Below, piece by piece: positions 1 to 64,000 of a stretch of DNA of 64,000 nucleotides. The position numbers and the translations under genes were made by a program. Positions within the stretch are counted from its first letter, which is position 1; each line of letters starts with the position of its first letter. Source of the DNA: Pseudomonadota bacterium (lineage in GTDB: Bacteria > Desulfobacterota > Desulfobacteria > Desulfobacterales > Desulfolunaceae); contig JAHIRD010000106.1 in assembly GCA_018818835.1 (NCBI GenBank), positions 1 to 64,000 of the forward strand. Direction: 5' to 3'. Below the pieces are notes generated by a model that did not search any database, was not told the DNA's origin, and saw only the letters and a list, made by a program, of their open reading frames with translations.

Positions 1-315
1 AGATTTGAACGTGAGATTCTAATTTTTTATTTTTTTAATATATCACGATTGTTGAAAAATGCGAATCGTCATTATTTCAAATGACACATATTCTTTCAAG
101 CCAGAATCATTAAGGATTGACATGGATGAGCCTTCGATATTATTGTTATAGAATCTTTTTGGTGCCCGAATGGAAACAATCGTTTTCGCAATAATATTAC
201 ATGTTCTATCTTTTGACTGGTGAATCAGGCCCATATGCCCTGCCAACAGCCATTTTTTTGATTTAAAGGCAGAACGATGTTTTTGTTTGGGAAACAGGTT
301 TTGCGATATTAACAC
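1..315. other. AT-rich leader region without a convincing gene
   Basis: No gene is supported here. A 90-codon open frame exists on the minus strand (43-315), but it has no recognisable domain and no clear ribosome binding site, and it is entered head-to-head from the 5'-nucleotidase side. I treat it as chance or as a lineage-specific unknown. The stretch probably holds the promoter of the downstream lipoprotein gene, although no clear -35/-10 pair was found. Confidence 0.3.
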
Positions 316-330
316 ATGGGGGTAAACTCG

Positions 331-2376
331 ATGAAAAAATGCGTTTTGCTAAGTGCTACCTTGTTCGTACTGATTCTTTTCATGTCTGCCTGTTCACCCA
401 CGGAAGATCCGGTCATTTCAGATGAACCTGCTGTTATCCCGGTTCTTGAAACGGGCCAAACCGCATCATTTACCCTGATTCAGACCACGGATGTCCATCA
501 CCATGTCGTGGGGACCGGCCCTTCTGCTACCTATGGCAAAGAAACGGACAGCACCATGGGTGGTTATTCACGCATTGCACGTAAGATCGCCCAGATCAAA
601 GCCATCCAGGGTGCCCAGGGCATTCCCACGGTTCTGGTGGATTCAGGGGACTTTTTTATGGGAACAGTTTACGACATGTCTCTGGGCGCAAGTCCGGCGG
701 CACTGGCATTTTTTGAAAATATGGGATATGACGCAATCACTATTGGAAACCATGAGCTGGATTACGGTCCAGGGCCCCTTGGTGGTTTTTTCTATCTGGC
801 CATTGGTGATTATCCCGGTGTCTCGAAATTTAACGTTCCTGTCGTTGCCTCAAATATGGTCACAGATAGTGCTCCGGGAACAGGGGATGACTATCTTGAG
901 GGCCTTAAGGCCGCCGGTGTTATCAAGGATTCTCTGATGTTGACCCTGGCCAATGGTGTTAAGGTTGGGATACTGGGTTTTCTGGGTAAAAAGGCTGAAA
1001 GTGACGCTCCCCTTGCAAGTCCTTTGACCTTTATCAATGATATGACAGATGGGGATGAAATCGCTGCCATCCAGGCCAAGGTCGATGCCCTGGAGGCTGA
1101 CGGGGCCCATGTGGTGATTGCCCTGTCACATTCAGGAATCACGGACCCCAACGGGACACCGGGCGGAGACGATATCGACCTTGCCGATAATGTGACCGGC
1201 ATTGATATCATTGCCTCGGGCCATGACCATGAGATGACAGATGATGTGGTTCTTGAAAACGGAACCCGGATCATATGCGCAGGACGCTATGGTGAAAATC
1301 TGGCCCAACTGGACGTGACCGTGACCATCGGCACAGGGGTGGACACTGCTGTGCTGACCAACCACACCATCGACAGCAACCTGGTTGAGTATGGTTCGAT
1401 CAAGGTTTTTTTGGTTGGCGCTTTGGACTCTGGGATCAACGAAGCCCTGGCTGCAAACGGTCTGCCGGAAGTCAACGACATTGTGGCTGGTACCAATTCC
1501 GACAATATGGGTATGCCTGATATGGTCGAAGAAACCGGCATCGGGAACCTTGCTGCGGATTCTTTACGTTATACATTGGGTGGAGCTGAAGGTAATCCTT
1601 CGTTGGGTATCGTGGCCAATGGTCTGATCCGAAACGGCTATGCTTATGGACAGGAAATCAGTTTTGCAGATCTTTACAATACCCTTCCCCTTGGAATGAC
1701 ACTGGACCCTGTAAATCAGACGATTCCGGGATATCCTTTGCTCATGGTTTACGTTGATGCAACCAGTATCGTTAGTTTGTGTAATCTGGCGTCCTTGACC
1801 ATCGCGGCGAATAACGATGCATTTATGACAGCACTGTTGAACAGCGGTGTTCCTGCCTATATTCAAAAATATTATCTGCTGAAAAATCTTAAATCGGATT
1901 ATTATCTGAATATGTCAGGGATTCGTTACTCTTATGCTGCAGATTATTCAGTGGCTGCGGGCTCGATTGCCTTGTATGGTCCCACAGATTTTTCATGCCA
2001 GAGTGCAGCTCCAATTCCCCTTGCTGGGATCGGTGCAAGTTATATCCCCTGTGTGTTTGATCTTTATATGGCCAAGATGTTTTTGGATCCGACGATGCAG
2101 GGTCTTTTAACAGCCGCTGGATTGAGTATCAATCCCATGGTCATGGGAGGGGGCGGACTGGAAGCATTGAGTGAGGCCAATATCATGTCCGCGCGACTTG
2201 ACAGGGATGCCGAGACAGATGGCGTTCAGGAAGTCAAGGAATGGATGGCTCTTCTCCAGTATGTGACCAACCCCACAGCCTCAGCTGGATTGAACAGCCT
2301 TATTCTCGATGCGTATTACGGAACAACGGCCCTTGAAAGCGGCAATGCCAGCCGTGTGAATGAGCCCGCCCCCTAA
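331..2376 (+). CDS. Lipoprotein 5'-nucleotidase / metallophosphoesterase
   Basis: This is a UshA/5'-nucleotidase-family enzyme expected to release phosphate from nucleotides outside the inner membrane. The N-terminus is a lipoprotein signal with lipobox FMSAC, so it should be lipid-anchored. Metallophosphoesterase metal-ligand motifs are visible in order: DVHHH (about residue 54), SGD (105-107), GNHE (139-142), a SHSG histidine and GHDH (297-300). The C-terminal half carries the 5'-nucleotidase substrate domain (NGLIRNGY region). The start at 331 (MKKCVLL) is preferred over an in-frame ATG 15 bp upstream, because it begins a proper signal peptide and follows a GGGGG tract. The gene stands alone and is followed by a strong terminator. 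The exact substrate cannot be read from sequence. Confidence 0.85.
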   Translation: MKKCVLLSATLFVLILFMSACSPTEDPVISDEPAVIPVLETGQTASFTLIQTTDVHHHVVGTGPSATYGKETDSTMGGYSRIARKIAQIKAIQGAQGIPTVLVDSGDFFMGTVYDMSLGASPAALAFFENMGYDAITIGNHELDYGPGPLGGFFYLAIGDYPGVSKFNVPVVASNMVTDSAPGTGDDYLEGLKAAGVIKDSLMLTLANGVKVGILGFLGKKAESDAPLASPLTFINDMTDGDEIAAIQAKVDALEADGAHVVIALSHSGITDPNGTPGGDDIDLADNVTGIDIIASGHDHEMTDDVVLENGTRIICAGRYGENLAQLDVTVTIGTGVDTAVLTNHTIDSNLVEYGSIKVFLVGALDSGINEALAANGLPEVNDIVAGTNSDNMGMPDMVEETGIGNLAADSLRYTLGGAEGNPSLGIVANGLIRNGYAYGQEISFADLYNTLPLGMTLDPVNQTIPGYPLLMVYVDATSIVSLCNLASLTIAANNDAFMTALLNSGVPAYIQKYYLLKNLKSDYYLNMSGIRYSYAADYSVAAGSIALYGPTDFSCQSAAPIPLAGIGASYIPCVFDLYMAKMFLDPTMQGLLTAAGLSINPMVMGGGGLEALSEANIMSARLDRDAETDGVQEVKEWMALLQYVTNPTASAGLNSLILDAYYGTTALESGNASRVNEPAP

Positions 2377-2400
2377 GATCGCTAATAATGGACCAAGCAA

Positions 2401-2439
2401 AAGAGCCTTGCCGGGAATCCGGCAAGGCTCTTTTTTTTA
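2401..2439 (+). terminator. Rho-independent terminator of the 5'-nucleotidase gene
   Basis: A perfect 14-bp stem (2401-2414 with 2419-2432) closes a GAAT loop and runs into an uninterrupted T tract. It lies 25 bp past the stop codon. Confidence 0.9.
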
Positions 2440-2449
2440 TTTTTTCTTC

Positions 2450-2550
2450 ACCACCCGTTCTCGGGGCTCACTGAATGACACAATGAGCACTGCGCGGCAA
2501 ATCCACAACCAAAAAGCCTCGTCTCTCACGGAGGTACTAAGAGCACGGAG
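2450..2550 (+). repeat. Left 101-bp inverted repeat
   Basis: Begins ACCACCCGTTC and ends AGAGCACGGAG. It contains the block CCTCGTCTCTCACGGAGG, which is identical in the right copy. The right copy is at 4241-4341 in reverse orientation. The 'CTCACGGAGGCACAAAGAACACGGAG' style resembles intergenic repeats known to me from several environmental bacteria. Confidence 0.85.
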
Positions 2551-2640
2551 AATGGCTAAACGCTTTTTTTGTGATCTTTTTGGCATTGTTTGACTATAGG
2601 GGGGATATTTGTTATGGGTTTGGGTCATCATTGATGCTAT

Positions 2641-2656
2641 TGAGTAAATATACTCA
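2641..2656. promoter_or_regulatory. Palindrome upstream of the ATPase gene
   Basis: TGAGTA-AATA-TACTCA is a perfect 6-bp inverted repeat 54 bp before the ATPase start, with a further TGAGTA half-site at 2662. It could be an operator. No regulator gene is adjacent. Confidence 0.35.
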
Positions 2657-2672
2657 GCCATTGAGTAATTTT

Positions 2673-2696
2673 CATTGCATTGGAAATTATGCAATG
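2673..2696. promoter_or_regulatory. Perfect 8-bp inverted repeat just before the ATPase start
   Basis: CATTGCAT and ATGCAATG are separated by 8 bp and end 13 bp before the ATG at 2710, in the space where a ribosome binding site would lie. No Shine-Dalgarno sequence is evident. It is a candidate operator or translation-control hairpin. Confidence 0.4.
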
Positions 2697-2709
2697 ATAT
2701 AAAAAGTAT

Positions 2710-3900
2710 ATGAACTATCAACGACCGTTAAAAACAACACTTTCAACCATCTTTTCCCGCCCGACACCTGTCATTCATGTTTTGATTGGTCCCCGCCAAG
2801 TGGGTAAGACAACCATTGCCCGCCAGATCGAGCAGACCATCGGTATCCCGACGATTTATGCGTCTGCGGATAGTCCTGTTCAGCTTGATTCAGCATGGAT
2901 TGAAACCCATTGGCGACGTGCTGTTTCCGAGGGGACGGCTCATGGAACACCGATTCTTTTGATCCTTGACGAGCTTCAGAAAGTAAAAGGATGGAGTGAA
3001 ACCCTGAAAGGTCTGTGGGACAATCGTTCAACCGGACCTGAAATCCGTGTTCTGATTCTTGGCTCTTCATCCCTCATGATGCAGGAAGGATTGACCGAAA
3101 GCCTTACCGGACGTTTTTATTTACATCGTTGCACACACTGGGGGTATGCGGAGTGCCACACGGCTTTTGGCTGGAATCTGCAACAATGGATTTATTTCGG
3201 CGGATATCCCGGAGCCGTTGCATTCATCGATGATGAGATATCCTGGAAACGCTATATTACCGATTCCCTTATCGAGACTGTTTTGGCCCGTGATGTTCTC
3301 CAGATGAGCAAGGTCGCCAAACCTGTGCTTCTCCGTCATCTCTTTGCTCTCGCAGCGACCTTGCCTGCCCAGTGCGTATCTTACACTAAAATGCTCGGTC
3401 AACTCCATGATGCCGGAAACACAACCACCTTGGCCCACTATCTTAAACTGTTTGAAGCAGCATTTCTGGCCAGCGGTATAGAACTTTTTTCTCGGGGCGT
3501 CCAACGCAAACGTGGCAGCAGCCCCAAACTGATACTCTGGAACAATGCCCTTGTGAATGCCCTTTCAACCCGATCTTTCGTCGATTCAATCAACGATACA
3601 ATCTGGTGGGGGCGTCTTGTGGAAAATGCCGTCGGGGCCCATCTTTGTAATAATCTAAATTCTGTCGAATATTCTGTGACCTATTGGCGTCATGGCGATT
3701 ACGAAGTCGATTTCGTGATTGAACAAGGGCGTAAGGTCTGGGCCATTGAAGTCAAAAGCGGCAGGAGCGGAAAGACAACGGGCTTAAGCCGGTTCCGGGA
3801 ACGTTATCCCGAGGCTGACGCTCTTCTGGTTGGAGCCCAGGGAATACCCCTGGAGGATTTTTTCAGTAAGGATGTAAAGGGTTGGCTTACCGACAACTGA
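2710..3900 (+). CDS. AAA+ ATPase with C-terminal DUF4143 domain
   Basis: A 396-aa P-loop ATPase. The Walker A motif GPRQVGKT is at residues 27-34 and Walker B ILDE is around 85-88, followed by the ELQKVKGW stretch typical of the ATP-binding DUF4143 family. The C-terminal part has VENAVGAHL and then YEVDFVI and AIEVKSG, a PD-(D/E)XK nuclease-like signature seen at the end of many DUF4143 proteins. The cellular function of this family is not established. The gene is alone between 101-bp inverted repeats, has palindromes just upstream and no recognisable ribosome binding site. Its length is normal for the family and no frameshift is seen. Confidence 0.85.
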   Translation: MNYQRPLKTTLSTIFSRPTPVIHVLIGPRQVGKTTIARQIEQTIGIPTIYASADSPVQLDSAWIETHWRRAVSEGTAHGTPILLILDELQKVKGWSETLKGLWDNRSTGPEIRVLILGSSSLMMQEGLTESLTGRFYLHRCTHWGYAECHTAFGWNLQQWIYFGGYPGAVAFIDDEISWKRYITDSLIETVLARDVLQMSKVAKPVLLRHLFALAATLPAQCVSYTKMLGQLHDAGNTTTLAHYLKLFEAAFLASGIELFSRGVQRKRGSSPKLILWNNALVNALSTRSFVDSINDTIWWGRLVENAVGAHLCNNLNSVEYSVTYWRHGDYEVDFVIEQGRKVWAIEVKSGRSGKTTGLSRFRERYPEADALLVGAQGIPLEDFFSKDVKGWLTDN

Positions 3901-4240
3901 AGGGTGGTGGATAGAAAAGTTAAAAACAAATTTACCAAGAGCATGAAGTTCATGAAGAAGAGAATACAGCTCCAGCCTAAACTTCATGCCCTTCATGGTG
4001 AAAAAAAAGTTAAGCTTCCAGGCTTTGCCTGGAAACGAAATAAAAAAACGGTTTAACCACGAAGACACGAAGAGCACGAAGAAGGGCAAAAGGTTATCCC
4101 TGCCGGGGGCCAACCCCAGCCTTCGCTGGGGCAGGCTCTTTTAAAAAGGTTGCCAAACATGCATTTTGGGATGCACATACATTTTTCTCACAGAGGCAGA
4201 CAACAAAGAAAAAACTATTATTTACTTGTTTTTAGTCCTC
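3901..4240. repeat. Non-coding tail of the unit with iterated CACGAAG motifs
   Basis: No gene is supported in this stretch. At 4055-4084 the motif ACCACGAAG-ACACGAAG-AGCACGAAG is iterated, with a decayed version at 3934-3960 (CATGAAG units). A perfect 8-bp hairpin (TTCCAGGC-TTT-GCCTGGAA) lies at 4016-4034. This is the style of intergenic repeat that accumulates around small accessory genes in many environmental genomes. Confidence 0.6.
4099..4142 (+). terminator. Possible terminator downstream of the ATPase gene
   Basis: The hairpin CCCCAGC-CTTC-GCTGGGG (4114-4131), extended by CCTG/CAGG, is followed by CTCTTTT. It is plausible as an intrinsic terminator for plus-strand transcription. The T tract is short. 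Confidence 0.4.
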
Positions 4241-4341
4241 CTCCGTGTTCTTTGTGCCTCCGTGAGAGACGAGGTTTTTTGGTTGTGGCTTTGCCGCGTT
4301 GTGCTCTTTGTGTCCTTCAGTGAACTATGCGAACGGGTGGT
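4241..4341 (-). repeat. Right 101-bp inverted repeat
   Basis: Reverse-oriented partner of 2450-2550, of identical length. The outer end (CACCCGTT side) and the central CTCTCACGGAGG block are the best conserved parts. It ends 19 bp from the ahbD stop codon. Confidence 0.85.
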
Positions 4342-4360
4342 TTAAAAAAACCGGAGGCAA

Positions 4361-5458
4361 TTAGCCCATCGAGTGGGGCACATAGGTACACAAGGGCTCT
4401 TCAGCCATAAAGTCGCCTGTGGCCTCAAAGGCTCTGGCCCTGCATCCGCCGCAAACTTTTTTGTATTCACAGGGGCCGCATTTTCCGTCCAGAAGATCGT
4501 AGTTGCGCAAGGTAAGAAACTTTTCAGAGTTTTTCCAGATCTCGTCAAAGGGCTGTTTGGTGACATTGCCGCAGTCGGTATGCAGGTAGCCGCAGGGTTG
4601 AACCACACCGGTGTGGGAGATGAAACAAAAGCCGATACCGCCCAGGCATCCCCGGGTGACTGCATCCAGGCCGTGGGTGTCAAAGCTGATTTTTTTGCCT
4701 TCTTCCTTGGCTCTCTGGCGCAGGATTCGGTAATAGTGGGGGGCACAAGTGGCCTTGAGCTGGAGCGATGTTTTTTCCCGTTGGTCGTAAAACCAGTTGA
4801 GGGTCTTTTCATACTCCTTGGCTGTGATTTCCTGGTCGAGCATGTATTTGCCACGACCCGTGGGGACCAGGAGGAAAATGTGATGGGCCACAGCCCCCAT
4901 GTTCTCTGCAGTTTCAAGAATCTTCGGGATCTGATCCAGGTTGGCCTTGGTAATGGTGGTGTTGATCTGGAATTCGAGGCCCACTGCTTTGGCATGGCCA
5001 ATACCTTCCATGGCTCCGTCAAAGGCCCCGTCCACACCGCGGAATTGGTCATGAAACGTCTTGTCTGCACCGTCCAGACTGACACTGATCCGCTTGATTC
5101 CTGAATCCACCATTTTTTGTGCGTTATCACGGGTGACAAGGGTTCCGTTCACTGCCATGACCATGCGCAAGCCTTTTTGGGTGCCATAGGTGGCAATCTC
5201 GAAGATATCCGGGCGCATCAAGGGCTCGCCACCAGTGAGGATGATAATGGGATTTCCCACCTTGGTAATCTGGTCCAGAAGAGTAAAGGCAGCCTGGGTA
5301 TCCAGTTCACCCTCGTAGGGCCCGTTGTCTGCGGCAGCCCTGCAATGAACACAGGAGAGATTACAACTCCGGGTTGTTTCCCAGGCCACAAGACGAAGGG
5401 TGTCATGGCTCGCATTGTTTCCGGGATGGCCATGGCCTTTTGTATGGGGGTGATTCAT
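4361..5458 (-). CDS. ahbD: Radical SAM heme b synthase AhbD
   Basis: AhbD is the last enzyme of the siroheme-dependent heme pathway. It oxidatively decarboxylates the propionate side chains of Fe-coproporphyrin III to the vinyl groups of heme b. The 365-aa product has the radical SAM cluster motif CNLSCVHC (C32, C36, C39) inside the context AWETTRSC, the GGEPL SAM-binding motif, and a Cys-rich C-terminal auxiliary-cluster region (CGPC, CGGC, PLC). The ATG at 5458 is preferred over one 6 bp upstream because AAGGGA sits 6 nt before it. It is the third gene of a minus-strand cluster after ahbC and hemB, separated from hemB by 98 bp that hold a 9-bp tandem array. The assignment as AhbD rather than another SPASM-type protein rests on sequence style plus neighbours. 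Confidence 0.88.
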   Translation of the reverse strand: MNHPHTKGHGHPGNNASHDTLRLVAWETTRSCNLSCVHCRAAADNGPYEGELDTQAAFTLLDQITKVGNPIIILTGGEPLMRPDIFEIATYGTQKGLRMVMAVNGTLVTRDNAQKMVDSGIKRISVSLDGADKTFHDQFRGVDGAFDGAMEGIGHAKAVGLEFQINTTITKANLDQIPKILETAENMGAVAHHIFLLVPTGRGKYMLDQEITAKEYEKTLNWFYDQREKTSLQLKATCAPHYYRILRQRAKEEGKKISFDTHGLDAVTRGCLGGIGFCFISHTGVVQPCGYLHTDCGNVTKQPFDEIWKNSEKFLTLRNYDLLDGKCGPCEYKKVCGGCRARAFEATGDFMAEEPLCTYVPHSMG

Positions 5459-5485
5459 TGTCATTCCCTTTTTTTGGTAATTCCT

Positions 5486-5548
5486 GATGGACTTAGTGGA
5501 CCTGGTGGACTTAGTGGACTAAGTGGACGGGGTGGACTAAGTGGACTG
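5486..5548. repeat. Seven-unit 9-bp tandem repeat (GTGGACT family)
   Basis: Seven contiguous 9-bp units share the core TGGAC: gatggactt, agtggacct, ggtggactt, agtggacta, agtggacgg, ggtggacta, agtggactg. The array fills the gap between ahbD and hemB. Related 9-bp-period arrays occur at 42521-42556 (opposite orientation) and 48831-48857. Confidence 0.9.
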
Positions 5549-5556
5549 TCAGGGTA

Positions 5557-6531
5557 TCAGGTGTTCAGCAGTCTGGCTGCATCAAGGGCGGAGTAGGTCA
5601 GGATCATGTCCGCACCGGCCCGTTTGATGGAGGTCAGGGTTTCCATCATCACCTTGGTGCCGTCGATCCAGCCCATTTTCTCCGCCGCCTTGATCATGGC
5701 ATACTCACCACTCACACTGTAAGCTGCAATGGGCAGATCAATTTCATCCTTGAGCCGGCAGATAATGTCCAGATAGGAAAGGGCCGGTTTCACCATGATG
5801 ATGTCAGCCCCTTCTTCCACATCCATGGTGGCTTCCCGAATTGCTTCCAGGGCATTGCCAGGGTCCATCTGATAGGTTCTCCTATCACCGAATTTGGGGG
5901 CTGAATTGGCAGCCGACCTGAAGGGACCGTAAAAAGCCGAGCAATATTTGACCGCATAACTCATGATGGGTACCTGGGAAAAGCCATTATCATCGAGGCC
6001 TTCGCGGATTTCAGCCACTCTTCCGTCCATCATATCCGAGGGGGCCACCATGTCGGCACCGGCCCTGGCATGGGATATGGCGATCCTGGCAAGGAGATCA
6101 AGGCTTGAGTCATTGTCGATGATGTTTTTTTCAACCATACCGCAGTGTCCGTGATCCGTGTACTGGCAGAGGCAGACATCGGTGAGAACCGCCAGGTCAG
6201 GCAAGGCATTTTTAAGCTCTTTGACCGCCCTCTGGACCACACCGTTCTGGGCATAGGCTTGTGTCCCCAGGGCATCTTTACTGTCAGGGATACCGAAGAT
6301 CATCACAGCGGGGATTCCAAGATCATAGGCCTCACGGGCTGTTTTCTTGAGATTGTCCATGGACAGTTGGAAGTGGCCCGGCATGGATTCAATGGGGTTT
6401 TTCACGTTTTTCCCATTGATGGTGAACAGGGGAAGAATCAGATCATTGACGGTCAGGGTGGTTTCACAGATCATTTTTCGAAAAGCGTTGTTGGCCCTTA
6501 ATCGCCGGGCTCTGTATTCGGGGAAGAGCAT
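5557..6531 (-). CDS. hemB: Delta-aminolevulinic acid dehydratase (porphobilinogen synthase)
   Basis: Condenses two 5-aminolevulinate molecules to porphobilinogen, the common precursor of siroheme and heme. The 324-aa product has the normal HemB length. The Schiff-base lysines are visible in AVKYCSAF (K195) and MVKPALSYLD (K248). The Cys-type metal site DVCLCQYTDHGHC provides C120, C122 and C130, indicating a zinc-binding form. The start at 6531 follows AAAGGAG at ideal spacing; a longer frame from 6567 overlaps the end of ahbC and adds 12 residues not typical of HemB. It lies between ahbC and ahbD, which makes a dedicated heme operon. Confidence 0.95.
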   Translation of the reverse strand: MLFPEYRARRLRANNAFRKMICETTLTVNDLILPLFTINGKNVKNPIESMPGHFQLSMDNLKKTAREAYDLGIPAVMIFGIPDSKDALGTQAYAQNGVVQRAVKELKNALPDLAVLTDVCLCQYTDHGHCGMVEKNIIDNDSSLDLLARIAISHARAGADMVAPSDMMDGRVAEIREGLDDNGFSQVPIMSYAVKYCSAFYGPFRSAANSAPKFGDRRTYQMDPGNALEAIREATMDVEEGADIIMVKPALSYLDIICRLKDEIDLPIAAYSVSGEYAMIKAAEKMGWIDGTKVMMETLTSIKRAGADMILTYSALDAARLLNT

Positions 6532-6566
6532 GGTGTCTCCTTTGTCTTTGATGATGAAACGACCCA

Positions 6567-7751
6567 TCAGGGTTTGGCAATTTCTTCGTCGGTCAGATAG
6601 CAGGCCGGATCTTCGGCCCAGACATCGTCTGTTAATGCTTCGGCCCTGACCCTGAAGTTACCTGCGCATATATCCAGCCAGCGGCATTGGGCGCATCGTC
6701 CTCCCACATGTTTCTTTTTTTCTTTCAGTTGGAGCAGGAGATGGTCTTCGGGTTCTGTCCAGATTTTTGAAAAGGGCCGTGTCCGGACATTGCCGAAACT
6801 CTTGTGTCGCCAGAACTGGTCTGCATGGACATCGCCGTTCCAGCTCACACAGCCGATCCCGTGGCCGGAACTGTTGCCTTCGTTCATCTGAAGCAGTTCA
6901 AGGACCTCCTTGGCACGGGCCGGATCTTCCTTGAGAAGACGCAGGTAGACCAGGGGGCCGTCAGCGTGGTTGTCCACGGTCAGCACCTCTTTGGCCTTTC
7001 CCAGGTCGTGCAGTCTCCGGGTTTCATCCATGATCATATTCACCACCTGGCGTGTCCGTTCGTGGGACAGGTCTTCCTTGACCAGCTTGGAACCCCGGCC
7101 CGCATACACGAGATGGTAAAAGCAGACCCTGGGAATGTCCATGTCTTCAAGAAGGTTGAATACGGACGGAATGTCTTCCACGTTGATCTGGTTCATGGTG
7201 AAACGTAAGCCCACTTTGATTCCGGCCGCCTGGCAGTTCCGGATTCCTTCCATGGAGGATTTGTAGGCGCCTTTCATGCCGCGGAAACGGTCATGGATGT
7301 CCTCCATACCGTCAAGACTGATTCCCACATAAGAAAGACCGATCTCCTTGAGTGTCCTGGCCATCTGGGCTGTAATCAGGGTTCCGTTTGTTGAAATCAC
7401 AGCACGCATGCCCTTGGACACGGCATACTCTGCAAGTTCGGGCAAATCTTCCCTCATCAGGGGTTCACCCCCTGAAAATAGAATCACTGGAGAGCCAAAG
7501 GCGGCAAGATCATCGATCAGGGCCTTGCCTTCCTGTGTGCTCAACTCATCTGAGTCTGCCACGCTTCGGGCATGGGCATAGCAGTGAATACATTTCAGAT
7601 TGCAGCGCCGGGTCATGTTCCAGACCACGACGGGCTTCTTGTCCATGGAGAATTGAAGCAGGTGTGAGGGCAGTTTTCCCGAATGACGTCCGTATCGTAA
7701 AGCGTCGGACGGTTCAACCGTCCCACAGTATAGTTTAGATATTCCAATCAT
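6567..7751 (-). CDS. ahbC: Radical SAM 12,18-didecarboxysiroheme deacetylase AhbC
   Basis: AhbC removes the acetate side chains of 12,18-didecarboxysiroheme to give Fe-coproporphyrin III, the substrate of AhbD. The 394-aa protein starts MIGISKLYC, a hallmark I associate with AhbC. It carries the radical SAM motif CNLKCIHC (C50, C54, C57), GGEPL, and a C-terminal Cys-rich segment (CAQC...C...C) for an auxiliary 4Fe-4S cluster. It is read before hemB and ahbD on the minus strand, 31 bp after the ClpX-like gene. AhbA/AhbB and the siroheme-forming enzymes are not in this window. Confidence 0.92.
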   Translation of the reverse strand: MIGISKLYCGTVEPSDALRYGRHSGKLPSHLLQFSMDKKPVVVWNMTRRCNLKCIHCYAHARSVADSDELSTQEGKALIDDLAAFGSPVILFSGGEPLMREDLPELAEYAVSKGMRAVISTNGTLITAQMARTLKEIGLSYVGISLDGMEDIHDRFRGMKGAYKSSMEGIRNCQAAGIKVGLRFTMNQINVEDIPSVFNLLEDMDIPRVCFYHLVYAGRGSKLVKEDLSHERTRQVVNMIMDETRRLHDLGKAKEVLTVDNHADGPLVYLRLLKEDPARAKEVLELLQMNEGNSSGHGIGCVSWNGDVHADQFWRHKSFGNVRTRPFSKIWTEPEDHLLLQLKEKKKHVGGRCAQCRWLDICAGNFRVRAEALTDDVWAEDPACYLTDEEIAKP

Positions 7752-7782
7752 AGCTCGTTTTCGTCTCTTTATATCTTAAAGG

Positions 7783-9564
7783 TTAAAACCCTTCCGGGAG
7801 ACTGTTTGTACCATCCTCGGAATGGCCCAGTTCCCTTCTGACCAGGGAGTTTAGAAAAGCATCCGGGTCAATCAGGGCGTCCCTGGAAATAAAATAACGA
7901 CTTCGTCCCGATTTTTCCTGAATCAGCTTAAGACCCAGTTCGAAATCCGACGAGAATTTTGCATAGATTTCATCGAATCGTGTCCCAGGGTCAATGAATC
8001 GACCAATCAGATAATCAACGGCGTCCTCTTCAAAAATGATATTGATATCATGTTCTGAAAAAAAGGAAAGCTCAAGTTTTTTGACTTCATCATAATAGGA
8101 TTTGATGGTATCCACCGCATTGCCGATGCTGGTCACGTTTTTACTGTAGTAGTGGGCCACATGTTCGATGCGGTACTGGGTCAGGGTCAGATTGTGCCGA
8201 ATGGACAGTTGTTTCCAGCTTGCATCCACAAAACGCCTGACCTCTTCCCGTTCATCAGCTTCGACTTTTTTGTAAAGATCCTCCCATTTCTCGTCGTTTG
8301 CATGGGAGCACAATGAGTCGATTGATTCTTCAGGATGTTCGACCACATCCAGAGTGATGGGGAAATACCGGACATGCTCTGTTGGAAGCTTCGTTTCAAA
8401 GGGCAGCAGTATCTCTTCAATGGCGTTGACAAGGCCCCGCGCCCCGGTGTTTTCAGTGTAAGCATTCCTTGCAATAAGCCCCAGGGTATTTTCCGTGAAA
8501 CGGGCTGCAATGCCGTAGGCTGCAAAATCGAGTTTTTTGCCAAGAATCACCGGGTTGTTAGGGTTTTTCAGAATGGAAAACAGATCGTCTTCGGTCAGCC
8601 GTTCAAACACAGCCCGCACAGGAAGTCTCCCTACAAACTCTGATTCAAAACCAAAATTGACAAGATCTTCGGTTCTCATTTTGGAGAGCAGGTTGTATGA
8701 GTAATCCCCCGTAGCAAGTTCGGAACCAAAACCGATGGTTTGTTTTGCGGTTCGTTTTTTGATGATATCAGCCATCCCACCAAATGCACCACTCACGATA
8801 AACAGAATGTTGGCCGTGTTGATCACCTGTTTGTCTTTTTTACCGGTTTTTTGATAGCGTTCCATTTCCTGGAGCATGGACACCGGATCATGGGGTACTT
8901 TGAGCTCTACATCGGTATCTTCCATGGGCTTCAACAGAGCGCGCTGGACACCTGTCCGGGAAATATCCGCACCGATGATATTGGGCGAGGAGGCAATTTT
9001 GTCAATTTCATCAATGTAAATAATGCCATGCTGTGCCAGTTCGATGTCGTCATCTGCTTCCCTTACAAGATCCCTTACAAGATCTTCCACGTTGCCGCCA
9101 ACATAGCCGGTTTCAGTGAATTTTGTGGCATCCCCTTTGACAAAGGGAACCCCGAGCTTCTTGGCGATCAGACGGATCATGTAAGTCTTTCCAACACCTG
9201 TGGGGCCGACCATCAGGATATTGCTTTTGATTCCACCCACCATGATGTCTGTTTTGTTGCCGGTGTTTTCGAGGTGCTTGATACGGTTGAAATGGGTGCA
9301 GATTTTTGTTGCAAGAATGGCTTTGGCCTTATCCTGCTTGATAATGTACTGGTCCAGATGACCTATGAGTTCTTCGGGTTTCAGGTCAAAATTAATTTTT
9401 CTTTTTTTCCCTGTATCCTTGTAGGATTTCCCCTGGTTTGATTTTTGTGCAAGAACACTCGGGGACACAATTTTTACGTTCCCACCGAATTTTTTATTCA
9501 AAAATTCGCCAAGTTCTTTTTCGATTTCTTTCGGGTCCGGTATTTTTTCATTGTTATCGCTCAT
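7783..9564 (-). CDS. ClpX-like AAA+ ATPase lacking the zinc-binding domain
   Basis: A 593-aa AAA+ unfoldase related to ClpX. Residues 1-65 lack the four-cysteine zinc-binding domain of true ClpX and are charged and linker-like instead. Walker A GPTGVGKT is at 120-127. The pore-loop motif GYVG, Walker B IIYIDEID and the sensor region EFVGRLPV are clear. A TIGFGSE segment aligns with the ClpX IGF loop that docks onto ClpP. About 150 residues follow the core and make it longer than ClpX. No clpP is adjacent. It is the first gene on the minus strand before ahbC, 31 bp apart, so co-transcription is possible, but a role in heme synthesis is not shown. Confidence 0.75.
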   Translation of the reverse strand: MSDNNEKIPDPKEIEKELGEFLNKKFGGNVKIVSPSVLAQKSNQGKSYKDTGKKRKINFDLKPEELIGHLDQYIIKQDKAKAILATKICTHFNRIKHLENTGNKTDIMVGGIKSNILMVGPTGVGKTYMIRLIAKKLGVPFVKGDATKFTETGYVGGNVEDLVRDLVREADDDIELAQHGIIYIDEIDKIASSPNIIGADISRTGVQRALLKPMEDTDVELKVPHDPVSMLQEMERYQKTGKKDKQVINTANILFIVSGAFGGMADIIKKRTAKQTIGFGSELATGDYSYNLLSKMRTEDLVNFGFESEFVGRLPVRAVFERLTEDDLFSILKNPNNPVILGKKLDFAAYGIAARFTENTLGLIARNAYTENTGARGLVNAIEEILLPFETKLPTEHVRYFPITLDVVEHPEESIDSLCSHANDEKWEDLYKKVEADEREEVRRFVDASWKQLSIRHNLTLTQYRIEHVAHYYSKNVTSIGNAVDTIKSYYDEVKKLELSFFSEHDINIIFEEDAVDYLIGRFIDPGTRFDEIYAKFSSDFELGLKLIQEKSGRSRYFISRDALIDPDAFLNSLVRRELGHSEDGTNSLPEGF

Positions 9565-9868
9565 AATCCGTTAATATAAACACAGCTATTTTAAAAAGCA
9601 AGGGCTGCCAGGGATAATTTAGGACGCGTTCAGGTCATTGTTGGGGCATGGAATAGTCTGAAACCAACGTTGCAACCGTTCGGCTGATCTGTAAATGTCT
9701 TATTGTGTTTTTTGTTTATTATTCGGAATTTTTTTAAAGAAATAACAGCGAGGGCCGATAAGAACACTAACAGGTGTATTGTCATATCTTTCATTTAGGG
9801 GCTGAAAGCAGATGGTTTTCGGCACCAACGGTGCGTTTGGCCATTATTCCCATTAAAGGAGAATCCGG
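9565..9868. other. Divergent intergenic region
   Basis: About 300 bp between the minus-strand ClpX-like gene and the plus-strand histidine kinase. It should hold both promoters. No open frame, repeat or terminator that I can support lies here. AAAGGAG at about 9856 is the ribosome binding site of the kinase. Confidence 0.5.
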
Positions 9869-11578
9869 GTGAAAAAGTCCGGGCACATCAAAATCCTCAT
9901 TGTGGACGATAACGTATCCACACTGCAATTGCTCAAGCACATGCTAAAAAAAACCGGGTTTGAAATCATCTGTGCATCATCCGGAAATGAAGCGATTGAC
10001 GTGGTCAGTGAAAATGATCTTGCACTTATTCTCCTGGATGTGGTTTTGGATGGGGCATCGGGAATGGACATTGCGGAAATCATTCGGGGCAGCGACGGAA
10101 AAAGTCATATCCCCATTATTTTTATGACCGGCCATGACAAGGACAGTGGCTTTGAATTCAAGGGTTATGAAATCGGTGCGGTGGATTTTATCTATAAGCC
10201 CATTAATCCTGTGGTGCTTCACAGTAAAGTCGGTGTATTTGCAGAACTCTACCTGAGGGAAAAAAAGCTGGTTGAGAGCAACCTTGAACTTGAAACAACT
10301 CTGTCATCCTTGCGCAAGGAAATCGGGATGCGGAAAAAAGTTCATCAGGCCCTGAAACGATCCGAAGAACAATACCGGACCCTGTACGAAACGAGTCAGG
10401 ATATGGAGTCCCAGCTTCGTCAGGCCCAGAAAATGGAAGCCGTGGGAACCCTTGCCGGGGGAATTGCCCATGATTTCAACAATATTTTGGCGGCCATCAT
10501 GGGCTATATTGAACTTTCCCAGTTTGATGTTCCCGAGAGCAATCCGGCCCGTCACAGCCTTGATCAGGTTTTGAAGGCCACCCACCGGGCCAAAAAACTG
10601 GTCAGCCAAATCCTGGCATTCAGTCGACAAAACAACTACGAAAAAAAACCGGTTTATGTTCAATGTATTATCAATGAATGCGTGGAACTTTTGCGCGCCT
10701 CCATCCCAAGTACGGTGGCCATTGAAAAGGATCTCTGTCAGGAACTGAAAGCTGTGAAAGCGGACTCGACCCAGATCCATCAGGTGATCATGAATTTATG
10801 CACCAATGCCTACCATGCCATGGATGGCGGAGAAGGACGTATTGATATCACACTGTCACCCTACGGGATGCGTGATGAGGACTGTTTGTCCATGCTGGGC
10901 CTGAGCCAGGGTGAATATATGAGGCTTGTGATCGGAGATACAGGCTGCGGGATGGACGAGAAAATCCTATCCAAGATTTTTGAGCCTTACTTTACAACCA
11001 AGGCCAAGGGCCAGGGAACAGGCATGGGGCTGTCTGTGGTTCATGGAATCATTAAATCCCATGGGGGCCGTATTGATGTGACCAGCGAACCGGGAAAGGG
11101 TAGTCGGTTTACCCTGTATCTTCCGGTTATAGATATGAGTGCCAGTGACCATACAGACGTTCCGGCTCTGCTGCCCCTGGGCAGAGAGCGTATTCTATTT
11201 GTGGATGATGAGGAAACCCTGGTGGATCTGGGTGTTAAAATACTTGAACGCCTGGGCTATGAAGTCGTTTCGGAAACCAGCAGCCTGAGGGCTTTTGAGC
11301 GGTTCAAGGATGATCCCCAAGGGTTTGATCTGGTGATTACGGATATGACCATGCCAGATTTGACAGGCATACAGCTGGCCCGAAAAATTAAAATGATATC
11401 TCCCGGTGTTCCTATTATTTTATGCACCGGTTATCACAAGGAAATCAATGTTTCAAAAGTTAAGGACTTCGGTATTGATTTCTTGTTGTTGAAGCCCCTT
11501 AAAATCATGGACCTGGCAACGGTGATACGTGATGCTGTTCAGCTGGAGGAGGAGATCAGGGTATTCAAGCATGCATGA
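9869..11578 (+). CDS. Hybrid histidine kinase with receiver domains at both ends
   Basis: A soluble 569-aa signalling protein without membrane segments. Domain order: a receiver domain (about 5-120) with phospho-acceptor D57 in LLDV; a coiled-coil linker (about 130-190); a HisKA dimerisation domain with phospho-accepting H201 in GGIAHDFNN; an HATPase domain with N box NLCTNAYHAM, G1 GDTGCGMD and the GTGMGLSVVHGI lid; and a second receiver domain (about 435-555) with D492 in VITDMTMPD. The start is GTG, supported by AAAGGAG eight bases upstream. It lacks a PAS or membrane sensor, so input probably comes through the N-terminal receiver. The stop overlaps the start of the next gene, which suggests joint translation. 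Confidence 0.92.
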   Translation: MKKSGHIKILIVDDNVSTLQLLKHMLKKTGFEIICASSGNEAIDVVSENDLALILLDVVLDGASGMDIAEIIRGSDGKSHIPIIFMTGHDKDSGFEFKGYEIGAVDFIYKPINPVVLHSKVGVFAELYLREKKLVESNLELETTLSSLRKEIGMRKKVHQALKRSEEQYRTLYETSQDMESQLRQAQKMEAVGTLAGGIAHDFNNILAAIMGYIELSQFDVPESNPARHSLDQVLKATHRAKKLVSQILAFSRQNNYEKKPVYVQCIINECVELLRASIPSTVAIEKDLCQELKAVKADSTQIHQVIMNLCTNAYHAMDGGEGRIDITLSPYGMRDEDCLSMLGLSQGEYMRLVIGDTGCGMDEKILSKIFEPYFTTKAKGQGTGMGLSVVHGIIKSHGGRIDVTSEPGKGSRFTLYLPVIDMSASDHTDVPALLPLGRERILFVDDEETLVDLGVKILERLGYEVVSETSSLRAFERFKDDPQGFDLVITDMTMPDLTGIQLARKIKMISPGVPIILCTGYHKEINVSKVKDFGIDFLLLKPLKIMDLATVIRDAVQLEEEIRVFKHA

Positions 11579-12095
11579 GAGATCAACTATCAAAGCCGTT
11601 CTTTTAAGTGTTTATGTCTTATTCGGGCAGGTTTCTGTCCTTCATGGGCAGGGCACAGACTTTCGAGAGGTGACATGGGGAATGAGCCGTCTTGAAGTGA
11701 TGGCCCATGAGGAATCGGGACCGGTGTCCCTTGACGCCCCTTTTATCTATTATACATCCCGAGTGGCGGGCCAGGAACATCACCTTCTCTATGGATTCAT
11801 TGAAGACAAACTTGTGAACGCCGTTTACATCATCGTAACCCAATCACCCCGAGAATATCGTTATTTTAAAAAGAATATCGAGTCCAAATATGGTCGGCCG
11901 AAAAAATCATATGATGGGGGAAGCCAAAATTACCTCTTTTTCTGGGAAAATGAGCGGACAGAGATAACTATAAGACCTGGAAATATAAGGGAATGTCGCA
12001 TTGAATACATGGCTAAAAAGTTCAAGCCCCTAAGGGCGAATAAGGAAAAAGAAAGAAAACAAAGACTCTCAGATGAGCTCAGTAGAGCCTATTAA
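11571..12095 (+). CDS. Small exported protein of unknown function
   Basis: A 174-aa product with an N-terminal hydrophobic signal peptide ending near VLHGQG, so it is likely periplasmic. The mature part begins FREVTWGMSRLEV, which resembles the W-G-x-S-x-x-E-V opening found in several small periplasmic proteins, and it ends in a strongly basic, charged tail. No enzyme motif is visible. The ATG at 11571 overlaps the kinase stop codon by a few bases and gives a proper signal peptide; a longer in-frame start at 11529 lies inside the kinase gene and is less likely. Tight coupling to the kinase suggests a related sensory or envelope role, but that is inference. Confidence 0.7.
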   Translation: MHERSTIKAVLLSVYVLFGQVSVLHGQGTDFREVTWGMSRLEVMAHEESGPVSLDAPFIYYTSRVAGQEHHLLYGFIEDKLVNAVYIIVTQSPREYRYFKKNIESKYGRPKKSYDGGSQNYLFFWENERTEITIRPGNIRECRIEYMAKKFKPLRANKEKERKQRLSDELSRAY

Positions 12096-12177
12096 TCCCT
12101 TGGTACTTATATATGTGAACAATGTTCGAATGTGTAAATTATCTTAAAATGATAGAAAATGATTTGCTATTTAGTCT

Positions 12178-12196
12178 GAAAATGATAATGATTTAA
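12178..12196. promoter_or_regulatory. Fur-box-like sequence
   Basis: gaaaatgataatgatttaa matches 14 of 19 positions of the classical Fur consensus. It lies 79 bp before the PstS-like gene. An extra ATGAT run precedes it. This is suggestive only; the region is AT-rich and such matches arise by chance. Confidence 0.3.
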
Positions 12197-12274
12197 AAAT
12201 GTTCAAAGTTCCATTCAATATTACAGTAAGTTACCTGCTGTTTTTTATCAAAAAAACAAATTAAGGAGAGAGGT

Positions 12275-12715
12275 ATGAGGAGAAAGTGTTTGTTGGGCTT
12301 TGTTTTTCTGGCAATTGTCGGAATGTATTATTCATTCCCAGGAATTGCGGTTGCGGATGATCTGATCGTCATCGGTAACAGAAGCGTGCCTGCATCGGAA
12401 TTGTCCCCAACGGATATCCAGAATATTTATCTGGGAAAGAAAAAAATGTGGGATAATGGGGTGAAGGTTGAGGTGGCCACCTTGGGTGGCGGAGAACTGA
12501 CGGATCGGTTTTTGAAAGCCTATGTGAAGAAAAATTCAAGTATGTACAACAAATACTGGAAAAAGCAGGTGTTTACCGGAGGTGGAAAGCCACCGGTTAC
12601 TTTTGAACGTGAAAAAGATCTTGTGGAGTATGTCTCCAAGACAAAAGGAGCTGTGGGCTACGTGACATCACAGTCATACACGGACAGCGTGAAAATTCTT
12701 GCAGTCATGCACTAA
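12275..12715 (+). CDS. Small PstS-like periplasmic substrate-binding protein
   Basis: A 146-aa exported protein (signal peptide cleaved near AVADD). It belongs to the short phosphate-ABC-type periplasmic binding protein group: VIGNRSVPASELSPTDIQNIYLG-like opening, KYWKKQVFTGGGKPP in the middle and a GAVGYV segment near the end. These single-lobe proteins are often encoded next to porins rather than ABC permeases, as here. A good ribosome binding site (AAGGAGAGAGG) precedes the ATG. No permease or ATPase gene is nearby, so an accessory role such as capturing an anion for the porin is more likely than a full importer. Confidence 0.8.
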   Translation: MRRKCLLGFVFLAIVGMYYSFPGIAVADDLIVIGNRSVPASELSPTDIQNIYLGKKKMWDNGVKVEVATLGGGELTDRFLKAYVKKNSSMYNKYWKKQVFTGGGKPPVTFEREKDLVEYVSKTKGAVGYVTSQSYTDSVKILAVMH

Positions 12716-12784
12716 TACGAACTTTAATTCGATCGTTTAAAGCTTACAGGATCGTACAGGATGTATCATACAGGAGGTCAAATC

Positions 12785-14101
12785 ATGAACAGAAGGCTTG
12801 CTACTCTGATAATATTCATGCTTGGCATGGCTTTTTCAAGCAGTGTCCAAGCTCTTGAGTTGAATGAAACGGGCAAGGTCGATATTCACGGCTTTATCAC
12901 TCAAGGCTATCTTTTTTCCGACGACAATAATTTTATGGCTGATACCGAAGGGAACGGATCGACCCAGTTCAATGAGATCGGTATCAACTTTTCCTCAGAC
13001 GTCAGTGAACGTCTTCGAATGGGTGTCCAGTTTATTGCAAGGGACCTCGGGAAAATGGGGAACCAGGCTGTTACGATTGACTGGGCTGTTGCGGATTACA
13101 GCTTTTATGACTGGTTGAATCTGAGGGCCGGAAAGATCAAATTTCCCCATGGCCTCTACAATACAGCACGTGATGTTGACATGCTGAGAACCTTTATCTT
13201 TTTGCCCCAGAGCGTTTACACCGAAGGATGGCGAGATTCCTTGAATGCAGGAAGCGGAGCAGGATTTTACGGATATGTTCCCGTGGGAATCGTCGGGAGT
13301 CTTACCTATATAGCGTTTGGTGGAAATGCAGGTATGAAAGATGACGGGGGTGAAGCACGACTCCTTGAAGACCAGGTTCCCAAAGAACTTCAGCTGAATG
13401 TTCTTGCCATGGATACGAAACGGACATGGGGTTCTCAGTTGATCTTGGATTCAGCGTTCAGCATTGACGGCCTGAAACTTCTTGGCGGGTACTGGGGGCA
13501 TGAGTTTACTGCGGACTGCAGTGTGATCAATGGCACAGGCTCACCCTTGTTTGATGCGACAAACACACTGGTCGGGTCTAAAATGGACACGGAAACCAGG
13601 GTTTTCGACATTAAGATCCGTTCAACCACAGCAGCTCTTGAATATTCCTGGGGCAATTTGATTTTCGCCACAGAGTATATGCAAAATAATTACCGATTGA
13701 AACTTCCCCTATCCACACGTGTTCTTCCATCGGGTATGATAAACAAGGATTTTGATGCCTTAGCATACTATGGAAGCTTGACCTACCGATTTACCGATTG
13801 GTTCGAATTGGGTGCTTATTATTCCGAATACTTTGCGAACAAGGATGACAAAGATGGTGCAGAATCTGTCGCGGAAGGAACGGTCAAGGCGGGTCAGGAA
13901 CATGTAAAATGGCTCAAAGATTCCTGCGTAGCATTGCGGTTTGACCTTACGCCTAACTGGATACTGAAACTTGAAACCCATTATGTTGACGGTGCTGCCT
14001 TGATGTACAGTGATGACGGGAATATAGCGGCCGACGGAGTGACAACCACGTACGAACGTTACTGGATGCTGTATGGAGCAAAGCTCTCCTACAGCTTCTA
14101 A
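12785..14101 (+). CDS. Outer-membrane porin
   Basis: A 438-aa beta-barrel protein with a cleavable signal peptide ending SSSVQA. The mature part begins with a short LNETGKVDIHGFITQGY strand, shows alternating hydrophobic strands throughout, and ends in the terminal phenylalanine (KLSYSF) expected for outer-membrane insertion. The ATG at 12785 follows CAGGAGGTC at good spacing; an in-frame ATG 24 bp earlier is rejected for lack of a binding site. It is paired with the upstream PstS-like protein and followed by a terminator. Substrate unknown. Confidence 0.85.
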   Translation: MNRRLATLIIFMLGMAFSSSVQALELNETGKVDIHGFITQGYLFSDDNNFMADTEGNGSTQFNEIGINFSSDVSERLRMGVQFIARDLGKMGNQAVTIDWAVADYSFYDWLNLRAGKIKFPHGLYNTARDVDMLRTFIFLPQSVYTEGWRDSLNAGSGAGFYGYVPVGIVGSLTYIAFGGNAGMKDDGGEARLLEDQVPKELQLNVLAMDTKRTWGSQLILDSAFSIDGLKLLGGYWGHEFTADCSVINGTGSPLFDATNTLVGSKMDTETRVFDIKIRSTTAALEYSWGNLIFATEYMQNNYRLKLPLSTRVLPSGMINKDFDALAYYGSLTYRFTDWFELGAYYSEYFANKDDKDGAESVAEGTVKAGQEHVKWLKDSCVALRFDLTPNWILKLETHYVDGAALMYSDDGNIAADGVTTTYERYWMLYGAKLSYSF

Positions 14102-14120
14102 CACCACGTACCATTGACAT

Positions 14121-14155
14121 AAAAACGGCGCATGACGGTTCATGTGCCGTTTTTT
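14121..14155 (+). terminator. Terminator after the porin gene
   Basis: A 15-bp stem starting AAAAACGGCGCATGA, with a CGGT loop, a matching right arm containing one G-T wobble and a trailing T run. It lies 20 bp past the porin stop. Confidence 0.85.
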
Positions 14156-14338
14156 CGTGAGGCTGCATACGGGGTTGCAGGTTTACACGACTGCGTATTT
14201 ACAAAACGGGACATCATGTGGTATGTGCAAAAAAATGCTTAATGATTCCTGATGCAAACCCGAAATATAGGGTGCGGGTCAGATCATGGCATGCTTTTTT
14301 TAGTATTATTTTGAATAGTTCATTATTTGGGGGTTATT

Positions 14339-15490
14339 ATGATAAAGAAAAAGACAATCGCTCTTATTGTAACGGCAACCCTGCTGGTTTTCGCAGGGAT
14401 AGCATCCTCAGCCTATGCCAAGGATATCAAAACCTATGAAGAGTTATACAAACTCCTCCCCGGTCAGGGCAGTGTTGACCATGCGGGTGAGATTGACCGC
14501 GCTTTAAAAACCGTGGTCAAACTTCAGGAACTCCGTGAACACAGGACCCTGACCATCGAAGGGCCCAAGGATTACCAGATCTATAATCCCAGGTTCCTGT
14601 CCATTTCCTTTTATGCCAACGTGAAAAAACCGGGAAGTGCTAAAGCCAAACCCTTGCCTGCGGTTTACGCCCTGTTGTTCGAGAAGGATGAGGACAACAA
14701 ACTGACCTTCTTTAAAAGTATCTTTCTGGCCTGGGTCGGGGATCAGGATGTGGAGAGTTATAAAACAGTGACACCTGAGAAGATGTGCGAATACTTTCGT
14801 TCAAAAGGTGCTGAATATGTGTTCCTTGAAAAAAAGGCCGACGTAGTGAAACCTGAAGATATGGTGATAAACGGCTCCAATGTCAAAAGCGGTGTCATTG
14901 CCGAGCAGTTTATCGATAGTGCCATTACGCGGGACAGTGAGTTGCAGTTTGCCCTTGAAAATTATGTTCAAAAAGAGGTGGAAAAGGTTAAAAAACCGGA
15001 TGATTCAGTGCGAGTTCAGCAGCTTGAAGCCCGGATCAAAAAGCTTGAGGCTCTTTTGTTGAACGTTACGCGCAATGGCAATGACCTGGTTTTCAGCAAT
15101 ATGAATGTTCATATTGAAAACGGTTCAGGATCCGTATCCAAGGTCAATGGTACCGGAAATCTTATCGTGGGCTATGATGATCCGGGGAATGGATCTCACA
15201 ACATCATGGTGGGCACAAAAAACAAATGCAGCTCCTATGGTGGAATTGTAACGGGCATCGGAAACGTGGTTACCAATAAATTCGCAGCCGTAGCCGGTGG
15301 AACAGGCAACGCTGCAACCGGAGATTATGCCGTGATTCTTGGGGGGCATGACAACAAGGCCACCGGAGATTATTCGAGTATTTTGGGTGGCAGCGACAAT
15401 AAAGCCAAAGGGGATTACTCAAGTATCAACGGGCAGCAAGGTCGGACCAAGGTTGCGGAAGGTGAGAATAAACATTTCCGTAAGGAATAG
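14339..15490 (+). CDS. Secreted protein with C-terminal beta-roll repeats
   Basis: A 383-aa exported protein with a signal peptide ending SSAYA. The N-terminal half (about 25-220) is a globular region of unknown family. A short coiled coil (VRVQQLEARIKKLEALL, about 225-242) leads into NDLVFSNMNVHIENGSGS and then glycine/asparagine-rich repeats. The last three are GTGNAATGDYAVILG, GHDNKATGDYSSILG and GSDNKAKGDYSSING, about 14-15 residues each, in the style of trimeric-autotransporter head or beta-roll repeats. No membrane anchor follows. The ATG at 14339 has GGGGG five bases upstream. It lies 39 bp before the caspase-like fusion gene on the same strand, so the two are probably one operon. Function unknown; a secreted or surface structural protein is likely. 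Confidence 0.8.
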   Translation: MIKKKTIALIVTATLLVFAGIASSAYAKDIKTYEELYKLLPGQGSVDHAGEIDRALKTVVKLQELREHRTLTIEGPKDYQIYNPRFLSISFYANVKKPGSAKAKPLPAVYALLFEKDEDNKLTFFKSIFLAWVGDQDVESYKTVTPEKMCEYFRSKGAEYVFLEKKADVVKPEDMVINGSNVKSGVIAEQFIDSAITRDSELQFALENYVQKEVEKVKKPDDSVRVQQLEARIKKLEALLLNVTRNGNDLVFSNMNVHIENGSGSVSKVNGTGNLIVGYDDPGNGSHNIMVGTKNKCSSYGGIVTGIGNVVTNKFAAVAGGTGNAATGDYAVILGGHDNKATGDYSSILGGSDNKAKGDYSSINGQQGRTKVAEGENKHFRKE

Positions 15491-15529
15491 CGTGATCCAT
15501 TTGTATCAAAAGGCCAAAGGAAAAGGGGT

Positions 15530-17704
15530 ATGATGAACCGAATATTATCAGCCATAAGCATCATGTGCATGGCGTCTCTTGTGACGGCCTATTCTGCCTT
15601 GTGCGGGCCCGGCAAGATAGAGGATATGAAGCACAAGGACGGCAAGCTGGGGGCCTATCATGCATTGCTCATCGGGATTGATGACTATCAGGATTCAACG
15701 ATACCCGGCGTGAAATCAGCATCAAAGGCTGCCAATGAACTGGCCGGGGTCCTGAAGCAGAATTATGGATTTGACACGGACCTTCTGACCAATAAAAAAG
15801 CCACAGGCGAAAACATTGTCAAAGCCATTCAGGTGCTTTCTCAGAAAGTGGGTATTGATGATACGGTCATCATTTATTTTTCCGGGCGGGGAGACGTAGA
15901 CTCCTCAGGGAAAAAGGGCTATTGGTATCCTTATGATGCAAAGGCCGGAGCTGTTGAAAGCTATGTGGACAATGAACGAGTTCAGGGTTTTATTCGGGAT
16001 ATGAAAGCCAACGATATTCTAGTTATCTCGGATTCCACCTATGCCGATACCTTTTTTGGTTCGGCCCACAAGCTTCCGGAAGAATTCAGCGATGCATATT
16101 ACCTGAATCTTTATAACAAACAGAGCCGCTGGGGTTTGACTTCAGGAACAGATGGTTCAAAGGAAAACGGTATCAGTATCTTTACTGATAAGATCATTCA
16201 GGCTTTGAAGGGAAATGAAAAACCCCATTTTTCCCTTCAGGAGTTGTATGAAAAAATCAAGCCGGATATCCGTAAGTCCAGCATCCGTCCACCCCGATGC
16301 CGATCTTTGAGAAATACGGGGGATCAGGGTGGTGAGCCCGTGTTTGTTCTCTTGGCCTCAGCTCTTGAAAAAATAGCCGCTGCCAAAGGATCCGATGAGG
16401 ATAAAAACAGTAAAAACAAAGCCAAATCAGGAGATAAAACAGGGGCCAAGGATAAAATCATTGGTGATAGTACCTTGAGCGTTGCTGTCAATATTTCTGA
16501 TGCTGAGGTGGCCATGGACGGTGTTCCCCTGGGAAAAGGGGCTGTGAATAAAATGGCCGTATCCCCTGGAATTCATCTGATTGAAGTCACACGGGAAGGC
16601 TATGTTCCCTTCAAGAAAAATGTGATCGTGAAACGGGGTGCTCTGGCGTCTCTCAATGCAGATCTTGCAAAGGTTGAGGTCAAATCCACCAAGGGGAATT
16701 TGCAGGTGACAGTGGTGCCTGAAACTGCCGATATAAAGTTTGTTGGTCAAAACATAGCTTACACACCGGGGATGCTGATGGAAAAGGGGACGTATACCCT
16801 TGAGATTTCAGCGCCTTTTTATGATAAGCAAAGCAAGGATATTGTTGTCAAGGCCCTTGAGAATAATATGTATTCCGTGAACCTCGATCCTGTCAAATCC
16901 GTTCACCATAAGACTCTGGGTAATTTTGTGTTGATCAATCCGGGTACGTTTACCATGGGCAGTCCGGACAGTGAATCAGCCATGCGGAACAGCAATGAGA
17001 AACAACATAAGGTCACACTGTCCCGTCGGATTTATATGCAGGAAAAAGAAATGACCCTGGGTCAATGGCGATGGTTTATCAAATCCGCAAACTACAAGAC
17101 TGAGGCGGAAGCCGGTGAGGGTGCCCATATTCTGGTGGATTACAACTGGGAAAAGGATAGTGAATACAATTGGGGAATTCCCGGATTCAATCAGAATGAC
17201 AAGCATCCGGTTGTCTGTGTGTCCTGGAATGATACCCAGGCCTTTGTCAAATGGGTGAACAAGAACAGCAAAGAATCGATTACCTTCAGACTCCCCACGG
17301 AAGCTGAATGGGAATATGCCTGTCGGGCCGGTTCCAAGGACCGTTTTGCCTTTGGTCATTGTCTGCTCCGTGAACAGGCTAATTTTGAGGGAAATGCAAA
17401 ATGGGAAGACTGTCCTGTGGGTGTAAGTAGTTCCGGTACAGGTGAGGTCGGCAAGTTCCAACCCAATGCCTGGGGCCTTTATGATATGCACGGCAATGTC
17501 ATGGAGTGGTGCCAGGACTGGCTGGGGAATTATCAGGACGGGGATGTTACCGACCCCACCGGCCCCCAGTCCGGAACCGCCAAGGTGGTCCGCGGAGGCG
17601 CCTGGACCAGCTATGCCTATAATTCAAGGTCTGCTAAACGGTACAGCCGAAGCCCCAATGAAAGTTACAGTGATATGGGTTTCCGCCTGGTGCTTGAGCC
17701 CTGA
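15530..17704 (+). CDS. Pseudo-caspase / PEGA / FGE-like fusion protein
   Basis: A 724-aa exported fusion protein. After an N-terminal signal segment, residues about 40-290 form a caspase-like (peptidase C14) domain opening with ALLIGIDDY. The catalytic histidine of the usual FSGHG is R120 (FSGRGD) and the catalytic cysteine of the usual DSCYSG is T170 (DSTYAD), so it should be proteolytically dead. A Lys-rich linker precedes a PEGA domain (about 313-380) and a second PEGA-like domain (about 388-455). Residues 462-724 are a formylglycine-generating-enzyme/sulfatase-modifying fold: FRLPTEAEWEYACRAG, HGNVMEWCQDW, VVRGGAW, GFRLV. The C-terminal CRxAxR catalytic cysteine of true FGE is serine here (NSRSAKR), so this part is likely a ligand-binding fold. 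The partner gene is the beta-roll protein upstream; a terminator follows. Function unknown. Confidence 0.85.
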   Translation: MMNRILSAISIMCMASLVTAYSALCGPGKIEDMKHKDGKLGAYHALLIGIDDYQDSTIPGVKSASKAANELAGVLKQNYGFDTDLLTNKKATGENIVKAIQVLSQKVGIDDTVIIYFSGRGDVDSSGKKGYWYPYDAKAGAVESYVDNERVQGFIRDMKANDILVISDSTYADTFFGSAHKLPEEFSDAYYLNLYNKQSRWGLTSGTDGSKENGISIFTDKIIQALKGNEKPHFSLQELYEKIKPDIRKSSIRPPRCRSLRNTGDQGGEPVFVLLASALEKIAAAKGSDEDKNSKNKAKSGDKTGAKDKIIGDSTLSVAVNISDAEVAMDGVPLGKGAVNKMAVSPGIHLIEVTREGYVPFKKNVIVKRGALASLNADLAKVEVKSTKGNLQVTVVPETADIKFVGQNIAYTPGMLMEKGTYTLEISAPFYDKQSKDIVVKALENNMYSVNLDPVKSVHHKTLGNFVLINPGTFTMGSPDSESAMRNSNEKQHKVTLSRRIYMQEKEMTLGQWRWFIKSANYKTEAEAGEGAHILVDYNWEKDSEYNWGIPGFNQNDKHPVVCVSWNDTQAFVKWVNKNSKESITFRLPTEAEWEYACRAGSKDRFAFGHCLLREQANFEGNAKWEDCPVGVSSSGTGEVGKFQPNAWGLYDMHGNVMEWCQDWLGNYQDGDVTDPTGPQSGTAKVVRGGAWTSYAYNSRSAKRYSRSPNESYSDMGFRLVLEP

Positions 17705-17727
17705 TCGTTCCATAAGATAATACAAAC

Positions 17728-17758
17728 TAAAAAAGCCCCGTTAAGGGGCTTTTTTTTT
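17728..17758 (+). terminator. Terminator after the caspase-like fusion gene
   Basis: The stem AAAAAGCCCC-GTTA-(A)GGGGCTTTTT runs straight into a nine-base T tract, 24 bp past the stop. The stem is flanked by A and T runs, so it may also work on the minus strand for the chemoreceptor gene. Confidence 0.88.
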
Positions 17759-17793
17759 GAATAAGCTCCGAAGGTTGATATGAATGAACGCTG

Positions 17794-17820
17794 CATATGG
17801 GACTTTTTACGACGCCATCA
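17794..17820 (-). repeat. Copy of the dispersed CTCGTAAAAAGTC element (divergent)
   Basis: Read on the minus strand: tgatggcgtcgtaaaaagtc followed by ccatatg. It shares TCGTAAAAAGTC with the copies at 21623, 40341 and 53647. Its first bases form the stop codon of the chemoreceptor gene. Confidence 0.6.
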
Positions 17821-19548
17821 GTATTTACCGAATTCCGTATCATCCAGCTTAATCAGATGCTCCGGCCGGTGGCTGGAGTGGGGCGGCGGGTTCTGTCTTT
17901 CATGATGTAAGGGGCCTGATTTATAACGAGGGCGGATCTGTTCATGTTCTTCGGGTTCGGGCAAAATCAAGCTATTGTGAGGCTGTTTTGCTTTTAATCT
18001 GAATTTGGCCAGGGTGTTTCTCACGTGGCGGGCCTGGGTGGATAATTGTTCGGCTGCCGACGATGTCTCTTCCGCGTGTGCTGTGTTTTGCCGGGTGGCA
18101 TCGTCAATGTAGGCAAGGCTTTTATTGACCTGGGATATACTTTGAGCCTGTTCATTACTGGCATCTGCAATTTCTCCCACCAGATTGGCCACTTTGGAAA
18201 TGGATTCGTTCATCTCGGTCAGGGCTTCGGCTGTTTTTTCGGCAATGGCACTGCCGCCTTCAACCCGTTTGGCTGAATTTTCAATAAGGTGCGTTGTGTT
18301 CTGGGCGGCCTTTGCACTCAAGGCGGCCAGATTACGAACTTCTTGTGCCACAACGGCAAAGCCTTTTCCATGTTTTCCTGCACGGGCTGCTTCAACCGCA
18401 GCGTTCAGGGCAAGCAAATTGGTTTGAAATGCGATGGAATCAATGGTTTGGATTATTTTTGAAATTTCTTTACTGGACTCGCTGATAGACTCCATGGCCT
18501 GAATCATTTTATTCATTTTTTCCACGCCGTTCTGGCTGGCATCCCTTGCTGTATTGGCCAATTCCCTTGCTTGAAATGCATTCTGGGCATTGGCCCGGGT
18601 CTGGGCCCCGATCTGGGCCATAGTGGCCACGGTTTCTTCGATGGACGCAGCCTGATTGGAAGCGCTCTCTGAAAGCGAGGTACTGGAATCCAGGACTTGG
18701 TTAGACCCTGCGTCCACCTGTTCAGCCGAGGACAGCAATTCACTGACAATGCTATTTAAGTTGTTGATCATCATGATCAGAGAAGACCCAAGCACATCTT
18801 TGTCCGAGGCCATGCGGATGGAGGTTTGGAGGTTGCCATGGGCAATGTCCGATGCGGCCAGCGCTTTGATTTTCAATTCCTCGGTCACAGCGTTCAGGGC
18901 CATGCTCATTTTTCCAATTTCGTCATTTCCCTCGGGAAGTCTCTGGGAAAGATCGCCGTTTTTTAAGATGGTGGCATATTCGGCGATTCTGTAAACAGGC
19001 CGGATGATGTAACGGGTCATGCTTATGAAAAGGGTGAGTAGCAGAAATATGTTGGTGATGACATTGGCAATAATGATCGTAATCAGCGATTGTCTGAGTT
19101 CCTGGTTCACAAAACGTTTGCTGGTATAGAGTTCGACCCGTCCCACCTGGGAATCGTCGTAAATGATGGGTTTCGTTTTTACAATGTATTTGTCCGGGAC
19201 CTTATCCGTGGCAGGTATAATGTTCCAGGTTTCATTTCGCATTTTGCCCATAAGGATTCTATCATCGAGGGGATCTTTGACCAGGATGGCAAAAATGGTT
19301 TCTTCCATCATTTCAGATGTGATGGAATCTTCAATCTGCTTTTCATCGAAATCCCACAGAGGCGAGGCCAAAAGGTTGGCGATGCGTGTGCTGGTCTGGT
19401 CTGAAAATATATCAAGGGCCCTGGTTTTGGCCCTGCTGTCGACCATAAACTGAACGGCACCATAGATGCCAAGAATAATGGTGGTCACGCTGATAAGTAT
19501 AAGACCTTGACGAGTCTGGATACTTTTATGCCATTTAATTTTCATCAT
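17818..19548 (-). CDS. Methyl-accepting chemotaxis protein
   Basis: A 576-aa transmembrane chemoreceptor. TM1 (about 14-33) is followed by a periplasmic sensor of about 130 residues without a motif I can name, then TM2 (about 155-177) and a HAMP domain ([10 protein letters not shown] onward). The cytoplasmic signalling domain has the highly conserved hairpin tip [20 protein letters not shown] and ends near an [15 protein letters not shown] segment. The C-terminal tail is Pro/His-rich and lacks a CheR-docking pentapeptide. It relays a periplasmic signal to CheA/CheW, none of which is encoded here. The stop codon lies within a dispersed repeat copy. Confidence 0.93.
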
Positions 19549-19693
19549 AAGAGTTCATATGGTTGCATTGGATCGGTGAGTTTGTGAAAAAGAAAAACTG
19601 GCCCGCCGGTTTATAAGGATGGACGTCAGATCCGGAACTAGGTCAGTCGTTTGAAGAAAAAAAACCTTGTTTCATCTTACAAAAAACAGAAAC

Positions 19694-19935
19694 TTATGTC
19701 AACGGTAAGGGAGGGATTAACGCGAACTCACTCTCGTCCAGCAAAGGGGTGTTCAAAAAATCAATGACAGAATCTTTGACGATAAGATCAAAAGACTCTT
19801 CATCAGGAAAGTCAAGGTCGCGTTGGGATAGAATTCCTTGAGGGCTTTGAAATATGATGTGCTATGAAAAACGTCTCCAAAGGGTTGGAGCTGAATAGTA
19901 CAGACTTTTTTTATGGAAGGGTGATTGGTTCTCAT
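19694..19935 (-). pseudogene. Frameshifted, truncated GT9 heptosyltransferase remnant
   Basis: The frame starting at 19935 reads VCTIQLQPFGDVFHSTSYF and then ALKEFYPNATLTFLMK, which is the N-terminal strand-loop-helix of GT9 heptosyltransferases (compare ILIIRLSALGDVVHT in the neighbour at 20522). After that the frame changes. The GT9-like continuation SFDLIVKDSVIDFLNTPLLD is in another frame and soon stops, at 19694. Only about 80 of the roughly 340 codons remain. The ATG overlaps the stop of the DUF6165 gene by 4 bp, so it was once the second gene of that transcript. Confidence 0.7.
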
Positions 19936-20318
19936 GCCTTGTTTTTATAATCCACGTATTCTTTTTCTTCAACAAGTTCTGACTTGTATGTTAGATTGAT
20001 TTCTTTTTTTATTTCAGCTCGATCATCATTTGTAAAATAAATGCTCCGGGCAAGGTCTATGAATTCGTTGTCAAAGGCTTTATCGGTTTCCTTGATCCTG
20101 ATTTTATCTTCGATCTCCCAGAGTCTCAGGTTAATGGACCGGAGTTTGATGAATTCATCGGACTCCGTCCCTATACCACAGTCCATCATGGGTTTGAGAA
20201 GCATCTCGTATTCTTTTCTGATGTTCACTATTTTTGAAGGGTTTGAAACTTTTTCAAGTTTTATGGAAAGGATTGTCACCTTATCCACAAGCTCCCCTGT
20301 GGAGATATCGATTTTCAT
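19932..20318 (-). CDS. DUF6165-like protein
   Basis: A 128-aa soluble protein opening MKIDISTGELVDKVTILSIK, typical of the DUF6165 family often found in LPS and glycan loci. It is helical and charged, without a signal or membrane segment and without catalytic motifs. The ATG at 20318 is chosen because GGAGGG lies five bases upstream; the longer frame from 20372 has no binding site. It is followed with a 4-bp overlap by the GT9 remnant, which supports an original link to LPS sugar transfer. Function unknown. Confidence 0.65.
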   Translation of the reverse strand: MKIDISTGELVDKVTILSIKLEKVSNPSKIVNIRKEYEMLLKPMMDCGIGTESDEFIKLRSINLRLWEIEDKIRIKETDKAFDNEFIDLARSIYFTNDDRAEIKKEINLTYKSELVEEKEYVDYKNKA

Positions 20319-20521
20319 CAAAACCCTCCGAAAAATTGTTAAAAATACGTGTAAATGCCTGATCGCGAACATGGAATATAGAGGCTCAACAGGGGGCTGT
20401 CAAGAAATAACTCGGTTATCATGTCCGTTCATGAAACCCTGGAAATGAAAACTATTGATCATGTTTTTGTTTAATCGTATTGTCCAATGATTTTAATGCA
20501 CCATTTATTTCACGAAACCGG

Positions 20522-21565
20522 ATGAAAAACATGGATTTTGAACGTATCTTGATTATACGCCTATCGGCCCTTGGTGATGTGGTTCATACCCTTGCCTTTG
20601 TGAATAGGCTTAAAAAAGCAAGGCCCCAGGCCCATATTACCTGGATTCTTCAGCCCTTGACCTTTGATTTGGTCAAATACCAGAAAAACGTAGACCGGTT
20701 TGTTGTTTATGACCGTAAAGGGGGCCTCAAATCATTAAAGCATATCGCAGGGGAACTCAACGGAGAAATCTTTGACCGGGTGTTTATGCTTCAGGTCAGT
20801 TTGAAAGCCAGCCTGATTTCCCTATGCGCCAGGGGAGCCGTGAAACTGGGCTTTGATTTCAGACGTTCCAGGGAATTCCAGTGGCTTTTTTCCAGCTGCA
20901 GGATTCCCCATCATCCTCCGGGTCATGTTTTGGATCAGTTTTTTGAATTTCTTGATGATCAGAAGATACCCGACTGCCCCCTTGACTGGAACATTGATTT
21001 TACAGAAGAGGAACTGGCCTATAAGGAAGGGTTCTTTAAAACCATTGAACGGCCGGTGGTCTCCTTTGTTATTGCGTCGTCAAATAAGGAAAAGGACTGG
21101 AACGCCGAAGGATATGCCCAGGTCATTGACGAGGTGGATACACGTTTAAACCTTCAGCCCATGATTGTGGGGGGGCCCAGTGCCTGGGAAAGAGAACTTA
21201 CGGACAGAATCATACAGCTGTGCAGGACACGTCCCCTTATTGCCCTGGAAAAACCTGTGCGCCATACCTTACTCCAGCTGGCAGGGTCAGATGTGGTGGT
21301 GGCACCGGACACCGGCCCCATGCACATGGCCGTGGCTCTGAACGTTCCCACTGTGGCACTGTACGGGTATTCTGACCCCAGACGCTGTGGGCCCTATGGC
21401 CGTTTTCAGGATCTTTTGATCGACAAATACAATCTCCCCGGCGAGGGGGAAAAAAAGATCACGAGAAAGACCAAGAAAGGACGGACCCACCAGATTCGGC
21501 CCCAGGAGGTGATAGAAAAAATCGAATACGCCCTTAGAATGTATCCCAGACCCCAGGGGCGTTGA
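20522..21565 (+). CDS. GT9 lipopolysaccharide heptosyltransferase
   Basis: A 347-aa glycosyltransferase family 9 enzyme, likely adding L,D-heptose to the Kdo-lipid A inner core at the cytoplasmic face of the inner membrane. The N-terminal ILIIRLSALGDVVHTLAF and C-terminal VVAPDTGPMHMAVALNVPTVALYG with SDPRRCGPYG are diagnostic of ADP-heptose:LPS heptosyltransferases (WaaC/WaaF/WaaQ group). The starts at 20522 and 20531 are both possible; neither has a strong binding site, and a TTG 42 bp earlier is unlikely. It stands divergent from DUF6165 and convergent with the kinase gene. WaaC versus WaaF cannot be decided by eye, although the DTGPMHMA context is closer to WaaC. Confidence 0.85.
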   Translation: MKNMDFERILIIRLSALGDVVHTLAFVNRLKKARPQAHITWILQPLTFDLVKYQKNVDRFVVYDRKGGLKSLKHIAGELNGEIFDRVFMLQVSLKASLISLCARGAVKLGFDFRRSREFQWLFSSCRIPHHPPGHVLDQFFEFLDDQKIPDCPLDWNIDFTEEELAYKEGFFKTIERPVVSFVIASSNKEKDWNAEGYAQVIDEVDTRLNLQPMIVGGPSAWERELTDRIIQLCRTRPLIALEKPVRHTLLQLAGSDVVVAPDTGPMHMAVALNVPTVALYGYSDPRRCGPYGRFQDLLIDKYNLPGEGEKKITRKTKKGRTHQIRPQEVIEKIEYALRMYPRPQGR

Positions 21566-21622
21566 CTCATTCCATAAGGTCAAATGCGTGCGTGTCAGTG
21601 TAGATCAAGGGCTTCCATTAAA

Positions 21623-21656
21623 GATGAACTCGCAAAAAGTCGACGTATGGCTATGG
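21623..21656 (+). repeat. Dispersed element copy: GATGAACTCGCAAAAAGTCGAC
   Basis: A copy of the repeat found at 40341-40376 and, reversed, at 53647-53679. It is followed by CTATGG and then by a partly inverted half (acctttttaagacgcc), and it abuts the stop codon of the LPS kinase gene. It sits in the convergent gap after the heptosyltransferase. Confidence 0.8.
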
Positions 21657-21662
21657 ACCTTT

Positions 21663-22361
21663 TTAAGACGCCTTCAGTAAAGCGAGTTCCTGAACAAGAA
21701 TGTCCACCATGATTGTGGGTAGCTTATATTTCAGAACAGCTCGTGTCCATCGTTTGATATAGGCTTTGCATAGCTTTTTTTGGGACATGGGGCTGATATG
21801 GGCCTTGTCAAAATCAATGATGAATACCTTGCCATCACCGTCCACCAGGACATTTCCGGGATGAAGATCCACATGATGAATCCGGTTTACAATGAGACGA
21901 TTGATCTGTTCGGCTGTTTTCTTGAGGGCCTCCGCGCTCTGTTCCGGAATCTTGGTGCAGATGTCTGTCAGTGAGCGAGTGTTTTCGATCTTCCGGGTGA
22001 TGAGGTAGGCCTTGTAAAACTGGCTTCCCCGTATGGCCCAGGCCAGGGGCTCGGGACTTGACACCCCCAGGCTTCGAACGGTCTCGAGCATCTCGTATTC
22101 CTGTCTGGATCGTGCTTTCCCGGATCTTAGATAGACATCTGAGATTAGATGGCGAATCAGACCGCCACGTTTGTAATGCTTAATGACTACAGGCCCAACC
22201 CCGCTAAGGTTAGTTTCAAAAATCATGGCCCTTCCCGCCAGAATGTCTTCACAATCCATGGGTGGTTTTTCAAACGCACAGACCAGGTCTTCACGTGCCT
22301 TTTGATCAAGGTTCAGTTCTGTTCCCATCTGGTAGGGGAAATGACGATGGATTTTTATCAT
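21663..22361 (-). CDS. KdkA/WaaP-type LPS core kinase
   Basis: A 232-aa protein kinase-like enzyme of the Kdo/WaaP family that phosphorylates Kdo or heptose of the LPS core. An N-terminal GRAMIFETNL and VIKHYKRGG region supplies the nucleotide-binding lysine. The catalytic HVDLHPGNVLVD loop and the metal-binding IIDFDKA motif are intact. Size is normal for KdkA. It starts one base after the stop of the upstream heptosyltransferase (TGA-C-ATG), so the two genes are translationally coupled. Kdo versus heptose as acceptor is not resolved. Confidence 0.85.
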   Translation of the reverse strand: MIKIHRHFPYQMGTELNLDQKAREDLVCAFEKPPMDCEDILAGRAMIFETNLSGVGPVVIKHYKRGGLIRHLISDVYLRSGKARSRQEYEMLETVRSLGVSSPEPLAWAIRGSQFYKAYLITRKIENTRSLTDICTKIPEQSAEALKKTAEQINRLIVNRIHHVDLHPGNVLVDGDGKVFIIDFDKAHISPMSQKKLCKAYIKRWTRAVLKYKLPTIMVDILVQELALLKAS

Positions 22362-22362
22362 G

Positions 22363-23367
22363 TCACGATATGTCCAGTAGAGAGTTTATGGCTGAAATGA
22401 CATCAGCCGAGTCCAGGTCCTTCATGCAGGCATCGGTCCCCATGGGGCAACGCCGCCCGCCATGCCTGCTGCACGGCTTACAGTCCAGTTTTTTTTCCAC
22501 CACCCGTGCCTTGTTTTTCCAGGGGCCGAAACCGAAGGCGGGGGATGTGGCACAAAATATGACCACCGTGGGAATCTTAAAGGCAGATGCCATGTGAAGG
22601 GACATGCTGTCATTGCAGACCACGAGGTTTGCATGTTTCATGATGTAAAGTGCGTCGGGAATGCTTGTTTTTCCGGCCAGATCAATGACGTCAATTCCTT
22701 TTGCCACCATGGCGTTGGTTTCCATATCCTCCCTGGCACCAAGAAGCAGAACTCCAACGCCTTTGTCTAAAAGATAAGACGCTGTTTTTCTAAACCCGTC
22801 ATGATGCCACATCTTGGTTTCCCAGGCGCTTCCCGGGACAAGAACCGCATAGGGTTTGTCCGGAATATGGGCGCGGATTTTTTCTCCAATCGTCAATGGG
22901 TCCGGTGCAAAAAGTCTCATGTCTGTCTCAAACAAGGACGGATCACCATGGCCTTTGAGAATGGACAGATTACGAATGACATCATGGTCTTTTGGATTTC
23001 GAGTAAAGGTCTGGTGATATAGAAAAGAGAGTTTGGCTTCACGAAAACCGATTCTCACGGGTATCTTCGAAAGAAACAGAAGCACAGAGGTTCTGTATGA
23101 CCGGTGCAGGGAATACACCGCCTGGAAACCCATTTGTCGGATACGCCGGGCCATGGCAAAAAGCCCTTTAAACCCGGCATCCATGCCCCGTTTGTCATAG
23201 GCAATGACGCCGGAGAGCAGGGGATCATGTTCAATAAGTTTCGATGAAAGTGGGGTGGTCATCATCCATAGTTCAGCATCCGGATAGATCTGTTTGATTC
23301 CGGAGATGACCGGTGTGGATAAAATGGTGTCACCCAGAAAGCTAGTCTGAACAATCAGTATTTTCAT
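22363..23367 (-). CDS. GT9 lipopolysaccharide heptosyltransferase II-like
   Basis: A 334-aa GT9 enzyme opening MKILIVQTSFLGDTILSTPV with the heptose-donor motif CNDSMSLHMASAFKIPTVVIF near residue 270. A CxxC pair and KALDC-like KKLDCKPCSRHGG tail match the WaaF branch. The ATG at 23367 has AAGG five bases upstream; an in-frame extension to 23445 adds 26 residues absent from the family. Its neighbours are the UDP-xylose synthase gene upstream and the LPS kinase downstream on the same strand. It would extend the inner core with a second heptose. Confidence 0.85.
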   Translation of the reverse strand: MKILIVQTSFLGDTILSTPVISGIKQIYPDAELWMMTTPLSSKLIEHDPLLSGVIAYDKRGMDAGFKGLFAMARRIRQMGFQAVYSLHRSYRTSVLLFLSKIPVRIGFREAKLSFLYHQTFTRNPKDHDVIRNLSILKGHGDPSLFETDMRLFAPDPLTIGEKIRAHIPDKPYAVLVPGSAWETKMWHHDGFRKTASYLLDKGVGVLLLGAREDMETNAMVAKGIDVIDLAGKTSIPDALYIMKHANLVVCNDSMSLHMASAFKIPTVVIFCATSPAFGFGPWKNKARVVEKKLDCKPCSRHGGRRCPMGTDACMKDLDSADVISAINSLLDIS

Positions 23368-23458
23368 AGTGCCTTTCAGGCGGGAAGCTTCGACGTGTTG
23401 ATCTGTTTTAATCCGTAAAAAGTTATCATTCCCGCTGACCATCAAGGACGGCCAGGAT

Positions 23459-24415
23459 TTAATACCCCTCTTGCTTGATCAGGGAATCGAAATAATCGAT
23501 GGTTTTGAGCAAACCGTCTTTTAAGGAAACACGAGGCTCCCAGTTGAGGCAGGCTCTGGCTTTGCTGATGTCCGGCTTCCTTTGTTTCGGATCATCCTGG
23601 GGCAGGGTGACAAAGCAGAGTTCGGATTTGGACCCGGTGAGTTCAAGAATCAATCGGATCAACTCAAGAATGGTGAATTCTCCGGGGTTCCCCAGATTCA
23701 TAGGCCCTGTGACTTCATAGGGCGTATCCATGAGTTTGATAAAACCATCGATCATGTCATCAACATAGCAGAACGAACGGGTCTGGGCCCCATCGCCGTA
23801 GACAGTAATGGCCTCACCTTTTAATGCCTGCATGATGAAGTTGGAGACCACACGCCCGTCATTGGGGTGCATTCGGGGGCCGTAGGTGTTGAAAATTCGT
23901 GCCACCTTGATCTCCATCTTGTGCTGACGCCTATAATCAAAAAACAGGGTTTCAGCACAGCGCTTCCCCTCGTCATAACAGGAACGGGGTCCGATGCAGT
24001 TGACATTCCCCCAGTATTCTTCAGGTTGGGGATGGATTGTGGGGTCACCGTATACTTCGGATGTGGATGCCTGGAAAATTTTTGCTTTGACACGTTTGGC
24101 AAGGCCCAGCATATTGATGGCACCGTGGACATTAACCTTGGTGGTTTGAACAGGATCATTCTGATAATGGATTGGTGAGGCCGGGCATGCCAGATTGTAA
24201 ATTTCATCCACCTCAATGTACATGGGGAAGGTTATATCATGGCGGATTACCTCAAAAAAAGGGTTGTTGAGCAGGTGCACGATATTCTGCTTGGAACCCG
24301 TATAAAAATTATCCGCGCAGATGACTTCACACCCTTCATTCAAAAGTCTTTCACAAAGAAATGACCCTAAAAATCCGGCGCCGCCGGTGACCAGAACCCG
24401 TTTTCGAATATGCAT
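23459..24415 (-). CDS. UDP-glucuronate decarboxylase (UDP-xylose synthase)
   Basis: A 318-aa short-chain dehydrogenase/epimerase that converts UDP-glucuronate to UDP-xylose and thus supplies a pentose for LPS or other glycans. The NAD-binding motif GGAGFLG lies near residue 12. STSEVYGDP and the catalytic CYDEGKR (Tyr and Lys) are intact, and [21 protein letters not shown] is highly typical of UXS rather than of dTDP-glucose dehydratase or GalE. First gene of the minus-strand run with waaF-like and LPS kinase genes. Confidence 0.9.
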
Positions 24416-24549
24416 GTGTTCACCTTAAATAATATCCAAAAAAGAAAACAGCTATCACAAAGATGCTGTTTTGGCCAGATAATAAATAGTAACAATGGTT
24501 GACAGTCCAATATAACCTATTTTAAAAAATATAGATTTTTGATAGTATA

Positions 24550-24817
24550 CAGGACAATTGTGCAGGTTACAGGAAGTATTGGGAATTTCTTAAAAACCTT
24601 AGACATCTTTGTGCTTGCATCCTATGTGGACGGATTGGGGATATCGCTTCTTGATGCCCAGGCATGCGGGCTGCCCGTTATCGGGTGCCGTGTGGATGGG
24701 AGCAATGGTGTCTTAGTGCCGTCGAGGGGCCTGAAATTGCTTGCCGATTCCATTCTTATACTCCTGGATGATGAAAAAAGAAACAGGCTGGGTGGGGCCG
24801 CACGCATCAGTGTCTAA
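24550..24817 (+). pseudogene. Remnant of a GT4 glycosyltransferase C-terminus
   Basis: This open stretch encodes FLKTLDIFVLASYVDGLGIS followed by LLDAQACGLPVIGCR, the nucleotide-sugar-binding end of a GT4 enzyme. Compare LLNMFDLFVLPSYQEGLGSS in the intact gene at 34366. About ten codons that normally carry the GGVPEIV part are missing between CRVDG and SNGVLVP. The N-terminal two thirds of the gene are absent. It ends just before the GT2 gene and is most likely a decayed copy. Confidence 0.75.
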
Positions 24818-24884
24818 AATTTTAGCATTCAGACAACCATCAATAAAAATAGTGTTTTGTATAGGGAACTTATATAGGCGGGAC

Positions 24885-25655
24885 ATGGCGAAAAATATTA
24901 CCGGAATTATCATAACGCTGAATGAGGAAAAGCATATTCAGGCATGCATTGAATCCCTGCAAAGGGTCTGCCATGAAGTGATTGTCGTTGATTCGTTAAG
25001 CACGGATTGCACGGTTTCAATTGCTGAAGAATGCGGTGCCCGGATTATCAAACAGACCTATCTGGGCGATGGCCCTCAAAAGGCCTTTGGTGTTCCCTAT
25101 GCGGCTAACGACTGGATTCTGAGTTTGGATGCAGACGAACGTTTGGATGATGATCTTGTCAATGAATTGATGCGTCTCGACTTAACCCGTGATGATACAG
25201 CCTATGCGTTTAAACGAAAAAATTATGTCGGGGACCATTGGATCAAGGCGGCGGGCTTTTACCCGGATTATGTCACCCGACTTTATAACCGGAAAACATC
25301 GGGTTATCTGGACAAAAAAGCGCATTCAAAAGTAAAAGCGCCCCGAATAAAGAAAGTCAGGGCACATATTCTCCACTATACATATCACGATTACTCTCAC
25401 TGGATGGAGCGTTTGAACTGGCTTACGACACGTGATGCCTGGGCCTATTATCAAAAAGGGAAAAAACAGTCCGCATTACGGCCGTTTTTCAGTGCAACAG
25501 GCGCTTTTATTCGAAAATTTTTTATCAAGGGCGGCATATTTCAGGGTGTTGATGGCATGACCGTGACTCTTACAACAGTGATGAGAGCCTATATGAAATA
25601 TATAAAGCTCAATGAAATGCATGAAGAAGCAAAAAAAACGGCGGCAAAAAAATGA
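24885..25655 (+). CDS. GT2 glycosyltransferase, WaaE-like
   Basis: A 256-aa family 2 glycosyltransferase with ITGIIITLNEEKHIQACIES at the start, the VDSLSTDCT segment and the metal-binding DADERLDDD (about 80). The later stretch FKRKNYVGDHWIKAAGFYPD and the HYTYHDYSHW region match the WaaE/KdtX group, which adds glucose-type residues to the LPS inner core. The ATG at 24885 is chosen since a longer frame (from 24741) would overlap the GT4 remnant. Located in the LPS locus between the remnant and the O-antigen ligase gene. Confidence 0.82.
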   Translation: MAKNITGIIITLNEEKHIQACIESLQRVCHEVIVVDSLSTDCTVSIAEECGARIIKQTYLGDGPQKAFGVPYAANDWILSLDADERLDDDLVNELMRLDLTRDDTAYAFKRKNYVGDHWIKAAGFYPDYVTRLYNRKTSGYLDKKAHSKVKAPRIKKVRAHILHYTYHDYSHWMERLNWLTTRDAWAYYQKGKKQSALRPFFSATGAFIRKFFIKGGIFQGVDGMTVTLTTVMRAYMKYIKLNEMHEEAKKTAAKK

Positions 25656-25780
25656 CCTATTATTTTATGAAATGACATCGCCACACAAAGGGGTTTAGCA
25701 CCACCTCTGGCCTTGAGAGGGTATGGATAGATATTATTTGTTGAACAAGGCCTAACAACCCCCACATTAGATTGATACTC

Positions 25781-27139
25781 ATGATTTATAAAAAAATATT
25801 CAACGTCAACACGCTGAAACAAACGGCTTTCAATGACTGGTCTCATATTGTCTTGCTTGGATCTATTTTGCTTTACGCATTTACGAGGTTCATTGATCCA
25901 GTTGCCAGCCAAATTGCCCAAGGGGTTCTGGTTTTTTACATGGCTTATTTTTTTGTAAAGAACCCCGATCAGATAAGACGTGATCCCATGTATCTACTTT
26001 TCATAGGCGTTATCATTTCTCAAATAGCAACATGGGGTTCTGTGGAAATGTTTCATCCTGAAATTCAGGATAATACCTTGAAAATTGACAAATTGGGGAA
26101 ATTGTTCTTATTTATCCCGATTGCCTGGGGTTTGCAAAGAAAGCCAAAATGGGTGCCTATTGTATTGCTGACCGCATGTGTGGGCTTTACAGCGGATCTT
26201 CTTTTTGGCTGTGATTTTTTTGCCCAGGTGGCTTTAGCAATCCAAGGACAACGAGTGGATTTTGGTGTGCGTAACGCACAGCACACGAGCATGGTGTTCG
26301 GCTTGATGGTCATCATAAGTATATTTTATATGGCTGTTGCAGACAAAAAAACAAAGATGGGGATCGCTTTTTTGTTTTTTACGATGGGTCTGGCAGGTCT
26401 GACGGTCACCCAAACTAGACAGACTTTTTTTGGGATTATTGTGGCAGTAGGCTTTGTGTTTATACTGTCATGTTTTTTAACAAAATTAAATCTGAAAAAA
26501 ATAATGATTTCCGTAGTGATGATGGCTGTCCTATTCGGTACGGCCTCTTATTCAATCACAATAAATCACAGGCAGAACGAGGCATGGGATACAATCAAGA
26601 CCTTTACCGATCCCATGCCTGAAAATCTTCAAACAGCGGGGAAAAAGGAAATTCTTGCCTATTATATCAGCAAGCAGAAGGATTCGGGTTCCGGTTTGAG
26701 GGTGAAATTGTGGCTTGGCATGCTGCCTTATGTGTATCAGAATCCGTTTCTCGGTTGGGGAAGTAACAGTATCGAAGGTTTAATAAAAAACAATCCGTAT
26801 TTTATAAATGAAAAAAGTGTCACGAATATGGGGCATCTTCATAATTTCCACATCACCCTTTATATTTGCTGCGGGATTATCGGTGTTTTACTTATAAACG
26901 GGATATATGTTTGGTTGTTGCTCTCAAGTTTCAGGGACAGAAAGCAGATACCCCACGGAGATCAATGGTTTCTTTTGTCGGTCGGTTTTGTGACTTATTG
27001 GCAGGTCATCAACTGTTTTGAAAATTTTAGCGGATTCTGGACTGGTGTATTTTGTCATAACCTGATTTTGGGCTGTATCTATGCACACTACTTTTCAAAT
27101 AAGAAAGTACTCAACGTTTATTCTTTAATGAAATGGTAA
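25781..27139 (+). CDS. O-antigen ligase / polymerase family membrane protein
   Basis: A 452-aa polytopic inner-membrane protein with ten or more hydrophobic segments and a large periplasmic loop (about 270-350). The loop ends in NMGHLHNFHITLYICCGIIG, the H-x-x-N arrangement found in WaaL/Wzy-type O-antigen ligases. It likely joins undecaprenyl-linked glycan to the LPS core. A TTG nine bases upstream is an alternative start. The sequence is AT-rich compared with the flanking genes. It overlaps the methyltransferase gene tail-to-tail by 22 bp. Confidence 0.8.
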   Translation: MIYKKIFNVNTLKQTAFNDWSHIVLLGSILLYAFTRFIDPVASQIAQGVLVFYMAYFFVKNPDQIRRDPMYLLFIGVIISQIATWGSVEMFHPEIQDNTLKIDKLGKLFLFIPIAWGLQRKPKWVPIVLLTACVGFTADLLFGCDFFAQVALAIQGQRVDFGVRNAQHTSMVFGLMVIISIFYMAVADKKTKMGIAFLFFTMGLAGLTVTQTRQTFFGIIVAVGFVFILSCFLTKLNLKKIMISVVMMAVLFGTASYSITINHRQNEAWDTIKTFTDPMPENLQTAGKKEILAYYISKQKDSGSGLRVKLWLGMLPYVYQNPFLGWGSNSIEGLIKNNPYFINEKSVTNMGHLHNFHITLYICCGIIGVLLINGIYVWLLLSSFRDRKQIPHGDQWFLLSVGFVTYWQVINCFENFSGFWTGVFCHNLILGCIYAHYFSNKKVLNVYSLMKW

Positions 27140-27783
27140 ACTAATATATCTCCATAAAGAAGATGCTCATTCCGATACATTTCAGGGAGTCTTCTTGTTA
27201 ATATATTTTTTAATAACGGCCATGGGAATTTTTTCCCATGAAGTTTGTTTGAGGTTATCTTTTCTATTTTAACACCAGATTTTCTACGAATTCTTTCAAT
27301 AAAAATCCTGTCAATGGGATGTATATGTCCCGCATCCCTTTCAATTTCATTTTTGGGCTCAAAATATTTTGGAAAACCAAGGTTAAAATAACGGAATCGA
27401 CTATGTAAAGCTTCTGTATTCGGTGTAGTGAGAATCATATGCCCCCCCCTTTTCAGAACTCTGACATACTCATTAAAAAAGTCTGTAGGTCTTACAAGGT
27501 GTTCTATTCCTTCAACGGAAATACATAAATCAAAGGTTTCATCTTCAAATGGTAGCGGTTTATTCAGGTCATGTTGCAGAATATCTATTTTCTTATCCAA
27601 CGTATCTCTATCAGGAGGAATAATATCAATAGCCGATACTGAAAATCCTTTATTGTTCAAATATGCTGCCATCACTCCTGATCCACAAGGGGCATCAAGA
27701 ACCTTGAAGCCGTCTTTAATGTTAATCCGTTCAACAATTTCTTTCACTCTGTCATGGGTTCCTTTGGCAGCCTGTTCTATCAT
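27118..27783 (-). CDS. Class I SAM-dependent methyltransferase
   Basis: A 221-aa soluble methyltransferase with motif I VLDAPCGSGVMAAYL (about 29-43), an acidic AIDI at the end of strand 2, and FDLCISVEGIEHLVRP as motif II/post-II. This is the Methyltransf_11 type common in glycan loci, where it caps or decorates sugars. No specific substrate can be named. It converges on the O-antigen ligase gene with a 22-bp tail overlap. Composition is AT-rich like its neighbours. Confidence 0.85.
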   Translation of the reverse strand: MIEQAAKGTHDRVKEIVERINIKDGFKVLDAPCGSGVMAAYLNNKGFSVSAIDIIPPDRDTLDKKIDILQHDLNKPLPFEDETFDLCISVEGIEHLVRPTDFFNEYVRVLKRGGHMILTTPNTEALHSRFRYFNLGFPKYFEPKNEIERDAGHIHPIDRIFIERIRRKSGVKIEKITSNKLHGKKFPWPLLKNILTRRLPEMYRNEHLLYGDILVYHFIKE

Positions 27784-28092
27784 TGTTTCCCCCGCTATAA
27801 TAAAGAATACTTATATAATCTGCTTGTTAAAAATATTTCAGATCAACTGGTCAGAATGTATAACTCTTTAATTTTTAATAATTTATATGTTTTTTTGAGT
27901 GAGGTAATTCTTATTTAAAGTCGTAACAATGACACAGAGGGTTTTAAAAATCAATTTTATTTTGGAAAAATAGTGCAACCAGAATTTTAGTGATTACAAT
28001 TTTTCAGGTGTTGATTTTCTGGTAGATATTTGAGATGTAACAGATTCTGGTAGGCTATCACCAAAACACCTCAACCAAAGAATTTAAAAAAG
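27784..28092. other. AT-rich divergent gap in the LPS locus
   Basis: About 300 bp between the minus-strand methyltransferase and the plus-strand GT4 gene, expected to hold both promoters. I found no open frame with support, no hairpin with a T tract and no repeat copy. Confidence 0.5.
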
Positions 28093-29277
28093 ATGAATAT
28101 TGGAATTGTCGTACGAACACTGAAAATCGGTGGAATGGAAAGGGTTGCGGCTAACCTTACGGATGCATTTATGGATGAAGGTCATACCGTTACCCTGATG
28201 TATTTAAAAGACAGACCTGTGAAAATAAGGCCTGAAAGAAGCGATGCCGATATACGGCTCCTGAATTTGGACAGGACTCTGGCTTTTACTGGCATAGGGA
28301 TATTATGGATAGTCATATCACGCATTCTTAATATGGTTTTCAGAAAAAGCCTTTTTGTCTGGCAAGGGTTTGCCCAGTCATTCGTTTTTAAAAGGAAAAT
28401 AAAAAAAATTGAAAGTGAAAAAGGCCGGTTTGATTTAATGATTTTTAGAGGCCAGGGCACATTTGAGCTTATCTGGGCCAATAAAGATCCGAGGATTATT
28501 CAGGTTTGCGAAAGCATTTTTCCACGTAAACATAAAGGCCGGTTTGACTCATGGTATGCGGGGCTTCTTTATAATGGCAAGAAGGTTGTGTGCGTTTCAG
28601 AAGGGGTTAAGGAAAGTTTCGGGGAATATGCTAAAGACCACGGGATAATACCTGAATCCGTAACCATGATAACCAATCCGATCAACATCGAGAAAATTAA
28701 ATCCCGCTTGGGAGAATCGATTGCCTCGATTCCCCAAAAAACCTACATACTCGGCCTTGGCCGATTCGTGCCCCATAAAAACTTTTCCCGGTTGATCCGG
28801 GCATATAAAGTCCTTGTCGATGACTATGACTTTCAACATCCGCTGGTGATTATCGGTGACGGAAGAGAACGTGATAAGCTGACTAAACTGACAAAAAGCC
28901 TGGGTTTGGAAAAAAGAGTTTCTTTTCCGGGGTCAACGGATAATCCTTATGCATGGATGGCCAAGGCTGAGCTTTTTATTTTGAGTTCTGATCTTGAAGG
29001 ACTTGGAATGGTCATTCTTGAAGCGTTCGCTTCAGGAACGAATGTCGTCGCTACCCATTGCCCCGGTGGTGTGAGTGATATCATGGGCTCAGGTTGTCTG
29101 GCCGCCCAGCTGTCCGATATGACACCCGAAAGCCTCGCACAGGTTATTTCCCTTACACTGAAACAGCCTTTTCCAGAAGAAGAGATTCATGCTGTATTGG
29201 AAAAATTCAGGCCAAAAGCGATTACGGACATGTATCTGTCTTTTGGGATCAGTGGCACAATGCCTTGTACAGTTTGA
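28093..29277 (+). CDS. GT4 family glycosyltransferase
   Basis: A 394-aa retaining glycosyltransferase. The N-terminal Rossmann domain opens MNIGIVVRTLKIGGMERVAA, and the C-terminal domain has the GRFVPHKNFSRLIRAY entry and the E-x7-E element in SDLEGLGMVILEAFASG. It transfers a sugar from a nucleotide donor during LPS or O-chain assembly at the cytoplasmic face. Donor and acceptor are unknown. It opens a plus-strand run with the next GT4 gene 47 bp downstream. Confidence 0.88.
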   Translation: MNIGIVVRTLKIGGMERVAANLTDAFMDEGHTVTLMYLKDRPVKIRPERSDADIRLLNLDRTLAFTGIGILWIVISRILNMVFRKSLFVWQGFAQSFVFKRKIKKIESEKGRFDLMIFRGQGTFELIWANKDPRIIQVCESIFPRKHKGRFDSWYAGLLYNGKKVVCVSEGVKESFGEYAKDHGIIPESVTMITNPINIEKIKSRLGESIASIPQKTYILGLGRFVPHKNFSRLIRAYKVLVDDYDFQHPLVIIGDGRERDKLTKLTKSLGLEKRVSFPGSTDNPYAWMAKAELFILSSDLEGLGMVILEAFASGTNVVATHCPGGVSDIMGSGCLAAQLSDMTPESLAQVISLTLKQPFPEEEIHAVLEKFRPKAITDMYLSFGISGTMPCTV

Positions 29278-29324
29278 GAAACGGCTTGTACTTATCAAGA
29301 TTAACATTAAAAAGATAAGGTGAA

Positions 29325-30314
29325 TTGTTGAACCAATTGCATTTAGCGGTAATCTTACCTCATACGTTGTTATTTGGTGGAGTAAAACGATTTCTAGAAT
29401 TAGGGAATTGCTTTATACGTTTGGGGCATACATTTACTGTATTTACACCAAACGGAGATAAACCGGACTGGTTTAGATATGATGGGACTATCGACACCTT
29501 TTCCAATATTAATAATTACAAATTAGATGCACTTTTTATAACAGAAATAAAATTTTTAAATTACCTGGTAAAATCTAATAGTAAATTAAAAATTTTTTAT
29601 CATGTCTTAAAAAGCGAAAAGCTGCATGATGTTTTACAACACAAAGAGATTAAAATATTTGTAAATTCAACCAATTTATACGAATATAATCTTAAAAAAT
29701 ATAAGATTGATTCTTTTAAGGCAATTGGCGGAATAAACAGTGCGTTGCTTCAACAACCCGTTGTTCCGAAACAGGATCAAAAAATTGTAATATTAACATA
29801 TGGCCGGTTATCACGTAAACGCAAAGGAACGCGCTTTGTCATTAAAGCATGCGAAAAAATATACAAACGGAATAAAAACATAAAATTAATCTTATTTGAT
29901 ACACCTGTTGACAAAAAATCAGAAAATCTTATTAAAAACTTTTCTTGTAAATTACCATTTGAATTTATAGTCAACCATCCTGTAGATAAAAATCATGAAT
30001 TATTTAGAAAGGCGGATATATTTGTTTCAGCCGAAAAAAATGCAGGTTGGGCAAATACGTGTGCCGAAGCCATGCTATACGGTCTGTCGGTTATTGCAAC
30101 AGAATCAGGATCTCGGGATATCTTATTTAACCAAAAGACAGGACTTGTTGTCTGGCGAAATAGCTATTCAATAAAAAAAGCTATAAATACGTTAATAAAA
30201 AATCCCGAACTGCGTTTAAAAATCGCAACAGATGCAAACAGGCATATTGTAGAATATTCCTGGGAGAATCTGGCTGATAAGATACTGACGTATTTAAGGG
30301 ATCACAATATCTAA
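29325..30314 (+). CDS. GT4-type glycosyltransferase with TTG start, very AT-rich
   Basis: A 329-aa protein with a GT4-like fold. LPHTLLFGGVKRFLELG starts the N-domain, LTYGRLSRKRKGTRFVIKA starts the C-domain, and SAEKNAGWANTCAEAMLYG carries the donor-binding acidic pair. The start is TTG (29325, or TTG at 29328) with AAGG four to seven bases before it; there is no ATG alternative near. Composition is strikingly AT-rich, with AAA, ATA and TTA codons dominating, unlike the genes on both sides, so recent transfer is likely. It ends 6 bp before the YejM-like gene. Confidence 0.8.
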   Translation: MLNQLHLAVILPHTLLFGGVKRFLELGNCFIRLGHTFTVFTPNGDKPDWFRYDGTIDTFSNINNYKLDALFITEIKFLNYLVKSNSKLKIFYHVLKSEKLHDVLQHKEIKIFVNSTNLYEYNLKKYKIDSFKAIGGINSALLQQPVVPKQDQKIVILTYGRLSRKRKGTRFVIKACEKIYKRNKNIKLILFDTPVDKKSENLIKNFSCKLPFEFIVNHPVDKNHELFRKADIFVSAEKNAGWANTCAEAMLYGLSVIATESGSRDILFNQKTGLVVWRNSYSIKKAINTLIKNPELRLKIATDANRHIVEYSWENLADKILTYLRDHNI

Positions 30315-30320
30315 TAAAGA

Positions 30321-32201
30321 ATGGAACAAACAATGATAGATGCAGAATTGACGGAACGGAAACGGCTGATGCGGTGGTCAGGCTGGTTTTGCCTTATTAA
30401 TTTTTTGATTATTACTGGAATGCTTGCACGATTTTTGAAGTATGCCAATGAAACCGAAGGACTGCTTCAGAGTTTTTACCTTGTTTCCGCACTTTCCGGT
30501 CATGCCTGCAGTCTGGTAATGGTCGTCTTCCTGGCGGTTCTGCTCCTACCGGTTCTGCTCCTGCCTCGCCAGTTTCTGGTCAAACCGCTTGGGATTGTCG
30601 CTGCCACAATCGGAATCGTGATTCTTCAAATCGATTTTGCCGTATATTGCCAGTACCGGTTTCATATCAACGGAATGGTGATTGATCTTCTGGTGAACGG
30701 CGGAAGTGATATTTTTGAGTTCTCACGGTCGACCTGGATTGTCGGGCTTCTGACAATTGCAGGGGTGGTGGTGGTCGAAGTGCTGATATCAAAGGCTGCA
30801 TGGGCACTCGCTGTCAGAACGTTCCGGGTAAAGATAAAAGGAATTCTTGCGGTTCTGGGCTTTCTTATGATTCTCTCATCTAACCTGATTCATGCCTTTG
30901 CCGATGCAACATATTTCCGGCCGATCACGGCGATGACGAGGCACCTGCCTCTCTACCATCCGGTGACGGCCAAAACGTTTTTGGAATCCCATGGATTCGT
31001 CGATTTGAACGAAAACTGGAAACTGAACCGGCTTGCCTCGGAAAAAAATGTCAGCAATACCATCAACTATCCCCTGACACCGCTCACTTTCAAAGACGTG
31101 AAGCCACTCATGAATATCGTTTTTATTGTGGTCGATTCGTGGCGGTATGACGCACTGAATGAAACGGTAACGCCACATGTCTTTAAGTTTCTGAACGATG
31201 AAAATGCCATGACGTTCGACAACCATATAAGTGGCGGAAACGCGACCCGATCAGGGATTTTTTCACTTTTTTACGGGATGTTCGGTACCTTCTGGACCTG
31301 TATGGAAACGGAGCAGATCGGTTCCGTTTTTATTGATACTCTGATAGACAAAGAATATCAGATGGGGGTTTTTGCAAGTGCCCGGCTTACTGAACCGGCA
31401 TTCAACCAGACGGTGTTCCGGTCTATGCCGGACCTGAGGCTCTTTTCAGACGGGGACAACGCATGGGAGAGGGATCTGGATATGGTCTCCGATTGGGAAG
31501 AATGGCTCACAAACCGCTCTGAAAAGAAACCGTTTTTTACCGTTCTTTTTTTTGATGCAGCCCATTCGATTACATTCCCTCCGGATTATAAGCAGAGGTT
31601 TGAACCCATGGTCAAAAGCGTGGATTACCACAAACTCAAAAATGACTATGACCCGGTGCCTCTGGTCAACCGCTATAAGACCTCGCTTCATTTCATCGAT
31701 TCCCAGATTGGCAACGTGCTGGAACGCCTGAAGGCGGAAGATTGTCTGAAAGATACTGTGATTCTGCTTACCAGTGACCACGGCCAGGAATTCAATGACA
31801 ATAAGAACAACTACTGGGGCCATTCCTCCAATTATACAAAATATCAGCTCCAGGTGCCGCTGGTTATTCACTGGCCCGGCAGGATGGGGAAAAATTATGC
31901 CCATCTTACCAGCCATATTGATGTTGTCCCGACGATGATGAGGGAGGTGCTGGGGTGTACAAATCCAGCATCGGATTTCAGCAACGGAAAGAGCCTTTTT
32001 GACACATCCGAAAGGAGATGGCTCTGTTCAGGCGGGGGGCTGTCGGACCATGCAATCATCGAAAAGGAACGGATCACAGCACTTTTCAATACCGGAGGGT
32101 ATGAAATCTATACTCCGGAATATAATGTAATGAAAGGGGCAAAGCTGAATCCGGAAATCGTCAAAGAGACGATCTCCGAAACAAGCCGCTTCAATAAATA
32201 A
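30321..32201 (+). CDS. YejM/PbgA-like inner-membrane sulfatase-fold protein
   Basis: A 626-aa protein with five N-terminal transmembrane helices (about 20-205, DUF3413-like) and a large periplasmic alkaline-phosphatase-superfamily domain. The linker ADATYFRPITAMTRHLPLY and then PVTAKTFLESHGF closely follow the pattern of E. coli YejM (LapC/PbgA), which controls LpxC turnover and so LPS level. In the globular domain VDSWRYDAL, GGNATRSGIF and LTSDHGQEF keep metal-site-like residues. Its position inside an LPS gene run fits that role. An alternative reading is an LPS phosphoethanolamine-type transferase, but the linker favours YejM. Confidence 0.82.
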   Translation: MEQTMIDAELTERKRLMRWSGWFCLINFLIITGMLARFLKYANETEGLLQSFYLVSALSGHACSLVMVVFLAVLLLPVLLLPRQFLVKPLGIVAATIGIVILQIDFAVYCQYRFHINGMVIDLLVNGGSDIFEFSRSTWIVGLLTIAGVVVVEVLISKAAWALAVRTFRVKIKGILAVLGFLMILSSNLIHAFADATYFRPITAMTRHLPLYHPVTAKTFLESHGFVDLNENWKLNRLASEKNVSNTINYPLTPLTFKDVKPLMNIVFIVVDSWRYDALNETVTPHVFKFLNDENAMTFDNHISGGNATRSGIFSLFYGMFGTFWTCMETEQIGSVFIDTLIDKEYQMGVFASARLTEPAFNQTVFRSMPDLRLFSDGDNAWERDLDMVSDWEEWLTNRSEKKPFFTVLFFDAAHSITFPPDYKQRFEPMVKSVDYHKLKNDYDPVPLVNRYKTSLHFIDSQIGNVLERLKAEDCLKDTVILLTSDHGQEFNDNKNNYWGHSSNYTKYQLQVPLVIHWPGRMGKNYAHLTSHIDVVPTMMREVLGCTNPASDFSNGKSLFDTSERRWLCSGGGLSDHAIIEKERITALFNTGGYEIYTPEYNVMKGAKLNPEIVKETISETSRFNK

Positions 32202-32283
32202 TGAATGTCAATGATCAATACAGTGATATTAACCCATGTGACAGAGTATCGTGGGCTTGTATTCGCTCAAGAAAGGCTCCTAA

Positions 32284-33153
32284 ATGATGTATTCCATGCA
32301 GGTTTTTTTTCTCCAATTCATCTTGTTTGTTTTTCAGCGCATCCCTGAACAAATGGCCATGACGATTGGAAAAAGCATGGGGTTGTTCTGGTTTTATGTT
32401 GTTCGCTACCGAAGAAACCTGGTGTTTCTCAATCTGGAACTTGCCTACGGGCATGAAAAGACCAAACGCGAACGTTACCGAATTGCCAAGGATAATTTCA
32501 TTCATTACGGGCTGAATCTGGTGGAGTTTTTGCGGTTGCCGTCCTTTACGGACCAGGATTTTAAACGAACCATAAATATTCGCGATACCCGATCGATAGA
32601 CAGGGCGCTTAAAAAAGGAAAAGGCGTGATCCTTATTCTGGGCCATTACGGGAATTGGGATATGGCCGCCATTGCCCAGGCCAGGGCCGGTTTCGACTGT
32701 CACATCATCACGAAAAAGGCGCAGCAACAGTCCGTTGATGCTTTTTGGCAGGGGATACGAAAGGAGATGGGGGTTCATTTTTTACCCAATGAAGGTTCTG
32801 CTTTCAAGATATTGAGACTCCTTAAAAAAAATAAAATCGTTGTCATGATCTTTGATCAACGCATGAGAGGCAAAAATGGGATTCGGGTGAATTTTTTCAA
32901 CCGCCCGGCCAAAACCATGAAGGCCGTATCCCTCATCGCCATGAAAATGGACTCCCCTGTCATCCCTGTGTTCATCTGGCGTGAGGGGGGGATTCATATT
33001 TATGAAACCGGTCCGGAAATTCCGTTGCTCCATGGGAGTACGGAGGAGGACACCATGCGTCTTTCAAGCCAAAGGTACAATGACGTTTTGGAGGCATTCA
33101 TTCGAAAGCATCCCGAACAATGGTTATGGATCCATGACCGGTGGAAACTGTAA
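32284..33153 (+). CDS. LpxL/HtrB-type lipid A acyltransferase
   Basis: A 289-aa inner-membrane acyltransferase that adds a secondary acyl chain to Kdo-lipid A. It has an N-terminal membrane anchor, the catalytic H-x4-D-type motif LGHYGNWDMAA (about 120), the FDQRMRGKNGI substrate segment and the closing WLWIHDRWK motif of the LpxL/LpxM family. AAAGG precedes the ATG by seven bases. It lies 82 bp after the YejM-like gene, so lipid A acylation and LPS control are neighbours. LpxL versus LpxM specificity is open. Confidence 0.88.
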   Translation: MMYSMQVFFLQFILFVFQRIPEQMAMTIGKSMGLFWFYVVRYRRNLVFLNLELAYGHEKTKRERYRIAKDNFIHYGLNLVEFLRLPSFTDQDFKRTINIRDTRSIDRALKKGKGVILILGHYGNWDMAAIAQARAGFDCHIITKKAQQQSVDAFWQGIRKEMGVHFLPNEGSAFKILRLLKKNKIVVMIFDQRMRGKNGIRVNFFNRPAKTMKAVSLIAMKMDSPVIPVFIWREGGIHIYETGPEIPLLHGSTEEDTMRLSSQRYNDVLEAFIRKHPEQWLWIHDRWKL

Positions 33154-33297
33154 ACACCCCGGGCCGTCAAATTGAACCAAAAGCTTGCTAAGTATTGCCT
33201 CTATCATGTGATAGATTCTGTGATGTTGCCGTACTTTTTATGAAATATCCGGGTTAACCGGTTTGATATCCTAAACGAAACAGATGGATTTGGAAAA

Positions 33298-34104
33298 ATG
33301 ATACAGGCGGATTTGAAAATTTCACTTATTATAAGTGTTTATAAAAATATCGATTTTCTTGACATCGTTCTTCGGTCGGCTGAAAGACAGAGTTATAAAG
33401 ATTTTGAAGTCATTATTGCAGAGGATAATGACGGGCGAGAAATGGCAGATTTTTTAGCGTTGGTACAGAACAGGTACTCATTTGATATCATGCATGTTTT
33501 TCATGAAGATGCCGGGTTTCGAAAAACCAGAATACTTAATAAGGCTGTAAACGTGTCCACAGGAGATTTCCTGGTTATTATCGACGGTGACTGCATTTTG
33601 CACCGGGCCTTTCTCAAAGAATATGCTCGGCAGGCTCAAGATAATACCTGCCTGTTCGGACGCCGGATGATGCTGTCAAAAAAACTATCCGACACGCTGC
33701 TTAACACCAGAGATCTTAATAGACTTCACCTCTGGAATATACTCTTTTCAGGGAACCGGAAAATTGAGGAGGGTATCTATCTTCCGTTTTTGCGTTCATT
33801 TAGAAAAAAAGGACTGAAAGGGTGTAATCTTGGACTGCCAAAAGAACTTCTTGAGAAAATCAACGGATATGATGAGGATTATGAAAAGCCTTGGGGCGGA
33901 GAGGATTCTGATCTTGAACGGAGGCTTCGATTGGCAGGTGCACGGTTTAAATGTACAAAGTTTCTTACCATTCAATACCATTTGTATCACCCGATTTTGC
34001 CCCGGGAGGTGACTCCTGATGGTTTGGATTTTATTGATGAGAAAAAGACATCAACAGAGTGGTTTTGCAGAAATGGTCTTCAGAAAAACAGCAATTCTAA
34101 GTAA
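33298..34104 (+). CDS. GT2 glycosyltransferase (chondroitin-synthase-like)
   Basis: A 268-aa family 2 transferase. ISLIISVYKNIDFLDIVLRS opens the GT-A fold, VIIAEDNDG supplies the UDP-contacting acids, VIIDGDCILH is the DxD metal site, and the C-terminal WGGEDSDLERRL is the galactosyl/GalNAc-type GT7C motif that provides the catalytic base. It likely extends an LPS or capsule chain. Composition is somewhat AT-rich. The 3' neighbour is a kdsB fragment in opposite orientation. Confidence 0.85.
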   Translation: MIQADLKISLIISVYKNIDFLDIVLRSAERQSYKDFEVIIAEDNDGREMADFLALVQNRYSFDIMHVFHEDAGFRKTRILNKAVNVSTGDFLVIIDGDCILHRAFLKEYARQAQDNTCLFGRRMMLSKKLSDTLLNTRDLNRLHLWNILFSGNRKIEEGIYLPFLRSFRKKGLKGCNLGLPKELLEKINGYDEDYEKPWGGEDSDLERRLRLAGARFKCTKFLTIQYHLYHPILPREVTPDGLDFIDEKKTSTEWFCRNGLQKNSNSK

Positions 34105-34122
34105 AAATAACCTTTGTGTAAT

Positions 34123-34302
34123 TCAATTTTTTCGTTCGGATTTACGCCCCAAAGGGATCACCCTTTCAATATCCTCCGACCGGTCCACGCCTTGGGCCCG
34201 GGGCGGATGATGACGGCCCGGATGGGGATGCCGTTTTCAAGCAGAATCAACTGTTCCAACTTTTCGATGTTTTCCAATTGTCCTCGGACCGCTTGCACTT
34301 AC
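34123..34302 (-). pseudogene. Truncated duplicate of the 3' end of kdsB
   Basis: Minus-strand translation gives [20 protein letters not shown], nearly identical to the C-terminal part of the intact KdsB at 35483-36229 ([20 protein letters not shown]). It continues AVIIRPGPK, and after a frame change GVDRSEDIERV, matching [11 protein letters not shown]. About 60 codons remain of 248. The fragment has no start and lies 1.2 kb from the intact gene, separated by a GT4 gene, so the pair looks like the scar of a duplication or insertion event. Confidence 0.85.
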
Positions 34303-34365
34303 AGGTAAAAAGGTGCTAAAAAAAGTCGATTTTATTTATAATTTTCTAAATGGATAAAAAAAGTG

Positions 34366-35481
34366 ATGATGGAAAACAAGAATATCAAGGTTCTTCACAT
34401 TGATTCTGAAAAAAGTTGGAGGGGTGGTCAGCAGCAGGCCGCCTATCTCCTGGAACGGATGCACGCCCTGGGATCAAAGACAGCCATGGTCTGCAAGCCG
34501 GGATCAGCCATGGAAACATACTGCCAGGGAAAAGGCTTGCCTGTCTATGGGATTCCCATGCACGGGGAACTTGATATCACAGCGGGTTACAAAATTGCGT
34601 CTTTATGCCGGAAGCAAGGCTTTCATATTCTGCATCTCCATTCGGCCCATGCCCTTGCCACAGGATTGTGGGCCAGTTTATTTTATAAAAAACTTCGTCT
34701 GATTGCTGTAAGACGCGTTTCCGTTCCCATCAAGAAAAATTGGTTCAGTCGGTTTAAATACTTAACCCCAAGACTGAATCGCATTGTTTGCATCTCCAAT
34801 GCCATCAAGGCCATCCTGATGAATGATGGATTGCATGGGGAAAAACTCACCGTCATTCACAGCGGGGTCCATCTTGATAAATTTAAAGGAGCTCTGGACG
34901 GGAAACTTGTGAAACAAACATTGGGAATCCCTGATGATCATCTTGTGGTGGGTACAATAGCTGCCTTCACCAGGGAAAAAGGCTATCCCACCTTGTTAAA
35001 GGCTGCTGAAGAGATTGTCAGAAAACATGAACGAGTCACCTTTTGTGCTGTGGGTAGTGGGGCTGAAGAAGAGGCCATACACACCATGGCCAAGGATCTG
35101 AGATTAGGTGACCGTATGATATTTACAGGTTTTAGAAAAGATGTGGGGTCACTTCTTAATATGTTTGATCTCTTTGTCCTTCCGTCGTATCAGGAGGGCT
35201 TGGGCTCATCCATTCTGGATGCCCAGGCTCTGGGTTTGCCCGTGGTCGCCTGTCGAACCGGGGGTGTTCCGGAAATCGTTCACCATGGGGTCAATGGTCT
35301 TCTGGTGCCGCCCAGAGATTCCAAGGCCCTGGTGCTTGCCTTGGAGGACCTTGTCTGCAATTCCGAAAAACGGAAACAATTCGGATTGAAAGCCATGGAA
35401 ACCGTGCAGGCCTTTTCCATTGACAGAACAGTCGAAAATAATATGGCCCTGTACAGACAACTGGGTGATGGAACGCCCTGA
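34366..35481 (+). CDS. GT4 glycosyltransferase
   Basis: A 371-aa retaining glycosyltransferase. The N-domain opens KVLHIDSEKSWRGGQQQAA. The C-domain has TIAAFTREKGYPTLLKA, then the donor-binding E-x7-E element in QEGLGSSILDAQALG and ACRTGGVPEIV. It has no membrane segment and likely transfers a sugar to the LPS core. GTG at 34363 and ATGs at 34366 and 34369 are all possible starts; no binding site separates them. It is bracketed by the kdsB fragment and by intact kdsB (both opposite strand) and stops 1 bp from the kdsB stop. Confidence 0.88.
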   Translation: MMENKNIKVLHIDSEKSWRGGQQQAAYLLERMHALGSKTAMVCKPGSAMETYCQGKGLPVYGIPMHGELDITAGYKIASLCRKQGFHILHLHSAHALATGLWASLFYKKLRLIAVRRVSVPIKKNWFSRFKYLTPRLNRIVCISNAIKAILMNDGLHGEKLTVIHSGVHLDKFKGALDGKLVKQTLGIPDDHLVVGTIAAFTREKGYPTLLKAAEEIVRKHERVTFCAVGSGAEEEAIHTMAKDLRLGDRMIFTGFRKDVGSLLNMFDLFVLPSYQEGLGSSILDAQALGLPVVACRTGGVPEIVHHGVNGLLVPPRDSKALVLALEDLVCNSEKRKQFGLKAMETVQAFSIDRTVENNMALYRQLGDGTP

Positions 35482-35482
35482 T

Positions 35483-36229
35483 TTAGTCTGTTTTTTTTGT
35501 AAGCAGGGCTCTGACCAATTCGAGGTCCTCGGGCCGGTCCACACCCTGGGTGCGATGACGTGTGATGACCATGCGGATGGGAATGTTGTTTTCCAAGAGC
35601 CTTAATTGTTCCAGTTTTTCTATGTTTTCAAGGTGGCTTTTGCCTAAGCGCACAAAGTGTTCCAGGCTGGCCATTCTAAAGGCGTAAAGCCCGATGTGCC
35701 CGTAATATTCAGGATCCTGGCCATCCCGGTCAAAGGGAATGGGCGATCTGGAAAAATAGAGGGCATCGTTTGTCTTTGAAAAAACCACTTTAACCTGGTC
35801 CGGGTTTTTGGCTTCTTTTGCAGTGATCATGACTGCCGGGCTGGTCACCTGGATCAAGGGATTGGAAAACGGTGCCAGAAGCTCCTGGAGAATGGCTGGA
35901 TTAAGGGCAGGCTCATCACCCTGGATATTGACCACAACGGCCGTGTCCGGGACGTTTAACTGCCTGGCAGCTTCAAGGACTCTGTCTGTACCACTGGGAT
36001 GATCCGTCCGGGTCATGATGACAGGAAGGTGAAGATCAAGGGCCGCCGATTGGATGCGGGAATCATCGGTTGCAAGGGCAATGGATTTAAAACAACCGGA
36101 CTCAAGGGCCCGCTGGTAAACGTGCCAGAACATGGGCTTCCCCAGAATATCCGTTAAGGGTTTTCCCGGAAAACGAGTGGACGCATAACGGGCAGGGATA
36201 ATGCCGTAACAGTGAACAGGCAGAGTCAT
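35483..36229 (-). CDS. kdsB: CMP-Kdo synthetase (3-deoxy-manno-octulosonate cytidylyltransferase)
   Basis: Activates Kdo with CTP to CMP-Kdo, the donor for WaaA. The 248-aa protein opens with [17 protein letters not shown], the nucleotide-binding loop of KdsB, and has [11 protein letters not shown], the metal-binding aspartate motif, plus HIGLYAFR. The ATG at 36229 follows AAGGA; a longer frame from 36253 overlaps the start region of waaA. It lies directly after waaA on the minus strand, a natural donor-enzyme pair. A decayed copy of its 3' end is at 34123. Confidence 0.95.
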
Positions 36230-36249
36230 ATCAGAGAATCCTTCGTGTG

Positions 36250-37533
36250 TCATGGTGTTTGATTGAAAAGGGCCCGGATCCGTTCACAGACCATTTGGGT
36301 CCCGCCCTTCTTTTTTTCAAGGTAATCGATTGCCCGTTGCCGGACAAGGTCTTTGGGCACAGGCGAGGAAACCTGGACAAGAAGTCTGCTTGCCACGTTT
36401 TCCCAGGTTTTTTCAATCAACAGAAGCCCTTTTTGGATAATTTCTTCACCCACCCATGAAAAGTTGCTCCAGTGGGGACCGGTAACAGGGATCACTCCTG
36501 ATTGAAGAACCTCCAGAAAATTCTGTCCCCCCAGGGGCGCCAGACTTCCACCCACAAATGCGGCCGTGGCAAGGGCGTAGGCATAAGACAGCTCGCCAAA
36601 TTGATCCCATAAAATCACCTTGTTCATCAAAGTGGACTCGGTCAGACCTGACCGTGTGGCCCAGGGTATCCCCAGGCTGTCAAGCCGACGAGCCCAGGCC
36701 GGAATGCGGTGCATGTGCCTGGGGAAAAGAGCAATCTGAATTGTTGGGTTTTCCCGGGTGATTTTTTGGACAATCTGTTCAACCAGATACTCTTCCTCCT
36801 GTCTGACAGATCCCAGAACGATAATGGGGTTCTGTGGTTTGAACAGACCTGCCAGGGGGTTGTCTGACATCGTGTTCGGCAGGTGGGTCAATCGATCGAA
36901 TTTGATGTTGGGCAAGAAACGGACCCTGCTGTTGGGAAAAAGTTGGGAAAAGCGACCTGCATCACCATGGGAGATGGCACAAATCTCATCCGGTGCAAGG
37001 GCTTTCCACAAAGACGGGAAAAACAGGTATCGTTTTAGGCTTTTTCCCGTTAGCCTGCCGTTGACAATCAGTATTTTACAACCAATTTTTTTGAGAGAGA
37101 AAAGAAGACCTGGCCACATTTCAAGCTCCACCAGAACCATCAATCTGGGTCGGACGTTTAGCACGGCCTTTTCCATGAGCCCCGGCTTGTCAAAGGGCGC
37201 AAAAGATATGCGGATGTGGAGATCGGGATGCTTTGTGATCAGGGTTTTTCGTCCTTGCTCAAGAATGTCCATGCCCTGGCGGGTATTGGTGGTAAGCCAC
37301 AGTTTTATCGGCCCCTTGAGTGAAAGAGAATCGAGAATCTCCAGCGTGAGATATGCTTCTCCGGCCGAGGCCGATTGGATCCAGATATCGGCATTGCCCT
37401 TGCCCGTATCTATGAACAGGCGTTGATCAATCCCGTCAGCGATTCGTTCTTTTTTTTTAAGAAAAGGGATGGCAGCTGCCCAGGCCATATTGTACAGTGA
37501 GAATGCGGTTTTAATGGCCTTTGTTGGTTTCAT
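36250..37533 (-). CDS. waaA: Kdo transferase
   Basis: Transfers Kdo from CMP-Kdo to lipid A precursor at the inner membrane. The 427-aa protein has a short N-terminal hydrophobic anchor, [29 protein letters not shown] with the catalytic acids, [21 protein letters not shown] and a GPHWSNF segment, all typical of WaaA/KdtA. Size is normal. Its 3' end lies just before kdsB on the same strand. Mono- versus bifunctional transfer cannot be judged from sequence alone. Confidence 0.95.
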
Positions 37534-37720
37534 GCCTGCCTTGTTTAAGAAAGATTTATTTATTGAAGGACACCCTGGTGGAATCCAATTGCCCCAGGAT
37601 ATTAAAAAATTAAGGAATCCGTGTCAATTGTAAATCTTAAATTGCATGCCAGGTCGGACTCTGATATACAAGACCTGTTTTTTTATAAACAAGTATTTAA
37701 TATTTAAAAGGAAATCAAAT

Positions 37721-37894
37721 ATGGCAATTAATCAGGAACTTTTGGATATTCTGGCCTGTCCCACGTGCAAGGACGCTGTCACCCTTAACAAAGAAGGCAA
37801 CGGCTTGATCTGCTTTACATGCAAACGGGTCTATGAGATTAAAGATGATATTCCCATTATGCTTGTTGACGAATCCAAACCTTTGAAAGAATAA
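37721..37894 (+). CDS. Trm112 family small zinc-ribbon protein
   Basis: A 57-aa protein with the Trm112 fold: LLDILACPTCK opens the family and four cysteines (C13, C16, C31, C34) can bind zinc. In other organisms Trm112 activates methyltransferases; in bacteria these small proteins are often of unsettled function and lie near LPS genes. AAGGAAAT precedes the ATG at 37721. An upstream in-frame extension to 37646 is rejected. It lies 12 bp before the DUF4416 gene on the same strand. Confidence 0.88.
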   Translation: MAINQELLDILACPTCKDAVTLNKEGNGLICFTCKRVYEIKDDIPIMLVDESKPLKE

Positions 37895-37906
37895 TGTCTG
37901 GAGTTT

Positions 37907-38434
37907 ATGAGCACACCCCGTTTACCTGATCCGGCCAAGTTGGTTATCGGAGTTTTTACACAAGACAAGGACCTGTTTGACCCCCTGGCAACGCGTCTTA
38001 CTGAGATGTTCGGATTGACCGATACCATCAGTGCATGGATGGCGTTTGATTACACGGATTATTACGAAAAAGAGATGGGTACCCCCTTGTTCCGGCGTAT
38101 GATGTCCTTTAAAACCCTGGTGAAACAGGATCAGCTGGCGGACATCAAGCTGAAAACCAATGCCCTTGAAAAAACATACGGAAAGATAGGCCATCGAACA
38201 GTGAATCTTGATCCGGGTTATCTGCTTCTTTCCCGGTTTGTTCTGGCCACGGGCAAGGATTTTGCCCATAGGATTTCCATTGGTCAGGGGATATATGGGG
38301 ACTTGACGCTTCTATACAAAAACGGCGGGTTCACGACTCTGCCGTGGACATATCCGGATTATGCTGATAAAACAATGATTTCATACCTTCTAAGTGTCAG
38401 GAACACATACATCCACGACTTGGACACTCAGTGA
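37907..38434 (+). CDS. DUF4416 family protein
   Basis: A 175-aa soluble protein of the DUF4416 family, widespread in Desulfobacterota. Visible landmarks are KLVIGVFTQDKDLF at the start, FDYTDYYEKEMG in the middle, NLDPGYLLLSRFVLATGKDF and LPWTYPDYAD near the end. No catalytic motif can be named and the function is unknown. It follows the Trm112-like gene by 12 bp and ends just before a strong stem-loop. Confidence 0.85.
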   Translation: MSTPRLPDPAKLVIGVFTQDKDLFDPLATRLTEMFGLTDTISAWMAFDYTDYYEKEMGTPLFRRMMSFKTLVKQDQLADIKLKTNALEKTYGKIGHRTVNLDPGYLLLSRFVLATGKDFAHRISIGQGIYGDLTLLYKNGGFTTLPWTYPDYADKTMISYLLSVRNTYIHDLDTQ

Positions 38435-38452
38435 TGTCTTGTTTCCATTCTC

Positions 38453-38481
38453 CACGGGGATCTATAGATAAGATCCCCGTG
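38453..38481. terminator. Strong stem-loop after the DUF4416 gene
   Basis: CACGGGGATCT pairs perfectly with AGATCCCCGTG over 11 bp around a 7-base loop. No T tract follows, so it is either a 3'-end protecting hairpin or a weak terminator rather than a classical one. Confidence 0.55.
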
Positions 38482-38514
38482 AGAGTATAACCCATGTTAT
38501 CGGATTAAAAAATT

Positions 38515-39396
38515 ATGATTAAAAGTATGACAGCCTATGCCAAGGCCGAGATGACAGACGAAAAGCTGACTGTAGCTGTGGAGATACGAACCCTGAATAG
38601 CCGGTATCTGGATTATTTTATCCGGGTTCCCCATGGATACAATATCATGGAGGACAAGATCAAGGAGTGTGTGTCCCAAAAAATATCACGGGGCAGGATC
38701 GAAATACGGCTTCATGTCACGGATGCATCCGAAGAAAGTATGGCCTTTGATGTGAATCTCCAGAAAGCCGGGGCCTATTATGAGGCGTTAAATACCCTGA
38801 AAAACAGCTTTGCGGTGGATGGGGGCATTTCTTTGAATCTTCTTGCAGGGGTCCAGGGTGTGATAACAGCCTCGGATGTGACCGTTGATGTGGACCGGAA
38901 CTGGGCCCTGATTGAACGCTGTCTGAACCAGGCTCTTGTTGATCTGAACACCATGCGGGCCGTTGAAGGGGACTATTTGAAAAAAGATTTTCATGCCCGG
39001 CTGGATTTTGTGGAAGGGGCCATCGAAACCATCCGATCAGACTCGGCGGATTTGTTGACTTTTTACCAGAAACGACTTTTGGATCGTGTTAAATCATTAT
39101 GTGAGGGAATTGCTGAAGTAGACCAGGCCCGGATTGCCCAGGAGGCAGCGCTGCTTGCAGACCGGAGCGATATTTCCGAAGAAATTGTCAGAGCATCAAG
39201 CCATGTGATTCAGTTCCGGAATATCATGGAATCCGAGGACGCGTCAGGTCGGAAGCTCAATTTCCTTCTACAGGAGTTTAACCGGGAGTTTAATACCATG
39301 GGATCCAAGGTCGGTCATGCGGGTGTGGCTCATTTGATTGTGGATGTTAAATCAGAACTTGAACGATTAAGGGAACAGGTCCAGAATATCGAATAA
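38515..39396 (+). CDS. yicC: YicC family endoribonuclease-like protein
   Basis: A 293-aa protein of the YicC family, whose E. coli member is implicated in RNA decay. The opening IKSMTAYAKAEMTDEKLTVA and VEIRTLNSRYLD are typical, and the C-terminal DUF1732 part has GRKLNFLLQEFNREFNTMGS-K, the most conserved segment. Length is as expected. It is followed by remA-like and gmk genes on the same strand, the standard YicC-RemA-Gmk order of many bacteria. Confidence 0.93.
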   Translation: MIKSMTAYAKAEMTDEKLTVAVEIRTLNSRYLDYFIRVPHGYNIMEDKIKECVSQKISRGRIEIRLHVTDASEESMAFDVNLQKAGAYYEALNTLKNSFAVDGGISLNLLAGVQGVITASDVTVDVDRNWALIERCLNQALVDLNTMRAVEGDYLKKDFHARLDFVEGAIETIRSDSADLLTFYQKRLLDRVKSLCEGIAEVDQARIAQEAALLADRSDISEEIVRASSHVIQFRNIMESEDASGRKLNFLLQEFNREFNTMGSKVGHAGVAHLIVDVKSELERLREQVQNIE

Positions 39397-39461
39397 TATA
39401 TAGGGGAAGTGGTCATGAACCACTCTTTCTAAGGTAATTACCCAGTGGGTCAGGAGAAAAA

Positions 39462-39752
39462 ATGGATCAGGCATTATTGAATATCGGTTTCGGAAGCAGT
39501 GTTGTGGCTGACCGCGTTGTGGCCATTGTGTCACCGAATTCAGCCCCCATGAAGCGGCTGAAAGATGAGGCCAAGGATGAAAAACGTCTTGTTGACGCTA
39601 CCCATGGCCGACGAACCCGGTCCATCATTGTCCTGGACAGTAATCATATTGTTCTGTCCGCCATACAGTCCGAAACAATTTCCCAGCGCTTTGCAGCACT
39701 CAGGGAAAGTACCCAGAAAAGCGACCCAAAAGGTGATCAGAAAGGTGAGTGA
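39462..39752 (+). CDS. RemA-like DUF370 regulatory protein
   Basis: A 96-aa protein of the RemA/DUF370 family. In Bacillus subtilis RemA is a DNA-binding activator of matrix genes; in other phyla the role is not established. Residues 1-83 match the family: [30 protein letters not shown] and [16 protein letters not shown]. The C-terminal tail ([13 protein letters not shown]) is polar and probably disordered. Its stop overlaps the gmk start region, consistent with one transcript from yicC to gmk. Confidence 0.9.
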
Positions 39753-39757
39753 GACAG

Positions 39758-40327
39758 ATGGCCAGGTCTGAGAAAAAGGGGCATCTCTTTGTGGTTTCCG
39801 CACCTTCTGGAACAGGAAAGACAACACTTTGCCGTTTGCTTCAAGGTGCCTTTGACACACTGGGATATTCCGTGTCCCATACCACCCGGAAGCCCAGGCA
39901 GGGTGAGGTTCATGGCAAGGATTATTTTTTTGTATCACACGAGGCCTTCGAGGCCATGATCCGTGATCATGGGTTACTGGAGTGGGCAAAGGTCCACGGC
40001 AATTATTACGGCACATCCCTTTCATTTATCCGTGAAAGCCTGGACAAGGGCATGGATATTCTTCTGGACATCGATGTGCAAGGTGCAGAGCAGATTGTCA
40101 AACATTATCCTGATGCGGTGACCATATTCATCATGCCCCCGTCCATGGAGGCATTGGAGCAGCGTCTGAATGCCAGGGCCACGGACAGTAAGGACGTGAT
40201 TGAAACCCGGATCAGAAATGCCCGGGATGAAATCAGGAAAAAGGATCTTTACCGGCATGTGATTGTTAACGATAAGCTTGACGCAGCAACAAACGAGTTG
40301 TTTGAGCTGATCCGTTCGTACCTTTGA
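39758..40327 (+). CDS. gmk: Guanylate kinase
   Basis: Phosphorylates GMP to GDP. The 189-aa protein has the P-loop APSGTGKTTL (about residues 16-25), SHTTRKPRQGEVHGKDYFFV with the GMP-binding arginines, and ILLDIDVQGAEQIV with the catalytic region. Length is normal. The ATG at 39758 is used with AAGGTGAG upstream; a GTG three codons earlier is also possible. It is downstream of yicC and remA-like, and a dispersed repeat copy separates it from rlmB. Confidence 0.95.
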   Translation: MARSEKKGHLFVVSAPSGTGKTTLCRLLQGAFDTLGYSVSHTTRKPRQGEVHGKDYFFVSHEAFEAMIRDHGLLEWAKVHGNYYGTSLSFIRESLDKGMDILLDIDVQGAEQIVKHYPDAVTIFIMPPSMEALEQRLNARATDSKDVIETRIRNARDEIRKKDLYRHVIVNDKLDAATNELFELIRSYL

Positions 40328-40340
40328 AACAATGAATTTT

Positions 40341-40376
40341 ATGACGAACTCGTAAAAAGTCGACAGATAGCTATGG
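40341..40376 (+). repeat. Dispersed element copy: CTCGTAAAAAGTCGACAGAT
   Basis: The sequence from ATGACGAACT to GCTATGG matches the reversed copy at 53647-53679 and the copy at 21623. It lies 13 bp after the gmk stop and includes an ATG (40373) that is in frame with rlmB. Confidence 0.85.
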
Positions 40377-40402
40377 AAAAGTTTATAAACAAAGAAAAGA
40401 CC

Positions 40403-41176
40403 ATGGGCAATAAAAATGGGACACCGTTGAAAACAGCAAGCGAAGATATTCTTTATGGTGTCAATCCCGTAACAGAGGCATTGAAGGCCGGACGTCGTCG
40501 GATTTATGAACTTTTTCTCGCAGGTGAAAAGGCTTCGGATAGGATCTCGGGTCTTGCGGATCTGGCAGGGTCTTTGAACATTCCCCTGACGCGGATGGAT
40601 GGCCTGGAGCTTTCACGGATAGCCGGAACGGATTCCCACCAGAATGTGGCTGCAAGGGTGAGTGCCTACCCTTTTTCAGGGATTTCGGACATTCTGGCAA
40701 AAAGACATAAAGAGGGGGCTCCCTTTATCCTGATTCTGGATGGTGTTGAAGATCCCCAGAATCTGGGGGCATTGGCACGTACGGCATTGGGCGCTGGGGT
40801 GGATGGTATCATCATACCCAAAGACAGAGCGGCTCTGCCCACACCGTCTGCCTCCAAAGCATCTGCCGGTGCCCTGGAACATATTCATCTGGTGCGTGAA
40901 ACAAATCTGGTGAACATTATCAAGGATCTTAAAAAAGAGGGTTTCTGGATAACAGGGCTTGACGCAGAGGCAAAGACCTCTTTATATGAAGGGGATTTTT
41001 CATCAGCCACGGCACTGGTGGTTGGAGGCGAGGGCCGAGGGCTCAGGGATCTTGTGAAAAAGCATTGCGATTATCTGGTGTTTATCCCCCAAAAGGGGCC
41101 GTTGAGTTCACTGAACGCTTCGGTGGCGGGTGCCCTGTCCATGTACGAGGTGGTGAGGCAAAGGCAAAAACAGTAA
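40403..41176 (+). CDS. rlmB: TrmH/RlmB family rRNA 2'-O-methyltransferase
   Basis: A SpoU-class enzyme expected to methylate the ribose of a guanosine in 23S rRNA with SAM. The N-terminal substrate-binding domain ([19 protein letters not shown]) is followed by the knotted catalytic domain: motif 1 [21 protein letters not shown] (first 20 residues counted), motif 2 [10 protein letters not shown] and motif 3 [18 protein letters not shown]. Length 257 aa. The ATG at 40403 is preferred; an in-frame ATG at 40373 sits inside a dispersed repeat and has no binding site. It lies downstream of gmk and upstream of icd. Confidence 0.92.
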
Positions 41177-41231
41177 CCGGTCCGGCCTTTTGTTTTTTTT
41201 GGCCGGGGAATATATTGAAAGGATTGTGACC

Positions 41232-42452
41232 ATGGAAAAAGGACATAAAATTGTAAAGAACAGTGACGGCTCACTGACGGTTCCCGTTGATCCCATCATT
41301 CCCTATATCGAAGGGGACGGCATCGGCCCTGATATCTGGTATGCAACCCGTCTGGTGCTTGACGGTGCTATCAAGGCAGCGTATGGCGATTCCCGTAAAA
41401 TTGAATGGCTGGAACTTCTGGTGGGTGAAAAAGGGTTTGAAAAAAAAGGGGAGTGGCTATCTGACGATGCCCTGAAAACCATGGAAGAGTATGTGGTGTC
41501 CATCAAGGGGCCCCTTACAACTCCCGTGGGAAAGGGGATCCGCAGCCTCAACGTATCCATCCGTCAGAAACTGGATCTTTATGCCTGCGTAAGGCCGGTT
41601 CGCTACATTGAGCCGGTACCCAGCCCCATGAAAGCCCCGGAAAAAGTCGATATGGTGATTTTCAGGGAAAACACCGAAGATGTCTACGCCGGTATCGAGT
41701 ATGAAGCCGGAAGCGTTGAGGCGGAAAAAGTGGCAGCCTTTTTGAAAAATGAACTGGGTGCCAACTTGCCCGAACATCCCGGGATCGGTATCAAACCCAT
41801 GAGCGCGGTGAACACCAAACGCCTGGTGGCCAGTGCCATCCGCCATGCCATTGACAACCATGCCTCCAGCGTTACCCTGATGCACAAGGGAAACATCATG
41901 AAATTTACCGAAGGGGCATTCAGGACCTGGGGTTATGAGGTGGCTCGTGAGTTGTTTCCAGACCAGACCATCACCGAAGATGAACTCTGGGAAACATATG
42001 ACGGCAAAGCCCCTGAAGGTAAAATTGTGATCAAGGACAGGATCTCCGACATGCTGTTCCAGCAGGTTCTGCTCAGGCCGGACGAGTACAGCGTCATTGC
42101 CTGTCCCAACCTGAACGGAGATTACATATCCGATGCCCTGGCAGCCCAGGTGGGTGGACTGGGTATCGCCCCTGGAGCTAATATCGGTGATACCTGTGCC
42201 GTGTTTGAAGCAACCCATGGAACAGCGCCAAAATATGCAGGGTTGGATAAGGTCAATCCCACATCCCTGATTCTGTCCGGAGCCATGATGCTCGAGTATA
42301 TGGGCTGGAAAGAGGCCTCGGACAAGGTGGTCAAGGCCATTCAGCAAACCATCAAGGACGGCATCGTGACTTACGATCTTGCCCGTCAGATGGAAGGAGC
42401 CAAAGAAGTGAAATGCTCTGAATTTGCCAGGGCGGTTGTCTCTAATATGTAG
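41232..42452 (+). CDS. icd: NADP-dependent isocitrate dehydrogenase
   Basis: Oxidatively decarboxylates isocitrate to 2-oxoglutarate. The 406-aa protein has GDGIGPDIW, the substrate loop [20 protein letters not shown] (with the serine phosphorylated in E. coli), [13 protein letters not shown] and [17 protein letters not shown]. The Lys-Tyr pair after HGTAP matches the NADP-specific type. The ATG at 41232 has AAAGGA upstream. A terminator follows. An NADP-type enzyme is consistent with an oxidative citric-acid cycle as in acetate-oxidising Desulfobacteraceae, but that pathway is inference. Confidence 0.95.
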
Positions 42453-42480
42453 GCTATCCCGAGGCCAGGCGATTTTTATT

Positions 42481-42508
42481 AAGGCGGCCCCATGGGGCCG
42501 CCTTTTTT
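42481..42508 (+). terminator. Terminator of icd
   Basis: The stem AAGGCGGCCCC with an ATG loop and GGGGCCGCCTT is followed by a T run, 28 bp past the stop. Confidence 0.9.
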
Positions 42509-42520
42509 GTCAGGTGGTTA

Positions 42521-42556
42521 CGTCCATGTTCGTCCACACAGTCCACCACGTCCACC
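42521..42556. repeat. GTCCAC array (9-bp period, reversed GTGGAC family)
   Basis: GTCCA occurs at 42522, 42532, 42541 and 42550, the reverse complement of the array at 5486-5548. It lies between the icd terminator and the comF-like gene. Confidence 0.75.
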
Positions 42557-42575
42557 AAAAGTGCACTGAACGTTT

Positions 42576-43430
42576 ATGAGAAAAACCTTAGTGAAAAAAA
42601 CACTTAAAACGATTTTCTTATCACTAAAAGACGCGGTTTTCCCACTGAAATGCCTGGCCTGCCAGGAACTTTTTTTAAGGCAGACGGCACACTGTGAAAT
42701 GGACCTTGCACCGGGGAAGGGGCTTTACGCCCACCATACATCTCTTTATTTATGCGAGCACTGTCGCAGGGATTTTCAAGGGATTGAATCGCCCATATGC
42801 CTTCGCTGCGGCCTGATGTTTAAAGAACGGTTCTCAGGCGACCACCTATGCGGGGACTGCTTGACAAAACCAGGAAAAATTAGTTTTGCCAGGGCTTTGG
42901 GCGTTTATGACCGATCCTTGAAGTACCTGATCCATGCCTTGAAATACCGGGGAAAAATCCAGGTATCACGGGCCTTAAGTCGTCTTTTGTATGCCCTTTA
43001 TTGCCAATGTTACACAAACGAAACCATGGAATGTGAGGGGCCGGATATCATTCTTCCTGTACCCCTTTTTAAAAAACGATTCAGGCAGCGGGGATTTAAT
43101 CAGGCATGGCTGCTTATTAAAGATTGGCCTTTGTTTCTGGCGTGCAGGTCCGGGAACGAAAAAACCGAGTGCATCAAAGATGGTCTTGTTCGGAATCGAT
43201 GGACAGACCCCCAGGCCGGTCTGGACAGGAAAAAAAGGCAATCCAATATCAAGGGGGCCTTTTCCCTGTCTTCGCATCTGGATGTCCGGAAAAAACATGT
43301 GCTTCTCATTGATGATGTTTACACCACCGGGGCCACTGTCGAGGAATGCGCTGCTGTGTTAATGAAAAACGGGGCCCGGAAGGTCGATGTCCTGACAGTG
43401 TCACGGACATCTGAAAAGGGGGTGGCATGA
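42576..43430 (+). CDS. ComF family phosphoribosyltransferase-like protein
   Basis: A 284-aa ComF-type protein: an N-terminal zinc-ribbon with CLACQ, LCEHCRRDF, CLRCG and LCGDC cysteine pairs, and a C-terminal phosphoribosyltransferase domain with the PRPP loop VLLIDDVYTTGATVEEC. The stretch ILPVPLFKKRFRQRGFNQA is typical of the family. In competent bacteria ComF acts in DNA uptake; here the role is unknown. Its stop overlaps the start of the amidase gene by 4 bp (ATGA). First gene of a tight five-gene run. Confidence 0.9.
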   Translation: MRKTLVKKTLKTIFLSLKDAVFPLKCLACQELFLRQTAHCEMDLAPGKGLYAHHTSLYLCEHCRRDFQGIESPICLRCGLMFKERFSGDHLCGDCLTKPGKISFARALGVYDRSLKYLIHALKYRGKIQVSRALSRLLYALYCQCYTNETMECEGPDIILPVPLFKKRFRQRGFNQAWLLIKDWPLFLACRSGNEKTECIKDGLVRNRWTDPQAGLDRKKRQSNIKGAFSLSSHLDVRKKHVLLIDDVYTTGATVEECAAVLMKNGARKVDVLTVSRTSEKGVA

Positions 43431-44230
43431 AGCGGTTTAAAGCGGCTGTTGTTCAGTTTGATGTGGTTCTTGGAAAGGTTGAGGACAATGTGAATACGGT
43501 GATGGCACAGTTGCAAGACCTTGAAGGCCGAGGGCCGGATCTTGTTCTTTTGCCCGAGATGTGGTCTTGCGGTTTTGATCATGATCATCTGAAACGCCAT
43601 GGGGAAAAAACACCGGGTATTCTAAAAGCCCTGTGCCGGGTTGCCGCTGAAAAGCATATGGCCATTGCAGGCTCATTGCCAGAGATTCTGGAAGACTCGG
43701 TGGCCAATACGTTTTATCTGATCGGTCCGGACGGACAGATCAGGGCGGATTATCGTAAAATCCATCTGTTTACACCGGGCAGGGAGCATTGCTATTTCAG
43801 TGCCGGAAACAGGCCCGGCCTGGCGGACCTTTCTGTGGGACGGATGGGCCTGATCACCTGCTATGATTTGCGTTTTCCGGAACTTTCCCGGTCCCTCACC
43901 CTGAACGGGATTGAATGCCTTCTTGTGGCTGCCCAGTGGCCCCGTGTCCGTTCAGAACACTGGGATGTGCTTCTGCGGGCCAGGGCCATTGAAAACCAGG
44001 TGTTTGTTCTTGCTGCCAACCGCTGTGGATCGGATCCGAATCTGGAATACGCAGGCAGATCTCAGATGATTACTCCCTGGGGAGAGGTGCTTGTAAGGGC
44101 AGGGGAGCAGGAGGAACTTCTTTGGGCAGATATTCTCCCCGAGGAGCTTGAACGGGCAAGGCAGACCATCCCTTGCCTTGCGGACAGGGTACCTTTGGCC
44201 TACCGGGGACGTGAACAGGACGAGGGATGA
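43427..44230 (+). CDS. Carbon-nitrogen hydrolase (omega-amidase-like)
   Basis: A 267-aa nitrilase-superfamily enzyme with the full catalytic triad: E44 in LLPEMWS, K111 in DYRKIHLF and C145 in LITCYDLRFPEL. It most resembles omega-amidases, which hydrolyse 2-oxoglutaramate or 2-oxosuccinamate, but the substrate is not certain. It is joined by 4-bp ATGA overlaps to the ComF-like gene before it and the PgeF-like gene after it, which points to strict co-translation. Confidence 0.88.
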   Translation: MKRFKAAVVQFDVVLGKVEDNVNTVMAQLQDLEGRGPDLVLLPEMWSCGFDHDHLKRHGEKTPGILKALCRVAAEKHMAIAGSLPEILEDSVANTFYLIGPDGQIRADYRKIHLFTPGREHCYFSAGNRPGLADLSVGRMGLITCYDLRFPELSRSLTLNGIECLLVAAQWPRVRSEHWDVLLRARAIENQVFVLAANRCGSDPNLEYAGRSQMITPWGEVLVRAGEQEELLWADILPEELERARQTIPCLADRVPLAYRGREQDEG

Positions 44231-44994
44231 TGATAGAGACACGGACAAAGGGGCTTGTATACTATCAATACCCGCACCTTAAAGGGCAAACCGGTTTGTT
44301 TCACGGCCATTTTACCCGGATGGGCGGGGTCAGTGAGGGGCTGTTTTCAGCATTGAATGTCAGTGGGGACATGGGTGATCGTGGGTCCCATGTCCGGGAA
44401 AACAGAAGGCGTCTGACCGATCTTTTTACGGCAGGTCGCCTGGTGAGTCTCAAACAGGTTCATGGGCTCGACGTGGCCCTGTGGAGCAGGGACGCGGTAC
44501 CCCAGGACGGTCCGGTTGAAGCTGATGCGGTTTTGACCGACGAAAAAGGGGTGCTTCTTATGATTCAAACCGCAGATTGTCAGGCTGTGATGCTTCATGA
44601 TCCGATTCGAAGGGTGATCGGGAATATCCATTCGGGCTGGCGAGGGAGCATCGGTAATATTATCGGAAAAACCATCCGGGCCATGGTTGACCGGTTTGGT
44701 TCGTCTCCAGGTGACATTCTGGCCGGAGTGGGGCCCTCCCTTGGTCCATGCTGTGCTGAATTTGTAAATTACAGGGAAGAACTCCCTGAACGATATTGGA
44801 TGTATAAAGATAACAAAGACCATGTTGATTTCTGGGCGCTCAGTCGTGACCAGCTCATGGCCGAGGGGCTTGCTCAAGGAAATATTGTCTTGAGTCGTCT
44901 GTGCACACGGTGTAACAAGGATTTGTTTTTTTCGTATAGACGGGATAAACTGACGGGACGTCTGGCCAATGTAATTGGTCTTTGTTCAGAATAA
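44227..44994 (+). CDS. pgeF: PgeF-type multicopper/laccase-domain protein
   Basis: A 255-aa protein of the YfiH/PgeF (polyphenol oxidase-like) family, whose E. coli member edits peptidoglycan by removing L-Ser wrongly built into muropeptides. Landmarks: HFTRMGGVSEGLFSALNVS, LVSLKQVHGLDVALW, TADCQAVMLHD with the metal-ligand Cys, and IHSGWRGSIGNII with a His ligand, then GPSLGPCCAEF. Starts with a 4-bp overlap on the amidase gene. A second Met is available one codon later. Confidence 0.92.
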   Translation: MMIETRTKGLVYYQYPHLKGQTGLFHGHFTRMGGVSEGLFSALNVSGDMGDRGSHVRENRRRLTDLFTAGRLVSLKQVHGLDVALWSRDAVPQDGPVEADAVLTDEKGVLLMIQTADCQAVMLHDPIRRVIGNIHSGWRGSIGNIIGKTIRAMVDRFGSSPGDILAGVGPSLGPCCAEFVNYREELPERYWMYKDNKDHVDFWALSRDQLMAEGLAQGNIVLSRLCTRCNKDLFFSYRRDKLTGRLANVIGLCSE

Positions 44995-45008
44995 TGGAAG
45001 AATAAATT

Positions 45009-45806
45009 ATGGCACAGGAAAACGTTGAAATTTTGTGGAACAGGTCCGTGTCCCCATCGGTGATGCATATGGGCCTTTCGAGTAAAACATCCTGCATTCA
45101 TGCCTTGCCGGGGCAGTTTGTGATGTTAAGGACAGATCATACAAAGGACCCTCTTTTAAGACGGCCCTTTTCCATTCATCAGGTCATCCGTGAGAATGGA
45201 CGCTGTGTGGGGCTCGAACTTCTGTATAAAGTGGTGGGGCCCGTGACGGAACGCATGGCCCGGATGAAGGAAAAACAGGTCATGGACCTGGTGGCTCCCC
45301 TTGGGAAGGGCTTTGACCTGCCCGAAAAAAGCCGAAACGTTTTTATTGTAGGGGGAGGCATTGGTATTGCCCCTCTGGTTTATCTTGGATCATGGTTGCT
45401 TGAAAACGGACTGGAACCGGAAAATTGTCAGGTCTTTATCGGAGGGCGATCCCATGGGGACGTCCTGTGTGCAGATCTGTTTGAAGCCATGGGAATGGTG
45501 GTTCATAGGGCAACCGATGACGGCAGTCTGGGTCTCAAGGGCCGTGTAACGGATCTGATTGAAAAGCGTCTTGAAATCGAGGTGCCGGATATGATCTATG
45601 CCTGCGGACCCCATCCCATGCTTAAGGCTGTGGCAGCATTGTCTGAAAAAAAGAAGGTGTCCTGTCAGCTTTCCGTGGAAACCCTCATGGCCTGCGGCAT
45701 ATGTGCCTGTATGGGATGTGCGGTTGAACCACGGGAAAATGTCGGCGGGTATAAGCATGTCTGCAAAAACGGGCCTGTTTTTGGAGCCCATGAACTGAAA
45801 TGGTAG
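45009..45806 (+). CDS. pyrK: Dihydroorotate dehydrogenase electron-transfer subunit
   Basis: PyrK passes electrons from dihydroorotate oxidation (PyrD of class 1B) to NAD through FAD and a 2Fe-2S cluster. The 265-aa protein has the flavodoxin-reductase fold with LLRRPFSIHQV for FAD, VGGGIGIAPLVYLG for NAD, and the C-terminal cluster motif METLMACGICACMGCAV plus a later Cys (HVCKNGP). No pyrD lies beside it, unlike the usual pyrK-pyrD pairing; it is followed 8 bp later by selD. A generic NAD-reducing flavoprotein subunit is an alternative. Confidence 0.87.
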   Translation: MAQENVEILWNRSVSPSVMHMGLSSKTSCIHALPGQFVMLRTDHTKDPLLRRPFSIHQVIRENGRCVGLELLYKVVGPVTERMARMKEKQVMDLVAPLGKGFDLPEKSRNVFIVGGGIGIAPLVYLGSWLLENGLEPENCQVFIGGRSHGDVLCADLFEAMGMVVHRATDDGSLGLKGRVTDLIEKRLEIEVPDMIYACGPHPMLKAVAALSEKKKVSCQLSVETLMACGICACMGCAVEPRENVGGYKHVCKNGPVFGAHELKW

Positions 45807-45813
45807 GACGACC

Positions 45814-46872
45814 ATGACAGAGCAAAGCCATAAAAACGCCTATGAGCTGACCTCACGGGTCAGGGCAGCGGGCTGAGCGGCGAAAATTGATCCAGGGGTC
45901 CTGGAGAGAGTTGTCAGTGGATTGAAGGTCAAGGGGCATCCTGATCTTCTGGTTGGTCTGGGCAAACCGGACGATGCGGGGGTGATGAAAATCACCGACG
46001 ACATCGCCCTGATCCAGACCCTTGATTTTTTGACGCCCATAACGGATTCGCCCTTTGATTTCGGCCGGATTGCCGCGGCAAACTCCTTGAGTGATGTCTA
46101 TGCCATGGGCGGGGTCCCCTTGACCGCCATGAATATTGTCTGTTTTTCCGTGGATGAATTTCCCGAAGAAGTCTTGGCGGAAACGCTGGCCGGAGGGCTG
46201 GAGAAAATTCATGAGGCAGGGGCTGTACTCGTGGGCGGACACAGTGTGGATGACAGGGAGTTCAAATACGGCCTTTCCGTGACCGGAAAAGTCCACCCCA
46301 GCCGGGTGCTGACCAATCATGGGGCCCGGGACGGAGATGTTTTGATCCTCACCAAACCTTTGGGCACGGGTGTTCTGGCCACGGCCATCAAAGGGAAGTT
46401 CGCCGATGCAAAGGCCGTAAGAATTCTGGTTGAAACCGCAGCCACCCTGAACCGGGGAGCCGCAGAGGTCATGGCCCGTTTTCATGTGACGGCTTGTACG
46501 GATGTAACGGGTTTCGGGCTGGTGGGCCATGTTCTGGAAATGGCCACCGGCGGAAAAAAAAATATTGTCATTCACAGCAGGGCCGTTCCCTTGATTGAAA
46601 AGGCCAAGGAATATGCGGCCATGGGCCTTATCCCTGGGGGTGCATATAAAACCCGGGGGTTTTGTGAACATAAAATCAGCATCGGGAGGTCGGTGGAGGC
46701 TGTTACTGTGGATCTTCTTTTTGATCCACAGACATCAGGAGGCCTGATCATTGCCCTGCCCGAAGCCGAGGCCCGGGATTGCCTTGACAGGATGAACGAT
46801 CAGGGAATTTTTGCTGCCATCATCGGAGAGGTTTCAGGGGGCCATATTCAGGGTTTTGTCCAAATCGTCTGA
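45814..46872 (+). CDS. selD: Selenophosphate synthetase with in-frame UGA (selenocysteine)
   Basis: SelD makes selenophosphate from selenide and ATP. The frame runs from ATG 45814 through TGA at 45874-45876 (residue 21) to 46872, 352 aa. The local sequence RVRAAG-Sec-AAKI aligns with the catalytic Cys17-x-x-Lys20 region of E. coli SelD, so UGA encodes the active-site selenocysteine and K24 the essential lysine. Downstream the enzyme is complete: GKPDDAGVMKI, DFLTPITDSPFDFGRIAAAN, the glycine-rich VLVGGHSVDD and the C-terminal DPQTSGGL. A first start after the UGA would remove the catalytic residues. It lies 8 bp after pyrK. No selA or selB is in the window. Confidence 0.95.
45892..45904 (+). 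promoter_or_regulatory. Candidate SECIS hairpin of selD
   Basis: CCAG-GGGTC-CTGG (optionally closed further by a G-C pair) forms 15 nt after the UGA, with GGUC-like bases in the loop as in bacterial SECIS elements bound by SelB. Flanking pairing is modest by eye, so the full helix needs folding. Confidence 0.55.
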
Positions 46873-47038
46873 AAAACCGTTGAAATGCCTTTTGAAATAG
46901 GCTCTTCACCCCTTTTCTTTGGGGAAATAAAGTACCATATGCTGTGATTAAACATTGACTTGATCAAAATCCTGTGTTAGGTGCTTTTCTTTGTAATTGT
47001 GTTGCAATATTGGTCTTGTGCCCCTCTTAAGGAATAAA

Positions 47039-47257
47039 ATGAAACGAGAGACTGTCCGTGCGATGAAAGATATGGCGTATTACAGCAGTCTCGGGCTTCA
47101 GGTGGCACTTTCAATATTTATCGGCTTGTTTTTCGGACGATGGCTGGATTCAACCTTCGGCACCTCACCTGTCCTGATGATGGTTTTTTTGGGATTCGGT
47201 ATTGCCGCAGGATTTCGAAATATCCTCCTGGCGCTAAAGAAAAGCAAGACAATGTAG
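47039..47257 (+). CDS. atpZ: AtpZ/AtpI-like small membrane protein
   Basis: A 72-aa two-helix membrane protein (about 13-33 and 41-62) of the AtpZ group, which with AtpI assists assembly of the c-ring or ion supply of F-type ATPases. The helices carry GLFFGRWLDSTFGTSPV, a common signature of this family. The ATG at 47039 has AAGGA seven bases upstream. First gene of the atpZ-atpI-atpB-atpE run. A possible TTGACT element lies at 46955, but no good -10 follows. Confidence 0.88.
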   Translation: MKRETVRAMKDMAYYSSLGLQVALSIFIGLFFGRWLDSTFGTSPVLMMVFLGFGIAAGFRNILLALKKSKTM

Positions 47258-47271
47258 GGTAAGGAATTCTC

Positions 47272-47661
47272 ATGTTCAGCGTACAACAACGCATTCTGGA
47301 ATTTGTCACAAAAAGCAACTGGTTTATCTTTGCGGTGAGCAGCGTGCTTGCCCTGGTGAACATGGAGCTTGATTTTGCCTTGGGGATCTTGACCGGTGGG
47401 CTGATTGTGACATTGAATTTCCATCTTCTTGCACGGACATTGAAAAAATCCTTTTCCCCCAGTCACTTGTCCTCGCACAATGTGATTCTTGCCAAGTATT
47501 ATATCCGCTTTGCACTGAGCGGTTTTTTGATTTTTGGTCTTATTTCGAGGCATGTTGTTGATCCGCTGGGGCTTTTGCTGGGGCTTTCAGTTGTGGTTGT
47601 AAGCATCACACTCGCAACGATGTGTGAACTAACGAAACATCTTTTCAGGGAGGCAGTATAG
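47272..47661 (+). CDS. atpI: ATP synthase subunit I-like protein
   Basis: A 129-aa membrane protein with four hydrophobic segments and a basic loop, of the AtpI/ATP synthase I family. AtpI acts as a chaperone for c-ring assembly. It is recognised mostly by position between atpZ and atpB and by its hydrophobic profile; the sequence is weakly conserved as usual for this subunit. It ends 2 bp before atpB. Confidence 0.8.
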   Translation: MFSVQQRILEFVTKSNWFIFAVSSVLALVNMELDFALGILTGGLIVTLNFHLLARTLKKSFSPSHLSSHNVILAKYYIRFALSGFLIFGLISRHVVDPLGLLLGLSVVVVSITLATMCELTKHLFREAV

Positions 47662-47663
47662 GG

Positions 47664-48356
47664 ATGAAACATCCGTTTATGTTCTTGGTCGATTTATTTG
47701 ATGTCAATGGTAGTCTTTATCATTATTCCCATTTATACAAACAGGTGCCTTATACCTGGTTGATCATGATCATTCTGATCGGTCTGGGTGCCCTTGCAAC
47801 CAAAAAAATCTCTCTGGTCCCCTCAAAAGGGCAGAATGTGTTCGAGCTTCTGATCTCGGGACTTGAAGAATTCATGGTGGATATCGTGGGTGAAGAAGGT
47901 CGGTGGTTTCTTCCCCTTGCCGCCACGATTTTTATTTTTATTTTTGTCAGCAACCTTTCAGGACTTATTCCGGGTTTCTTTCCTCCCACGGCAAGTATCA
48001 ACACCAACCTTGGATGTGCTCTGGTTGTTTTCATCTTTACGCACTATCTGGGTGTGAAACATCATGGTGCCCATTATGTCAAACACTTCATGGGGCCGGT
48101 CTGGTGGATGGTTCCGCTGATCATGCCCATTGAAATCATCGGCCACTTGGCCCGCGTTCTGTCCCTGACATTCAGGCTTTTCGGAAACATGGCCGGTCAT
48201 GAGCTGGTTCTGATGATTCTGTTCACCCTGGCAGGCGCTTATTTTGCGCCCCTGCCCATTATGGCTCTGGGTATTTTCGTGGCCTTTGTTCAGGCCTTTG
48301 TTTTCTTTTTGCTTTCGATTATTTATTTTTCAGGATCCATTGAGCACGCTCATTAG
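47664..48356 (+). CDS. atpB: ATP synthase Fo subunit a
   Basis: The stator subunit that forms the ion half-channels of the rotary ATP synthase. The 230-aa protein has five to six membrane helices, the essential arginine R171 in FRLFGNMAGHELVL facing the c-ring, and the periplasmic-side PTASINTNLGCALVVFIFTH segment. Size is standard. It lies between atpI and atpE. No b, delta or F1 genes follow in this window, so the operon is split. Confidence 0.95.
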   Translation: MKHPFMFLVDLFDVNGSLYHYSHLYKQVPYTWLIMIILIGLGALATKKISLVPSKGQNVFELLISGLEEFMVDIVGEEGRWFLPLAATIFIFIFVSNLSGLIPGFFPPTASINTNLGCALVVFIFTHYLGVKHHGAHYVKHFMGPVWWMVPLIMPIEIIGHLARVLSLTFRLFGNMAGHELVLMILFTLAGAYFAPLPIMALGIFVAFVQAFVFFLLSIIYFSGSIEHAH

Positions 48357-48457
48357 GATCTTTGAAAACAAAGATATTTAAGGATTCACAGTGCATGGCT
48401 TTAGATAATTATGGGATATTGGAAGAAGCCAAGTAAATAACTTATATTTATTCATGA

Positions 48458-48748
<291 letters not shown>

Positions 48749-48775
48749 AATTTAGGGTTTTTCAAGAACGATTTT

Positions 48776-48815
48776 AAGGGTCATGCTTTTTTACAAGGCA
48801 TGGCCCTTTTTTTTG
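48776..48815 (+). terminator. Terminator of the Fo operon
   Basis: The stem AAGGGTCATGC / GCATGGCCCTT, with one wobble pair, is followed by a long T run. It lies 28 bp past the atpE stop. Confidence 0.88.
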
Positions 48816-48830
48816 GGGAAAAGGGTTTTT

Positions 48831-48857
48831 GGTGGACTGGGTGGACGGAGTGGACAA
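48831..48857. repeat. Short GTGGAC array (three 9-bp units)
   Basis: GTGGAC recurs at 48832, 48841 and 48850 with a 9-bp period, in the gap after the atpE terminator. It is the same family as the arrays at 5486-5548 and 42521-42556. Confidence 0.8.
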
Positions 48858-48988
48858 AAAGGGGCTTGACCCTTTGGGTCTTCACGATTATAGTAATGCT
48901 GTCATATTTTCGCCTGATTCCCATGTAATAAAGTCGGTTTAAGTTGTTATTTCAGAACGATTTGTCTGTATTTAAGGAGATCGTATTC

Positions 48989-49735
48989 ATGCCTTACCTG
49001 AGGTTGATGTACGGAAGTAAATTTATTGATCAGTATGCCATCGAATTCGGTAGCCCATTGACCATCGGCCGCAAGGATACGAACCATATCGTGATAAACA
49101 ATCTTGCGGTATCCGGTATGCATGCCCGAATCGAATCCAACAAGGACGGAATTTTTCTTATCGATCTTGAAAGCAAAAACGGGACATTTGTCAATGGAAA
49201 AACAACCATTAAATGCCAGTTGAAAGATGGTGATGAGATTGTCGTCGGTAAACACAAAATGTTTTATTCCGAAGCCGAAGGAGGGAAACGGACCTCCAGT
49301 ATGACGTCGGCCATAGCACCCTCAGCCAATGGTCTGGATGAGACCATGGTCCTGGATACGAGCAAACATCGGGCCATGATTTCCAGTATTCTGACTGGGG
49401 CTGTTCCGGGGAAGGGTGGAAAACGAAAATCTCCAATTCCAGTGCTTCTTTATATGAAGGGCGGAAGCGGTAAGGTGGTTCTTCGTAATAAATTCACCCG
49501 GATCGGGAAGGAAAAGTCTAATGATATCGTGGCCAAAGGGCTGTTTGTCGGAGCCAGGGCCGCAACGGTCACCAAGCGGAATGATGGCTATTATGTGACA
49601 CATATGAACGGTCTGTCCCGAACCCGGATCAACGGGAAAAAGATAAATACAGCCCAGAAACTGGAACATGGAGATATCCTGTCCTTGGGAACGCTTAGAA
49701 TGAAATTCCTGTCAAAACCCAAAAAGGCATCATGA
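48989..49735 (+). CDS. Double FHA-domain protein
   Basis: A 248-aa soluble protein with two forkhead-associated phosphothreonine-binding domains. The first (about 5-95) has PLTIGRKDTNHIVI, SGMHARIE and SKNGTFVNG, all canonical. The second (about 150-245) is divergent (FTRIGKEKSNDIVA, RTRINGKKI) and lacks the usual SxxH. A low-complexity linker joins them. It likely reads phosphorylation from Ser/Thr kinases, none of which is nearby. The ATG at 48989 has AAGGAG; the longer frame from 48944 is rejected. It ends 12 bp before the uvrA stop on the other strand. Confidence 0.85.
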   Translation: MPYLRLMYGSKFIDQYAIEFGSPLTIGRKDTNHIVINNLAVSGMHARIESNKDGIFLIDLESKNGTFVNGKTTIKCQLKDGDEIVVGKHKMFYSEAEGGKRTSSMTSAIAPSANGLDETMVLDTSKHRAMISSILTGAVPGKGGKRKSPIPVLLYMKGGSGKVVLRNKFTRIGKEKSNDIVAKGLFVGARAATVTKRNDGYYVTHMNGLSRTRINGKKINTAQKLEHGDILSLGTLRMKFLSKPKKAS

Positions 49736-49746
49736 TCTTCAGCGAG

Positions 49747-52584
49747 TTATACGAACAGGTGTTTCAGGAAATGTCCGGTATGGGATGCCGCACATCGAAT
49801 AATGGTTTCAGGTGCTCCCATGGCCACAATATAGCCCCCTTCATCCCCCCCCTCGGGGCCGATATCAATGATATGATCGGCACACTTGATAACATCCAGA
49901 TTATGCTCGATGACAATAACCGTATTCCCCGCATCCACAAGTCTGTTCAAAACAGACAGTAGTTTTCTGATGTCTTCGGTGTGAAGGCCTGTGGTGGGTT
50001 CATCTAAAATATAAACGGTTCGGCCCGTGTCTTTTTTCCCCAGTTCCTTGGCCAGCTTGATACGTTGGGCTTCTCCTCCTGAAAGTGTGGTGGCGGGCTG
50101 GCCCAGATGGATATACCCCATACCCACGTCCTTGAGGGTTTCGAGTTTCTCACGGATGGCGCTGATGGGGGCGAAAAAAGAAAGGGCCTGGTTCACCGTC
50201 ATATCCAGAACATCCGCAATGGTTTTCCCCTTGTACCTGATTTCCAGAGTCTCCCTGTTGTACCGTTTCCCCCGGCAGACATCGCACGGGACATAGACAT
50301 CCGGAAGAAAGTGCATTTCAATCTTGATGATGCCGTCACCGGTGCAGGCCTCACATCGACCTCCCTTGACATTGAAGCTGAATCGACCGGCTTTGAAACC
50401 CCGGGCCCGGGAGTCCTGGGTTTTTGAAAACAGATCACGGATAAAGGAAAAGATACCGGTATAGGTTGCCGGGTTGGAACGGGGTGTTTTGCCGATGGGG
50501 GACTGGTCAATGTCAATGACCTTGTCAATCCGTTCGATTCCCGTGATCCTGTCATGGGCTCCTGCTGTGATTTTGGCTTGGTAAAGATGCTGGGCCAGGA
50601 CCCGATAAAGCGTCATCAGGATCAGTGAGGATTTCCCCGAGCCGGAGACACCGGTGACACAGGTAAAGCAACCCGTAGGAAAAGCCACATCAATGCCTTT
50701 GAGGTTGTTTTCCCGTGCCCCGTAAAGTGTGATGTCACCTTTGTCTGTGGGCCGTCTGTTTTCGGGAATGTGAATTTTTTTTCTCCCGGAAAAATATTGG
50801 CCGGTCAGGGATCGTTCATCCACAAGCAGTTTATCCGGTTTGCCTGAAAATATCACCTCGCCCCCATGAACACCGGCACCGGGCCCCATATCTATGACGT
50901 AGTCCGATGAAAGAATGGTTTCCTCGTCATGTTCAACAACCAGCACTGTGTTTCCAAGATCCCGGATTTGTTTGAGGGTGGAAAGGAGCCTGAGATTATC
51001 ACGCTGGTGAAGTCCGATGCTGGGCTCATCAAGCACATAAAGGACCCCGCTTAGTTTGGAGCCGATCTGGGTCGCAAGACGGATACGCTGGTTTTCACCC
51101 CCGGATAGTGTCCCGGCTGGCCGGTCCAGGGTCAGGTATTTTAATCCAACATTCTGGAGAAAGCTCAGTCGATTTTTGATTTCCGCCAGGATCGTCTCTG
51201 AAATAGCCAGTTTTTTTCCTGAAAGATGGAGTTCCTGCATAAAAGAAATGGCATGCGAGATGGGTAGGGCCGTAAACTCGGGAAGGGTGAGGCCACCGAC
51301 ATGGACCGAACGTCCGGCAGAATTCAGACGGGTTCCATGGCATTGGGGGCAGGGCCTGAAACTGATGAACTGCCTTATATCATCCCTGGATCTGGCAGCG
51401 GCTTCCTCCTTTAAGCGTTTTTCAAGGCCCGTGATGATGCCTTCATACACTTTTTTATAGGTGACCCTTCGGCCGTCCCTCTCAAAATAAAAGGGTATTT
51501 CCTCATCTCCGGAACCGTGCATGATCAGCGCCTTGAAGCTGTCAGGAAGGTCTTTGTAGGGCGTGTTCATGTTTACCTGATAGTGTGAGGTCAGGGCATC
51601 AAGAAATTCGAAGAATTGCATGGATTCCCGATTGGACCAGGGAACAACAGCTCCTTCACGTAAGGAGAGTTCGGGGTTGGGAACCAGAAGATCCGGGTCA
51701 AAATCCGTTGTTGTGCCTAATCCTTCACAGGCTGAACAGGCACCCTGGTGGGAGTTGAACGAAAAACTGGCAGGGCTCAGATCAGGGAAAGGCTCTCCGC
51801 AATCAGGACAGGCGGCTTTTTCAGAGAAGGATAACTCACGCACTGGGGCATGGGTTTCATGGTCAAGAATGGAAACCATTGCAAATCCCAGGGACTGGGC
51901 CAGGGCCAGTTCAAGGGAATCGGCCAGTCTGTTCTGGATGGAGTCCTTGACAACCAGGCGATCAATGATCAGATCCACCGGAAGTTTGAATAACTTGTCC
52001 GGATCCTTGATATCATCAATTTCAATCATCCGGTCCTTTTGTCTCAGGCGGGTAAATCCGTTTTTCTTAAGCCCCTTGAGGTGTTTTTCAGGGTCTTGTA
52101 TGTCATTTGCCTTGATGGGGGAAAGGATGATGATTCTGGTGCCTTCCGGCAGGGTCAAAACCTGATCGATAATCTGATCCAAGGCTTGGGAAAGGATTTC
52201 CGTGCCGCACAGATGGCAATGGGGGGTTCCGACCCGTGCATACAAAAGCCGAAGATAATCATAGATTTCTGTCACGGTTCCCACGGTTGACCGGGGATTG
52301 TGGCTGACGGATTTTTGCTCGATGGCAATGGCAGGAGACAGTCCGTCAATGGAATCCACATCGGGTTTTTCCATGCGCCCTAAAAATTGACGGGCGTAAG
52401 TGGACAGCGATTCCACATAACGGCGCTGGCCTTCGGCATAGAGCGTGTCAAAGGCCAGTGACGATTTACCTGATCCTGAAAGACCGGTAATAACAACCAG
52501 TTTGTTCCGTGGAAACGAAAGATCAATATTTTTAAGGTTATGCTGCCGCGCTCCTCGGATAACGATCTTATCTGAAAAATTCAT
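49747..52584 (-). CDS. uvrA: Excinuclease ABC subunit A
   Basis: The DNA damage sensor of nucleotide excision repair. The 945-aa protein has two ABC ATPase modules with Walker [11 protein letters not shown] (near the N-terminus) and [10 protein letters not shown] (about 645), signature motifs [14 protein letters not shown] and [16 protein letters not shown], and CxxC zinc pairs ([24 protein letters not shown] and CDVCRG). Size is standard. The ATG at 52584 ([17 protein letters not shown]) is the family start; a frame 20 codons longer overlaps pdxA. It starts 8 bp after the pdxA stop on the same strand. Confidence 0.96.
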
Positions 52585-52591
52585 ACCGTGT

Positions 52592-53602
52592 TCAAATACC
52601 TTTTTGGTTAAGGGCCTGGACCGATGCGAGTTTGATGGCTTCAATCAAACTTCCGGGATCGGCTTTACCTGTTCCTGCAATGTTGTAGGCTGTGCCATGG
52701 TCCACAGATGTTCGTATAATGGGAAGGCCCAGGGTGGTGTTTACACCGTCTTTGAAATGAATCATTTTAAAAGGAATGAGACCCTGATCGTGATACATGC
52801 AGACCACCACGTCATAAAGCCCTTCCAGGGCATGATAAAAAACCGTATCAGGAGCCAGAGCATCACTGACATTATACCCTTCTTTTCTGGCCATGTCGAT
52901 GGCCGGTTTGATGATGGTTCTTTCCTGGTCTCCAAAAAGACCCTCTTCTCCGGCATGGGGGTTAAGGGCGGCAACGGCAATACGGGGATTGGCAAGGCCG
53001 AATCGCTCTTTGAGAGCCGTTCCCGTGATCCGGATGGTATCAAGGATTTTTTCCGGGCTAAGCATACCTGCCACCTCATGAAATGGAATGTGAATGGTGA
53101 CAAGGACAACCGAAAGTCTGGTCCCGGCCATCATCATCACGTAGCGATCAGACCCGGTCCGTGATGCAATGAGTTCCGTATGTCCGTGAAATTCAGACCC
53201 GGATTGTTTCATGGAGACTTTGTTGATGGGGCACGTCACCATGGCGTGAATTTTCCCTGCAAGGGCCAGATCCGTGGCCTCCTTAATATAACCTACCATG
53301 GCTTTTCCTGTCCGGACCGTGGGCTTGCCAGGGACAAGTACCCCTGCATCCAGATCGGATAAGGTGAGGATATCCACGCATTCTTTGGAAAAACAACAGT
53401 GTTCCATGGTTGTGACCGGGTTCAGTGAAAGGTTCGAAGTCACATACGTTTTTGCATGCTCAAGAATGCTCAAATCACCAAGGATCACAGGACGACAGCA
53501 GGCATGAACTTCCTTAATGGCCAATGCTTTGAGAAGGATTTCAGGGCCGATGCCCACGGGATCACCCATGGTAATGCCGATGATCGGTAATGTATGTTTC
53601 AT
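52592..53602 (-). CDS. pdxA: 4-hydroxythreonine-4-phosphate dehydrogenase
   Basis: An enzyme of vitamin B6 synthesis (DXP-dependent branch). The 336-aa protein opens PIIGITMGDPVGIGPEILLK and has GHTELIA with a metal-ligand His, NPHAGEEGLFGDQE, and CMYHDQGLIPFKMIHF with another His ligand, plus TSVDHGTAYNIAGTG. The ATG at 53602 has AAAGGA; an upstream in-frame extension is rejected. It lies directly before uvrA. The alternative is the PdxA2-type dehydrogenase, which is similar in sequence. Confidence 0.93.
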   Translation of the reverse strand: MKHTLPIIGITMGDPVGIGPEILLKALAIKEVHACCRPVILGDLSILEHAKTYVTSNLSLNPVTTMEHCCFSKECVDILTLSDLDAGVLVPGKPTVRTGKAMVGYIKEATDLALAGKIHAMVTCPINKVSMKQSGSEFHGHTELIASRTGSDRYVMMMAGTRLSVVLVTIHIPFHEVAGMLSPEKILDTIRITGTALKERFGLANPRIAVAALNPHAGEEGLFGDQERTIIKPAIDMARKEGYNVSDALAPDTVFYHALEGLYDVVVCMYHDQGLIPFKMIHFKDGVNTTLGLPIIRTSVDHGTAYNIAGTGKADPGSLIEAIKLASVQALNQKGI

Positions 53603-53646
53603 AATAGGGTCCTTTGTATGGCGTTGATTATAAGTGATGGCGTTGC

Positions 53647-53679
53647 CATCCATCTGTCGATTTTTTACGAGCCCATCAT
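53647..53679 (-). repeat. Dispersed element copy (reverse)
   Basis: On the minus strand the copy reads atgatgggctcgtaaaaaat followed by cgacagatgg, matching the copy at 40341-40376 (CTCGTAAAAAGTCGACAGAT). It lies between pdxA and the dnaA upstream region. Confidence 0.85.
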
Positions 53680-53683
53680 AATT

Positions 53684-54270
53684 GGCGGTTATGTTTTAGC
53701 GGAATGTATAATTGATCGAATCATAGCAATCAAGCGTTTAAAAAAGAATAAAAAATAAAAAATTCTTTAAAAAAATATTGACAATGGCCAATGTTACACC
53801 GGAGTAGGGTGGAAAAATATCTTTGGTCCGGGGTGCTTGAATTTGGAAAATAGAAGATAATCAAAGAAAATGGAAGAAAATTAGAGATTGTATCTTTGGG
53901 GAACATTCACGGTATTTCCGCGAATCTCCTTAAAAATACTTGTGATAATTCTTATGTGAAAATAGGTTGTATTTAGAAAAGGTTGGGTGGGATTATTTAA
54001 TAATATCAATTTAATTTAATATGTTAGCATTGTGTTTGAACCATGATCACGTTGCGCAAAAAAAACAGATCTTCCGGCTTGACTCAAAAATGGCTTTGCC
54101 TTAAATAGAATCTCACATTGTTTAGAGCGCAATCGTAATAAATTTTCCGGCTCTGAAATCCTGAATAAACCGCAGTGTTTCGACGTATTAAAGAATTTTT
54201 ATAATTTTTATAATTTTTTATTTTTTTATTTATAAATATAATCGTCTTTTTTTGATGAAGGTGTATTTTT
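53684..54270. other. AT-rich upstream region of dnaA, possible origin region
   Basis: About 590 bp without a supported gene. The last 80 bp (about 54190-54250) are almost pure A/T (TTTTTATAATTTTTATAATT-like), as expected for a DNA unwinding element or a strong promoter. I looked for the DnaA box TTATCCACA and its near variants and found no clean copy, so origin function is only a possibility. TTGACA at 53778 could be a -35, but its -10 is poor. Confidence 0.35.
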
Positions 54271-55635
54271 ATGGAATCTGTCTGGGCTGAAGTGAAAACA
54301 TTAATAAAAGATCAAATTCCAGGACACAGTTTCAGGATGTGGATTGATCCCATCGTTTTCAATCGGGGTGACGAGGCAAACATTTTCCTTAGTTGCCCCA
54401 ATTATTTTTCAAAAAAGAGAGTTGAGGACCAGTACAGCACCCTTATCGAAAATGAAATACGTAAGCTTACCGGCACAGGCTGGGGCCTTGTGCTGGAAGT
54501 CAGCGCCCGGAGGGCTCTTTCTGACCGAAGCATGACCGCAGTGTCGCCGATACCCTGCCCAAAACAGATGGTTCTGCCCATGATAGGTCATCCGGTTATG
54601 CATACCGGCCGCATGCTCAGGGAAAACTATACATTTGACGAGTTTGTGGTTGGGAGTAATAATGATTTTGCCTATTCTGCGGCCCTTTCACTGGCCATGG
54701 CAGATCATTCAAGAAACAACACGCTTTTTTTAATATCCGGTACAGGTATGGGGAAAAGCCATCTTTCCCAGGCCATCGGGCATTATATCACCAAGAAAAA
54801 ACCGTCCGAGCGTGTGTATTACATCACAGCCGAAGATTTTACCAATGAGATGATCGGGTCGATCAAAAATAAGACAGCAGACCATTTTAAGGCAAAATAC
54901 AGGAATCAATGTGATGTTCTTCTTCTTGAAGATATTCACTTTCTGACCGGCAAAGAGCATACGCAGATTGAGTTGTCCATGACCCTTGATCACCTGTCAG
55001 AGTCGGGAAAGAAGATCATGTTCAGCAGTTGCTATCTTCCTTCGGATATACCCAAGATGAACGACCAGTTAAAATCGAGGTTCTCCTCCAGTGTGATTTC
55101 AAACATTGAAGCACCGGATTTTAAAACCCGGCTAAAAATTTTGAGAAAAAAAGCCCAGAGGGAAAACTATCATGTTCCAGATCATATTATCGAATACCTG
55201 GCAGGGGAGCTGACCGATGATGTTCGCCAGCTTGAAAGTGGTCTGGTGGGTGTGATTGCAAAATCATCCCTTTTGGGTGTGCCCATTGATTATGAGCTGG
55301 CGGAAAGCGTTGTACGGAATATATCGGTTAAAAAGAAGATGATCACCATTGATCTTATTAAGAATACGGTGTCCAATGAATATGGTATCACCGTGGGTGA
55401 GATGGTGTCCAAGTCCAGGCGACAGGCTGTGGTTCGGCCCAGGCAGATTGCCATTTATCTGTCACGGAAATTTACGGATCAAACTCTTCAGTCCATTGGA
55501 AAAAGCTTTAATAGGTACCATGCCACGGCCATGCATGCTGTGGGGTGTGTGGAAAAAAGTATGAGAGAAGAAGTCGCTGTTAAAAAACATATTGAGTATA
55601 TTGCAAAAAAGCTGGAAGCAGGAACGATAAAATAG
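54271..55635 (+). CDS. dnaA: Chromosomal replication initiator DnaA
   Basis: A 454-aa DnaA with all four domains: N-terminal DnaB/DiaA-contact domain (WAEVKTLIKDQIPGHSFRMW), linker, AAA+ domain (Walker A GTGMGKSH about 156-163; Walker B LLLEDIHFL) and C-terminal box-binding helix-turn-helix (VVRPRQIAIYLSRKFTDQTL). The signature helix reads FNRYHATAMHAV where E. coli has GRDHTTVLHA, so two contact residues differ. GAAGGTG precedes the ATG. Unusually the next gene is a 58-aa protein and then glcD, not dnaN. This could be the only DnaA or a second copy. Confidence 0.9.
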   Translation: MESVWAEVKTLIKDQIPGHSFRMWIDPIVFNRGDEANIFLSCPNYFSKKRVEDQYSTLIENEIRKLTGTGWGLVLEVSARRALSDRSMTAVSPIPCPKQMVLPMIGHPVMHTGRMLRENYTFDEFVVGSNNDFAYSAALSLAMADHSRNNTLFLISGTGMGKSHLSQAIGHYITKKKPSERVYYITAEDFTNEMIGSIKNKTADHFKAKYRNQCDVLLLEDIHFLTGKEHTQIELSMTLDHLSESGKKIMFSSCYLPSDIPKMNDQLKSRFSSSVISNIEAPDFKTRLKILRKKAQRENYHVPDHIIEYLAGELTDDVRQLESGLVGVIAKSSLLGVPIDYELAESVVRNISVKKKMITIDLIKNTVSNEYGITVGEMVSKSRRQAVVRPRQIAIYLSRKFTDQTLQSIGKSFNRYHATAMHAVGCVEKSMREEVAVKKHIEYIAKKLEAGTIK

Positions 55636-55689
55636 TACACTATATCTAATGTGTTAACTGCTGTCGTCGTTTACAGGAGTGATTATATC

Positions 55690-55866
55690 ATGAATGAGAA
55701 ATTGGCTTTTTGTAACCGCAAAACCTATGAAAATTTCGAAATGGCTTTAAAAGGTCTTGAAAGAGCAAGTGAAATCGCTGTTAAATTAGGGTTATACCCC
55801 TGTGAGGTGGATCGGCTGAGGGAGCAGGAACTCAAAGAGCTTCGTCAGCATTTCTCAAATCGGTGA
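55690..55866 (+). CDS. Small hypothetical protein downstream of dnaA
   Basis: A 58-aa protein, MNEKLAFCNRKTYENFEMAL then helical charged sequence ending in ELRQHFSNR. The ATG at 55690 has AGGAGTG nine bases upstream, which supports translation. It has no signal peptide, membrane segment or known motif; two cysteines are isolated. It lies 54 bp after dnaA on the same strand. I do not recognise the family. Confidence 0.55.
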   Translation: MNEKLAFCNRKTYENFEMALKGLERASEIAVKLGLYPCEVDRLREQELKELRQHFSNR

Positions 55867-55987
55867 ATATGATAAGTCGATTTGTCCTTCTGTGCCTTAA
55901 ATAATTTTTTTATGTACTGGTTCTCCATAGACTGACCCCGGCTATACGCTGCGAAACACGGATTCTCGAACTGGATCACAGATCATA

Positions 55988-57367
55988 ATGCATATCTCAG
56001 CCCGCGTTTTTAAAAAATTACAGGCTATTACGGGAAAACCTTATTGTAAAATCGAAAAGGAAGATCTGGCGTGTTATGCCTATGATGCCATCACCCGAGA
56101 TGTGTTCCCGGACGTGGTGGTTTTCCCTGAAAACACAGGTGAAGTATCGGAGATATTGACCCTTGCATCCAGGGAAAAGATACCTGTGGTGCCTCGTGGA
56201 AGCGGGACAGGAACCACAGGGGGCTCACTGGCATTGTCCGGCGGTATCGTTCTTGTTATGACTCGTATGAACCGGATCATTCATATTGATCGGGATAATT
56301 TTGTGGCACGAGTTGAGCCTGGTGTGATCACAGGAGACTTACACAATGCCGTGGAAGCCGTGGGTCTGTTTTATCCACCGGACCCGTCCAGTGCATCATT
56401 TTCAACCCTGGGCGGCAATGTTGCCGAGTGTGCCGGTGGGCCCCGGGCGGTGAAGTATGGTGTAACCCGTGATTATGTTCTTGGGTTGACGGCTGTTCTT
56501 GCAACGGGAGAGGTGATCAAGACCGGGGTGCAAACAGCAAAAGGTGTGGTGGGCTATGATCTGACCCGGCTGATCATAGGCTCCGAAGGAACCCTTGCTG
56601 TGGTCACGGAAATGACATTGAAACTTCTGCCCTTGCCTGGTGCCGTGATGACTGTCGCCGTGGTGTTTGACAGCATGGATAAGGCGGCGTTCACTGTCAC
56701 CGAGATAATCCGGAGCGGAATTATTCCTCGATGCGTGGAGTATCTGGACAAGGCATCCATCGCCTGTGTGCAAAGTTATGCGAATTTGGATCTTCCCATC
56801 GGTGCTGAGGCACTTTTGATCATCGAAACCGACGGAAGGCGTGACGCCGCTGAGTACGATCTTCGATGTTTGACTGAAATCTGCAGAAAAAATGATTGTA
56901 TTCTGATCAAGACCGCTGAGTCTAAGGAAGAAAAAGACGCCTTATGGGCTGCCAGGAAAGCCGTGTCACCATCCCTTTATATGTATGGCCCGGATAAGAT
57001 CAACGAGGATATTGTGGTTCCCCGAAGCCGGATTCCTGAGATGGTCAAAATGATTGAAACGTTGAGAAAGGATAGCGGACTCACCATGGTCAGTTTCGGC
57101 CATGCCGGAGACGGCAATATCCATGTGAACATCATGCTCGATAAAGGGAAAAAAGGGGATTTGGAAAAGGCGGAATACGTGGTGGACCGAATCTTTGACG
57201 AGACACTTTCCCTGGGTGGAACCCTGTCCGGTGAACATGGTGTCGGGATTACAAAATTACCTTATATTTCAAAGGAAATCGGGCAGACCGAACGTTTGTT
57301 GATGCAACAGATTAAGACGGTTTTCGATCCGCATAATATCCTGAATCCGGGGAAAATCTTCGGTTAA
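55988..57367 (+). CDS. FAD-linked oxidase, GlcD/D-lactate dehydrogenase type
   Basis: A 459-aa PCMH-type FAD enzyme of the GlcD/Dld family that oxidises a 2-hydroxy acid such as glycolate or D-lactate. PRGSGTGTTGGSLALSGGIV is the FAD pyrophosphate loop, and STLGGNVAECAGGPRAVKYG and GGTLSGEHGVGITKLPY are conserved core segments near the N- and C-terminal halves. Size is standard. In sulfate reducers such a subunit commonly pairs with an Fe-S GlcF-type subunit, which is not adjacent here. No strong binding site is visible before the ATG. Confidence 0.9.
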   Translation: MHISARVFKKLQAITGKPYCKIEKEDLACYAYDAITRDVFPDVVVFPENTGEVSEILTLASREKIPVVPRGSGTGTTGGSLALSGGIVLVMTRMNRIIHIDRDNFVARVEPGVITGDLHNAVEAVGLFYPPDPSSASFSTLGGNVAECAGGPRAVKYGVTRDYVLGLTAVLATGEVIKTGVQTAKGVVGYDLTRLIIGSEGTLAVVTEMTLKLLPLPGAVMTVAVVFDSMDKAAFTVTEIIRSGIIPRCVEYLDKASIACVQSYANLDLPIGAEALLIIETDGRRDAAEYDLRCLTEICRKNDCILIKTAESKEEKDALWAARKAVSPSLYMYGPDKINEDIVVPRSRIPEMVKMIETLRKDSGLTMVSFGHAGDGNIHVNIMLDKGKKGDLEKAEYVVDRIFDETLSLGGTLSGEHGVGITKLPYISKEIGQTERLLMQQIKTVFDPHNILNPGKIFG

Positions 57368-57402
57368 GAATCCCCCGGGTCAGGATAAAGCAGGGTAAAA
57401 AT

Positions 57403-57597
57403 TTATTGCAACCGGACGGGAGACACTTCTGAGGCCATCAGTTCTTCAAAAATTTCCATCCGTGTGTTTTGATTTTTCTCAACGATACATCTCAAACAGA
57501 GAATGCAGTGCTTTTTGCATATCACATTGGACATGTCGAAGCAGCCAAAACAATTCAAATACTTATCAGTGATCAATGTGTCGATTTCTTTGGTCAT
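57403..57597 (-). CDS. Cys-rich miniprotein of unknown function
   Basis: A 64-aa protein with six cysteines in CFGC (C16, C19), C27 and CILCLRC (C31, C34, C37), a pattern fit to bind zinc or a small iron-sulfur cluster. The rest is polar and helical. AAGG lies six bases before the ATG at 57597, and it follows the suhB stop by 7 bp on the same strand, so it is likely co-transcribed. No family recognised. Confidence 0.55.
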   Translation of the reverse strand: MTKEIDTLITDKYLNCFGCFDMSNVICKKHCILCLRCIVEKNQNTRMEIFEELMASEVSPVRLQ

Positions 57598-57604
57598 AAA
57601 TACC

Positions 57605-58381
57605 TTAGAGCTTTACAAGTGAAAGCATTTCTCCATGAATATTTCCGTTGGTCGCAAGCAGCTCTTTCATTTCGATATGAAATGGATTTCCTGAAAAATC
57701 AGTAACCTGAGCCCCTGCTTCCCTTGAGATCAAAAGCCCTGCTGCTGTATCCCATGGACTCAAGTTCTGTTCCCAGAACCCGTCGAAACGACCACAGGCG
57801 ACAAAGCAAAGATCAAGTGCTGCAGATCCCAGCCTCCGAACTCCTTGGGACGCTTCAAGGCATTTGGAAAACCGGGGCATGACCTCACCTAAAACACTTT
57901 TGAAATTGTATGGAAAACCCGTCACAAGCAAACACTCGGAAAGGGATCGCTGAGACGATACAGCTATCTTTTTTCCATTGAAAAAAGCACCTTCCCCGTG
58001 AATGGCTGTAAAAAGCTCACCTGAAATTGGGTTATGAACAATTCCTACCTTGATCACACCGTCCATGGCAAAGGCTATGGATGTCGAAAACAAAGGCAGT
58101 TCATGGGCGAAATTGGTTGTGCCGTCCAAGGGATCAATGATCCACTGGTAACGGGTGTCATCCAACAAGCGACCACTTTCTTCAGCCAATATGGAATGAT
58201 TTGGAAAACATGCGCGGATAATTGCGATAATCGCTTTTTCCGATTCGGTATCTGCCTCGGTCACAAGATCAATGCGACCTTTTTTCGTAATAGAAGAAAT
58301 ATGTCCATATTTGGAACGAAGAATTCTTCCACTTTCGAATGTGGCGGCAAGACCCGCCTGTTTTATACGATCCAAATTCAT
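57605..58381 (-). CDS. suhB: Inositol monophosphatase family protein
   Basis: A 258-aa Mg-dependent phosphatase of the IMPase/SuhB family. LVTEADTESEKAI, ILAEESG, WIIDPLDGTTNFAHELP (metal site) and SPWDTAAGLLISREAGAQV are all canonical. It dephosphorylates inositol-1-phosphate or related sugars; in E. coli SuhB also aids rRNA transcription, but that cannot be inferred here. It follows hflX by 58 bp on the minus strand. Confidence 0.92.
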   Translation of the reverse strand: MNLDRIKQAGLAATFESGRILRSKYGHISSITKKGRIDLVTEADTESEKAIIAIIRACFPNHSILAEESGRLLDDTRYQWIIDPLDGTTNFAHELPLFSTSIAFAMDGVIKVGIVHNPISGELFTAIHGEGAFFNGKKIAVSSQRSLSECLLVTGFPYNFKSVLGEVMPRFSKCLEASQGVRRLGSAALDLCFVACGRFDGFWEQNLSPWDTAAGLLISREAGAQVTDFSGNPFHIEMKELLATNGNIHGEMLSLVKL

Positions 58382-58439
58382 TATGGGTCGTTTTATAATT
58401 TTTAAGAGATAGAGTCAATACAATAATGGTTTCGAGATT

Positions 58440-60083
58440 TTAGAGATCAGGGTTCAGGACAAGGGGTTCGACCCGTTTTTCAAGCTCTTTCAGGAGAGGC
58501 ATCAGGCTGGATCGATCCTGGGCACAGGTGGCGATGCCCTGGTATCGTGCAACCAGCTTGTCGCAGATATCTGGGGGGACACGGTCACATTTGTTCAGAA
58601 CATTCACGGTTGGAATACGGTCAAGCTCAAGTTCTTTTAATATGGTTTCCACAGACTGGATCTGTTCCTTGAACCTGGGATTGCTGATATCGATCACATG
58701 AAGAAGGATATCTGCATTTTCAAGTTCTTCCAGGGTGGCTTGAAAAGATACTTTCAATTCTTTGGGAAGGTTTCGGATAAAACCCACGGTGTCCGTGATG
58801 ATGACTTCAAAGTCAGCAGGAAACCTGAGGCGTCTGCTTGCCGGATCAAGGGTGGCGAAAAGCTGGTCCTCGGCCAGGACGTGGCTTTGGGTCAAGGCGT
58901 TCAAGAGGGTTGATTTTCCAGCGTTGGTGTACCCCACGATGGAAATAACGGGGACTCCCTTTTTCTTTCGCATGGATTTTTGAAGGCCCCTCTGTTTTTT
59001 AACCTGCTCAAGGGATTTCTGGAGACGGGTGATCCGATCATGGACACGTCGTCTGTTCAGCTCCAGTTTGGTCTCACCCGGGCCCCGGCCTCCAATGCCT
59101 CCGGTGAGCCGGGACATGGCCGTGTTGTGGGTGACAAGACGGGGAAGCAAATACTTGAGCTGGGCAAGTTCCACCTGGAGTTTCCCTTCCCGGGTTTGTG
59201 CTCTTCGGGCAAAAATATCAAGAATCATCTGGGTTCTGTCAATGACTTTGATGTCCACCTGATTGGCAATGGACCGGATTTGGGACGGATTCAATTCCTG
59301 GTCGAAGATAAGGAGACTGGCTCCTTTCTGCATGGAAAGGACTGTTAGATCTGAAAGCTTGCCCCTACCCAGAAGGTAGCGGGGGTCGGGCGTATGACGC
59401 AGCTGGAGAATAGAGTCGAGAACCCTTATATTACTGGAACGGGCCAGTTCCTTCAGTTCGTCCAGGGAGTCAAGGGCAGCCTCTCTGGAGTCGGTGCTCA
59501 CACTTACGAGAATGGCACGCTCGTCTCCTTTTTTCGAATCGTACAGGGCCTCATTTTTTGCAAGGATTTCTTCGGTTGCCCGGATGATCCGGTCACAGAA
59601 TAGTTTCAATCCGCCAGGGTACACCGGGGGGAGGATTGTGTATGGATCGCCTTCTAATACAGGACGGATATGGGCACAATGAATCTGGTGAGGGTTGCCA
59701 TCCCCAAGGAGGGTGATTGCAGCCATGAGATCGAAACGGAGAAGCGAAAGATCGGTCAGGTCGTCTTGGGTTAAGGCCTCATCGGGTTTAAGATGGGTAT
59801 GGATGTATTTGAGGCCCAAAAGACGGCCCGGAAGTACCCGGTGATCTGAAAGAACGGGAATGACGATCTGACGGGAATCTCCTATGATAACATAACTGAT
59901 TTTACCTGATCGGTTGATCAAAAGCCCGATTTGCCGCTGGATCTCAAAAGAAATCCCGGATAATTCATGGCAGAGTTCAGGACCGATGATAAATTCGGCG
60001 GATTCTTTTCGCCGATACAGGTTTTCAAGTCTGCGTTTCTGATCGGCTTTCAAGCCGTCCGTGTTGCCGAATAAATTTTTCAT
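58440..60083 (-). CDS. hflX: Ribosome-associated GTPase HflX
   Basis: A GTPase that binds the 50S subunit and can split stalled ribosomes. The 547-aa protein is longer than E. coli HflX owing to an N-terminal extension of about 180 residues with a beta-rich region, before the HflX N domain (LLGRGKLSDL) and a helical linker (GGIGGRGPGETKLELNRRR). The G domain has G1 GYTNAGKST (about 384), G3 DTVGFIRNLP and G4 NKCD. Extended forms are common in Desulfobacterota. It starts 5 bp after the dnaB stop. Confidence 0.93.
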   Translation of the reverse strand: MKNLFGNTDGLKADQKRRLENLYRRKESAEFIIGPELCHELSGISFEIQRQIGLLINRSGKISYVIIGDSRQIVIPVLSDHRVLPGRLLGLKYIHTHLKPDEALTQDDLTDLSLLRFDLMAAITLLGDGNPHQIHCAHIRPVLEGDPYTILPPVYPGGLKLFCDRIIRATEEILAKNEALYDSKKGDERAILVSVSTDSREAALDSLDELKELARSSNIRVLDSILQLRHTPDPRYLLGRGKLSDLTVLSMQKGASLLIFDQELNPSQIRSIANQVDIKVIDRTQMILDIFARRAQTREGKLQVELAQLKYLLPRLVTHNTAMSRLTGGIGGRGPGETKLELNRRRVHDRITRLQKSLEQVKKQRGLQKSMRKKKGVPVISIVGYTNAGKSTLLNALTQSHVLAEDQLFATLDPASRRLRFPADFEVIITDTVGFIRNLPKELKVSFQATLEELENADILLHVIDISNPRFKEQIQSVETILKELELDRIPTVNVLNKCDRVPPDICDKLVARYQGIATCAQDRSSLMPLLKELEKRVEPLVLNPDL

Positions 60084-60088
60084 GGATG

Positions 60089-61468
60089 TTACTCAAAGTG
60101 GTCATATTCACCGATCACCGCGTTTTCGAAACGGGTGTATTTACCGATAAACGTCAAATGGGCTTTGCCTGTGGCACCGTTTCTGTTTTTTGCGACAATC
60201 AGTTCGGCCTTGCCCTTATTGGGGTTGTTCTCTTCTTTGTTATAGACTTCATCCCTATAGATGAATGCAATGATATCGGCATCCTGCTCAATGGCCCCGG
60301 ATTCTCGTAAATCTGACATCATGGGGCGTTTGTCTGCACGCTGTTCAAGCATACGATTGAGCTGGGACAGGGCGATAATCGGGATGTTTAATTCTTTGGC
60401 CAGGGATTTTAAGGACCGTGAGATTTCAGCAATCTCTAAGTCACGGCGGTCACCCATGGATGGACCTTTCATCAGCTGGAGGTAGTCGATGATGATCAGA
60501 GCCAGATTTTTGTCCAGTTTAAGACGACGGGCTTTGGCCCGGATTTCCATGGCAGTGATGTTGGGTGAATCATCAATGTAGATGGGGGCCTCGGAAATTA
60601 CACCTGCTGCTTCTGTGACCCGTTGCCAGTCATCTTCCCCGATCATCCCTGTTTTAAGACGATCCGAGTTAACACGTGCTTCAGACGTTAGCAGTCGCAT
60701 TGACAGCTGTTCTTTGGCCATTTCAAGGGAAAAGACAGCCACCAGTTTATTTTCGTCAATGGCAACGTTTCTTGCCATGTTCAAGGCAAAGGCGGTTTTT
60801 CCCATACTGGGCCGGGCCGCAAGAATGATCAAATCCGAATTCTGGAGACCTGAGGTCAGAGCGTCAAACTGTTTGTAGCCTGAGGGTATGCCTGAGTATT
60901 CACTGTTATTGTTCTGCCTCTCTTCCAGTGTGTTGATATTCAGGTTGATCAGTTCGCTTAAATGGGAAAAAGACGGTTTGAGTTTGTTGTCGGCCACATT
61001 GAAAATGGCAGTCTGCGCAAAATCGATGGTGTCGGCCACATCCCCTCGTTCTTCGTAACATCGGTGAATAATTTCAGATGACTTTTCGATCAAACGTCTG
61101 AGTGAGGCTTTGTCATGGATGATTCGGGCATGGTATTCGGCATTGACCGTGATGGGCACAGAGTCCATCAGACGCGCAAGGTAGGCGGCCCCACCAGTTT
61201 CTTCAAGTTTACCGCTTTCCCTCAAGTGGTTGACGATGGTGACCAGATCCACGGGTTCGCCTTTGGAATAAAGCTCGGACATGGATTTGAAAATAATCTG
61301 ATGGGATGGTTTGTAAAAATCGTGAGGCTTGAGGATGTCCGCCACATCGGTCAAGGTGTCATTGTCAATGAGGATGGCGCTTAAAATAGACTCCTCAGCC
61401 TCAATACTGTGGGGCGGAAGTTTCGTCAATACCGGGTCCTGGATTTTTTTAAGTGGGCTTGTATTCAT
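60089..61468 (-). CDS. dnaB: Replicative DNA helicase DnaB
   Basis: The hexameric fork helicase. The 459-aa protein has the N-terminal helical domain (PPHSIEAEESILSAILID) and a RecA-type motor: Walker A ARPSMGKTAF (about 215), VFSLEMAKEQLSMRLL, LIIIDYLQLMKG and the DNA-binding loop SQLNRMLEQRADKRP-MMSDLRESGAIEQDAD (arginine finger region). Full-length, no intein. It follows rplI after a terminator, an arrangement common in bacteria. Confidence 0.96.
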   Translation of the reverse strand: MNTSPLKKIQDPVLTKLPPHSIEAEESILSAILIDNDTLTDVADILKPHDFYKPSHQIIFKSMSELYSKGEPVDLVTIVNHLRESGKLEETGGAAYLARLMDSVPITVNAEYHARIIHDKASLRRLIEKSSEIIHRCYEERGDVADTIDFAQTAIFNVADNKLKPSFSHLSELINLNINTLEERQNNNSEYSGIPSGYKQFDALTSGLQNSDLIILAARPSMGKTAFALNMARNVAIDENKLVAVFSLEMAKEQLSMRLLTSEARVNSDRLKTGMIGEDDWQRVTEAAGVISEAPIYIDDSPNITAMEIRAKARRLKLDKNLALIIIDYLQLMKGPSMGDRRDLEIAEISRSLKSLAKELNIPIIALSQLNRMLEQRADKRPMMSDLRESGAIEQDADIIAFIYRDEVYNKEENNPNKGKAELIVAKNRNGATGKAHLTFIGKYTRFENAVIGEYDHFE

Positions 61469-61601
61469 GAGGAAAAATAATCGTTGGTGAAAAAAAGGTC
61501 AAGGGTTTTCTTGGAAGAAATCAGGGAAATAAAAACCAGACGTGCAATAAAAAAAACATGGCATCGGTCGGAAAATCACGCAACTGAAATGTCCATGAAA
61601 T

Positions 61602-61642
61602 ACAAAGGCCCGGCACCTTATTTTTAAGTGCCGGGCCTTTGT
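61602..61642 (-). terminator. Terminator of the rpsF-rplI operon
   Basis: ACAAAGGCCCGGCAC pairs with GTGCCGGGCCTTTGT over 15 bp. It lies immediately beyond the rplI stop on the minus strand. The T tract is short, so efficiency is uncertain; dnaB may still be read through. Confidence 0.75.
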
Positions 61643-61645
61643 GGT

Positions 61646-62110
61646 TTATTCGGAAGCGCTAGTGTCACCTGTGACTTCAACAGTGATTTCAGGCTCAACG
61701 TTTTTGTAAAGACGGATCGCTACTTTGTAGGTTCCCACTTCTTTGATGGGATCCGCAAGGAGAATCATTCTTTTTTCAACGCTGATATCCTGGGCCCTTA
61801 ATGATTCCAGAATGTCATTGATGGTGATTGATCCGTAAAGACGGCCTTCATTACTGACTTTTGCACTAAGCTTGCAGACAATAGCCACGACTTTTTTGGC
61901 CATTTCTTCGGCGACTTCTTTTTCTTTTGCAATCTGAAGCTCAAAACGTGTTTTTTGTTCTTCGATCATTTTTTTGTTTTGAGGCGTTGCAAGAACGGCT
62001 TTGCCCTGGGGCAGGAGATAGTTACGGGCGTAACCATCTTTAACCGTGGCTTCAGAACCGATAATCCCTATGGTATCAATCGTTTCTGTTAATATGATTT
62101 GTGTTGGCAT
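61646..62110 (-). CDS. rplI: 50S ribosomal protein L9
   Basis: A 154-aa L9 with the N-terminal rRNA-binding domain (IILTETIDTIGIIGSEATV and VKDGYARNYLLPQGKA), the long connecting helix and the C-terminal domain (GRLYGSITINDI). GGAGG precedes the ATG. It is the last gene of the rpsF-rpsR-DUF2232-rplI run. Confidence 0.97.
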   Translation of the reverse strand: MPTQIILTETIDTIGIIGSEATVKDGYARNYLLPQGKAVLATPQNKKMIEEQKTRFELQIAKEKEVAEEMAKKVVAIVCKLSAKVSNEGRLYGSITINDILESLRAQDISVEKRMILLADPIKEVGTYKVAIRLYKNVEPEITVEVTGDTSASE

Positions 62111-62197
62111 TTTAACCTCCGCTAAAGGATAACCACCTTTACGTTTGATTCAGTCTGAAGACGACGAGAGGTCCTCATCTTCGGACACAAAGTTTAT

Positions 62198-63106
62198 CTA
62201 TTCATCTGTATTGCCGCTTTTTTTTAAGCTCCGTGTTCTGAAATTTGCCCACATATCGAAAAATCCGACACCCGTGACCATCAGATTGACCGGGAACTGA
62301 AAAAAAATCAGCCAGTAAAGCAATGCTCTTAAACCCACCGGGATTTTTGTTTTTTTTACAAAGAACGATACAATGGAAATCCCTTGGAAAAAATAGAGCA
62401 GCACCATGACAATCATCACGTTCATGCTGAAAAGGAATACGGGTTCCAATTGGACGATCAAGCCGAAAACCCCTCCGATGACCACCCATACAAAATACTC
62501 CGGGGCTTTCCAGAGATCGAGAGAACCAAAATCAGGAACGGCCAAATGGTTTCGTTTAAGAATTGGCATGGCGAGAATCACGTTGAGCCATGATACAAAA
62601 AGGATCGTGGCGGCGATGATTCCCGGTAGCATGCAGGTCACCATATGGACAAGCTGATCAGGTGCATCCTCAATCAAACCCGCATCCATCAGATAACTCA
62701 TAAACAATTTCATCTGGCCGGATGCGAGTTCATAGATCCCACTTTGGGAAACATTGCTGTAAAAGAGCAAAACACTGCAGCCTGATATGAATACGGCGAT
62801 GCTTGAGAACAGTATCGTTTTTTCAATACTGAGTCTGAGTTCAAAACATTCGCCCAGTAAAAAACCAAGAAACATCCATCCTGAAAAAACCAGGAGCCCG
62901 GACGCGGCGCCTCTGCTGAGAAAGACCAGCATCAGCATAATCACGGCAGGGATAATCAGACTGTTTTTTCTGCCGAGCTTAATCCTGTAATAAAGGATGG
63001 GCAGCGGAACCAGCAATGCTGTAACAGCCCCAAGAATAAGAAGCATGGTCATGATGACTCCTGCCAGAATATCCTTGGTTATGTGATGGTGCTGGACAGC
63101 ATGCAC
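62198..63106 (-). CDS. DUF2232 family membrane protein
   Basis: A 302-aa inner-membrane protein with eight or so helices, of the DUF2232 (YybS-like) group. These are regularly found between rpsR and rplI in Desulfobacterota and Firmicutes, and the function is unknown. Features: GAVTALLVPLPILYYRIKLG near the N-terminus and FFQGISIVSFFVKKT and LLYWLIFFQFPVNLMVTGVG near the end. The position inside a ribosomal protein operon is its best identifier. Confidence 0.88.
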   Translation of the reverse strand: MHAVQHHHITKDILAGVIMTMLLILGAVTALLVPLPILYYRIKLGRKNSLIIPAVIMLMLVFLSRGAASGLLVFSGWMFLGFLLGECFELRLSIEKTILFSSIAVFISGCSVLLFYSNVSQSGIYELASGQMKLFMSYLMDAGLIEDAPDQLVHMVTCMLPGIIAATILFVSWLNVILAMPILKRNHLAVPDFGSLDLWKAPEYFVWVVIGGVFGLIVQLEPVFLFSMNVMIVMVLLYFFQGISIVSFFVKKTKIPVGLRALLYWLIFFQFPVNLMVTGVGFFDMWANFRTRSLKKSGNTDE

Positions 63107-63142
63107 GTTTTTGTTCTCCTTATGACGCCCATCCGGACATGA

Positions 63143-63427
63143 TTATGCCTCGAAGTTGCCTACATAGGGCAAAAGTGCGATGGCCCTGGCCCTCTTGATC
63201 GCCATGGTCAGGCTCCTCTGGTGCTTGGCACAGGTGCCCGTGATCCGTCGTGGAATGATTTTACCTCTCTCGGAGATGAAATATTTCAAGGTACGGACAT
63301 CTTTGTAGTTTATTTCCATGGTATTGTCAGCACAGAATTTACAGACTTTTCTTCGGTGAAAAGTACGTTTGGCCCTACCCCTTTTGGGACCGCTGCTTTT
63401 GCCGCCGCTGGGTTTGTTAAATGCCAT
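63143..63427 (-). CDS. rpsR: 30S ribosomal protein S18
   Basis: A 94-aa S18 of the zinc-binding type: C29 and C32 in VCKFC, C66 and H69 in GTCAKHQ. The basic N-terminus and [19 protein letters not shown] at the end are typical. Its ATG overlaps the rpsF stop (TAATG), so the two are translationally coupled. Confidence 0.97.
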
Positions 63428-63885
63428 TACTCGTCCTCCTCGTCGCTATCGTCATCGTCATCACTATCGTCATCATCATCATCTTTATCGTCGTCTGATT
63501 TGCTTGCATTCTCAATCTGCTCAGCACGCGATGCTTCCTCTGCCGCTTTTTTAGCTTTGGTTTCGGCAAGCTCCAACTTGATTTTCTCGGGGTCGGCATT
63601 GTCCTGCAGGATGATGGTCATGTACTTGAGAAATTTGTCGTCAATTCGGAAGTTGCGTTCGAGTTCGGTGACCAGATCCCCTGTCCCGCAATAATCGATT
63701 CGCAGGTAGTGGCCCCTGGTTTTTTTTCTGATTTCATAGGCCAGTCGCTTGTTTCCCCAATCGTCCGATTCGATGAGGGAGCCTTTTAATTGGTTGATCA
63801 GATCCATGGCCTTGTCAAAACGCTGGTTGCGCTCTGCTTCGGACAGATCAGGATCAACAATGATAATTGTTTCATACCTTCTCAT
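63427..63885 (-). CDS. rpsF: 30S ribosomal protein S6 with long acidic tail
   Basis: S6 binds S18 and 16S rRNA in the platform of the small subunit. Residues 1-95 carry the ferredoxin-like fold ([36 protein letters not shown]). After a Lys/Glu/Ala-rich helix the protein ends with 23 residues that are nearly all Asp, Glu or Ser (from about 130 to 152), encoded by repetitive GAT/GAC. S6 tails vary between species, but this one is long. GGAGG precedes the ATG at 63885. Confidence 0.96.
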
Positions 63886-63959
63886 GGTACCTCCTTGTGG
63901 ATGTTAAGCCCCTGATCTCATGATGCCAGGAGCAAGGAAATAATATACAAAAACCATTT

Positions 63960-63988
63960 TAGATATCATTAATGATAATAGGTGTCAA
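63960..63988 (-). promoter_or_regulatory. Sigma-70-like promoter of the rpsF operon
   Basis: On the minus strand, TTGACA (63983-63988) is separated by 17 bp from TATCTA (63960-63965), a near-ideal pair. It lies about 75 bp before the rpsF ATG, leaving a leader in which autoregulatory structure could form; none was identified with confidence. Confidence 0.75.
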
Positions 63989-64000
63989 GGGGCTTGTTGG

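Follow-up and report, generated by a model that had tools for sequence, protein, structure and literature searches.

The window, that is, the whole 64,000-nt stretch analysed, contained a run of four genes on one strand, designated g1 to g4 and separated by intergenic gaps of 45, 225, and 39 bases (Table 1). The earlier note had described the product of g4, the last of the four, and had missed this setting, in which the gene order g1-g2-g3-g4 proved to be conserved. The half-PstS-like protein encoded by g1 matched its family profile in all 12 complete operons described below, and a search for its PDB relatives gave no clear match. The barrel predicted for g2 had no PDB relatives up to E 1; the gene was conserved throughout the operon loci, being split over two frames in L061. 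The window copy of g3 had no Pfam or NCBIfam match, and with its AlphaFold2 model (mean pLDDT 65.9) Foldseek returned nothing under E 0.001. The hybrid kinase preceding the operon in the window was missing from that place in L067-L069. A hairpin with A and T tracts followed g4, the terminator scan of the region giving 9 terminator-like sites versus 7.2 in shuffles, and the promoter scan of the region performed no better than shuffles.

Table 1. Genes, domains and sites of the g1-g4 region (positions in the window)
Feature	Position	Strand	Evidence or remark
Hybrid histidine kinase/response regulator and 188-aa protein, upstream of operon	9869..12095	+	Same place in L057-L061
g1, half-PstS-like protein (PBP_like_2), 146 aa	12275..12715	+	PF12849 30.4 bits, cut-off 27; signal peptide by eye
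g2, porin-like outer-membrane barrel, 446 aa, C-terminal YSF	12761..14101	+	PF07396 17.4 bits, under cut-off 20.9
g3, alpha/beta domain, coiled coil, C-terminal beta-roll head, 387 aa	14327..15490	+	Profile match to UspA1 head, E 8.7e-20
g4, pseudo-caspase, PEGA x2, FGE-like protein, 724 aa	15530..17704	+	ORF, Pfam, AlphaFold2, Foldseek
g4 caspase (Peptidase_C14) domain, residues 44-248	15659..16273	+	PF00656 48.7 bits
g4 R120 codon, at catalytic His position	15887..15889	+	Alignment to intact caspases
g4 T170 codon, at catalytic Cys position	16037..16039	+	Alignment to intact caspases
g4 FGE-like domain, residues 465-721	16922..17692	+	PF03781 177.3 bits; catalytic Cys absent (alignment to human FGE)
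g4 residues 687-721, counterpart of a relative's hypermutated segment	17588..17692	+	Alignment; conserved in operon
Terminator-like hairpin with A and T tracts, after g4	17729..17755	. (listed on -)	Terminator scan

The protein predicted for g4 began with a signal peptide, identified by eye without a prediction tool, and no lipobox was seen by eye. Two PEGA stretches were located by Pfam between the caspase and FGE-like domains. The AlphaFold2 model, based on 9 sequences, had a mean pLDDT of 70.9 and a pTM of 0.47, with residues 41-170 mostly at 85-95, residues 171-220 only at 59-73, and part of the FGE domain below 50. Residues 39-275 superposed on MALT1 (Z 21.4, rmsd 2.4) and on Arabidopsis metacaspase 4 (Z 21.1, rmsd 2.5), while the top ranks in Foldseek were taken by human FGE and PvdO; since the VIA-align rows covered the caspase part only, the FGE match was based on Foldseek and sequence. 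The architecture read earlier from the letters, a caspase fold continuing through two PEGA-like domains into an FGE/SUMF1 fold, was thus confirmed, and the proposed comparison of a predicted structure with metacaspases and FGE matched both folds, the FGE part of the model being partly weak.

Alignments with intact caspases placed R120 at the position of the catalytic His and T170 at that of the catalytic Cys, in agreement with the earlier note, with YFSGRGD and ISDSTYADT corresponding to YYAGHGD and ISDSCYSGT; the case that would have spoken against this assignment, an adjacent His or Cys filling the active site in their stead, was not found in these alignments. The catalytic His and Cys were both absent from all 14 g4 proteins found in the operon, which spanned six family codes, so that R120 and T170 do not represent a chance occurrence. 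The replacing pairs were R/T (window), Q/A, S/A (four proteins), A/V, Y/S, and A/P (two each), S/S, and K/gap, that is, eight different pairs, and in L069 the Cys loop was deleted. The search for orthologues suggested in the note thus revealed a conserved loss, but the Arg/Thr pair expected to accompany it occurred in the window only, and a conserved Arg/Thr signature was rejected. The FGE-like domain likewise had Ala at the column of C341 of human FGE and a gap at the position of C336 (residue numbers from PDB entry titles), and these cysteines were also absent, as read by eye, from the C-termini of the other operon g4 proteins, that of L062 being cut by the contig end.

In the nearest non-operon group, His and Cys were kept in all 18 rows examined (13 genomes or records). 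These rows, fragments included, were drawn from the strongest part of a survey in which 51 of 389 genomes reached E 1e-45 or better, supplemented with further records; G526, G622, G753, G714, and G467 contributed two each. No g1-g3 genes were seen at their loci, several of which were short contigs. Seven further caspases were detected in the genome of the window, and all of them possessed His and Cys. A separate caspase-fold group of the order, consisting of L030 (G021), L033 (G043), and L034 (G031), kept the His but carried Phe or Pro in place of the Cys, forming a clade with support of 100/100.

Profiles derived from the initial loci recovered the complete g1-g2-g3-g4 order at 12 loci (window, L057-L061, L067-L069, and L200-L202); two more g4 loci were cut by contig ends (L062, with g2-g3-g4, and L066, with g3-g4), and L204 ended at g3. 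The operon was seen in records of Desulfoluna butyratoxydans, D. limicola (complete chromosome), D. spongiiphila, and Desulfobotulus alkaliphilus, as well as in a Desulfoluna MAG and a MAG labelled Desulforapulum autotrophicum; the family code of the window's genome was shared by the three named Desulfoluna species and both MAGs. An assembly artefact was rejected because the same operon occurred in isolates and a complete chromosome. In the survey of genomes of the taxonomic order, g3 was detected at E 1e-40 or better in 19 of 291 genomes, with g4 beside it in 14, a contig edge in one, and no g4 in four. In the draw across the phylum, the g3 profile was matched at E 1e-15 in 14 of 395 genomes, nearly at full length only in the window's genome and G026. 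Relatives of g1-g3 were also found with other partners, namely a HEAT-repeat protein (window's genome, C149), a LamG-like protein (G020), and START-domain proteins (C289). L206:6058-12087 carried g1, g2, a gene for a 190-aa protein, g3, and, in the place of g4, a gene for a 787-aa LamG/3-keto-disaccharide-hydrolase-like protein. Two g3 paralogues of the window's genome were located at L198:289-5088 and L197:7782-8912, one preceded by genes for a g2-like barrel and a HEAT-repeat protein, the other adjacent to a START-domain protein.

Varied modules followed the caspase domain in the 11 intact relatives scanned, namely FGE in five, Lcl_C in five, and DctP in one, the last being encoded at L241:7058-9400, where an intact-dyad caspase was fused to a DctP solute-binding domain. 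At L245 of G526 (L245:6181-13424), two tandem caspase-PEGA-FGE genes with intact dyads, one of them frame-broken within the FGE part, were accompanied by a small ORF and a reverse transcriptase gene followed by a template repeat. The template was located by reading the sequence and then aligned; the 3' ends of the two genes showed 18 and 17 differences from it, 15 and 14 of them, respectively, at template adenines. Mismatches falling mostly at template adenines are the mark of a diversity-generating retroelement, with the two genes as its targets; the small ORF presumably resembles Avd. Similarly, a repeat near a reverse transcriptase gene in G467 differed from the gene end of L063, which lies in another genome, at 24 positions, 17 of them with A in the repeat. 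In G622 only a second target-like copy was found, with no template; its contig C1 gave more than 20 reverse-transcriptase matches, located in frames of some 446 aa and nearly equal in score, which are perhaps group II introns.

The counterpart in g4 of the hypermutated segment, residues 687-721, showed higher conservation than the remaining FGE domain in six of six operon pairs, which share members. Of the two intact pairs that were comparable, one had the matching segment less conserved and the other had it more conserved. No template copy of the g4 3' end was found in its genome (97.96% complete, with four reverse-transcriptase matches), the only matches besides the gene itself being of 59 and 58 bases and located upstream of the segment. 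With no template copy and a conserved segment, the window g4 as a retroelement target was not supported.

The dead caspase domain had dN/dS values of 0.07-0.24 in seven of eight operon pairs (Nei-Gojobori), the eighth being saturated; the values are rough for five of the seven, with dS above 1.5, and the two pairs with dS below 1 gave 0.10 and 0.24. Judged from these substitution patterns, the domain is under purifying selection. Recent decay, the other case that the earlier note had set against its reading, together with orthologues having intact pairs, was rejected, since the loss spanned six family codes, purifying selection was present, and the intact relatives examined lay outside the operon. 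In the intact group, 61 columns were conserved in at least 90% of rows; at least 80% of the operon rows kept 18 of these columns, while 24 were intermediate and 19 were nearly lost. Lost columns made up 14 of the 21 at residues 117-120 or 162-186, around the catalytic positions, versus 5 of the 40 elsewhere (Fisher p 2.8e-5, for a region picked after the list was known and columns that are non-independent). The FGE domain was the better conserved of the two in five of the eight operon pairs, as in the pair formed by the window and L057 (FGE 77% versus caspase 55%), and the caspase domain in three, all within Desulfoluna. In intact caspase-FGE pairs the caspase domain was better conserved (L063-L242, the two L245 genes, and L063-L244), with L063-L245b as the exception (caspase 71.0% versus FGE 73.1%).

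A caspase tree of 69 rows, leaving out L087 (a second entry of the L200 gene), L002 (which did not match the profile), and one fragment of L232, gave one dyad change for the operon rows, which was found in 76% of bootstraps with a weak joint support of 79/38, and placed operon and intact rows within a 32-row clade (support 100/99). Several operon caspase domains had long branches (1.4-1.9). When the active-site columns were removed, the best tree had two changes and one change was found in 2% of bootstraps, the well-supported branches being still compatible with one. The FGE domains of all 14 operon g4 proteins formed one clade (100/98; 100% of bootstraps), to which the nearest row, with modest support, was L042, a caspase-free FGE protein of the same genome (84/83) and not a caspase fusion, followed by the FGE domains of G038 and G044. 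Given this single FGE clade, one origin of g4 with one old loss of the dyad would be the simplest history, the caspase tree alone allowing one or two losses.

Because the fold was kept and the loss was common to all 14 orthologues, a role in binding or as a scaffold is a better reading of g4 than an enzyme. This part of the earlier proposal, a pseudo-protease that keeps its fold, stood, while conservation of the R/T pair did not. Taken together, the lack of catalytic residues in both enzyme folds and the placement beside a porin-like protein and a protein with a UspA1-like head point to a non-enzymatic function, and we favour, with slightly less than even confidence, an exported double pseudo-enzyme that acts as the envelope docking or binding subunit of a four-gene porin-operon module. 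The protein would be made within an envelope module comprising the porin-like g2, the half-PstS-like g1, and g3 with its trimeric-adhesin-like head. Its FGE-like domain, lacking the catalytic cysteines, would provide the main binding face, with a single fixed partner or ligand; the PEGA domains would serve as spacers, and the dead caspase would form a second, inert docking domain unable to cut. In the T9SS ring, PorK, with an FGE-like fold without cysteines, is described as a docking hub (PMC12421860); g4 would probably form a comparable assembly with g2 or g3 at the periplasmic face of the outer membrane. It may have descended from active caspases with varied C-terminal modules, with proteolysis lost when, or after, the gene joined the porin operon. 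Export, location, complex formation, partner, and order of events are what we infer. Counting against this reading are the sub-cut-off score of the sole family match of g2, the shift of constraint to the FGE domain in only five of eight operon pairs, the occurrence of g1-g3 relatives with partners other than g4, the four of 19 g3-bearing genomes that have no g4 next to g3, the disagreement between caspase trees on one or two dyad losses, and the nearest FGE row not being a caspase fusion. A more specific history, which we hold to be rather doubtful, is that a retroelement-diversified caspase sensor was domesticated, starting from exported active caspases of which some had a hypermutable FGE end: the protease would have been lost, the once-variable FGE face fixed on one partner, and the protein locked in the porin operon as a subunit of an outer-membrane complex, with both inactive enzyme folds used for docking.

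The varied modules at the same place in intact relatives, including a solute-binding one, would also suit a soluble ligand sensor, in which the ligand of the FGE-like face is a small molecule or glycan entering through the porin and the dead caspase signals to the upstream hybrid histidine kinase. The PstS-like nature of g1, the presence of the hybrid kinase/regulator upstream in L057-L061, and the LamG-like protein downstream of g3 in G020 agree with such a role, but the kinase was missing from that place in L067-L069 and the FGE part of the model was too weak for a ligand pocket to be assessed; we consider this sensor doubtful. With its fold kept under selection, the caspase domain might instead be a decoy or inhibitor that blocks the cell's active caspases by binding their substrates or by pairing with them, as c-FLIP does with caspase-8, and the seven intact caspases of the window's genome would be candidate targets. 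The release of the active-site surroundings, with eight different pairs replacing the dyad, would not be expected of a protein working through its old substrate groove, and a decoy appears quite improbable. The same long branches and the deleted Cys loop of L069, together with the absence of a Pfam caspase match at E 0.01 in three of the five operon g4 proteins scanned (L058, L067, and L202), could indicate that the caspase domain is a vestige, a leftover linker beside an FGE domain that does the work. Such a vestige is unlikely in view of dN/dS values well under 1, the 18 positions, among 61 conserved ones, that at least 80% of operon rows retain, and the open frame of the caspase domain in all 14 g4 genes.

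Pseudo-orthocaspases (PMC6426788; SyOC, PMC7889975), like g4, keep the p20 caspase fold, have the His-Cys dyad replaced, and are presumed inactive. Those published are mostly from Alphaproteobacteria and Cyanobacteria, with Tyr/Ser as the commonest pair (PMC6426788), whereas g4 carries a signal peptide recognized by eye, is fused to PEGA and FGE domains, and lies in a porin operon of Desulfobacterota-type hosts with a varying pair. Peptidase C14 joined to an FGE-sulfatase domain, as in g4, is represented by 33 caspase-FGE sequences in PMC3501461, where one Trichodesmium fusion is listed as dyad-negative and the fusions are discussed as a protease combined with formylglycine modification; g4 differs in lacking both catalytic sites and in belonging to a conserved operon. 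While g4 shares the fold of the formylglycine-generating enzyme without its catalytic Cys pair, as do PorK/GldK, of which PorK lies in the envelope and is used for docking (PMC12421860), it is not a member of the latter family, scoring 108.8 bits versus the NCBIfam GldK cut-off of 350 and having g1-g3 as neighbours. Retroelement variable proteins with orthocaspase domains are known (PMC7517822), related systems being treated in PMC10907252; the two L245 genes, which come from an intact relative, belong to this kind, whereas for the window g4 no template copy was found in its genome and the matching segment is conserved. In the open-licence PubMed Central literature, no paper was found that treats the operon or describes dead caspases of Desulfoluna. 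Pseudo-orthocaspases as such are known, and the operon-bound branch appears to be new, although single members may be listed in the supplements of PMC6426788. The Pfam caspase domain missed in three of five operon g4 proteins may be one reason why surveys overlooked the branch.

The anaerobes bearing the conserved dead branch are, to our knowledge, not phototrophs, and a hypothesis that ties bacterial dead caspases to photosynthesis has been published. It is set out in PMC6426788. The dead branch and the intact relatives of the same architecture that flank it in the tree form a before/after pair, from which the function of a caspase fold after the loss of cutting could be learned, and g4 may represent a case of a hypermutable binding face turned into a fixed one. 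The operon, apparently uncharacterised, is accessible in cultured Desulfoluna and Desulfobotulus.
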